36,349 nucleotides of DNA from positions 1 to 36,349 of the forward strand of contig CAJODZ010000014.1 in assembly GCA_905233645.1 (NCBI GenBank). Reading direction: 5' to 3'. The position numbers were made by a program, and so were the translations under genes. The notes under the pieces were generated by a model that was given only the letters and a program-made list of their open reading frames with translations, had not been told where the DNA came from and ran no database searches. Below are positions 1 through 36,349 of this stretch, one piece after another. Within the stretch, counting starts at the first letter, position 1, and each line of letters opens with the position of its first letter. This stretch comes from an uncultured Synergistales bacterium. GTDB taxonomy: Bacteria; Synergistota; Synergistia; Synergistales; Aminobacteriaceae.

Positions 1-135
1 GGCTATGTAATTGATTATATTCCGATGCCGTTTTCGTTAATTGATTTGCATTTTAATTTAGCTGACGTTGAAATTGCTCTTGGTGCGCTTGGAGTGTTAA
101 TATACATACCCGAAATAATTAGGGAGGCGTTTTTA
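1..135 (+). CDS. lspA: Signal peptidase II, C-terminal end (partial)
   Basis: The window opens inside a frame reading GYVIDYIP, then FNLADVEIALGALGVLIYI. This matches the end of lipoprotein signal peptidase LspA, the membrane aspartyl protease that cleaves prolipoprotein signal peptides. FNLAD carries the second catalytic Asp of the family; the first (in the NLIDR-type motif) would lie left of the window. The hydrophobic stretch after FNLAD is the last transmembrane helix. No stop codon follows: the frame runs straight into the glycosyltransferase. Dropping one T from the T5 run near 130-134 would create TAG overlapping the GTG at 136, the usual way two tightly linked genes abut. Identification is fairly secure; where the protein ends is not. 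Confidence 0.7.
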
Positions 136-1302
136 GTGGCACAAGATAAAATTAAAGTGCATTACGCGTTAGTTGAGGGTTTTACTGGAATAGCTGTTTA
201 CACGAACGAGATAGCAAGACGAATGACAAAATTTGATGACTTAGACGGTTGCAGTTGGACAAACAAGAATTTAAAAAATTTATTTGATTTTCCAGTAAAG
301 TTATCGCGATTTAATACGAAGTTTGCTTATAATTTCGGAGTTGATTCTCTCTCTAAACGTGTTGCGAAATTATTAAGAAAGCTATTTATACCCAAATCTT
401 TAAGCTACAACTTTTTCACCGGCGATTATGAAAGTGATGTTTTTATATTTTTCGGTAATAGAGCACCAGCGCAACCAATCAAGGGAAAAATAATTACAGT
501 TATTCATGACATCATGGCCGCAATTTTGCCTAACGGTAACGGCGACGGGGAAGAGTGGGCAGATATTTTTTCACAGAATGTCAAAGACGCTGTGAAAATT
601 TCAGACAAAATTATAACCGTCTCAGAATATTCCAAGCAGGACATAATAAAATTTACCGATGTCGCTCCTGACAAAATCGAAATTGTTTACAGTGCAGCAG
701 AAACAGAAAGATTTAATCCGAAAAATATATCAAACTCAGAACTTGAACGTGTGCGTAACAAATATAATTTGCCTGAAAAATATATTTTGTACGTTGGAGA
801 TTGCAGGCCGCGTAAAAATGTTGAAAGCCTCGTGAAAGCATATTCGCTATTACATGAGAACTTACGCGAAAAATATAAACTCGTTATTACAAATCCGTCA
901 GACAGCGTTAAAAGTGTCATTCATGAGAAAAATTTGGATAACAGCGCGTATTTTGTAAATAAATTTCCAGAAGAGGACAAGCCCGCGTTATTTCAAATGG
1001 CTGATTTATTTGCGTGGCTTTCATTTTACGAGGGATTTGGGACACCTGTTCTTGAGGCAATGGCTTCCGGCGTACCTGTTGTAAGTTCAAACAGAACGTC
1101 AATGCCCGAAGTTTGTGGCAACGCAGCAGTTATGATAAATCCCGATAATGTTCAAGAAATTGCAGACGCTATTGAAAAAGTTTTAACCGATGAAAATTTA
1201 CGCGCTGATTTAATTGCAAAGGGCTACGAAAATATTAAGCGTTTTTCATGGGAAAAATCAGCTCAAAAATTGCACGATGTTATTTTAGAGGTTGCGGGAT
1301 AA
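136..1302 (+). CDS. GT4-family glycosyltransferase
   Basis: A cytoplasmic GT-B fold glycosyltransferase of group 1 (GT4), probably using a nucleotide sugar for surface polysaccharide or glycolipid assembly. The N-terminal acceptor domain starts at KIKVHYALVEGFTGIAVYTNEI. The donor domain shows YILYVGDCRPRKNVESL, then FYEGFGTPVLEAMASGVPVV with the E-x7-E nucleotide-sugar motif, then SMPEVCGNAAVMINP. The start is taken as GTG at 136 because AGGGAGG lies at 121-127 with 8 nt spacing and homology to glycosyltransferases begins just after it. The frame is open upstream into lspA, so an LspA-GT4 fusion is formally possible. The acceptor sugar cannot be read from sequence. Confidence 0.85.
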   Translation: MAQDKIKVHYALVEGFTGIAVYTNEIARRMTKFDDLDGCSWTNKNLKNLFDFPVKLSRFNTKFAYNFGVDSLSKRVAKLLRKLFIPKSLSYNFFTGDYESDVFIFFGNRAPAQPIKGKIITVIHDIMAAILPNGNGDGEEWADIFSQNVKDAVKISDKIITVSEYSKQDIIKFTDVAPDKIEIVYSAAETERFNPKNISNSELERVRNKYNLPEKYILYVGDCRPRKNVESLVKAYSLLHENLREKYKLVITNPSDSVKSVIHEKNLDNSAYFVNKFPEEDKPALFQMADLFAWLSFYEGFGTPVLEAMASGVPVVSSNRTSMPEVCGNAAVMINPDNVQEIADAIEKVLTDENLRADLIAKGYENIKRFSWEKSAQKLHDVILEVAG

Positions 1303-1365
1303 TAAATTTTAAAATTTTCTCGTGCTATCATGAACACAGATTTAAAGCACAAAGGAGAAGTAATC

Positions 1366-1620
1366 ATGACATTTGAAATCGAGCCTAATAGAATTTTTAA
1401 TAAAGATGCAGACGGTAAAGTCATTGCTGAAATAACATTCCCCGAAGTTTCGTCCGGCGTTTTTGTAATCGACCACACTTTTGTTGACGATAGCTTAAGA
1501 GGTCAGGGCGTAGCGTCAAAATTAGTTCAAGCGGCTGTCGATGAGATTAAAAATAAGGGCGGCCAGGTAAAAGCTACTTGTTCATACGCTAAACAATGGC
1601 TTGAAAAACACGGGCTGTAA
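1366..1620 (+). CDS. Small GNAT-family N-acetyltransferase (YjdJ-like)
   Basis: An 84-residue single-domain protein of the small GNAT group (COG2388-like). The acetyl-CoA loop appears as DDSLRGQGVASKLVQAAVDE, the family's R/Q-x-x-G-x-G/A pattern, followed by KVKATCSYAKQWLEKH-type sequence (here GGQVKATCSYAKQWLEKH) that closes the fold. The start is ATG 1366, with AAAGGAG at 1351-1357. An in-frame ATG at 1330 has no ribosome binding site and precedes that Shine-Dalgarno sequence. The substrate is unknown; relatives are general stress or housekeeping proteins of unclear target. It lies 63 nt after the glycosyltransferase in the same direction. Confidence 0.8.
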   Translation: MTFEIEPNRIFNKDADGKVIAEITFPEVSSGVFVIDHTFVDDSLRGQGVASKLVQAAVDEIKNKGGQVKATCSYAKQWLEKHGL

Positions 1621-1682
1621 TAATAATTTGCGCTATGACTTAAAATTAGTTCGTGTAGATTTTTTGAGGGGAGTTTTTAATT

Positions 1683-2573
1683 TTGATTTACCGTGAACTT
1701 GGAAAAACGGGACTTAAAATTAGTGAGATAGGTTTAGGCTGTGAAGGCATGACCGAAGATAATTACGGCATGGCCAAAAAATTTTTTGACTTAGCTGAAA
1801 GTTACGGAGCAAATTATTTTGATTTATACAGCCCAAATCCTTATTTACGCGAAGCAATAGGTAAAGCTTTAAAAAATCGGCGCGATAAATTTTTTGTTCA
1901 ATCACATTTGTGTTCAGTCTGGAAAAATAATCAGTATTTGCGTTCGAGAGATTTAAACGATACTAAAACAGCCTTTGAAAATTCTTTAAAATTGCTTGAC
2001 ACTGATTATATCGATGTCGGCATGATTCATTATTGCGACGCTTTGAGCGATTTAGACGAGATTATTAACAACGGAATTTTAAATTACGCTCAAGAATTAA
2101 AAACATCCGGCAAAATTCGTTTTATCGGGCTGAGTTCGCATAATCCTGAAGTAGCTTTGAAAGCTGTTGAGCAAAATTTAATCGAAGTCTTAATGTTCAG
2201 CGTAAATCCTTGTTATGACATGATGCCGGCTGATGAGGACGTAGAACAATTATTTAAACCAGAAAATTACGCGGCCGGTTTCGTAAATATGAACCCTGAA
2301 CGCCAAAAATTATATGAGTTATGTCAAACTAAAGGCGTTGGGATTACTGTCATGAAATGTTTTGGCGGCGGAGATTTGTTAAACGCTAAATTATCTCCTG
2401 CAAAAGCTGCGCTCACTGTCAATCAATGCATAAGCTACGCTTTAAGCCGTCCCGCTGTTGCAAGTGTTATGGCCGGTGCGCATTCTGTTGAAGAATTAAA
2501 AAGTTGCTTTGAATTTGAAAAACCAAAAATCAAAAGATTACGCACCCGCGTTAGCGTCATTCCCCAAAATTAG
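1683..2573 (+). pseudogene. Aldo/keto reductase with ferredoxin domain, N-terminal part before a frameshift
   Basis: TIM-barrel part of the aldo/keto reductase family that carries a C-terminal 2x[4Fe-4S] domain. It opens MIYRELGKTGLKISEIGLGCEGM from a TTG start with GAGGGGAG 9 nt upstream. FDLYSPNPYLREAIGKAL and KFFVQSHL replace the standard Tyr and Lys of the catalytic tetrad, which appears normal for this ferredoxin-linked subfamily. The barrel ends near SRPAVASVMAGAHSVEELK. The frame then leaves the family pattern after FEFEK and stops 13 codons later. The expected continuation, including all cluster cysteines, is intact in the +1 frame. It is a broken gene, a recoded gene or a sequencing error. 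The reaction is unknown; a redox role with ferredoxin is inferred. Confidence 0.75.
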
Positions 2574-2826
2574 CTGGAGCGGTCATTGTATGTATTGCAC
2601 TCATTGTGAGCCGTGTCCTGTAAAAATTGATATCGCGTCCGTAACAAAGTTTTTAAATTTGGCTCAGGCTCAATCAAAAATTCCTGAAACAGTTTTCGAG
2701 CATTACAAATTACTTGAAAAGCATGGCAGCGATTGTATTAAATGCGGTGCGTGCGAAAAGCGTTGTCCGTTCGGAGTTAAGATACGTGAAAATATGAAAG
2801 CCGCTGAAAAAATGTTCGGGTTTTAA
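2520..2826 (+). pseudogene. Ferredoxin-like C-terminal part of the frameshifted aldo/keto reductase
   Basis: This stretch continues the preceding protein in the +1 frame: SKDYAPALASFPKISWSGHCMYC and onward. It holds two cysteine clusters, CMYCTHCEPCP (CxxCxxCxxxCP) and CIKCGACEKRCP (the same spacing), typical of a 2[4Fe-4S] ferredoxin domain, and ends EKMFGF. The only start codon available for independent translation is a TTG at 2509 with no Shine-Dalgarno sequence, so it is unlikely to be its own gene. The junction lies in an A-rich stretch (A5 at 2518-2522, A5 at 2525-2529). One extra base there explains the break. Every conserved residue after the shift is preserved, so the break is recent, recoded or artefactual. 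Confidence 0.7.
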
Positions 2827-2844
2827 AAATTTTAAAACGCTTTG

Positions 2845-3034
2845 TTATAATAAATTTGATTTTGAAACAGTCTCTTAGAATTTACGAGAGGCTGTTATTT
2901 TTGCAACTACGTTTACCACTACAAAAAAGCTTTTGAAAATTTAACCGCCGCATAATTTTTAAGCATATCGATTTTTAAACAAAGTGTTAAATTTTTTTAG
3001 GCGTGTTTTAAAATATTTTTTAAGCGCGTTAGCT
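2845..3034 (+). repeat. Terminator-linked intergenic repeat, copy A
   Basis: First of three related intergenic copies (others 20339-20500 and 34601-34800). Order: a TATAAT-containing lead-in (2846-2851), a 10-bp hairpin opening ACAGTCTC and closing GAGAGGCTGT (2867-2895) followed by T-rich sequence, the invariant block CTACGTTTACCACTAC, a variable A/T stretch with CCGCATA and GCATATCGA, then AACAAAGTGTTAAAT-like sequence and AGGCGTGTT. Copies A and C match through a further GCGTTAGCT-like segment. It sits 20-40 nt after the aldo/keto reductase stop. Function unknown; the hairpin should act as a terminator. Confidence 0.8.
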
Positions 3035-3050
3035 TTAAATTTAAAAAATA

Positions 3051-3100
3051 CCCTCGCCGAGAATTTTTAATTTAATCTCATTAAGCGAGGGTTTTTGTTT
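3051..3100 (-). terminator. Terminator of the ruvX operon (bidirectional hairpin)
   Basis: CCCTCGC (3051-3057) pairs perfectly with GCGAGGG (3085-3091). On the minus strand it follows the ruvX stop and is trailed by TATTTTTT. On the plus strand it is trailed by TTTTTG. Confidence 0.75.
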
Positions 3101-3102
3101 TT

Positions 3103-3513
3103 TTAATTTCGATTGTATTCAAGCCAACTCTCTAAAATCAAAACAGCCGCAATTTTGTCAACATGTTTGCGGCGCGATTTACGTGATACATCGGCTGAAA
3201 TTAAAACATTTTGCGCAATAACAGTCGTAAAGCGTTCGTCCCACGTTAAAAATTTTTTATCAGGATACGACTTTTCTAACGCGGCCATGACTTTTTTAAC
3301 GTTATCACATGCTTCACCGTGCGTCCCGTCCGTTCGTACAGGCAGGCCGATTAAAATAATTTCAGGGTCATACTTTTTCACGCAGTCATCAAAATTTTTT
3401 AGCCAGGTCTCAATTTGCCAAACTCCTAAGCCTTGAGCAATGACCCTGTTAAAATCGCTTATCGCCGCACCAACACGTACACTCCCGATATCAAGCGCAA
3501 GTACTCTACTCAT
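3103..3513 (-). CDS. ruvX: Holliday junction resolvase-like protein RuvX/YqgF
   Basis: RNase H-fold protein of the YqgF family, implicated in 16S rRNA 5'-end maturation and classed as a putative Holliday junction resolvase. Residues MSRVLALDIGSVRVGAAISD give the first acidic strand (D-x-G-x-x-R-x-G). IILIGLPVRTDGTHG is the second conserved block and WDERFTTVIAQ supplies the D-E-R-x-(S/T)-T motif. The length, 136 aa, is normal. The start overlaps the end of alaS by 8 nt, so translation is probably coupled. The alaS-ruvX pairing is widespread in bacteria. Confidence 0.92.
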   Translation of the reverse strand: MSRVLALDIGSVRVGAAISDFNRVIAQGLGVWQIETWLKNFDDCVKKYDPEIILIGLPVRTDGTHGEACDNVKKVMAALEKSYPDKKFLTWDERFTTVIAQNVLISADVSRKSRRKHVDKIAAVLILESWLEYNRN

Positions 3514-6145
3514 TGACGCTGTTTATAATTTTGCGGATATGTTTTAATGCCAAATCTAATTTATCACCGTCGCGGCCTCCGCCTTGAGCAGTGTTTTTAC
3601 GTCCGCCGCCCTTGCCTCCTAAAATTACGCAAGCTTCTTTAACAAGTTTGCCCGCGTCAATTCCTTTAGCAACGGCTTTTTCGTTAGCCATAATTACGAG
3701 CTGACAGGCTTTTTCAGAATTTAACGACGCTAAAATTACAACACTTGCTTCAGCGTTTGCACGAGCTTTATCTCCGATTTCGCGTAAAGTGTCGGGTTTA
3801 ACGTCCGGAAAAATTCCAGTTTGAACAGCGACACCGTTAATATCTTCGTGTTCTAAAAATTTCGAGGCGTTTTCGAGAACTTGTTTTAATTTTGTTGCTT
3901 GAATTTCTGATTTAATCGCTTTTAATTCATTAACCAACGAGCGAGCTTTATCCTGTAAATTTTCCTCGTCAGTCGATAATAAAGCAGTCATTGAATTTCT
4001 CAAGCTGAATAATTTTTGCAATAACTCTATTACAGTCAAACCGGTGCACGCTAAAATTCTCCGCGTCCCTGAACCAATACTCTCTTCACGCAAAATTTTA
4101 AATGCTCCGATATCGCCCGTCCGTTCAACATGCAAACCGCCGCACAATTCCATTGAAAAGCCCGGAACTTCAACAACACGCACAATCTCACCGTACTTCT
4201 CTTCAAATAAAGCCTTCGCGCCTAAATTATTTGCCTCTTCACGAGTATATTCTTTAATTTTTAATTCGGTGTTAGCTAAAATTTGCGCGTTAATCATCTT
4301 TTCGGCCTGTGCAATTTCATCATCTGTAACTGGCGAATGATGTGTAAAGTCAAATCTTAAAAACTCATCACTAACCAACGAGCCGGCTTGACGAACATGA
4401 CGACCTAAAATTTCGCCTAACGCTTCATGTAATAAATGTGTTGCTGTGTGGTTGCGTCTGATTGCTTTTCTGCGTTCGTTATCGACTTCACATTCAGCTA
4501 AATCATTTAAATTTATTTCGCCGGAATTTTCTAACTTGGCCAAGTGAGTAATAATATTTCCATGCGGAATGGTATTTGTGATTTTTACAACTAAGCCGTT
4601 AATTTTCATAATTCCAGTGTCGCCGACTTCGCCTCCGCGTTCAGCGTAAAACGGTGTTTTGTCGAGAACGATTTCAAATTCGCAATTACCTGAAATTTTT
4701 TCGACGCGGCCTTCTGAATTTAACAAAGCTAAAATTTTCCCGTAATCGTTAGATTTTTCGTAACCTGTAAATTGTGTTTTGCCGAACTCGTTTTCAATCT
4801 CATTATAAACATCACCGGCCAACGCGCTTTTTTTCTGTTTACTTGATGAACGGGCGCGTTCTCTTTGATTTTCCATGCACGTTTTAAAACCGGCCTCATC
4901 GATTTTTAAATTTTGCTCTTCGGCCATTTCGCGTGTTAATTCAGGTGGAAAACCGAACGTGTCATAAAGTGTAAAAATTATTTCGCCTGGAATTAAATCA
5001 GAATTTGCGGCTTTGATTTTTGCACATTCGCTTTCAAATAATTCTGTGCCTTGCCGTAAAGTGTTGTTAAATTTTTCCTCTTCGACATTGATAATATTTT
5101 CGATAACCGGCCTTTGCGTGATTAACTCTTTGTACGTTCCGCCCATAATTTTTATTAAGACCGGCAAATATTCGCACAAGAAATTTTTTTCAAAGCCTAA
5201 TAATTTCCCAAAACGTACAGCGCGTCTTAATAGTCTTCTTAAAACATAGCCAGGCCCGTCGTTTGAAGGTAATACGCCGTCGGCTAACATGAATGCTACT
5301 GCTCTAACATGGTCAGCTATAACGCGTGCGGCCATATCGTTTTTAGCATCAGCACCGTATGTAATTCCGGCTTTATCGCAAGTTAATTTAATCAGCGGCG
5401 TAAATAAATCAGTTTCGTAATCCGTGTCAACGTTTTGAATTACGCTTGTTAAACGTTCTAAGCCCATGCCTGTATCAATATTTTTATGGGGCAATAATGG
5501 CAAGCTTCCGTCTTTTTGGCGGTCGAACTGTGTAAATACTAAGTTCCAAATTTCCATATACCTGTCACAATCGCAGCCAACTCCGCACGTTGATTTACCG
5601 CAGGAATATTTTTCGCCTCTGTCATAATAAATTTCTGAACAAGGGCCGCAAGGTCCAGTCTCTCCCATAAACCAATAATTTTCGTCCTGGCCAAATCTAA
5701 AAATTTTGTCATCGGGTAAACCAACATCATTATGCCAAACGTTATAAGCTTCTTCATCGTCTTTATAAATCGTTGCGTATAATCTGGAAGGGTCAAGCTC
5801 AATTACTTGCGTTAAAAATTCCCATGCCCACGTTATAGCCTCGTGCTTAAAATAACTTCCCCATGAAAAATTGCCTAACATTTCAAAAAATGTATGGTGT
5901 CTTGCTGTTCTTCCGACGTTTTCAATATCATTCGTGCGGACGCATTTTTGACTGGTTACGACGCGCGGATATTCAGGTTCTTTAATTCCCAAGTAATAAG
6001 GCTTTAACGGGACCATTCCTGCAATCGTAAATAATAATGACGGGTCATCAGGCACTAATGAAAAACTTTCTAAATGTTTTGCGCCTTTGCTTTCCCAAAA
6101 TTTTATAAATAAATCTCTAATTTCGTTCGATGTTAAATATTTCAT
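3506..6145 (-). CDS. alaS: Alanyl-tRNA synthetase
   Basis: Full-length (879 aa) class II alanyl-tRNA synthetase, which charges tRNA-Ala and edits Ser/Gly mischarging. It begins MKYLTSNEIRDLFIKFWESKGAKHLESFSLVP and includes the catalytic-core motif HHTFFEMLGNFSWGSYFK. The editing domain holds HTATHLLHEALG and, downstream, MELCGGLHVERTGDIG, which supply the zinc-binding His and Cys residues. The C-Ala domain ends GGKGGGRKNTAQGGG, the usual glycine-rich signature. AGGAG lies upstream of ATG 6145, inside the 9-nt gap after the slipin gene. Nothing in the sequence suggests damage. Confidence 0.97.
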   Translation of the reverse strand: MKYLTSNEIRDLFIKFWESKGAKHLESFSLVPDDPSLLFTIAGMVPLKPYYLGIKEPEYPRVVTSQKCVRTNDIENVGRTARHHTFFEMLGNFSWGSYFKHEAITWAWEFLTQVIELDPSRLYATIYKDDEEAYNVWHNDVGLPDDKIFRFGQDENYWFMGETGPCGPCSEIYYDRGEKYSCGKSTCGVGCDCDRYMEIWNLVFTQFDRQKDGSLPLLPHKNIDTGMGLERLTSVIQNVDTDYETDLFTPLIKLTCDKAGITYGADAKNDMAARVIADHVRAVAFMLADGVLPSNDGPGYVLRRLLRRAVRFGKLLGFEKNFLCEYLPVLIKIMGGTYKELITQRPVIENIINVEEEKFNNTLRQGTELFESECAKIKAANSDLIPGEIIFTLYDTFGFPPELTREMAEEQNLKIDEAGFKTCMENQRERARSSSKQKKSALAGDVYNEIENEFGKTQFTGYEKSNDYGKILALLNSEGRVEKISGNCEFEIVLDKTPFYAERGGEVGDTGIMKINGLVVKITNTIPHGNIITHLAKLENSGEINLNDLAECEVDNERRKAIRRNHTATHLLHEALGEILGRHVRQAGSLVSDEFLRFDFTHHSPVTDDEIAQAEKMINAQILANTELKIKEYTREEANNLGAKALFEEKYGEIVRVVEVPGFSMELCGGLHVERTGDIGAFKILREESIGSGTRRILACTGLTVIELLQKLFSLRNSMTALLSTDEENLQDKARSLVNELKAIKSEIQATKLKQVLENASKFLEHEDINGVAVQTGIFPDVKPDTLREIGDKARANAEASVVILASLNSEKACQLVIMANEKAVAKGIDAGKLVKEACVILGGKGGGRKNTAQGGGRDGDKLDLALKHIRKIINSVNE

Positions 6146-6154
6146 GTTGTTTAA

Positions 6155-6958
6155 TTATTCTCCTGATTTATTTTTGCTGGCAAGATTTTTTAAGAACGGC
6201 TGAATTAAATCAACTGGTAACGGGAAAAATGTCGTTGTATTTCTTTCGCCTGAAATTTCTCTGATAGTCTGCAAATATCTTAACTGCAAAGTTACCGGTG
6301 AAACTTCCATCGCTTTTGCTGCTTCTGATAATTTTGCCGCCGCTTGTAATTCTCCTTCAGCTGAAATAATTTTTGCACGGCGTTCGCGTTCTGCTTCAGC
6401 TTGTTTAGCCATAGCGCGCTTCATTTCGTCGGGTAATTCAAGCTCTTTGACTTCAACGGCACTAACTTTAATGCCCCAAGGGTCTGTACGCTCGTCGATA
6501 ATTTTTTGCAGTTCCTGATTTATTTTTTCGCGCGAAGATAAAACTTCATCAAGTTCAACTGAACCAACAACAGAGCGCAAAGTTGTTTGAGCTAACTGGC
6601 TGGTAGCTACAACATAATTTTCAACTTCAACAACTGACTTCGCCGGCTCTAAAACTCTGAAATAGACAACGGCATTAACTTTTATAGCGACGTTATCTTT
6701 TGTAATGACTTCTTGAACGGGAACGTCCAGCGTTAAAATTCTTAAATCAACCGTTACGGCTCTGTCGATAAAAGGTACTATGAAAACAATTCCAGGCCCG
6801 CGAGTTCCGACTAAACGTCCTAAACGGAATAACACTATACGGCGGTATTCGGGAACAATTTTTACAGCTTTAGAAAATAAAAGATAAATCACAAATAACG
6901 CTATAAAAATACTTCCTAAGCTTGAGATAAAAACATCAGGATTTAATAAATCAGACAT
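6155..6958 (-). CDS. Slipin (SPFH/band 7/stomatin-like) membrane protein
   Basis: A 267-aa stomatin-family protein. One N-terminal membrane segment (about residues 10-30, [13 protein letters not shown]) is followed by the SPFH domain, with [22 protein letters not shown] and [21 protein letters not shown], both highly typical of slipins. An Ala/Glu-rich coiled-coil ([21 protein letters not shown]) follows. Slipins form membrane scaffolds and are often paired with an NfeD protease partner; none is present here. The GAGGAGTG ribosome site overlaps the end of acpS, and the gene is 9 nt from both neighbours, so it is part of the dnaJ-acpS-slipin-alaS-ruvX operon. Confidence 0.9.
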
Positions 6959-6967
6959 CTTTTTAAA

Positions 6968-7336
6968 TCACTCCTCAATTATCACTATTGCGCCAGCTAA
7001 ATCATTTTCGTGGGAAATAGAGACGCTAATTTTTTTATTAACAAATTCTTTCGCAAGTTCGTCATCGTTTAATTTTATAAAAGGTTTTTTCGTCGCGTTA
7101 TCGTGTGCAAGTGTAAAATTTTCACCCAACAATTTAGCCAACGACACTCCCGACGCTTTCATAAATGCTTCACGTGCCGCAAAACACGCCGCATAACTTT
7201 CAAAACGTCCCGATTTTTTAGAATTGCAGTAATTTATTTCGTCAATGCTAAAAACGCGCGTTAAAAAATTTTCATGCTCTATTGCTTTTGAAATTCTTTT
7301 TACGCTGCATAAATCAAAACCAACGCCTAAAATCAT
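6968..7336 (-). CDS. acpS: Holo-[acyl-carrier-protein] synthase
   Basis: AcpS transfers 4'-phosphopantetheine from CoA to the serine of apo-ACP, activating fatty-acid synthesis. MILGVGFDLCSVKRI contains the Mg-binding Asp of the G-x-D motif, FAAREAFMKASG the second signature (usually F-A-x-K-E-A; Arg here), and ISVSISHENDLAGAIVI the C-terminal strand. Its 122 aa are normal for the trimeric AcpS type. The start ATG at 7336 follows the dnaJ stop by only 15 nt and has no Shine-Dalgarno sequence, so translation may depend on re-initiation after dnaJ. Confidence 0.92.
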   Translation of the reverse strand: MILGVGFDLCSVKRISKAIEHENFLTRVFSIDEINYCNSKKSGRFESYAACFAAREAFMKASGVSLAKLLGENFTLAHDNATKKPFIKLNDDELAKEFVNKKISVSISHENDLAGAIVIIEE

Positions 7337-7351
7337 TTTTATAAAATCAAA

Positions 7352-8515
7352 TTATTTTTTGCCCGTGAAAAAGTTTTTAATATTTTCAAAAACACCGCCG
7401 GCATTATTATCATTTTCGTTGACGGGCGTCTTCATTTCTTCGGCAAGATTTTTAATTAAATCGCGCTGCTTATCTGTTAAAGTTTTTGGAACTTCTATAA
7501 AAACATGAGCAAATAAATCGCCTTTGACTTTTTCATTTCCAAGTTTGGGCATTCCTTGACCGCGTAATTTTAAAATTTCGCCTTGTGATGTTCCTGCTGG
7601 CACAGTAATTTTCTCAGTGTCGCCCAATAAATTTTTAATCTCGACTTCAGCACCTAAAACAGCCTGCGGATATGTCAAAATTAAACGTGTATGTAAATTA
7701 TCGCCGTCGCGTTCAAAATTACCCGTTTCGTCCGGCAAAACGTTCACAACTAAATATAAATTACCATTTTCGCCGCCGTTAATTCCTTCATCACCTTGAC
7801 CGGCTATTCTTAAACGTGTTCCTCTTAAAATTCCGGCTGGGATTTTTATATTTTTAATTTCGCGTTTAACTCTAATACGTCCTGTGCCGTCGCAGTTTAA
7901 ACATTTGTCTTTTATAAATTTTCCAGAACCATGACACTCAGGACATGTCGTAACCGTTATAAATTGTCCAAAGGCTGAACGTTGAGCTTGTCTGACTTGG
8001 CCAGTACCGTTACATGTTTTGCAAGTTTCAGGTGTTGCGCCGTCTTTAGCTCCTGTGCCGTTACAATCTTTACATTTTTCTTCGCGCATGATTTCAAAAT
8101 CACGAGTAACTCCAGTAGCGGCCTCAAGTAAACTAATATTGACGACCATTTCTAAATCAGCACCGTCAACTCTCGAACTATGAGAATGCGAATGTGATTG
8201 GCCGGAAAAATTAACGTTAAAGCCCCCGAAACCTCCGAAAATATCGCCGAAAATGTCATTTAAATTTATATCGCCAAAATTAAAACCGCCTGCCCCATTA
8301 TTTCCGACAGTTCCAAAATTATCATATTGGGCGCGTTTTTGGGCATCACTCAAAACAGAATAAGCGGCGTTAATCTTTTTAAATTTTTCTTCAGCTTCTT
8401 TATTTCCCGGATTTGCGTCTGGATGGTATTTGTGAGCTAATTTACGATATGACTTTTTAATCTCGTCTTGTGTTGCGTCGCGTTTGACCTCTAATAATTC
8501 GTACAAGTCCTCCAA
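7352..8515 (-). CDS. dnaJ: Chaperone DnaJ (type I Hsp40)
   Basis: Complete type I DnaJ co-chaperone. The J-domain has [13 protein letters not shown] (HPD motif), followed by a G/F-rich linker ([16 protein letters not shown], with an unusual Ser/His run SHSHSHSS). The zinc domain has four CxxCxGxG repeats ([32 protein letters not shown]), then the two beta client-binding domains. The start is taken as TTG 8515 ([10 protein letters not shown]), because GAGGTG lies 10 nt upstream and family homology begins there. The longer frame to 8569 adds 18 residues with no similarity. dnaK and grpE are not in the window; acpS follows at 15 nt. Confidence 0.95.
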
Positions 8516-8560
8516 AACTTTAAAACACCTCTTTAAAAAATTTATTTTGAGAATTATAAA

Positions 8561-8590
8561 GCCCCCCATTAGAAAATAACCAGGAGGGCA
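8561..8590 (-). terminator. Hairpin between the coiled-coil gene and dnaJ
   Basis: On the minus strand GCCCTCC pairs with GGGGGGC (one G-U pair) and is followed by TTTATAATT. The U-tract is interrupted, so this may be a weak terminator or attenuator ahead of dnaJ. Confidence 0.45.
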
Positions 8591-8632
8591 AATTTTAAAA
8601 ACTTTTCGCTTACGAAATAATTTTGCTTAAAA

Positions 8633-9877
8633 CTACCTGCGGCGCGGCTCAAGTCTTTGCTTTAAGTCCTGAGCTGGTTTGTAATTCGGGTTAATCTCAA
8701 GAGCTTTATTGACCCATTTGATAGCATCTTCACGATGATTATTTAAACGGCTTGCTGATAAAGCGGCCCAATAAGCAGCTAAATAATTTACGTTCGGTTT
8801 GGCTTCAGCAGCTTTAACGTAATCTTCAAATGCACGGGTAATTTGCTTAGCGCTATATTTTTGATAAGCATTACGTTGCATGTTAATCAATTCGCGTCTC
8901 TCTTGAGCAGGAATTTTATACGTAACAATTACGGCGGCTTCAGTTGAATTATTCGGGTCGAACGCTGGGAATGACTTTATTAAACTTTCCATTGTCTGGA
9001 GTTCAGCATCTTTTTGAGCAACGTCAATTTCACGATTTAAAATGGAAGTCTCGCGTCTTGTGAGTTCCTCTGTCTTAGTTGATAACTCTTTATTCTTAGT
9101 CTCAAGCTCATTCTTTAAAGCGTTTAAATCAGCTTCGCGGCCTGTTAATTCATTTTCATGAGCGGTTAAAGCTTCAGTACCGGCGTTTAATTTAGTTTCC
9201 TGTTCACTGACGAGAGCTTCACGAGCTAAAATCTTCTCTTCACGAGTTTTTAAATCGGCCTCTGTGTCGCTGAACTGTTTTGCTAAAAATTCAAATTTAT
9301 TACTCTTCTCTTCACGTTCTGTTAAATCAGCCTCGCGTTTTGTAATTCCGGCTTCGCGTTCACTTAATTTATCAGCGGTATTTTTTAATTCAGTTTTATC
9401 GAGCAAAGCTGCTTCACGTGCTGCCAAATCATTTTCACGACGAGCTAAATCAGCCTCACGTGCGCTCAAAGCGATTGACGCTTCCGTAAATTTTTGACTG
9501 CTTTCAGCAAAAGCTAACTCACGGCGAGCTAATTCGACCTCACGGGCTGTTAAATCATTTTCGCGCTTTACAATCTGAGTTTCGCGGCCTAATAACATTG
9601 CTGATTTTGCTTCATTATCACGAAGACGGGAGGCTAAGGCGTTAAAGCGTGAGTTAAATTCTTTTTCACGAGCTGATAAATTTGCCTCACGATTTTTTAA
9701 ATCAAGTTCGAGCGCGTTTAATTCAGCTTCACGTTCTGCGAGCGGATTAACATCTGAAGCATTTGCAATTTCTGCGGTCTGTGTTTGAGATTGGGGCTCT
9801 GCGTTTTCTTCAGCATGTACAGCAAAAACAAAAAACATGCCAAATACAAACGTCAGCATTAAAATTTTTCTGAGCAT
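8633..9877 (-). CDS. Exported coiled-coil protein with degenerate READL heptads and a C-terminal TPR
   Basis: Not a recognised family. A signal peptide (MLRKILMLTFVFGMFFVFAVHAEE, probable cut after HAE or VHA) is followed by an Ala/Gln/Thr linker. About 270 residues of near-perfect 7-residue periodicity then follow, with units such as READLAR, REAALLD, REAGITK and READLTE, predicted to be one long alpha-helical coiled coil. Residues about 310-414 turn globular and contain a TPR-like pair (YKIPAQERRELINMQRNAY; AIKWVNKALEINPNYKPA). This suggests a periplasmic rod tethering or spacing something, with a TPR docking end. It faces the divergent lyase gene and precedes dnaJ. Function unknown. Confidence 0.8.
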   Translation of the reverse strand: MLRKILMLTFVFGMFFVFAVHAEENAEPQSQTQTAEIANASDVNPLAEREAELNALELDLKNREANLSAREKEFNSRFNALASRLRDNEAKSAMLLGRETQIVKRENDLTAREVELARRELAFAESSQKFTEASIALSAREADLARRENDLAAREAALLDKTELKNTADKLSEREAGITKREADLTEREEKSNKFEFLAKQFSDTEADLKTREEKILAREALVSEQETKLNAGTEALTAHENELTGREADLNALKNELETKNKELSTKTEELTRRETSILNREIDVAQKDAELQTMESLIKSFPAFDPNNSTEAAVIVTYKIPAQERRELINMQRNAYQKYSAKQITRAFEDYVKAAEAKPNVNYLAAYWAALSASRLNNHREDAIKWVNKALEINPNYKPAQDLKQRLEPRRR

Positions 9878-10030
9878 TGAAAAAATCCTCCTGTTTAAAA
9901 TTCAAATTCCTAAATATTAACGGGAAATTTTGCGAAATTATAGCACGCGGCTATTCTTGTTGTTATGTTAGAATTTGAGCGTCCGTTTTAAATATTTTTA
10001 AAAAATTTTAATTGAGGGGGAAATTTCATC

Positions 10031-10918
10031 ATGTTCAAACCTTCAGGTATAGTAATTCCAGTCGTAACACCTGTTGACGATAACGGCAATTTTAAAGAGG
10101 CCGAATACACGCGTTTATTAAATTATTTTATCGACAACGGCATTAAAGGTGTTTTCCCGTTTGGAACATCAGGAGAGTTTTATGCGTTCGATAACGGTTT
10201 TTACAGGCACGTTTTAGAATTTACGGTCGCTCAAGTTAGAGGGAAGATGGACATTTACGCCGGTGCAAATAATATCACTCCTCAAGGGGCAATCGCTTTA
10301 GCTAAAATCGCAGAAGAATGTAAAGTTGATGCACTGAGTGTTTTAACCCCGATGTTTGTCAGCCAGACGCAAAATGAATTAGAAATTTATTATCGCAAAA
10401 TTGCAGACGCTACGTCATTGCCAATCGTAATTTATAACAACAAGCCTAAAACTAACGTTGGTGTTGACCCTGCGACAATCCAAAAATTAGCCAAGGTCGA
10501 AAATATTATCGCGATTAAAGACAGTACCGGCGACATGACCAATGCTGAAGAATATATAAGACTTACGCGCGACAATCCGAATTTTGATGTTTTAATGGGA
10601 CGCGACACGTTAATTTATGCTGGCTTATGGTACGGAGCGGCAGGAGCTATTACGAGTTGTGGAAACATTGCGCCTCGTATTGCTGTTGATATTTATGAGA
10701 ATTTTAAAAAAGGCAATTATGACGCGGCACTTGAAGCACAGTTTAAATTAAGCGCGTTACGTGTAGCAAGCAATATGGGAACTTTCCCGGTAGTCATTAA
10801 AGAAGGTTTGAATATGATTGGTTACAACGTTGGAAAATGTTTAGAGCCAATTCAACCGTTAAACGAAGACCAGCGCGCAAAATTAAAAGCAGTCTTACAG
10901 GAGATCGGGCTGTTATAA
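10031..10918 (+). CDS. DapA/NanA-family class I lyase
   Basis: TIM-barrel Schiff-base lyase of the dihydrodipicolinate synthase / N-acetylneuraminate lyase family, 295 aa. Lys163 in IIAIKDSTGD is the Schiff-base lysine, Tyr135 in YNNKPKTN the catalytic tyrosine, and GTSGEF (45-50) the pyruvate-carboxylate loop. In true DapA the segment after the Tyr reads NxPSRTG, whose Arg binds aspartate semialdehyde; here that position is Lys140. The neighbouring genes give no lysine or sialate context. The substrate could be a keto-sugar acid, sialate or aspartate semialdehyde, so the specific name is left open. Start ATG 10031 has GAGGGGG upstream. Confidence 0.88.
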   Translation: MFKPSGIVIPVVTPVDDNGNFKEAEYTRLLNYFIDNGIKGVFPFGTSGEFYAFDNGFYRHVLEFTVAQVRGKMDIYAGANNITPQGAIALAKIAEECKVDALSVLTPMFVSQTQNELEIYYRKIADATSLPIVIYNNKPKTNVGVDPATIQKLAKVENIIAIKDSTGDMTNAEEYIRLTRDNPNFDVLMGRDTLIYAGLWYGAAGAITSCGNIAPRIAVDIYENFKKGNYDAALEAQFKLSALRVASNMGTFPVVIKEGLNMIGYNVGKCLEPIQPLNEDQRAKLKAVLQEIGLL

Positions 10919-10941
10919 AACTTAAATAATATATAAAAATT

Positions 10942-10978
10942 TTGGCCTCCTGTTTTAATAGCAGGGGGCATTTTTTAA
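10942..10978 (+). terminator. Terminator after the DapA/NanA-family lyase
   Basis: GCCTCCTG pairs with CAGGGGGC (one G-U), loop about 8 nt, followed by ATTTTTT. Confidence 0.75.
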
Positions 10979-10991
10979 GAGGCATAAAATA

Positions 10992-11225
10992 ATGAATGAT
11001 AATTTTGATAATGGCCATGAAATTTTAAAACGTCTAGAAAATTCTGTGAGCGAAATTAAAAATGAACTTGCTGAAATTAAAATTTTAATCAAAAACGATA
11101 ATAACAGCGGTAAAATTGAAAACGATTATTTTAAAACGTGGTTGTTTAGGGCGATAGCTATAACTTTAAGTGCTGGCACTTGTATATTATTTTTATTGGG
11201 CGTTGCAAAAATTATATTGCATTAA
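10992..11225 (+). CDS. Small tail-anchored-type membrane protein, unknown
   Basis: A 77-aa protein not matched to any family. Residues about 8-35 (EILKRLENSVSEIKNELAEIKILI) form an amphipathic coiled coil. After a polar spacer, residues about 54-75 (AIAITLSAGTCILFLLGVAKII) form one hydrophobic helix close to the C-terminus. An AGAGG sequence about 9 nt before ATG 10992 could serve as ribosome site. It follows the lyase terminator and precedes a convergent DUF362 gene. The composition and the start site support a real gene, but only moderately. Confidence 0.6.
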   Translation: MNDNFDNGHEILKRLENSVSEIKNELAEIKILIKNDNNSGKIENDYFKTWLFRAIAITLSAGTCILFLLGVAKIILH

Positions 11226-11252
11226 AAAAACCTGCACTCAAAAGCACAGGGC
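11225..11252 (-). terminator. Terminator of the DUF362 gene (bidirectional)
   Basis: On the minus strand CCTGTGC pairs with GTGCAGG (G-U pairs allowed) and is followed by T7. The same hairpin can serve the convergent small membrane-protein gene. Confidence 0.65.
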
Positions 11253-11260
11253 ATAAATTT

Positions 11261-12394
11261 TTAAATTCTTGACAGCAAACGCACTAACAAACCTTGTTTA
11301 AAATCAATCGCGTGCACCGGACACATTTCATGACAACAATAACAGCGTATGCATTTTGTATAATCGAACGTCAATTTTTTATTGTTATGCTTTAATGCAC
11401 CAGCCGCACAAACTTCCTGGCAACGTCCGCAGCCTATACATTTATCCGGAATATGAACGGGCTTTGATGTTAATAATCTCTCTAAAAACGGGATTTTAGG
11501 CAATAATCTCATCGGTCGCGTCTCAGGTAATTTCAGATTTTCAAATTTAAAATTCTCGTCAACATCGCCAGCTAAATCTTGAGGATTTAAATTCACTTGC
11601 TCTAAATTCTTTCTGACAGCCGCATTATATAAAGGGTAATCGTCAAATTTAGCTCCCATGAATTTGCAAAGCCAGAAATCCATTTTTAAAACATCTTGCG
11701 CCGCCGCTATTATTCCGTAATTATAGGGTTCTCCGCTTGTGGGGCCGTCTCCTTGCATTCCGATAATGCCGTCGATAATCGTTAGATTAGGCTTGATATT
11801 CATGTATAAATCGATTAAAAAGCCTGCAAAATTTTCACGATTTAAACCTACGTTGTAATGCCAGCCGGCTTTTGCACGTCCTGGAATACAGCCGAATAAA
11901 TTTTTAACACCGAGCGTCAATAACATTTGGCCATGAGTTTTTAATTTAGGCAAGCTAATAATTTTGTCCGCTTCAATAACGTACTTGCTAACCTGAACAT
12001 TTTTAAAGCCTGAATTTTCGTATTTAATCGGCAAAGCTACTGGGTCAGTTAATTCGTGGCAAGGAATATTTAATTCTTCAGCAACTTTTATAAATCCGGC
12101 TTTTTTAGCTGCGTTATTAAAATTATCAATTCCGGGACTGTCTGCTAAAAACGGTTTTCCGCCAGCTTTTAAAACTATTTCGGCAACAGCTTTTACGATA
12201 TTGGGGTCGGTCGTAACACGTTTTTCAATCGGGTGGCCGGACACTAAATTTATTTTTAATAATACTTTGTCGTTGGGCTTTATAAAATTTTCAACACCGC
12301 CGTAAAAATCAAAAATGCGTTTTATCGAGTTATAAATCTCTTCGTAATTGTCATAATTATTATGTTTTGCAAAAAATATTTTGTTTTCATTCAT
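11261..12394 (-). CDS. DUF362 domain protein with 2[4Fe-4S] ferredoxin tail
   Basis: A 377-aa protein. Residues 1-about 280 are the DUF362 domain, with VLLKINLVSGHPIEKRVTTDP, GGKPFLADSPG, KIISLPKLKTHG and TIIDGIIGMQGDGPTSGEP, all characteristic. The C-terminus carries CIGCGRCQEVCAAGAL and CIRCYCCHEMCPVHAI, two CxxCxxCxxxC(P) clusters for [4Fe-4S] binding. DUF362 ferredoxin proteins are common in strict anaerobes, and their electron partners are mostly undefined. It is monocistronic, convergent with the upstream small gene and separated from the ribosomal cluster by a terminator. No signal peptide, so cytoplasmic. Confidence 0.9.
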   Translation of the reverse strand: MNENKIFFAKHNNYDNYEEIYNSIKRIFDFYGGVENFIKPNDKVLLKINLVSGHPIEKRVTTDPNIVKAVAEIVLKAGGKPFLADSPGIDNFNNAAKKAGFIKVAEELNIPCHELTDPVALPIKYENSGFKNVQVSKYVIEADKIISLPKLKTHGQMLLTLGVKNLFGCIPGRAKAGWHYNVGLNRENFAGFLIDLYMNIKPNLTIIDGIIGMQGDGPTSGEPYNYGIIAAAQDVLKMDFWLCKFMGAKFDDYPLYNAAVRKNLEQVNLNPQDLAGDVDENFKFENLKLPETRPMRLLPKIPFLERLLTSKPVHIPDKCIGCGRCQEVCAAGALKHNNKKLTFDYTKCIRCYCCHEMCPVHAIDFKQGLLVRLLSRI

Positions 12395-12437
12395 GTTTTT
12401 AAATTCCTGTATGATTAAATTTTTAAGTATGCACTTA

Positions 12438-12472
12438 TAAAAAATACCCGGCGTTATTTTTCACCGAGTACC
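12438..12472 (-). terminator. Terminator after the small coiled-coil membrane-protein gene
   Basis: Minus-strand TACTCGGTG pairs with CGCCGGGTA (two G-U pairs), 8-nt A-rich loop, followed by TTTTTT. Confidence 0.75.
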
Positions 12473-12527
12473 TCTAAGGGGCGTGCGCATAATACTCCAA
12501 GAAAGCGAATAATTTAGTTAGTTTATT

Positions 12528-12881
12528 TTAATTCGATTGAGGAAGTAAATTTTTAATAGCTTCCAATCTCGTTTTTTGTGCTGCTGTTTGTTCTTCGAGA
12601 GATTTTAATTTATCCTCTTCGATTTTGATTAACTCTTCAAGCTGTCCCGAATACTGCTTTGATAATTGTTTAAGTGCGCCAAATTCCTCACGAATATCAG
12701 CGACATCAGGAAGACCGCCTTTTTCGAGTTTGGCTATTCTTTGCTCAAGTACGGCCATGTCCGATTTAAAAGCGTCAAGCTTGGGAGCGAACTTATTTTG
12801 TAAAACTGTCCAGACGATATTTAAAAGGACAATTAAACAAATTGCACCGATAATAAATACTTTTTTCTTTTGGCTATCCAT
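12528..12881 (-). CDS. Small membrane-anchored coiled-coil protein, unknown
   Basis: A 117-aa protein without a recognised family. MDSQKKK is a positive N-terminus, followed by a transmembrane helix (VFIIGAICLIVLLNIVWTVL, residues 8-27). Two coiled-coil segments come next: LDAFKSDMAVLEQRIAKLEKG, and about 70-113, LEELIKIEEDKLKSLEEQ onward. A type II single-pass topology with an external coiled coil is inferred. Start ATG 12881 has AAAGGTG 9 nt upstream; the GTG at 12893 overlaps that site. It lies just past the rplL terminator, so expression would need its own promoter or read-through. Confidence 0.7.
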   Translation of the reverse strand: MDSQKKKVFIIGAICLIVLLNIVWTVLQNKFAPKLDAFKSDMAVLEQRIAKLEKGGLPDVADIREEFGALKQLSKQYSGQLEELIKIEEDKLKSLEEQTAAQKTRLEAIKNLLPQSN

Positions 12882-12933
12882 TAAAAAACACACCTTTCAT
12901 CAATTAACAAACTTTTTCAGTCTGCAAGAGTTT

Positions 12934-12972
12934 ACAAAAAAGCGGCCCTCTTTGCAACGTTAGAGCCGCTAT
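12934..12972 (-). terminator. Terminator of the rplJ-rplL operon
   Basis: Minus-strand AGCGGCTCT pairs with GAGGGCCGCT-type sequence, about 10-nt loop, followed by TTTTTTG. It lies 35-70 nt past the rplL stop. Confidence 0.8.
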
Positions 12973-13006
12973 ATCAGCAATTTTACTATTTTTCAAGCTA
13001 AATGAA

Positions 13007-13384
13007 TTACTTAACTTCGACTTCTGCACCAGCATCAGCGAGTTTTTTACGAATTTCCTCAGCCTCTTCTTTTGATACGCCTTCTTTAATGTTCTTCGGC
13101 GGATTGTCGACAAGCTCTTTAGCCTCTTTAAGACCAAGACTTGTAATTTCGCGGACGGCTTTGATTACGTTAATCTTATTTGCACCAGGTGCTTTGTAAA
13201 CAACATCAAATTCCGTCTTCTCCTCAGCAGGAGCAGCAGCGGCGGCAGCACCGGGCATAGCCATCATAGCAACAGGAGCGGCTGAAGCTGAAACACCAAA
13301 TTTCTCCTCAAGAGCCTTTACTAATTCTGAAAGCTCTAAAACTGACATTGATTCAATCGCTTGAATGAGTTCATCTTTTGACAT
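13007..13384 (-). CDS. rplL: 50S ribosomal protein L7/L12
   Basis: Stalk protein that recruits translational GTPases; two to three dimers bind L10. The N-terminal dimerisation helix is [31 protein letters not shown], followed by an Ala/Met/Pro-rich hinge and then the C-terminal factor-binding domain with [40 protein letters not shown]. The 125 aa are normal. It follows rplJ by 82 nt in the conserved L10-L12 operon and ends in a strong terminator. Confidence 0.97.
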
Positions 13385-13466
13385 TATAAAAATACCTCCG
13401 AATAAATATTAAATATTAAATTTAAAAATAAAAAATATAAAAATCAAATCGCCGTTCTTAAAATTT

Positions 13467-14006
13467 TTAAGCGGCTGTTTCCTTTTCCTTCTTGTCTCTG
13501 ATTTCGGCAAGGCATGTAACCAAACCGCGAATTGTACCAGCCAAAACGTTGACAAATCCTGAAAGCGGTGCGGCAATAGCTCTGACAACCTGACCGCGCA
13601 TAACTTCTTTTGACGGCAAGTCGGCTAATGCGTTGATTTGTGCAAGCGTTAAAGCCTGTCCTTCGAGTTGACCGCCTTTGAGAATAAATCCTTTTTGCGT
13701 CTTGTCATTGGCATATTCTTTTAAAACTTTCGCAACAGCTACGGGATCGTCATAGCATAACGCAAAAATGTTAGGCCCTTTCATAAGTTCTTCAGATAAA
13801 GGATTAAAGCCCGCTTCCTTCATTGCTATTTCAAACAACGTATTTTTAGCGATTTTTAATTCTCCGCCTGCCTCACGGACTTTAGCTCTCAACGCTGTAC
13901 TTTGGGCAACGGTCATTCCGCGGTATTCACCAACGTAAACAGCATTTGAACGTTCAATTTTGCTTTTAAGTCCTTCGACTAACTCATATTTAATTGCTGC
14001 CGGCAT
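13467..14006 (-). CDS. rplJ: 50S ribosomal protein L10
   Basis: L10 anchors the L7/L12 stalk to 23S rRNA and represses its own operon through the L10 leader RNA upstream. The N-terminal RNA-binding domain includes VYVGEYRGMTVAQSTALRAKVREAGGELKIAKNTL, and the end is the C-terminal L12-binding helix region. It is 179 aa. ATG 14006 has AGGAGGTG upstream. Order rplA-leader-rplJ-rplL is the standard arrangement. Confidence 0.97.
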   Translation of the reverse strand: MPAAIKYELVEGLKSKIERSNAVYVGEYRGMTVAQSTALRAKVREAGGELKIAKNTLFEIAMKEAGFNPLSEELMKGPNIFALCYDDPVAVAKVLKEYANDKTQKGFILKGGQLEGQALTLAQINALADLPSKEVMRGQVVRAIAAPLSGFVNVLAGTIRGLVTCLAEIRDKKEKETAA

Positions 14007-14044
14007 TTTTTAAAAATTCACCTCCTGTAACTCAAAAAACTTGT

Positions 14045-14185
14045 TGTATAAAAAAACTTCCCCCGAACATGCACACAGGAGAAGTCTTAACAACGACATC
14101 ATTAAAATTATTAAAATTTTCTCCTGAGCAGGTATTTTAAAAATTATATTAAGCTTTACGCGCCTGCTGTCTTAGGATTTAAGAT
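14045..14185 (-). promoter_or_regulatory. L10 leader (autoregulatory RNA of rplJ-rplL)
   Basis: The rplA-rplJ gap is 193 nt. On the minus strand it holds AGACAGCAGGCGCGTAAAGC, followed by CTTAAT-like sequence and CCTGC, which pairs back with GCAGG. GGAGAA then pairs with TTCTCC (the segment before GTGTGCATG). This is the arrangement of the bacterial L10 leader, where L10(L12)4 binds and represses. Recognised by eye; a covariance-model score against the L10 leader family would settle it. Confidence 0.7.
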
Positions 14186-14199
14186 TTTACACTAAAAAA

Positions 14200-14904
14200 T
14201 TATAACGCTAACTCTTTCTGCGCAAGAGCCGGATCTATCGCAATTCCTGGCCCCATCGTCGGAGCTATAGCGATGCTCTTAACGTAAGTACCTTTGACTG
14301 AAGCTGGTCTCGCACGATAAATAGCCTGCAATAAAGCTTTAACGTTGTCATATAAATCATCAGTTGAAAAATCTCTGCGTCCAGCCGCATTATGTGTAAT
14401 TCCAGTCTTGTCGGCTCTGAACTCAACACGACCGGCCTTAATCTCTTGTACAGCGTTAGCTAAATCAAACGTAACAGTTCCGGTCTTAGCACTCGGCATT
14501 AAACCGCGCGGGCCTAATACTTTTCCTAAACGTCCTACGGATTTCATCATATCGGGCGTTGCAATAACCGCGTCAAAATCCATAAAGCCGCCTTGAATTT
14601 GCTGTACTAAATCTTCACCGCCAACGATATCTGCACCAGCGTCCTGAGCTTCTTTAATCTTCTCACCGGCCGCAATTACAAGTACTTTTTTAGTAATACC
14701 TGTTCCATGTGGCAATGAGACAGTGCTGCGGACTTGCTGGTCAGCGTGTCTGGGGTCAATACCTAAACGAACGTGAACTTCAATGCTCTCGTTAAATTTT
14801 GCCGTTGCGACTTCTTTAAATAATTCGACAGCTTCACGTAATCCGTATAATTTTCCGGCCTCGATTTTTTCTAAAGCTGCCTTATAACGTTTGCTATGTT
14901 TCAT
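14200..14904 (-). CDS. rplA: 50S ribosomal protein L1
   Basis: L1 stalk protein, 234 aa, which binds 23S rRNA domain V and controls E-site tRNA release. Recognised from [47 protein letters not shown]-like (here [34 protein letters not shown]) and the C-terminal [17 protein letters not shown]. Ribosome site CCTCC on the plus strand (AGGAGG) lies before ATG 14904. It is transcribed with rplK just upstream. Confidence 0.97.
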
Positions 14905-14975
14905 TTTAAAAATCTTCCTCCTGTGGTTGATAGCGAGTTATTATTAAAAATACTCTCCCGCAGCAAATCTATAAA

Positions 14976-15401
14976 CTAGTCTACTACCTCAAGCCCCATT
15001 GAACGCGCTGTACCTTCAATCATGTTCATGGCGGCTTCAATAGTATTAGCGTTTAAGTCCTTGAGTTTTAATTCGGCTATTTCACGGACTTTATTGCGCT
15101 GAATTTTTCCGACTTTTGTTTTGTTAGGAACACCCGAACCGCTCTCAATTCCAACAGCCTTTTTTAATAATACTGCCGCCGGAGGTGTTTTAAGCTCAAA
15201 TGTAAAGCTCCTATCCGCATAAACAGTTATAACTGCTGGAATTATTAAACCGGCTTGATCCGCAGTCTTAGCGTTAAACTGTTTACAAAACTCCATAATA
15301 TTAACGCCGTGCTGACCAAGTGCAGGGCCTACAGGGGGAGCAGGTGTCGCCTTTCCTGCAGGTAACTGTAATTTAACCTGACCTACAACTTTTTTAGCCA
15401 T
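14976..15401 (-). CDS. rplK: 50S ribosomal protein L11
   Basis: L11, 141 aa, forms the GTPase-associated centre with 23S rRNA and is needed for RelA sensing. [31 protein letters not shown] is the diagnostic N-terminal (thiostrepton-binding) segment; the C-terminal rRNA-binding domain follows with [15 protein letters not shown]. Adjacent to nusG (22 nt) and rplA in the canonical order. Confidence 0.97.
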
Positions 15402-15423
15402 TTTAAAAAATTACCTCTTAACT

Positions 15424-15960
15424 TTATATTTTTCTGACAGATGTGTAATCCGTCTCCATCTCTCCGCTAAAACCTTCGCGTTTAAATTTCACAGTGCCTT
15501 TTCTGGGGTCTACCGACATAACTTTTCCAGAATAAGTCCCAATATCTTCATCCTCGATTTGGATTGCGTCGCCTGGCTTAATGTCCATTTCGACACGCAT
15601 TTTGTCTTCATCTTTTTTCTCAATAGCGGCCATTAAACGAGCAACTTCATCATCTGATAAAGGCTTAGGATGATTTCCAGCACCTATAAAACCAGTAACG
15701 CCAGGTGTGTGCCTGACAGCGTACCAAGATTGTTCATCGAGAATCATTTCGACCATGACATAACTTGGGTACAATTTCCGTGTAGCCGGTCTGGCAGGTT
15801 TACCCTCACGATAAATTTTATATTCTTCAATCGGAACAAGCACCCTGAAAATCTTATTTTCTAAATTCATATTCCTGCGGCGTTGTTCGATATCGGCCAT
15901 TACACGTTTTTCATAACCAGAATAAGTTTGTACAACGTACCATTTACGTTCGTCAGGCAT
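15424..15960 (-). CDS. nusG: Transcription termination/antitermination protein NusG
   Basis: NusG binds RNA polymerase to control elongation, pausing and coupling to ribosomes. The NGN domain is WYVVQTYSGYEKRVMADIEQR with YPSYVMVEMILDEQSWYAVRHTPGVTGFIG; the KOW domain reads IKPGDAIQIEDEDIGTYSGKVMSVDPRKGTVKFKREGF. It is 178 aa, and ends TSVRKI. It sits 6 nt after secE, as in most bacteria. Confidence 0.97.
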   Translation of the reverse strand: MPDERKWYVVQTYSGYEKRVMADIEQRRRNMNLENKIFRVLVPIEEYKIYREGKPARPATRKLYPSYVMVEMILDEQSWYAVRHTPGVTGFIGAGNHPKPLSDDEVARLMAAIEKKDEDKMRVEMDIKPGDAIQIEDEDIGTYSGKVMSVDPRKGTVKFKREGFSGEMETDYTSVRKI

Positions 15961-15966
15961 GATGTC

Positions 15967-16200
15967 TTAACCCAATAACATTCTAAATACCCAGGCTAAA
16001 ACGAAATCGACAAGCCCAAGATATAAAGACACAATCAAAGTGAACGCTATAACTACCAACGTCCAATACCAAATCTGACGGCGCGTCGGCCATGTAACTT
16101 TTTTAAGCTCAGCTTTGGCCTCGCGTATAAAATTCATGATTGAGTTTAATTTACTGGTCTTTTTATTATTTGCCGTAGTATTAGAAATTGCTTTTGCCAT
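15967..16200 (-). CDS. secE: Preprotein translocase subunit SecE
   Basis: Small essential SecYEG subunit. FIREAKAELKKVTWPTRRQIWYWTLVVIAFTLIVSLYLGLVDFVLAWVF is the classic single-TM SecE block, with the V-x-W-P-(T/S)-R motif before the membrane helix. ATG 16200 (MAKAIS) is chosen, giving 77 aa. ATG 16221 (MNESGRK) is a possible longer start. Frames reaching further up run through the tRNA-Trp gene and are excluded. Precedes nusG by 6 nt. Confidence 0.93.
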   Translation of the reverse strand: MAKAISNTTANNKKTSKLNSIMNFIREAKAELKKVTWPTRRQIWYWTLVVIAFTLIVSLYLGLVDFVLAWVFRMLLG

Positions 16201-16226
16201 TTTTCGCCCGCTCTCGTTCATAATAA

Positions 16227-16295
16227 TGGCAGGCCCGGCAGGACTCGAACCTGCAGCCCCCGGTTTTGGAGACCAGTGCATTGAGCCACGGACCT
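16227..16295 (-). tRNA. trnW: tRNA-Trp (CCA anticodon) with a truncated D-arm
   Basis: Acceptor strands AGGTCCG (16289-16295) and CGGGCCT (16231-16237) pair over 7 bp with one G-U, discriminator G, and encoded CCA at 16227-16229. The anticodon stem is CTGGT/ACCGG around loop CTCCAAA (anticodon CCA). The T-arm GCAGG-TTCGAGT-CCTGC is perfect. A1-U72 and G73, known TrpRS identity elements, are present. Between acceptor and anticodon stem, however, are only 12 nt (TGGCTCAATGCA) where about 19 are normal. The usual GCTCAATTGGTAGAGCAC reads GCTCAATGCAC, so TGGTAGA (G18G19 and the 3' D-stem) is missing. Total length 69 nt instead of 76. The position between rpmG and secE is classic for trnW. Confidence 0.85.
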
Positions 16296-16371
16296 GCGTT
16301 AAAAACGTTGCGTATTTTACAACAGCTTTAACGCTTATGCAAGGATTACGTTTATACAAATAGCAAGAAAA

Positions 16372-16521
16372 CTATTTCGATTCTTTATGCAAAACCGACG
16401 CTTTACACCATTTACAATACTTTTTAAGCTCAAGTTTTTTCGACTGTTTTTTCTTATTAACGGTCGTGGTGTAATTTCTGCGTTTGCATTGTGTACAAGT
16501 TAATCCGATTATGTCTGCCAA
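16372..16521 (-). CDS. rpmG: 50S ribosomal protein L33
   Basis: A 49-aa zinc-type L33, starting from TTG at 16521 ([17 protein letters not shown]) with AAAGGAG 9 nt upstream. CTQC and CKWC provide the four zinc ligands, and [21 protein letters not shown] is the diagnostic core. The Cys+ form implies zinc binding. It is followed by tRNA-Trp, secE and nusG in the usual order. Confidence 0.95.
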
Positions 16522-16622
16522 TGTTCACAACTCCTTTTAAAATAAAAAATGCTTTTAAATATTTTCGACGCGGTAATTTTAACACAAGCACTTACAAAAA
16601 ATTCCAAGCCCCGAAAATTGCT

Positions 16623-16653
16623 TTGATAATAAATTTAACGCATGTGTAATAAT
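16623..16653 (+). promoter_or_regulatory. Possible sigma70-type promoter of the PBP-hydF operon
   Basis: TTGATA (16623-16628), an 18-nt spacer and TAATAA (16647-16652), 56 nt before the PBP start. Judged by eye; AT-richness makes chance matches common. Confidence 0.3.
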
Positions 16654-16708
16654 ATTTCGTGAATATGAAAAATTTTATAAAATTTTTAAAAAGGAGATTT
16701 GAATTATT

Positions 16709-19135
16709 TTGTCAGATAGATTAAAAAATATACGCAATCAAAATAACGGCGATGGTAGTGAAATTTATAGAAGCCCTGACGATGTATTATTTAATCGTAA
16801 ATTTTCAGAAAATGATAACCGCAACCCTAATCCAATAAGGAGGCCGCCCGTTAGAAGACCTAAAATTCAGCGTAAAAAAAGGCCGTCTGTTTTAAAAATT
16901 ATATTCATGACGTTGCTGCTTATTTTTTTATTAGCGACTGGGGCTGTTAGTGCTGGTGTTGCATGGTACGTTGTAAAACTTTCTGAAGATTTGCCGAGCA
17001 TGGTCGAACTTGCTAACCCTCGAAATTCTTTGCCGTCAATTTTGTATGACCGTAACGGTGAAGTAATAGCAAGATTATTTATCGAAAACCGTACACCAAT
17101 TGAATTAAATCAGGTTTCCCCATGGTTAATACGTGCTGTTATGGCGGCGGAAGATTCTGCTTTTTATGAACACGGGGGAATTAGATTAAGTTCAATGGCT
17201 CGCGCTTTATGGAATGACATCATTGAACGCAAAAAAGTTCAGGGGGCAAGTACGATTACACAGCAGTTAGCTCGAAATTTATTCCTGTCTCATGAGAAAA
17301 GCGTTACACGTAAAGCTAAAGAGATTATTATCGCAATGCGTATGGAAAAATTATTTTCGAAAGATAGGATTTTGGAATTATATTTAAATACGATTAACTT
17401 TGGTCATGGTGCTTGGGGAGCTGAGACGGCGGCGCGAACTTATTTTGATAAATCAGCTAAGGATTTAGATTTGGCGCAGTCCGCAATTTTAGCCGGTTTA
17501 ATCGCAAATCCAGGCCGTTATAATCCGTTAAGCAATGAAAATAATGCTAAAGCCCGTCAAAATTATGTTTTATCCCGTATGGAAACATTAGGCTGGATTA
17601 CTCCTGACCAAAGACAAAAAGCTTACGACGAAAAATTAACTTTCAAAAGTCGCGTAAACCGTATCGAAGAATTTAACCGCGCTCCTTATTTTGTATCGCA
17701 TTTATTATTTAATGACTTGTTGCCAAAATACGGAACAGACGAAGTTTACAGCGGCGGAATGCAAATTTATACAACGCTCGATATTAGATTACAGGAAAAA
17801 GCGCGCGAAGCGATTAACACTTTGCCTCAAAATATTATGGGAGCGTTAGTTTGCATGAAAGCTGAAACGGGCGAAATACTTGCGTTAGTCGGCGGAAAAG
17901 ATTTTAAAGACAGCAAATTTAATAGAGCTACACAAGCATTCAGACAGCCCGGCTCAAGTTTTAAACCAATAGTTTATGCTGCTGCAATGGAAGAGGATAT
18001 TTTCCCCAGCGACCATTTTTTAGACGCGCCGATAACTTTCAAAAATAAGGGCGGTCGCGGTAAAGATTGGTCGCCTAAAAATTCAAGCAAAGGCTTCGCC
18101 GGTGAAGTTACGTTACAAAGAGCTTTAACAAGTTCATTAAACACCGTTGCTGTTCGTGTTGCGGCGTATATCGGGACTGATGTAATCGTAAGAATGGCGC
18201 GTAACATGGGAATTGAGACGAAGTATTTGCCAGATGATTTATCCGTTGCATTAGGGACAGCGAGTTTAACTCCGTTAGAAATGGCGGTTGCGTTTAATTG
18301 TTTTAACAACGGCGGTTTAAGAATAGTACCTTTAACAATTACGATGATTAAAGACCGCGACGGGAATGTAATCGAACGCCGTGAAACAGCAAAAAGCCAG
18401 GCAATAAGAATTTCAACAGCATATTCAATCCGTTCAATGTTACAAGACGCTGTCAGAGCCGGAACAGGTAAGCCAGCCGCAGTTGCAAAAATTAACACGT
18501 TCGGGAAAACAGGAACTTCAAATGATTTTATAGACGCTTGGTTTGTTGGAGGAGTTCCCGGATTAACAACAGCTGTTTACGCCGGAAGAGATGACCATAA
18601 AACAATGGGTCGCCGTGGTTTTGGTGGAACGATGGCCGCTCCAGTCTGGAAAAATTTTATGACATACGCTACAGAAATCGAAAAGACACCGGCAAATTTC
18701 CCAGCACCGCCTTCAAATGCTGATGTTGATAAAGTTTCGATTTGCCGCGCAACTGGTTATATAGCCCGTTCCGGTTGTCAAGCAGTTCCGTTATTCTTCC
18801 CTAAAGGCAAAGCACCTACGACTTCATGCCCTGTTCATGGAGGAAGTTATAAAGCTGCTGACAATGACCCCAGAGGCCCAAGATTATTTTTGATTGAGCA
18901 GGACGATACTTATTACGCAAGTCTTGAGACTAAAGAGAACTCATCTTCTTCACCGAGCGCACCTAAAGAAACGCCCCAAGCTCAACAACCTGCGCCCCCG
19001 ACACAGCATGTTACAGTTCCAGCACCGCAGGTTAATATTCCTAAGCAAAACGCTCCTGCTCCGCAAAGAGACGCTCAAGCCGATGAAGTCGAAAAGCGTT
19101 ACAGGCAATTATTACGTCAATACGGTTTGGAATAA
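16709..19135 (+). CDS. mrcA: Class A penicillin-binding protein (PBP1A type)
   Basis: Bifunctional peptidoglycan glycosyltransferase-transpeptidase, 808 aa. A basic cytoplasmic tail (RRPPVRRPKIQRKKRP) precedes a single TM helix at about 63-88. The GT51 domain has Glu148 in MAAEDSAFYEHGG, and QGASTITQQLARNLFLS. The transpeptidase has S416-S-F-K419, S476-L-N478 and K600-T-G-T603, so all catalytic motifs are intact. The last about 90 residues are a Pro/Gln/Ala-rich linker and short helix (VEKRYRQLLRQYG). The start is TTG 16709 with AAGGAG 12 nt upstream. The two codons before it are ATT, closer to the Shine-Dalgarno sequence, so an AUU start is conceivable. hydF follows by 25 nt. Confidence 0.95.
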   Translation: MSDRLKNIRNQNNGDGSEIYRSPDDVLFNRKFSENDNRNPNPIRRPPVRRPKIQRKKRPSVLKIIFMTLLLIFLLATGAVSAGVAWYVVKLSEDLPSMVELANPRNSLPSILYDRNGEVIARLFIENRTPIELNQVSPWLIRAVMAAEDSAFYEHGGIRLSSMARALWNDIIERKKVQGASTITQQLARNLFLSHEKSVTRKAKEIIIAMRMEKLFSKDRILELYLNTINFGHGAWGAETAARTYFDKSAKDLDLAQSAILAGLIANPGRYNPLSNENNAKARQNYVLSRMETLGWITPDQRQKAYDEKLTFKSRVNRIEEFNRAPYFVSHLLFNDLLPKYGTDEVYSGGMQIYTTLDIRLQEKAREAINTLPQNIMGALVCMKAETGEILALVGGKDFKDSKFNRATQAFRQPGSSFKPIVYAAAMEEDIFPSDHFLDAPITFKNKGGRGKDWSPKNSSKGFAGEVTLQRALTSSLNTVAVRVAAYIGTDVIVRMARNMGIETKYLPDDLSVALGTASLTPLEMAVAFNCFNNGGLRIVPLTITMIKDRDGNVIERRETAKSQAIRISTAYSIRSMLQDAVRAGTGKPAAVAKINTFGKTGTSNDFIDAWFVGGVPGLTTAVYAGRDDHKTMGRRGFGGTMAAPVWKNFMTYATEIEKTPANFPAPPSNADVDKVSICRATGYIARSGCQAVPLFFPKGKAPTTSCPVHGGSYKAADNDPRGPRLFLIEQDDTYYASLETKENSSSSPSAPKETPQAQQPAPPTQHVTVPAPQVNIPKQNAPAPQRDAQADEVEKRYRQLLRQYGLE

Positions 19136-19160
19136 TTTAAAAGAGGTGGCTTAAAAAATT

Positions 19161-20330
19161 ATGACAGCCGGTTTAAATCAAACACCTTCGAGCGAGCGCG
19201 TTCACATTGGATTTTTTGGTGTTCGTAATTCTGGTAAATCGAGCCTCGTAAACGCAATTACGGGGCAAAATTTAGCTGTTGTTTCAGATGTTAAAGGCAC
19301 TACGACCGACCCTGTTAAAAAAGCAATGGAATTATTACCGTTAGGGCCGGTGTTAATAATTGATACGCCTGGCTTTGATGATGATGACAAAGAGTTAGGC
19401 GCGTTAAGAATTAAAAAGACCAGCGAAATTTTAAGCACGTGTGATGTCGCAATTCTTGTAAAAACTGCTGGCCAAGAGCTTAACGAGACAGAACGAACTC
19501 TTATAAAATTATTTGGTGAGCGGCCTTATTTGATTGCACAGAATAAAGCGGACTTGTTAAAAAATTTGCCTGTTGCTTCTGAAAATGAGATTTATGTGAG
19601 TGCATTGACTGGGTTAAATATTTTTGAGCTTAAAGAAAAATTAGCTACGCTCGTTAAAAATAAATCTGATGACCGAAAAATTATTGCTGATTTATTACAA
19701 CCTCAAGAATTAGCAATTCTAGTAGTTCCAGTTGATAAAGCCGCTCCGAAAGGACGTTTGATATTGCCTCAACAGCAGACAATACGTGAAATTTTAGATA
19801 ATCATTGTTACGCATTAGTTTGTCAAAACACTGAGCTTGAAAATATTTTAAAGACCATAACGCCCAAAATCGTAATCACGGACTCACAAGTTTTTAAACA
19901 AGTGAGCGAAATCGTGCCTGAAAATATTTTGCTTACATCGTTTTCGATATTATTTGCGCGTTACAAGGGTGATTTAAATTTATTGATTGACGGAGCTAAA
20001 AAATTAGCCGAGCTAAAAAATTCCGACCGTGTCTTAATTTCAGAAGGCTGTACACATCACAGACAATGCAAAATTCCGGCGATGATTAAAAAATTCACGA
20101 ACGCAACACCTGAATTTTATTTCACGTCTGGCGGAGAATTTCCATTAAATTTAAGCGATTACGATTTAATAATACATTGCGGCGGTTGCATGTTAAATCA
20201 ACAAGAAATGACATCAAGGTTGGCGCGCGCAAAAAATTCAAATATCCCAATCGTTAATTACGGAATAGCTATCGCCCATATGAACGGAATTTTAAAAAGC
20301 AGCTTAAAACCTTTTAATATCGATTTATAA
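19161..20330 (+). CDS. hydF: [FeFe]-hydrogenase H-cluster maturation GTPase HydF
   Basis: HydF is the GTPase scaffold on which HydE and HydG build the 2Fe subcluster delivered to [FeFe]-hydrogenase. The N-terminal Era/TrmE-like GTPase has G20VRNSGKSS28 (P-loop), KGTTTDP (switch I), DTPGFDD (G3) and NKAD (G4). The C-terminal cluster domain carries CTHH (C297, H299) and HCGGC (H339, C340, C343), the CxH...HCxxC ligand set. Length 389 aa is normal. hydE, hydG and hydA are not in the window. AGAGGTGG precedes ATG 19161. It implies a hydrogen-metabolising anaerobe. Confidence 0.95.
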   Translation: MTAGLNQTPSSERVHIGFFGVRNSGKSSLVNAITGQNLAVVSDVKGTTTDPVKKAMELLPLGPVLIIDTPGFDDDDKELGALRIKKTSEILSTCDVAILVKTAGQELNETERTLIKLFGERPYLIAQNKADLLKNLPVASENEIYVSALTGLNIFELKEKLATLVKNKSDDRKIIADLLQPQELAILVVPVDKAAPKGRLILPQQQTIREILDNHCYALVCQNTELENILKTITPKIVITDSQVFKQVSEIVPENILLTSFSILFARYKGDLNLLIDGAKKLAELKNSDRVLISEGCTHHRQCKIPAMIKKFTNATPEFYFTSGGEFPLNLSDYDLIIHCGGCMLNQQEMTSRLARAKNSNIPIVNYGIAIAHMNGILKSSLKPFNIDL

Positions 20331-20338
20331 ATTTTGTG

Positions 20339-20500
20339 TATAATAACATGATTAGCAATAATTAAGACAGTCCTTTAAAAATATGGGGGCTGTCTTTTTT
20401 ACAACTACGTTTACCACTACAAAAAATCATTTACAAATTTAGAGGGCATAAAATATTTTAACGCATCGATTTTTTAACAAAGTGTTAAATTTTTTGAAGG
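20339..20500 (+). repeat. Terminator-linked intergenic repeat, copy B
   Basis: TATAAT at 20339-20344; hairpin GACAGTCC/GGGCTGTC (20364-20394) with T6, serving hydF; then the invariant CTACGTTTACCACTAC, a variable stretch with GGGCATA and GCATCGAT, and AACAAAGTGTTAAAT. It lacks the AGGCGTGTT end seen in copies A and C. In this copy TTTAACA-aag-TGTTAAA is a perfect small inverted repeat. It lies between the convergent hydF and dprA. Confidence 0.8.
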
Positions 20501-20524
20501 GATTAAAAACTCGTTCGCAAAAAT

Positions 20525-21646
20525 TTATATCACAGCACTGTAACGTCCAGCTCCGCTATTATTCACAAGCCCGAACGCTGATAAAGTTAATAAACCTGAT
20601 TGTAAAACTGCTAAATCTAAACCCGTAAATTCTAATAAACTGTCAAGCGTTATGTTAGAGTTTTTCTGCAAAGTGTTGTAAATAATTTTTTCATCGTCGG
20701 ATAAATCAGGAGCGTTATTTTGTTCGGGTATGCTTGCAAAATCTTCAAAGTTTAAATTTATCTGCCCCCGTAATTCTGCTAAACCTTTTACAAAATCATC
20801 TATATTGCATAAAATTTTCGCTCCGTCTTGAATTAGTTTGTTCGTTCCGGTGCTGTTATCGTCCGTAATTTTTCCAGGCACACTCCAGATTTCGCGGTTT
20901 AAATCTATTGCAATTTGTGCAGTGTGCATTGCGCCGCCGGTTAATGAACTCTCTATAATCACGACACGTCCCGACAACGCCGCTATAATTCTGTTACGTT
21001 CCGGAAATCTCCAAGCTTCACCGCCGGTTTGTGTCGGGTATTCTGAAATTACAACTCCGTTTTCACAAATTCGCTCGAATAAATCTTTGTGTTCAGCCGG
21101 ATAAATCTTGTTAATGCCTGTTCCGAAAACAGCTATGGTTTTTCCGCCAATGTCTAAACAAGCACGATGAGCCGCCGCGTCAATACCTTTTGCTCCACCT
21201 GAAATAATGTTTAATCCAACGCTTGAAAGAGCCTTCGCAATTCCGGACGCTATATTTTGACCGTAAAGGCTGCTCTTGCGAGTACCAACAATCGCGGCGG
21301 AGGGCATTTCTAAATTTAAATTCTCACTGCCTTTGATATAAAGACCGACGGGAGGATTTTTTAGGTCAAATAATTTTTGAGGGTAATCGTTATCGAGAGC
21401 CGTTATAAATTTCGCGTTAGCTTTATAAATATTATCAATTTCGCGCTCAAGCCATGAATTTTTAAGCAAGACGTTTTTGATTTTCTCAATACGGGAAGGT
21501 TTAATGCCTAATTCTTCAAAAATTTTAGAGTTCGTGTTCAAAATATCGGCTATGTCAAAATGTTCGCAGAGATTTTTAAAATCTTCATACGGCACACGTG
21601 CAGCATTTAATAAAATTCCGGCCTTAGTTATTAAATTTAAATTCAT
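20525..21646 (-). CDS. dprA: DNA-processing protein DprA
   Basis: DprA/Smf loads RecA onto incoming single-stranded DNA in natural transformation. The Rossmann core is intact: AAIVGTRKSSLYGQNIASGIAK, ISGGAKGIDAAAHRACLD, TIAVFGTGINKIYPAEHK, GVVISEYP and WRFPERNRIIAALSG, with VPGKITDDNSTGTNKLI. The C-terminal part (about 300-373) has a winged-helix DprA tail. It is 373 aa. The start overlaps the end of the endonuclease III gene by 23 nt and it is the last gene of the run. com genes are not seen nearby, and DprA alone does not prove competence. Confidence 0.95.
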   Translation of the reverse strand: MNLNLITKAGILLNAARVPYEDFKNLCEHFDIADILNTNSKIFEELGIKPSRIEKIKNVLLKNSWLEREIDNIYKANAKFITALDNDYPQKLFDLKNPPVGLYIKGSENLNLEMPSAAIVGTRKSSLYGQNIASGIAKALSSVGLNIISGGAKGIDAAAHRACLDIGGKTIAVFGTGINKIYPAEHKDLFERICENGVVISEYPTQTGGEAWRFPERNRIIAALSGRVVIIESSLTGGAMHTAQIAIDLNREIWSVPGKITDDNSTGTNKLIQDGAKILCNIDDFVKGLAELRGQINLNFEDFASIPEQNNAPDLSDDEKIIYNTLQKNSNITLDSLLEFTGLDLAVLQSGLLTLSAFGLVNNSGAGRYSAVI

Positions 21647-22388
21647 CGCACAAATTATTTTTGGCTAAAACGCATTTTTCACACTCAGGTTTTCGCGCAT
21701 GACAAATTTTACGACCGTGCTCAATTAAATTCACATGGCCGCCTAAACATTTTTCAAGAGGAACAATTTTCTCAAGAATTAGCGAAATTTCGTCGGGTTT
21801 TAAATTTTTATCAGCAATTCCAGTCCTTTGCGAAACTCGTTTTACATGCGTGTCAACCGGAAAAGCTTTTAACTCAAAATCAAACAGCAAAACACACGCA
21901 ACCGTTTTCATGCCAACGCCCTTAAAATTTATTAAATAATTAAAAATATAATCGCGGTCATAATTTAATAAAGGCTTTAGCGAAAATTTTCCAAAATCTT
22001 TATAAATTTGGGTAAGTATTTCAATTATTCGGGCTGCTTTAGTGTGAGCAAGTCCAGCCGGTTTGATAGATAGCTCTAATTTTTCAGCACCGGCCTTTAA
22101 AACTTCCTGCCAGTCTTTAAAATCAGCCTTCAAATTTTTAAAAGCTGTGTCGCGGTTTTTATCGTTAGTGTTTTGCGAAAGTACTGTCAAAATTAACCCG
22201 TCGAGCGGTTCTTCATGTTTCAAAACCGGAGGACGGGAAATATTTTTATAAATAATTTCGAGCGTGTCTATGATTTTTAATGCCTTATGAATTTTGATCG
22301 CCCTGTTCTGTCTGTTCGTCTTGTTTAGCTTTAGCGGCTGCTTTTCGTTTAGAATTTGAACGAGCCACGCGGCCAAACTTTTTCTCAA
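21624..22388 (-). CDS. nth: Endonuclease III-type DNA glycosylase (HhH-GPD, 4Fe-4S)
   Basis: Base-excision repair glycosylase. LTVLSQNTNDKNRD is the first HhH-GPD block, NFKGVGMKTVACVLLFDF the helix-hairpin-helix, and FPVDTHVKRVSQRTG carries the catalytic Asp (V-D-T-H-V). C-terminal cysteines (KICHARKPECEKCVLAKNNLC) give the C-x6-C-x2-C-x5-C cluster. The catalytic Lys expected in the HhH (L-P-G-V-G-x-K) is present as GVGMKT. The coordinate uses the farthest standard start (TTG 22388), but the first 32 residues overlap the protease gene in another frame and look spurious. Homology begins near 22292, where the codon is ATT behind AGGG with 8 nt spacing. Confidence 0.88.
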   Translation of the reverse strand: MRKSLAAWLVQILNEKQPLKLNKTNRQNRAIKIHKALKIIDTLEIIYKNISRPPVLKHEEPLDGLILTVLSQNTNDKNRDTAFKNLKADFKDWQEVLKAGAEKLELSIKPAGLAHTKAARIIEILTQIYKDFGKFSLKPLLNYDRDYIFNYLINFKGVGMKTVACVLLFDFELKAFPVDTHVKRVSQRTGIADKNLKPDEISLILEKIVPLEKCLGGHVNLIEHGRKICHARKPECEKCVLAKNNLCDEFKFNN

Positions 22389-24822
22389 GACGAATGCTGT
22401 CGCCCAACATCTTTTTAAGTCTTGCTTTTACGCGGCCATGAACAGAATTTTCGCTGTAAGAGCCGTCTTTGCGTTCACGACCTGCGCTGACACCTGTTAA
22501 TAATTCAATGCCCTCGTCAATATTATTCACAGCCCAAATCGAAAATTTACCGTCTTTTACAGCCTGAATAACTTCGGAATTTAGCATTAAGTGTTTAATA
22601 TTTGAGCTTGGTATCATAACGCCCTGTTCACCTGTTAAACCGGCAAGCTTGCAATATTCGTAAAAGCCCTCAATTTTCTCATTAACGCCGCCGATTGGCT
22701 GAACTGTTCCGAATTGGTCAACTGAACCCGTAACGGCGATGCTCTGTTTTAACGGTAAACCTGATAACGCAGAAAGCAGACAATATAATTCAGTCGATGA
22801 CGCGCTGTCGCCCTCAATTCCAGAATAATTCTGCTCAAAAGTAATATGCGCTGAAAGTGTTAAAGGCATGTCCTGAGCATATTTACGGCCAAGATAACTC
22901 GATAAAATCATTAAGCCTTTATTATGTATCGGGCCTGTCATTCGGACTTCACGCTCAATATTTATAACACCCTCTTGTCCCATAAAAACGTTAGCTGTAA
23001 TTCTCGACGGGTGTCCAAATCTGTAATCGTTCAAATCAATCACTGAAAGCCCGTTAATTTGTCCGACCGCTTCGCCTGAAGTGTCAATGTGAATAATTCC
23101 GTCTTTAAACGCGCGAGCTAATTTGTCTTTGTATAAACCTGAACGGTAATTTTTATGCTCTATTGCTTTTATAACGTCCGGCCTCGTAACGTTTGAATGA
23201 TTTTTATTTTTAGAGTTTAACGCCGCCCAAGCATTAGCTTCCGCAAGTAATTCACGTAACGGCCCGACCTCAACTGATAATAAATTTTGGTCTTCAGCTT
23301 CACGGCTTGCCCATTCGACAATCTCAGATAATGCGCCGGCGTCAAAAGGTTTCATGTTCTCCTGTTTAATTACACCGGCAACATATTCAGCGAGCCAGCG
23401 TTCATTTTTAGCGTCGCGTTTCATATCTATATCGAAAGGCGATTTGATTTTAAATAACTTTTGAAATTCCTGGTCATAATATTGCAATAATTCATAAATA
23501 TACGGAGTACCGGTCATAATAATTTTTAAATTCATTTTTACGGGAGCTGGCCTCAATGATGCAACAGGTATCGCACCGTATTGTTCACCTAAATTTTCAA
23601 TCGCAGCTTCACCCGTACGTAAAAGTCTTTTAATAGCTTCCCACGACATAAAATTCATTAAGACTTTTTCAGCGTCAATAACCAAAAATCCCCCGTTAGC
23701 TCTATGAAAAGCACCAGGCAAAATCTTTTTAAAGTCCGTATACAAATATCCTTGATGGCTTTCATATTCGACACGTCCGGCCAAGTTGTAATACGTCGGG
23801 TTCGTCTCCCAAATTACGGGCGCGCCTTTTTCAGGGTCATTGCTTACGAATAAATTTGCCTGATAGCGGTTAAAATCGACTTCAGCATTTTCATCACGTG
23901 CAGCCGTAACGAATGCTCCTGAATTTTCGATTACGTCATCAGTTAATTTATCAAGCCACGTTAAAAAATCTTGATTGCTTTTATATTTTTCGCGTAAATC
24001 GTCAATGCACGGAGTTATGGCGACTTTGCAAATATCGGCCTCTAATTTATCGAGAACTTCTTTTAATTTTTTCTCCATGTCTCTAATTTGGCGCATTCCA
24101 GTTAAAGTACGCTGCGAAACTTTTTCGGACAATTCCTGATAACGGCGTTGTTTTTTCTCGTCAAGCTGTTCGTATTCTTCGGGCTTTAATTCGCGTTTAA
24201 TCTTTTTGCCGTTCTCATCTTTATCATCGACCAACGGAATATTTATAAAACCCTGCGGCGTTCTTCTTAACGAAAAATGTTCCTTTGCCGCCTTAGCTTT
24301 TAACTTGTCCATAATGGCGTTAGCTTTGTCCTGAAATAATTTTATATGCGCGGCGCGTTCTTCTTCGTATTGGCTTTGTTCAAAGGCTTTGCTGATAGTA
24401 TTTTTTAAATCATTAACTAATTCTTCGAGGTCGTTAGTTAAATTTTTACCTTGACCGGCCGGAACACAGATAGCTACGGGTTCGCCTGGTTTGTCAAAAT
24501 TATATAAATACAAAATATCATCGGGAGCGGGTAATTTTTTAGCTCTTGCCTGTAATCTTTCAAGTGCGTAACTAGTTCTGCCGTTGCCCGGATTGCCGAC
24601 GATAAAAATATTATAGCCGCGTCCGTTGACGTTTAAGCCAAATTCCATAGCCTCCGCAGCACGTTGTTGACCAGGTAAAGCCTCATAAGCCCCGTATTTT
24701 TTGAGGTCAATTTTTATATCGTCAGTGTTATTTAATTTCCAGCTTGCCGGGTCTTTTAATTTTCTGAGTTTATTTATATCGAGTTTAAATTTTTTGAAAT
24801 TGCTGTCTTGATTTTTATACAC
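22285..24822 (-). CDS. Lon-like ATP-dependent protease (AAA_32 type)
   Basis: An 845-aa Lon-family protease of the AAA_32/LonC-YcbZ-like branch, which lacks the canonical LAN domain. G76NPGNGRTS84 is a P-loop with Arg in place of the usual Lys, as in this branch. A long charged coiled-coil insertion (about 140-290) follows. The second half has the AAA core (GAFHRANGGFLVIDAEKVL). The protease domain has Ser673 in GIEGDSASSTELY and Lys716 in GGVNEKIEGFYEYC, the Ser-Lys dyad, so it should be proteolytically active. The C-terminal tail is Lys/Arg/Gln-rich and probably disordered. It follows the TPR gene by 37 nt. Targets are unknown. Confidence 0.9.
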   Translation of the reverse strand: MYKNQDSNFKKFKLDINKLRKLKDPASWKLNNTDDIKIDLKKYGAYEALPGQQRAAEAMEFGLNVNGRGYNIFIVGNPGNGRTSYALERLQARAKKLPAPDDILYLYNFDKPGEPVAICVPAGQGKNLTNDLEELVNDLKNTISKAFEQSQYEEERAAHIKLFQDKANAIMDKLKAKAAKEHFSLRRTPQGFINIPLVDDKDENGKKIKRELKPEEYEQLDEKKQRRYQELSEKVSQRTLTGMRQIRDMEKKLKEVLDKLEADICKVAITPCIDDLREKYKSNQDFLTWLDKLTDDVIENSGAFVTAARDENAEVDFNRYQANLFVSNDPEKGAPVIWETNPTYYNLAGRVEYESHQGYLYTDFKKILPGAFHRANGGFLVIDAEKVLMNFMSWEAIKRLLRTGEAAIENLGEQYGAIPVASLRPAPVKMNLKIIMTGTPYIYELLQYYDQEFQKLFKIKSPFDIDMKRDAKNERWLAEYVAGVIKQENMKPFDAGALSEIVEWASREAEDQNLLSVEVGPLRELLAEANAWAALNSKNKNHSNVTRPDVIKAIEHKNYRSGLYKDKLARAFKDGIIHIDTSGEAVGQINGLSVIDLNDYRFGHPSRITANVFMGQEGVINIEREVRMTGPIHNKGLMILSSYLGRKYAQDMPLTLSAHITFEQNYSGIEGDSASSTELYCLLSALSGLPLKQSIAVTGSVDQFGTVQPIGGVNEKIEGFYEYCKLAGLTGEQGVMIPSSNIKHLMLNSEVIQAVKDGKFSIWAVNNIDEGIELLTGVSAGRERKDGSYSENSVHGRVKARLKKMLGDSIRLEKKFGRVARSNSKRKAAAKAKQDEQTEQGDQNS

Positions 24823-24859
24823 GTTTAAAAAATTCTTCTCCTGTTTAATTTATAATTTT

Positions 24860-25798
24860 TTATTTCGCTAAACATTTATGCGCCGCTAACATTTCTATTA
24901 TTGCAGCGTCATCGCGTTCGACTAAAATTTTGTTCATGGCCTCATAATCTTCTAAGCCTTCTAATGTATCGAGAATGCCTAACATGCGTTCATGCTCATT
25001 ATCCATACGGCCTGACAGTAATCCGAATAATACAGTCCCGCGTGAAAACCACCTGAAAAAATCTTCAGATATCGACAAAATATCAAAGAACATTACGCTA
25101 AAATTAAATTCTTCCTGCATTTTGGGTGAAGCGTCCTCGTCAGGCTCTTCAAAATATCCAAGCATATAAAACGGAACGTCAACTCCTAAAATTAAGGCGT
25201 CCCAAAACATTTGCGCACAGACACTGTAATTTTGATTAGGCGATAACATAAATGTTGCAATTAAACGGGAATATGCCCAGCCTAAATTGTGTTCATCGTC
25301 TTTCATACTGAACGCTAAAATTTTCTGCCAGGCGCGAATCTGCACTAAAGTTCTGTAATATAAATCTTTCATTCTTAAAGTTTCGTCGATAATTGCAGCA
25401 GCTTGCGCATATCCAGGATTTGTATTCAATAATTTATCTTCAAGGAGTTTTAAAAGTTCTTCGTACTCTCCTAACGAGAATAACGAAAACGCAAGCCTCT
25501 GATTTAAGGCTAGTAATAAATCATCTCTGTCTTCTTCATCGTTCCAATACTCATTGCTGTCCTCAACCGAAGATATAGCATGTCTTAAAATGGCTGTACG
25601 CAATAAAGTATTCTCTGTAGTATCTGCTTTTATCATCAAAGCGTTTGGTTCGTCGGGGTCGATAGTTAAAACTTTCTCGGCAAAATTAGCAGCTACGCTG
25701 ATACTTTCAGAATTGTACGCCATTGATAATAATTGAGTTATGCGCTTTTTAGATTTTCCATTCGCGTTTTGGGGTTCTTTTTGGTTTTTTTTTCTCAC
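24860..25798 (-). CDS. TPR-like helical repeat protein, unknown function
   Basis: A 312-aa, strongly acidic, all-helical protein with TPR-like units (SVAANFAEKVLTIDPDEPNAL; LAFSLFSLGEYEELLKLLED). No catalytic motif is visible, and there is no signal peptide, so it is probably a cytosolic scaffold. The start is taken as GTG 25798 (MRKKNQKEP), with AAGGAG 10 nt upstream that overlaps the end of the preceding gene. A longer frame to 25828 would begin inside that gene. Co-directional between the secreted protein and the Lon-like protease; it could be an adaptor for either, which is inference from position alone. Confidence 0.75.
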   Translation of the reverse strand: MRKKNQKEPQNANGKSKKRITQLLSMAYNSESISVAANFAEKVLTIDPDEPNALMIKADTTENTLLRTAILRHAISSVEDSNEYWNDEEDRDDLLLALNQRLAFSLFSLGEYEELLKLLEDKLLNTNPGYAQAAAIIDETLRMKDLYYRTLVQIRAWQKILAFSMKDDEHNLGWAYSRLIATFMLSPNQNYSVCAQMFWDALILGVDVPFYMLGYFEEPDEDASPKMQEEFNFSVMFFDILSISEDFFRWFSRGTVLFGLLSGRMDNEHERMLGILDTLEGLEDYEAMNKILVERDDAAIIEMLAAHKCLAK

Positions 25799-25812
25799 GA
25801 AAAACACTCTCC

Positions 25813-26658
25813 TTAATCTACGTCCCAATGAGGCCCGGAACTATTATTATTATTTCCATTACCGCCGCTATTATTGCTGTTGTCTGATAATGAAGTTGTC
25901 TCGTTACTGCTGCTGTTTTCAATGCTTGTCTCAGAACCGCCGCCACCGGAATTATACGCTGTCAAATGACGTTCAAGAACAACACGGCCAGCCCATAACA
26001 TACCCCATTGACGCGCTAAATTTGCTAATTCGGAATTATCTCCGCCGTCAACGTAATAAACTTTGTTTTTATAAAGCTCTTTGGCTAAAAATGGACGCAT
26101 ACGTTTTAAAGTCTGCCACATGTATTCACCGGAACTGGGCATAATATTTTTCCAACGCTTACCCATCCATAACCAAACACCGGCGTTATAACTATTCCAA
26201 GCAATAATCGTGTTTATATTGCCGTCGTTATACCAGCCCATACGATTGCATCTGTATTTAAGAATTTTTAAAAAGGCTTTGCTCGAAAAATCTAAACCAT
26301 AGCCCCATGAACTCACAGCACGAACTAACGCCGGGATATCAGTCGGAATGACAGAACCAACTAAAATGTCACTCGGATAAATATTTCCGGCTCTGTCGAT
26401 TTGACCATATACCCAACGATTTTCAGCTATTTGCGCAACAGGATAACCGTCAAACGTAGCGTACCAACCGGCTGGCAAATTCGAGGGCTTCCAAATTTCA
26501 AAGTTCATCGCATAAGCCTTTTGATAAGCCGCCATAACCGGAGTAGGTGCGTACTCGTAAAAATCGTTATTATTATTCTTCTTTCTGGCCGCGTAAGCCG
26601 TTGAAATTAAAATTGAATAAATTGCAAACGCAAGCACTAAAAATTTTATCTTTTTCAT
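25813..26658 (-). CDS. Secreted protein with an Asn/Ser/Gly-rich tail, unknown
   Basis: A 281-aa exported protein without a recognised family. The signal peptide is MKKIKFLVLAFAIYSILISTAYA, cut probably after AYA. The middle 200 residues are Trp/Tyr-rich and look globular (WYATFDGYPVAQIAENRWVYGQIDRAGNIYPSD; WNSYNAGVWLWMGKRWKNIMPSSGEYMW). The last 50 or so are low-complexity Ser/Asn/Gly/Thr with a GGGG run, ending in SGPHWDVD. This suggests an extracytoplasmic domain with a flexible tail. It begins 6 nt after the folD stop and ends just before the TPR gene, so it is probably co-transcribed. Confidence 0.75.
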   Translation of the reverse strand: MKKIKFLVLAFAIYSILISTAYAARKKNNNNDFYEYAPTPVMAAYQKAYAMNFEIWKPSNLPAGWYATFDGYPVAQIAENRWVYGQIDRAGNIYPSDILVGSVIPTDIPALVRAVSSWGYGLDFSSKAFLKILKYRCNRMGWYNDGNINTIIAWNSYNAGVWLWMGKRWKNIMPSSGEYMWQTLKRMRPFLAKELYKNKVYYVDGGDNSELANLARQWGMLWAGRVVLERHLTAYNSGGGGSETSIENSSSNETTSLSDNSNNSGGNGNNNNSSGPHWDVD

Positions 26659-26664
26659 GATTTT

Positions 26665-27498
26665 TTAATATGAATTTAAGCAAGCTTTTAAAACATTCAA
26701 TGCCAAAATCGAAGTCGTTACAGCTCCTACACCGCCCGGGACGGGAGTAATGCCTGCAACTTTTCCGGAGACTTTCTCAAAATCAACATCGCCGCATAAT
26801 TTACCGTCAGCGTATGAATTTATTCCTACGTCGATTATTATGCTATGTTCGTTAAAATAATCGCTCGTTAAAAAATTTGATTTGCCCATCGCTGTAATAA
26901 TAATATCGCTGCGCTGGCATATACTTTTTAAATCTTTTGTTTTTGAATGACATAACGTAACTGTTGCGTTTTTCGTCGTGAGCATACTGGCTACGGGACG
27001 GCCAACTACTAAACTGCGGCCAAGAACAGCTACATTTTTCCCGTTCAGGTCGATTTTATAAAAGTCAAGAATTTTCATCGCGGCGGCTGCTGTACAAGGT
27101 GCGTAACCGTCCGGCTCACCTGAAAATAATTTTGCGATATTTTCATAACCCATGCAGTCAATATCTTTATCAGGTTTAATCGTTGCGCGGGCATGTTTAT
27201 CACTCAACTCTTCAGGCAACGGACGAAATAATAATATGCCGTGAATTGCGGGGTCTAAATTTACTTCATCGAATTTTTCGTCAAACTTCTTTTGTGAAAC
27301 ATCAGCCGGTAAATTAAAAATTTTTAAGCTCAAATTTAAATCGCTGAACTTTTTTAAAATACTGCGTTCGTAAGCTAAATCGTTACTTTTCTCACCGACA
27401 CGAATTATCCCTAACGTAGGATTTGAACTCATTTCAACGCGCTTATTAACAAGCTCTTTTAAAATTCCCATTGCAACTTCTGAACCGCTCATTAACAT
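26665..27498 (-). CDS. folD: Methylene-THF dehydrogenase FolD, lacking the cyclohydrolase lysine
   Basis: NAD(P)-dependent 5,10-methylene-THF dehydrogenase fold, about 277 aa. Blocks: PTLGIIRVGEKSNDLAYERSI, HGILLFRPLPEEL, KDIDCMGYENIA, GYAPCTAAAAMKIL, VAVLGRSLVVGRPVASML (Rossmann), and ITPVPGGVGAVTTSIL. In bifunctional FolD the first motif is Y-x-x-x-K, with Lys essential for cyclohydrolase; here it is Y43-E-R-S-I47. The Q of QLPLP is Arg (FRPLP). Dehydrogenase activity is expected and cyclohydrolase is probably lost. Start ATG 27498 (MLMSGSEVAMGILKEL) has AGGAGGC 12 nt upstream. The frame to 27570 would run into the insertion sequence. Confidence 0.92.
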   Translation of the reverse strand: MLMSGSEVAMGILKELVNKRVEMSSNPTLGIIRVGEKSNDLAYERSILKKFSDLNLSLKIFNLPADVSQKKFDEKFDEVNLDPAIHGILLFRPLPEELSDKHARATIKPDKDIDCMGYENIAKLFSGEPDGYAPCTAAAAMKILDFYKIDLNGKNVAVLGRSLVVGRPVASMLTTKNATVTLCHSKTKDLKSICQRSDIIITAMGKSNFLTSDYFNEHSIIIDVGINSYADGKLCGDVDFEKVSGKVAGITPVPGGVGAVTTSILALNVLKACLNSY

Positions 27499-27561
27499 TT
27501 TATACAAATAGCCTCCTATAAATTTAAATCGAGTTAAATTAAAAACATTTAAGCTAGAAAA

Positions 27562-27720
27562 GTGAACCACTCATGACTAAAGCCGCGAGCTTTGAAAGGA
27601 TAAAAATCCTCGTTCAAGAAGTTTGGTTTGCACCCTTATTCTTGCAGGCGTGTTCACTTCGCCCCTAGAGTATAGCCCTTGTAAGGACACAACTTTACTT
27701 TTCATTAAGATGTTTAATGC
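27562..27720 (-). ncRNA. Candidate TnpB guide RNA (omegaRNA/reRNA) region
   Basis: In IS200/IS605 elements the guide RNA overlaps the 3' end of tnpB and runs to the right end. Here the minus strand shows small hairpins (AGGAT-ttt-ATCCT) and ends at GTGGTTCAC. The guide would start in the flanking sequence at about 27561 and downward (TTTTCTAGCTTAAATG, minus strand). Position follows family knowledge; the RNA itself was not modelled. Confidence 0.35.
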
Positions 27721-28872
27721 TCCGTTTATATCGGCATTTAATTTTTGACCTTCAGAGGTTTGATACAAACCTCTATGTATTCTCTTGCCTGAAAATTTAT
27801 ATGTAACTTTATTATTTACATCATGCTTTGGAATTTCGTCCTTATCCCAAAAACTAGCCTTAGACGTATAACTCTCTTCCTGCTCGTGATAATCTATACC
27901 GTAAAATTTACATAGATATTCTAACTTATTCCGCAAATTTCCAAATGGAATATTGACGAAATTTTGGTTATTGACTTTTCCTATGTTGCTATATCTCTTA
28001 AAATCGAAGTTATATCCGCAAATAATCGTACCAATGTTATTTATTAAGCAGTAATTTATGATTATTCTAGCAACTTTAGATATATAGTCATTTACACGGT
28101 TATTACGTTTTCGGGTTATAGCTGTTTGCAGTCTCGTTTGCACCTTGTATTTTTGTTTATCCTTTATGCTTTGTAATCTGGCATTTACTTTGTTGTACCA
28201 CTGATTTACAGATTTTAATTGCCGTCCGTCTATGATAAATGTTTCTCCTGTATTTGTTGCGCAAGTTGCTAAATTATTTATTCCTAAGTCAATTCCTAGT
28301 GCATTCTTATAATTTAACTCACTGTGAAATTCTTTTGCTTCGTATACGTATTGAATTTCAAAGTACCTAGCGTTTGATTTTGGAACAATTTTAATAATTT
28401 TTACATTCTTGCCGTTAAGGATTGGCGGAACACTTATTGTTATTGATTTATGAGTTTTTCCAAAACTACGAGAATACGGAATATTTAAGCGGCCATCTTT
28501 TAAGCTAAAATCTACTATTGTTAATGTTGCAAATCCATCTTTAGGAAGATATCGCGGAAGTTTTACAGGTCGAGAATAACTACCATTTTTCTTCAATTTC
28601 AATAACGCAAAAAATGATTTGAACATTTGCTCCACTTGTTGAATAATTTGTTGCGCAATATGTGTTTGTAAGTTTTTATAATTCATGCTGTTTTTCTTCA
28701 ACAAATTCCAGTTTTCGTAATAGTTCAAATATTTCTTCTCTGTAAAATAGTATTGCCTAACGTTATATATTGCCTCGTTGGCTAGATTTTTTGCTATATG
28801 CGATAAATTTTTTAAGGTTTTGTAATCCTTCTTAGACGATAACTTTACTTGATGTTTTAGCGTTAAATACAT
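27577..28872 (-). CDS. tnpB: TnpB nuclease with relocated catalytic glutamate
   Basis: RNA-guided nuclease of IS200/IS605-type elements, 431 aa, AAAGGAGGTGA upstream. RuvC I: GID195LGINNLAT. At the RuvC II position, where most TnpBs have a Glu (I-x-I-E-x-L), it reads GTIICGYNFDFKR, with no Glu. About 46 residues on, HEQEESYTSKASF (E330, E332, E333) supplies an alternative Glu, as described for Fanzors and related TnpBs. RuvC III: NAD381INGALNIL. No zinc-ribbon cysteines lie between RuvC II and III; KFSGKRIHRGLYQTSEG replaces them. The first about 185 residues hold the WED/REC-type region. Appears intact. Confidence 0.88.
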   Translation of the reverse strand: MYLTLKHQVKLSSKKDYKTLKNLSHIAKNLANEAIYNVRQYYFTEKKYLNYYENWNLLKKNSMNYKNLQTHIAQQIIQQVEQMFKSFFALLKLKKNGSYSRPVKLPRYLPKDGFATLTIVDFSLKDGRLNIPYSRSFGKTHKSITISVPPILNGKNVKIIKIVPKSNARYFEIQYVYEAKEFHSELNYKNALGIDLGINNLATCATNTGETFIIDGRQLKSVNQWYNKVNARLQSIKDKQKYKVQTRLQTAITRKRNNRVNDYISKVARIIINYCLINNIGTIICGYNFDFKRYSNIGKVNNQNFVNIPFGNLRNKLEYLCKFYGIDYHEQEESYTSKASFWDKDEIPKHDVNNKVTYKFSGKRIHRGLYQTSEGQKLNADINGALNILMKSKVVSLQGLYSRGEVNTPARIRVQTKLLERGFLSFQSSRL

Positions 28873-28914
28873 ACTTTCACCTCCTTTTATACTATTTTAT
28901 AATAATTATATATT

Positions 28915-28968
28915 TTGTGACCGCCTAACTCATAATTAAAATTACGAGTGTGCGGCGGCTATTTTTTC
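28915..28968 (+). terminator. Large GC-rich hairpin with T6 upstream of fhs
   Basis: CCGCC (28921-28925) pairs with GGCGG (28953-28957), and inside it ACTC-TAAT pairs with ATTA-GAGT around AAA. CTATTTTTTC follows on the plus strand. It has terminator form for a plus-strand transcript, yet no plus-strand gene lies upstream. It may be an end structure of the insertion, an attenuator of fhs, or an old terminator. Confidence 0.5.
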
Positions 28969-29035
28969 AAGTTATGTATTATATTATGCACAGGTTTTAA
29001 TTTTAAAAGCCTAATTTTAAAGGGGAGTGTTTATT

Positions 29036-30706
29036 ATTTACAAATCTGATATTGAAATTGCACAATCAGTTACTCCTAAACCCATAACTGAGATAGCAAA
29101 CTCACTCGGCATTCAAGAAGACGAACTCGAATTATACGGACGTTATAAAGCTAAATTATCGCCAAAATTATTTAAACGCCTTGAGAATAAACCTGACGGT
29201 AAATTGATTTTAGTTACAGCCATTACTCCAACACCGGCAGGCGAAGGCAAAACAACGGTTAGTGTAGGCTTAACAGACGGATTAAACAAAATCGGTAAAA
29301 AAGCAGCAGTCGCGTTACGTGAGCCGTCATTAGGCCCCAGCTTCGGATTAAAAGGCGGTGCGGCTGGAGGCGGTTACTCACAAGTAATCCCAATGGAAGA
29401 CATAAATTTACATTTTACGGGCGATATTCATGCTATTACGACGGCTCATAATTTATGCGCGGCCATGCTTGATAATCACATTCAGCAGGGAAATGAATTA
29501 AATATTGACCCGCGCAAAATTGTTTTCAGGCGTGTAATGGATTTAAACGAACGCGCTTTAAGAAATATTATTATCGGTCTTGGCGGCACGGCTAATGGTG
29601 TTCCTCGTGAAAGCGGATTTGATATTACAGTAGCGTCTGAGGTCATGGCTATTTTGTGTCTTGCAAATAATTTAGCTGATTTGAAAGAACGTCTCGGCAA
29701 AATTATTTTGGCTTACACTTACGATAATAAACCAGTGACAGCAAAAGATATTCAAGCGTCAGGAGCAATGGCAGCATTATTAAAGGACGCTATCAAACCC
29801 AATCTTGTGCAAACTCTTGAACATTCTCCGGCATTCATTCACGGCGGGCCTTTTGCGAATATTGCTCACGGTTGTAACAGCGTTCAAGCTACAAAATTAG
29901 GGCTTAAGCTAAATGATTATCTCGTAACTGAGGCTGGCTTCGGTGCTGATTTAGGCGGTGAGAAATTTTTAGATATCAAATGCCGTTCAGCGAATTTAAA
30001 ACCTTCAGCTGTTGTCGTTGTTGCTACGATAAGAGCTTTGAAAATGCACGGCGGCTTGAAAAAGACGGAATTAACCAACGAAGATTTAAATGCTCTCGAA
30101 AAAGGTTTGCCGAACTTATTTAAACACATCGAAAATATAAAAGGCTTCGGGCTTCCTGTTGTTGTTGCGATAAATAATTTCCCAACGGACACAGAAAACG
30201 AAGTTAAATTTTTACAGGACGCTTGCGAAAAAATTAACGTTCCTTGCGCGTTAGCTGAGGTTTGGGCAAAAGGCGGCGAGGGCGGAAAATTATTAGCTGA
30301 AAAAGTCGTAAAGGCTTGCGAAGAAAAATCAGACTTCAAATTCACGTACGACCAAAATCAATCGCCCGAAGAGAAGATTTTAACGATTGCTCAAAAAATT
30401 TACGGTGCTAGCGGTGTTGATTATTCTCCTGCGGCGTTAAAAGATTTACAGCGCGTTCACGATTTAGGCTATGACAAATTATTAGTGTGCATGGCCAAGA
30501 CACAATACTCGCTCTCGGATAATCCTGATTTAATTTGCCGTCCTGAAAAATTCAGAGTGTTAGTTCGTGAGATTAGAATTTCTGCTGGAGCTGGCTTTAT
30601 TGTTGCTATAACCGGAAATATTATGACAATGCCCGGACTTCCTAAAAAACCTGCTGCTTTAAACATTGATGTTGACGACGATGGAAAAATTACAGGACTT
30701 TTTTAA
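29036..30706 (+). CDS. fhs: Formate--tetrahydrofolate ligase
   Basis: ATP-dependent ligase making 10-formyl-THF from formate. [18 protein letters not shown] is the usual N-terminus, [20 protein letters not shown] the ATP-binding loop, [19 protein letters not shown] and [14 protein letters not shown] the substrate blocks, and [16 protein letters not shown] a further signature. Length about 556 aa. No ATG is available: AAGGGGAG (29020-29027) overlaps a GTG at 29027, too close to use. The codons at 29033 and 29036 are ATT, at 5 and 8 nt spacing. 29036 gives the family's usual length, so an AUU start is proposed. fchA overlaps its end by 26 nt. Confidence 0.93.
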
Positions 30707-31262
30707 TTTAACGCTCGGCGAATTTTTAAATCAGCTTGCTTCGGGGTCTCCAACTCCAGGCGGAGGGAGTACGGCGGCTTTAACGGGTGCAATGGCAGCG
30801 TCCTTAATTTCAATGGTGTGTAATTTAACGATTGGCCGTGAAAAATACGCTCAATATGAAAAAGAAGTTACAGACGCGCGCGACAAAGCTGTAAAACTTA
30901 TGGAAAATTTAAAGCAGTGCGCAATCGATGACATTAACGAATATAACAACGTCATGGTCTGTTTTAAATTGCCTAAATCTGAAGAACGCACGCAGAAAAT
31001 TCAAGACGCTTATAAAAATGCAATCGTTCCGCCCAAAAATACGGTTTTGAATTGCATTGAAGTCATTGACATTGCTAAAAGTATTACCGATAAAGTCAAC
31101 AAAAACGCTTTAAGCGATTTATATTCGGCAATGTTTTTAGCGCGTTGTGCTGTTTTATGCGCTGATGAAAATATAAATATAAATTTACGCGCGATTAAAG
31201 ACGACGACTTTGTAAGCCTTGAAACAGTTTGGGCTAAAGTTCATAAGGACAAAGCTTTTTAA
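30681..31262 (+). CDS. fchA: Methenyl-THF cyclohydrolase FchA (formiminotransferase-cyclodeaminase family)
   Basis: About 193 aa helical protein. [37 protein letters not shown] is the cyclodeaminase/cyclohydrolase signature, with the P-x-P-G-G-G-S motif, followed by [16 protein letters not shown]. It interconverts 5,10-methenyl-THF and 10-formyl-THF (or deaminates formimino-THF). ATG 30681 lies inside the end of fhs (26-nt overlap), so coupled translation is likely. Next to fhs and paired with a cyclohydrolase-defective folD, the cyclohydrolase role is the better reading. Confidence 0.88.
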
Positions 31263-31265
31263 ATC

Positions 31266-31742
31266 ATGATTGCATTCAGCATTGGCTCAAATTTAGGGAA
31301 CAGGTTACAGAATTTAAGAGACGCTGTAAATAATTTGAGTTCAGCCGGTAAAATTCTTGCCCTAAGTAATGTTTATGAGACAGAAGCTTGGGGCGGAATT
31401 GCTCAACCTGATTATTTAAACGCCTGCTTAATCGCTAATATCAATAAAACGCCTCTTGAACTTTTAAAATTTGTTAAAGACTTAGAGATTAAATTGGGGC
31501 GCGTTCCTTCTGTGAGGTGGGGTGCGCGTAAAATCGACATCGACATAATTTTTTACGATGACGAAATTATAAACACCCCTGATTTAAAAATTCCGCATGA
31601 AAATTTACATAATAGAGCGTTCGTTTTAATCCCGTTAAATGAGATTTTGCCCGATTACGTTCATCCAGTGTTAAAAATTCCTGTGAGAGATTTAGCTAAA
31701 AACTTTGCTCACGAAAATTTATTAAGGATTACGAGTTTATAA
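31266..31742 (+). CDS. folK: 6-hydroxymethyl-7,8-dihydropterin pyrophosphokinase (HPPK)
   Basis: 158-aa FolK, which transfers pyrophosphate from ATP to 6-hydroxymethyl-dihydropterin in folate synthesis. FSIGSNLGNRLQNLRDAV, NVYETEAWGGIAQPDYLNA, LGRVPSVRWGARKIDIDIIFYDD (the R-W-G-x-R-x-x-D-x-D-(I/L) catalytic block) and IPHENLHNRAFVLIPL are all present. It starts 3 nt after fchA, giving a compact fhs-fchA-folK run. Confidence 0.95.
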   Translation: MIAFSIGSNLGNRLQNLRDAVNNLSSAGKILALSNVYETEAWGGIAQPDYLNACLIANINKTPLELLKFVKDLEIKLGRVPSVRWGARKIDIDIIFYDDEIINTPDLKIPHENLHNRAFVLIPLNEILPDYVHPVLKIPVRDLAKNFAHENLLRITSL

Positions 31743-31744
31743 AG

Positions 31745-32290
31745 CTAGTCCCATTTATCATATTTATAAATTAACTGTACAGGTCTGTCACTCATTGCGC
31801 TTGCTGGAAATCTCTTTGTTGCTTCGGGATTGTAAGTGAGCGTAATTGTTGTGTAGCGGTCGGGTGTCCAAACATTTTTTAACATGATTTTTCCGGCTAC
31901 ACGTGTATTAGCGATTGGTGTTTCGTGTCCTGAACCGTAAGTTGCGTTATAAGCCATTTGCAAGCGTGTATATAAATTTTGGTCTGTGGCTGCGTTATTT
32001 GAACTTTGAATGTATACGGCCTTTGATTTTAAACCCTTCTTTTTGTGAAAGCCGAATAAAAATCTAGCCGGAAAGCCCTCAAAAAATCCCTCCATTGATA
32101 AAGTATCTTGGCGCGGTGTTAAAACTTTTGCTCCGCTGTTAGTCATACGTTTTTGAGTTCTTGCGAAAGAGTGTCCAAAAGGCAAAGACATAAAAGCGTC
32201 GGCACTGTTAGGTAAATTTGCGGCGTGTGCCTGAGTTAAAATTAGTGCGATTAAAATCAGCGTGAATAAAAATTTTTTAGTGATATGCAT
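31745..32290 (-). CDS. Exported small protein, unknown
   Basis: A 181-aa protein not matched to a family. The signal peptide MHITKKFLFTLILIALILTQAHAA is cut probably after AHA. The mature part begins NLPNSADAFMSLPFGHSFARTQKRM and has a mixed alpha/beta look with repeated Phe/Arg (FFEGFPARFLFGFHKKKGLKS; TTITLTYNPEATKRFPAS). It has no cysteines and no obvious motif, so a soluble periplasmic or surface domain is likely. Convergent with folK (2-nt gap) and divergent from the sirC-like gene. Confidence 0.75.
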   Translation of the reverse strand: MHITKKFLFTLILIALILTQAHAANLPNSADAFMSLPFGHSFARTQKRMTNSGAKVLTPRQDTLSMEGFFEGFPARFLFGFHKKKGLKSKAVYIQSSNNAATDQNLYTRLQMAYNATYGSGHETPIANTRVAGKIMLKNVWTPDRYTTITLTYNPEATKRFPASAMSDRPVQLIYKYDKWD

Positions 32291-32320
32291 TTTTAAAATA
32301 ACCCTCCAAAATTCAACGCT

Positions 32321-32326
32321 TATAAT
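32321..32326 (+). promoter_or_regulatory. TATAAT -10-like element 11 nt before the sirC-like start
   Basis: Perfect TATAAT. Transcription from it would begin about 7 nt downstream, at or within 5 nt of ATG 32338, giving a near-leaderless message. No convincing -35 box is visible. Confidence 0.3.
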
Positions 32327-32337
32327 ATCAAATTAAC

Positions 32338-32877
32338 ATGAACGAAAATATAAAAACTTCCAGCAGTGTCAAACGAGATATTTTATTAGAGCGTCGAAAA
32401 TCAAAAATAATTCGTCCTCCGTTATTCCCGTTGTTTATAGATTTGGAGCATAAAAATATTTTAATCATCGGCGGCGGAAAAATTGCTTTAAGACGTTGCG
32501 GAACGCTTTTAAAGTGCGGAGCTGTTGTAAAAATTATTAGTCCGGAATTTTGCGAAGGATTTTTAAATTTGAAGAGCGACAATTTAACTTTGATAAAACG
32601 CGAATTTTTATTTGATGATTTAACAAGCGAATATGAATTTGTAATTGCCGCAACGAATAATCACGAGTTAAATTTAAAAATTAAGGAACACGCGAAAAAT
32701 TTAAATATTCTTGTGAATTTAGTTGATGACGCGAGCGAATGTGATTTTTATTTTCCGGCTATGATAAATTATGAAAATATATCAATAACGATTTCAAGCG
32801 CAGGACTTGACATAAAAAACACTCATAAAATCGCAAACATAATCCGTGAAAATTTAAAAGACTGGCTTAAAAATTAA
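32338..32877 (+). CDS. sirC: Precorrin-2 dehydrogenase (SirC/Met8-type)
   Basis: NAD-dependent enzyme oxidising precorrin-2 to sirohydrochlorin in siroheme/cobalamin synthesis. PLFPLFIDLEHKNILIIGGGKIALRRCGTLLKCGAVVKIISPEF is the Rossmann GGGxxAxRR-type signature, and VIAATNNHELNLKIKEHAKN and LVNLVDDASECDFYFPAMI are conserved. It is 179 aa and stands alone without the CysG methyltransferase half. An N-terminal extension of about 30 residues (MNENIKTSSSVKRDILLERR) is charged and unusual. No Shine-Dalgarno sequence precedes ATG 32338. Its other pathway genes are not in the window. Confidence 0.85.
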   Translation: MNENIKTSSSVKRDILLERRKSKIIRPPLFPLFIDLEHKNILIIGGGKIALRRCGTLLKCGAVVKIISPEFCEGFLNLKSDNLTLIKREFLFDDLTSEYEFVIAATNNHELNLKIKEHAKNLNILVNLVDDASECDFYFPAMINYENISITISSAGLDIKNTHKIANIIRENLKDWLKN

Positions 32878-32886
32878 ATTTGAAAA

Positions 32887-32962
32887 TGGCGCGCCCGATG
32901 AGATTTGAACTCACGGCCTTCAGCTCCGGAGGCTAACGCTCTATCCACTGAGCTACGGGCGC
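32887..32962 (-). tRNA. trnR: tRNA-Arg (anticodon CCG)
   Basis: GCGCCCG (32956-32962) pairs with CGGGCGC; discriminator G, encoded CCA at 32887-32889. D-arm GCTCAGTGGATAGAGC, anticodon stem TTAGC/GCTGA with loop CTCCGGA, T-loop TTCAAAT. Complete, 76 nt including CCA. Confidence 0.97.
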
Positions 32963-33060
32963 AAATTCTGAAAAGCCAACGAATTATAACACGATAAACA
33001 AACAAAAAATCCCCTGACATAAATCAAGGGACTATGAAAATTTCCGACACTTTAAAAATT

Positions 33061-33360
33061 TTATAAAATTTCGTCAAGCCATTTGAACGCCTCGACAGCG
33101 TCATAATTTCCGGCATGAGGTTTTAACCAGGCGAAGCCGAAATTTAAATTTTTGATGTTCTTGTTATTTAAAAGCTCGTGATAAAAAACTGTCTCAAGTG
33201 CAAACGATGAATCCCTGTCTTTCATTCCCCAGCGTACGTACCAATAAGGAGCGGTGTTCACGTTATTTTCAAATGTTAAATAATCAAACGGGGATGTTAA
33301 TTTAATCTGGAACGCTAAATTTTTTCCGGCCTCTGTTTTCATATATTCGTCCCAGTCCAA
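33061..33360 (-). pseudogene. C-terminal part of the tannase-type esterase, after the frameshift
   Basis: Continues the esterase at 33339-34514 in another frame: LDWDEYMKTEAGKNLAFQ, then TAPYWYVRWGMKDRDSSFALET and NFGFAWLKPHAGNYDAVEAF. In tannase-type alpha/beta hydrolases these hold the acidic residue (D-R-D-x-S) and the His (PHAGNYD) of the triad. The first residue is a TTG, with no credible ribosome site for separate translation. The overlap is CTTTGG; one more T joins the two frames as YEQLLDWDEYM. Confidence 0.75.
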
Positions 33361-34514
33361 AGTTGTTCGTAATCGTAAGCGTATGAGCCGTCATCGTTTA
33401 AGACAAGCCAATTATTTTCGTGCCAGTCTGAATTTAAGATATCAGCGCGCATTTTCTCAACGCCTAATTCTTTTATCGTTAATTCAATCTCTTTACGCAT
33501 TAACGCAATAATTTCGCCTTCGAGATTTTCAGCCGTTAAAAAAGTTCCGTCAGCGCGTTTGAGCTTTAAATTATTAACGTAATCAATATAATTCGCTTTT
33601 AATGCGTCTGATTTAGTCATAATGTCTTTTTCATCAGCACCGGCGTTTGAATACTCTAAATTGCCATTTTTAAAAAGTTCTTTGCGTGTTGAATTATAAG
33701 TGAACTCGTAAGCAGCGTCCGCGTGTCCTAAATCAGTTATCGGGCAATAAGCCATAGCAGCAAAAATTTCGTCGCCAATCTCAGGATTATTTATAAAATT
33801 CCCGTTGTCATCTTGTGAAATTCCAGCCGCTCCGATTTCAAATAGATATTTATAAAAATCCGGACTGTTACCGCTAGCGGCTATTAAACTTGTCATAGCT
33901 CCGCCGCCTGATGTCCCGTTAGCGATTATTTTATTTGTGTCAGCATTTTTCAAAAAATCCTTGTTCGCGCGTAAATATCTTATTGCTGCTTTTGTATCAA
34001 CGGCTGTTGCCGGCGAATGACCTAAATATTTTCCGTCTGTTGCGCCATTATTACGACTTCTTGCTCCGTAAGAGACGACTATAAAACCACGTTTCAAAGC
34101 CATTGCGCTAAATTGTTCACGGCCTTTAGGTGTCATTGATTTTGTGTCGATATCAGTCAAATAATTAACGCCGTCTTTAATTGCAACTCCTGTTTTATCG
34201 TCAACTGTCAAAGCATAAGCGTCGAGCATCCAACCGCCATTATTTATAACAAACAAAACCGGTGCTTTATCTTTGACGTTTTCAGGGATATAAATATTTA
34301 TCAACTGGTCTTCCGGACGATTAGGTTTTGCAACGTACGGAGCAACATAATATTCAACATTTAAAGGGTTACCGTCGATTAAAGGCGTGATAATTTTTTT
34401 CGTAGCTTCGCCATTTTCGAGAGCCTTTTTTAAATCAATTTCAGCCCCGTAACAAACAGACGCACTGAATAACGCTAAAACAAAACTTAAAACTAACAAC
34501 GCAGACTTTTTCAT
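33339..34514 (-). pseudogene. Tannase/feruloyl-esterase-type alpha/beta hydrolase, N-terminal part before a frameshift
   Basis: Signal peptide MKKSALLVLSFVLALFSASVCYGAE, then an esterase domain. APVLFVINNGGWM is the oxyanion-hole strand, GFIVVSYGARSRNN and TAVDTKAAIRYLRANKDF are typical, and ANGTSGGGAMTSLIAASGNSP has the nucleophile Ser202 (G-x-S-x-G). FAAMAYCPITDLGHADAAYE is a strong tannase-like block. The frame ends YDYEQLWTGTNI and stops; the Asp and His of the triad are in the next frame. If the break is real, this product has the nucleophile but no Asp or His and should be inactive. Likely substrate is a plant phenolic ester (inference). Exported. Confidence 0.8.
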
Positions 34515-34600
34515 GACAATACCTCCAAATAAATTTAATATTCAAAAATATTAGCATTGCTTTTTCACGGGGATTTAAGCCAAACGACGCAACTTTTTAT

Positions 34601-34800
34601 AGCTAACACGTTTAAAAAGTATCATTAAAACTTTTTTAACACGCCTAAAAAAATTTAACACTTTGTTTCAAACTCGATATGCTTTTAAAATATGCGGCTC
34701 TTAAATTTTTGAAAGATTTTTTGTAGTGGTAAACGTAGTTGCAAAAAATACAGTCCCTCGAAAATTCAAAGGACTGTTTTAAAATTAAATTTATTATATC
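34601..34800 (-). repeat. Terminator-linked intergenic repeat, copy C
   Basis: Read on the minus strand: GATATAATAAATTT lead-in, hairpin ACAGTCC/GGGACTGT (34750-34779) with T6, invariant CTACGTTTACCACTAC, CCGCATA, GCATATCGA, AACAAAGTGTTAAAT, AGGCGTGTT, and a GTGTTAGCT-like tail that also matches copy A. Copies A and C are nearly identical in the lead-in and the tail. The hairpin follows the GT8 stop by about 35 nt. It fills the 300-nt gap between GT8 and the esterase gene. Confidence 0.8.
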
Positions 34801-34814
34801 AAAGTTGCCTTAAC

Positions 34815-35735
34815 TTATAGACCGACGCGGTATAAAAATTCCCAGAAAAGCATTCTTGATATTCGTGCTAAGTTTAAAATTTTTAACGCACTCAATACAT
34901 TTTTTGTTATTTGTTTCATCGTTAAAGGTTTTTTCTCAATTTTTGACGCATTCAACATAACTTCAAAGGCTTGTTCTGGTGTTGTAATATTTTCGCCCCA
35001 AGCTGATTTTAAATAATAATGCCAGTATAAATATTGCGCTGGACTTCCTGTAACTTGCCATGACTTAGGTGTTGCTGGAGTATGAATAATTCTGTTGCTT
35101 AAATCATCTTTGGTTTTTGTAGTCATTTGATTGAAGCGTCCGTCTAAAAATTTCACGTGTTTAAAAAATAACGCGTTCAAAATATCTTGGTCAGGATATG
35201 GCACAACATGTTTATGACGTTTAAGCCATGTAACTCCCTTTTCAAAGAGATGGCCTATTTTACGAAGTTCTTTTAAATTCATATACATTACACCCGAATT
35301 AAAATAATCTTTTACATCGCAATCACCTAATTTGCATTTTAAAATTTGGTATTTATTTTTATTGACAGTAATCCATTTTGTAACCCATTCATCACGAATG
35401 ACACCGGCATAATAATTTTCTAGTTTTGTATCCCATAATTCTTTTATATCAAGATTGACAATAATGTCACAGTCAAGATAAATAATTTTATCCAATTTTA
35501 TAAGCTCAGGTATGAAAAATCTGAATGCTGCTCCGATTGAATAGGTGTGTTGGAAAAGTTTTAATGCATCGCCTTGAATTTGTTTAGCGTATTCCGTAAC
35601 GTCGATTAAATTAACTTCTTGATTATATTTTTCAGCTGTTCTTAAAAATTTTTGGCGGTTATCCTGCGTTAAAGTTTCATCGTGCAAAATATATATACAT
35701 ACGGGCGATTTAGTGTTCTCAAAAATCGAAGTCAT
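34815..35735 (-). CDS. GT8-family glycosyltransferase (5' end out of frame with its start site)
   Basis: LPS-type family 8 glycosyltransferase. KIIYLDCDIIV has the DxD Mn/nucleotide-sugar motif, FNSGVMYMNLKELR and PYPDQDILNALF are classic GT8 blocks, and the tail is basic and amphipathic (IARISRMLFWEFLYRVG-like). The coordinate starts at ATG 35735, but family homology continues upstream in the same frame: KISIALSVYDPKGTYSQHAGVV (to about 35804), so that ATG is internal. The frame has no ATG, GTG or TTG further up. The real start is probably TTG 35917 behind AAAGGAGG, separated by a heptamer repeat that is out of frame here. Probably adds a sugar to surface glycan. Confidence 0.85.
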   Translation of the reverse strand: MTSIFENTKSPVCIYILHDETLTQDNRQKFLRTAEKYNQEVNLIDVTEYAKQIQGDALKLFQHTYSIGAAFRFFIPELIKLDKIIYLDCDIIVNLDIKELWDTKLENYYAGVIRDEWVTKWITVNKNKYQILKCKLGDCDVKDYFNSGVMYMNLKELRKIGHLFEKGVTWLKRHKHVVPYPDQDILNALFFKHVKFLDGRFNQMTTKTKDDLSNRIIHTPATPKSWQVTGSPAQYLYWHYYLKSAWGENITTPEQAFEVMLNASKIEKKPLTMKQITKNVLSALKILNLARISRMLFWEFLYRVGL

Positions 35736-35821
35736 TACAACTCCAGCGTGTTGCGAGTAAGTGCCTTTAGGGTCATAAACTGATAATGCTATAGAAATTT
35801 TGTCGTTTGGGTTATCCTGTG

Positions 35822-35917
35822 TTAGGGTGTAATTATGGCTCGTGGCTCGTGGCTCGTGGCTCGTGGTGGCTCGTGGCTCGTGGCTCGTGGCTCGTGATTG
35901 TACTGTAAATCTGTCAA
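35822..35917 (-). CDS. Out-of-frame leader reading (OFF state) of the GT8 gene
   Basis: From TTG 35917, with AAAGGAGG 8 nt upstream, the frame reads MTDLQYNHEPRATSHEPP, then RATSHEPRAIITP and a TAA at 35822-35824 (31 codons). The repeat encodes HEPRATS-type heptapeptides. With a tract length divisible by three (one extra or two fewer heptamers) this frame joins the GT8 frame at NYTLTQDN. It is probably not a peptide gene in its own right. Confidence 0.6.
   Translation of the reverse strand: MTDLQYNHEPRATSHEPPRATSHEPRAIITP
35837..35895 (-). repeat. Heptanucleotide tandem repeat (ACGAGCC)x4-ACC-(ACGAGCC)x4
   Basis: On the plus strand GGCTCGT occurs four times, then GGT, then four more times, 59 nt in all. 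The unit is not a multiple of three, so each gain or loss by slippage shifts the frame. It lies between the ribosome site/TTG start and the conserved GT8 sequence. Confidence 0.95.
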
Positions 35918-35971
35918 GAGGTCAACCTCCTTTAAAATTTTTTGACGCGCTAAATTTTATCATGAACGCAC

Positions 35972-36005
35972 AAAAAACCCTCCCCGAATTTAAATCAGGA
36001 AGGGA
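35972..36005 (-). terminator. Terminator of secF
   Basis: Minus-strand CCCTTCCTGA pairs with TCGGGGAGGG (G-U pairs allowed), AT-rich loop, followed by TTTTTTG. It separates secF from the GT8 gene. Confidence 0.8.
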
Positions 36006-36040
36006 ATAATATTTTTATGTTGCGTTAAGTTTTTGACAAA

Positions 36041-36349
36041 TTATTTTTTATCTTGCCACTCAACTAATAAACCAGTCGCGACAAAAATTGAACTCCATGT
36101 ACCGGCGATAATTCCTGCTAACATTGCATAACTGAAAGCCATTAACACAGGCCCGCCCCAAATACATAATGCTATTACAGGGAATAACGTTGTTAAAGTT
36201 GTGTTAATTGTACGCGAGATTGTTTGATTTAATGACCTGTTCACGAGATTTACAATGCCGTCGCGCGAAAGCGTACCCCAATTTTCACGAACTCTATCTA
36301 AAATTATTATCGTGTTGTTCAGCGAATAACCTACGATTGTCAAAATTGC
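36041..36349 (-). CDS. secF: Protein translocase subunit SecF, C-terminal end (partial)
   Basis: The frame runs off the right edge of the window. TIVGYSLNNTIIILDRVREN is the SecF signature at the start of the C-terminal membrane bundle; LVNRSLNQTISRTINTTLTTLFPVIALCIWGGPVLMAFSYAMLAGIIAGTWSSIFVATGLLVEW covers the last helices. SecDF uses proton motive force to pull exported proteins through SecYEG. secD is expected just upstream, outside the window. The TTG codon at 36343 is internal, not a start. Confidence 0.92.
   Translation of the reverse strand, partial: AILTIVGYSLNNTIIILDRVRENWGTLSRDGIVNLVNRSLNQTISRTINTTLTTLFPVIALCIWGGPVLMAFSYAMLAGIIAGTWSSIFVATGLLVEWQDKK

Follow-up and report, generated by a model that had tools for sequence, protein, structure and literature searches.

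A heptamer array as the putative translational switch of a glycosyltransferase family 8 gene and its relatives across a Synergistales genus

Sequence organization at a single locus and comparison across the genus together suggest that a heptamer array at the start of a glycosyltransferase family 8 (GT8) gene in an uncultured Synergistales bacterium serves as the switch of a translational contingency locus, and that it belongs to a genus-wide set of such elements. We consider slippage-driven phase variation to be the best reading of the array and put its probability at roughly 0.86. The original prediction of a heptamer reading-frame switch captured in the OFF state is the best-supported interpretation, now on the strength of the genus-wide comparison; its picture of a single switched GT8 gene, in contrast, has to give way to that of one locus among at least 11 in this genome and of a set that extends across the genus. 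All array lengths are those of draft assemblies, without reads, a second assembly of the species or expression data, and switching itself, like any effect on expression, is inferred.

Anatomy of the cassette at the GT8 gene

On the minus strand of the window (the whole stretch of 36,349 nt that was analysed), a terminator-like hairpin detected by consensus scan (35978..36004) follows secF, with the SecD_SecF_C domain directly upstream, and sets the GT8 unit apart from the secDF genes. The features discussed below all lie on the same strand. The -10 hexamer TAAAAT of a candidate upstream promoter, P1 (35954..35959), precedes, in this order, the Shine-Dalgarno (SD) sequence AAAGGAGG (35926..35933), the -35 hexamer TTGACC (35920..35925) of an inner sigma-70-like promoter, P2, the dinucleotide TC, the start codon TTG at 35917, ACAGATTTACAG, the P2 -10 hexamer TACAAT (35897..35902; 17 nt from the -35), the array, which begins at the end of this hexamer, and CATAATTAC... 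The array itself (35838..35896; 35895-35837 in the ACGAGCC register of the original prediction) consists of four CACGAGC units, CAC and four further CACGAGC units, 59 nt in all, and contains an internal duplication of 31 nt. It has the top tandem-repeat score of the whole window; exact matches to two tandem units occur only here (six overlapping hits), and a search that tolerates up to three mismatches gives 7 hits, where shuffles predict 0.96.

Translated from TTG 35917, the leader reads LTDLQYNHEPRATSHEPPRATSHEPRAIITP and, as sequenced, comprises 31 codons (35822..35917), its exit frame meeting a TAA that begins at 35824, 13 nt past the array. The minus-strand sequence thus bears out the claim that a TTG with an ideal SD leads into eight heptamers and on to this stop. 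The GT8 frame, HNYTLTQDNPNDKISIALSVYDPKG..., runs uninterrupted from the array to 34815 (34815..35837; 340 aa), and its product belongs to Glycosyltransferase family 8 by its match to PF01501 (137.9 bits against a curated cut-off of 24.3; E 5.9e-40), with phmmer matches to the LgtC-type structures 1g9r and 1ss9 (E 4.3e-19 and 1.9e-19, respectively). This frame was thought to lack a start codon altogether, which holds as far as residue 35; an ATG at 35735 exists within it and would give 306 aa. We regard this ATG as a poor alternative start because it lies about 35 codons in, past the first conserved stretch, KISIALSVYD. In an array-free GT8 relative (L055), the protein begins right at this stretch.

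The distance from TTG 35917 to the GT8 frame is 80 nt, or 2 mod 3, and the re-derived arithmetic agrees with the expectation that one added or two removed heptamers (or four added ones) would bring the two into frame. Copy number would therefore decide whether the full GT8 is in frame, a criterion that is met by sequence only, and as sequenced the gene reads as OFF; loss of the GT8 product in this state is inferred. A contingency locus further calls for a repeat unit not divisible by three behind a start codon with an SD, which is the case here. We propose that transcription from the upstream promoter would yield an mRNA whose SD and TTG lead directly into the heptamer array, and that gain or loss of one unit through slippage, the inferred source of length change, would shift the exit frame by one position, since 7 leaves a remainder of 1 on division by three. 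In the window, the exit frame would then meet the TAA, leaving GT8 OFF, unless one unit is gained or two are lost, in which case the leader would be fused to the whole enzyme.

Related cassettes in the same genome and across the genus

Identical copies of the 33-nt leader are present at three sites in this genome, and copies with a single mismatch at a further two. By Pfam assignment, the genes behind it encode GT8, a DUF2284 protein, an MBOAT O-acyltransferase and a SAM methyltransferase, the fifth being an unassigned ORF, LAFVVPYYGKFPDYFPLW...; the heptamer copies at these five genes number 8, 7, 7, 2 and 1. A second type of leader, TTGACAAAATGCAAAAT..., with GAGCAAC units, is found upstream of two further GT8 genes and of Acyl_transf_3 and hexapeptide-transferase genes, with a shortened version of it on contig C46, while another GT8 gene, on contig C6, has a CACAG pentamer array. 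This brings the cassette loci in the genome to at least 11, five with the same cassette and at least six with related ones, a count that rests on pattern searches and sequence stretches in a draft of 94 contigs and 80% completeness, without a full array census. At one locus on C6 (L134, about 35700-36616), a TTGACA-ATG leader and five CACAG units are followed by a GT8 that is split over two frames within the gene.

GT8 relatives gathered by protein homology, without any DNA pattern, mostly display the same order of SD, TTGACA, NTG, TATAAT-like hexamer, tandem array and GT8, with units that include CGCCCAA, CGACCAA, CGCACAT and AATCAGG. Moreover, a pattern blind to repeats (GGAG, 1-8 nt, TTGACA, 16-19 nt, TANAAT) detected 181 sites in 29 of the 43 genomes of the genus, 1-12 in each, against 5 for the reversed pattern used as a control. 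This genome itself has none, since its cassettes depart a little from the pattern (TTGACC, or a weaker -10). A stricter pattern, applied to the rest of the order, gave 0-3 matches per genome, array presence not being checked, and the leader was absent from the viral contigs searched. Three matches to the blind pattern (L097, L107 and L113) are promoters upstream of tRNA genes and were left out of the array counts.

A tandem array follows 125 of the 142 collected elements, beginning 0-2 nt past the -10 in 121 of them. The unit measures 7 nt in 110 arrays, 5 nt in 13 and 8 nt in two, and in no case is its length divisible by three. An SD-like sequence is present in 25 of 29 elements that were selected without using the SD. 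A scan of the fetched DNA independent of the element recovered 101 perfect arrays, 88 of them with SD, -35 and -10, but this is a partial control only, given that the element itself was the reason for fetching much of the scanned DNA. The only perfect array of 6-nt units found, near position 706 of L124, is without the cassette, and two elements (L094 and L123) retain at most one repeat unit, perhaps as collapsed arrays. CRISPR- or REP-like dispersed repeats were also considered and ruled out, since the copies stand at gene starts with an SD and a start codon.

Contingency loci are further expected to differ in array length between homologous loci, and homologous gene pairs of 75-88% DNA identity usually do. 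Some pairs differ even in the unit, which nevertheless stays at 7 nt (CGCAGAA/CGCGACA/TAGCCAG; CACGAGC/GAGCAAC). For at least 11 elements a contig end is no more than about 70 nt away, and runs of N occur in some arrays, as expected where repeats break assemblies, although no comparison with chance was made. Contig ends lie only tens of bases from a cassette in G061 (C136 and C270), G032 (C33), G062 (C95), G004 (C41) and G022 (C19), and others fall beside one in G023 (C170 and C367), G003 (C31), G027 (C24) and G024 (C101).

The embedded promoter and translation of the array

Around the start codon, the -35/-10 pair is conserved across loci at the DNA level, mostly with a spacing of 16-18 nt, and the -10 takes varying frames relative to the start codon (58, 13 and 35 elements in frames 0, 1 and 2, respectively). 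The frequency of the pair in the 142-element set is no evidence, much of that set having been selected by it; the conservation of P2 is instead supported by the GT8 homology set, by the set chosen by heptamers, in which the -10 is within one mismatch in 25 of 29 elements, and by the counts for the reversed-pattern control. The near-consensus pair directly before the arrays, in whatever reading frame, is what would be expected if TTGACC/A-17-TATAAT drove transcription and the array were a variable, untranslated 5' stretch that tunes expression, as at hmw1A, with frame irrelevant. We give this possibility little credence, because the arrays are preceded by an SD and a start codon and because stop avoidance and frame coupling point to their translation. 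A sense-strand stop, in any register, is present in only one of 56 distinct units, whereas antisense stops are present in 20; letter shuffles within units gave 6.9 units with sense stops on average, and just 0.34% of them were at or below the observed one. Such avoidance fits a coding array and would not be predicted for an untranslated one. In perfect heptamer units all three frames encode the same cyclic heptapeptide, none with a stop.

The relationship between array and gene, from which two classes can be recognized, points in the same direction. In class A, the gene frame is open through the array and the gene has no start of its own past it, which would be unexpected if frame were irrelevant. 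Called by one start-codon rule throughout, 21 of the 59 class A loci are in frame, 24 are one off and 14 are two off, a split compatible with equal thirds (chi-square p 0.26). In class B, which is defined by an SD-linked start (corrected by hand for L010), the gene carries an SD and a start of its own 36-127 nt past the array, and of the three exit frames one and only one is open to the gene start in 30 of 32 cases, compared with a mean of 7.4 and a maximum of 15 when the spacers are shuffled. The other two exit frames stop mostly soon after the array, and the open frame most often ends in a stop at +1 or +4 with respect to the ATG, which on sequence grounds alone is the geometry of translational coupling. 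We propose that at these genes a similar cassette feeds a leader, one frame of which would reach the downstream ATG while the other two would stop early; 5-6 of the 30 leaders are currently in the open frame. Stop avoidance and frame coupling accordingly speak against a pure promoter element, although an added transcriptional effect of array length via P2 is not excluded. The start codon is missing at the usual place in four elements; at L145, L187 and L192, promoter and array are intact and GCG stands where relatives have GTG, so that these loci are possibly locked OFF.

The frame split also bears on two further explanations of the window locus. Its out-of-register frame might mean that the GT8 gene is decaying and simply broken, the array being a dead repeat, but the 340-aa frame carries no other lesion, roughly a third of the genus's class A loci are in frame, and the same cassette precedes other intact genes; we assign this explanation almost no weight. 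Alternatively, the copy number could be an error and the real gene fixed in frame, for the genome is a draft (80% complete, 94 contigs) and short-read assembly can miscount repeats in an array with a 31-nt internal duplication. This seems to us very unlikely, as out-of-frame lengths are the majority over independent genomes and many loci, in near equal thirds. An ordinary repeat-bearing N terminus was ruled out as well: nearly all such loci would be in frame, and only 21 of 59 are.

Phase variation by slippage, which we favor, does not call for P2 and leaves its role unexplained. A -10-like hexamer is located 15-60 nt upstream of GGAG in 110 of 123 elements, against 42 in shuffled sequence, and the upstream P1 could produce an mRNA that bears the SD, whereas RNA started at P2 would be without it; P2 could even bypass the class B switch. 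An untested idea, which we consider unlikely but not far-fetched, is that P2 is a mutability module at which opening or initiation by the polymerase creates or destabilises tandem units. If so, dozens of contingency loci would share a transcription-driven generator of slippage in which the sequence of the unit can change while its length stays nearly fixed at 7 nt. P2 is not retained at every locus: on C46 (L127, about 5200), the GAGCAAC array reaches TTGACA and displaces the -10.

Precedents and the genes under the putative switch

In Neisseria and Haemophilus, the lgtC gene is under a repeat switch of its own, and LgtC-type GT8 enzymes (1g9r, 1ss9) are of the same family as the window enzyme, although the repeat type differs. 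The nearest precedent is neuO of Escherichia coli K1, carried by prophage CUS-3, in which AAGACTC heptamers lie just after the start codon, three units encode the heptad RLKTQDS and full length is attained only at multiples of three (PMC3046976). As in neuO, the window locus has heptamers at the 5' coding end of a putative surface-polysaccharide enzyme, with one copy-number class in three giving full length, and the share of OFF lengths is similar, at 65.6% (42 of 64 genomes) for neuO (PMC13001214) and 38 of 59 for the class A loci. By analogy, the locus is predicted to work like neuO without being a member of its family: neuO is a single prophage gene for an LbH O-acetyltransferase, whereas here a multi-gene cassette is involved, with a GT8 gene and CACGAGC units at the window locus, in another organism. 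Neither a leader-coupled class nor an embedded promoter is described for neuO in the accessible parts of these two reports (PMC3046976, PMC13001214). The supposed novelty of a heptamer on a GT8 gene is thus qualified, since a coding switch of this kind on a surface-sugar enzyme is known from neuO.

In Haemophilus influenzae, many genes are switched by tetranucleotide repeats, mostly within coding regions, and heptamers in the hmw1A and hmw2A promoters modulate transcription (PMC2651432). The present set is similar in having many repeat-switched genes per genome, many of them concerned with surface structures, and in the occurrence of heptamers, but differs in that the H. influenzae repeats are mostly tetranucleotides and its hmw heptamers are in promoters. 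Heptameric repeats are over-represented in bacteria yet little studied (PMC4692102). Our literature search, only in part directed at the phylum and with most subscription papers outside its reach, found no account of a phase-variation set in the phylum Synergistota or of this cassette set; within that scope, no description of the multi-gene cassette, the leader-coupled class or the embedded promoter came to light. The loci would constitute a large phase-variation set of many genes where the searched literature offered none for the phylum, with the leader-coupled class as a second output logic. Furthermore, arrays of unrelated sequence, mostly of 7-nt units, joined to a -10 would make the origin of repeat contingency loci directly testable.

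Given that the cassette, with its SD, start codon inside a promoter and heptamer array, stands before glycosyltransferases, acyltransferases and other sugar-modifying enzymes, the cell-surface sugars of these anaerobes could be reshuffled combinatorially, an inferred outcome. In a scan of 93 downstream proteins, a set that excludes most GT8 loci, Pfam families matched most often are glycosyltransferase groups 1, 2 and 4, MBOAT, Bac_transf, methyltransferases and Acyl_transf_3. Judging from these matches, the putatively switched genes are mostly, but not only, surface-polysaccharide genes, a minority matching families such as radical SAM and nitroreductase.
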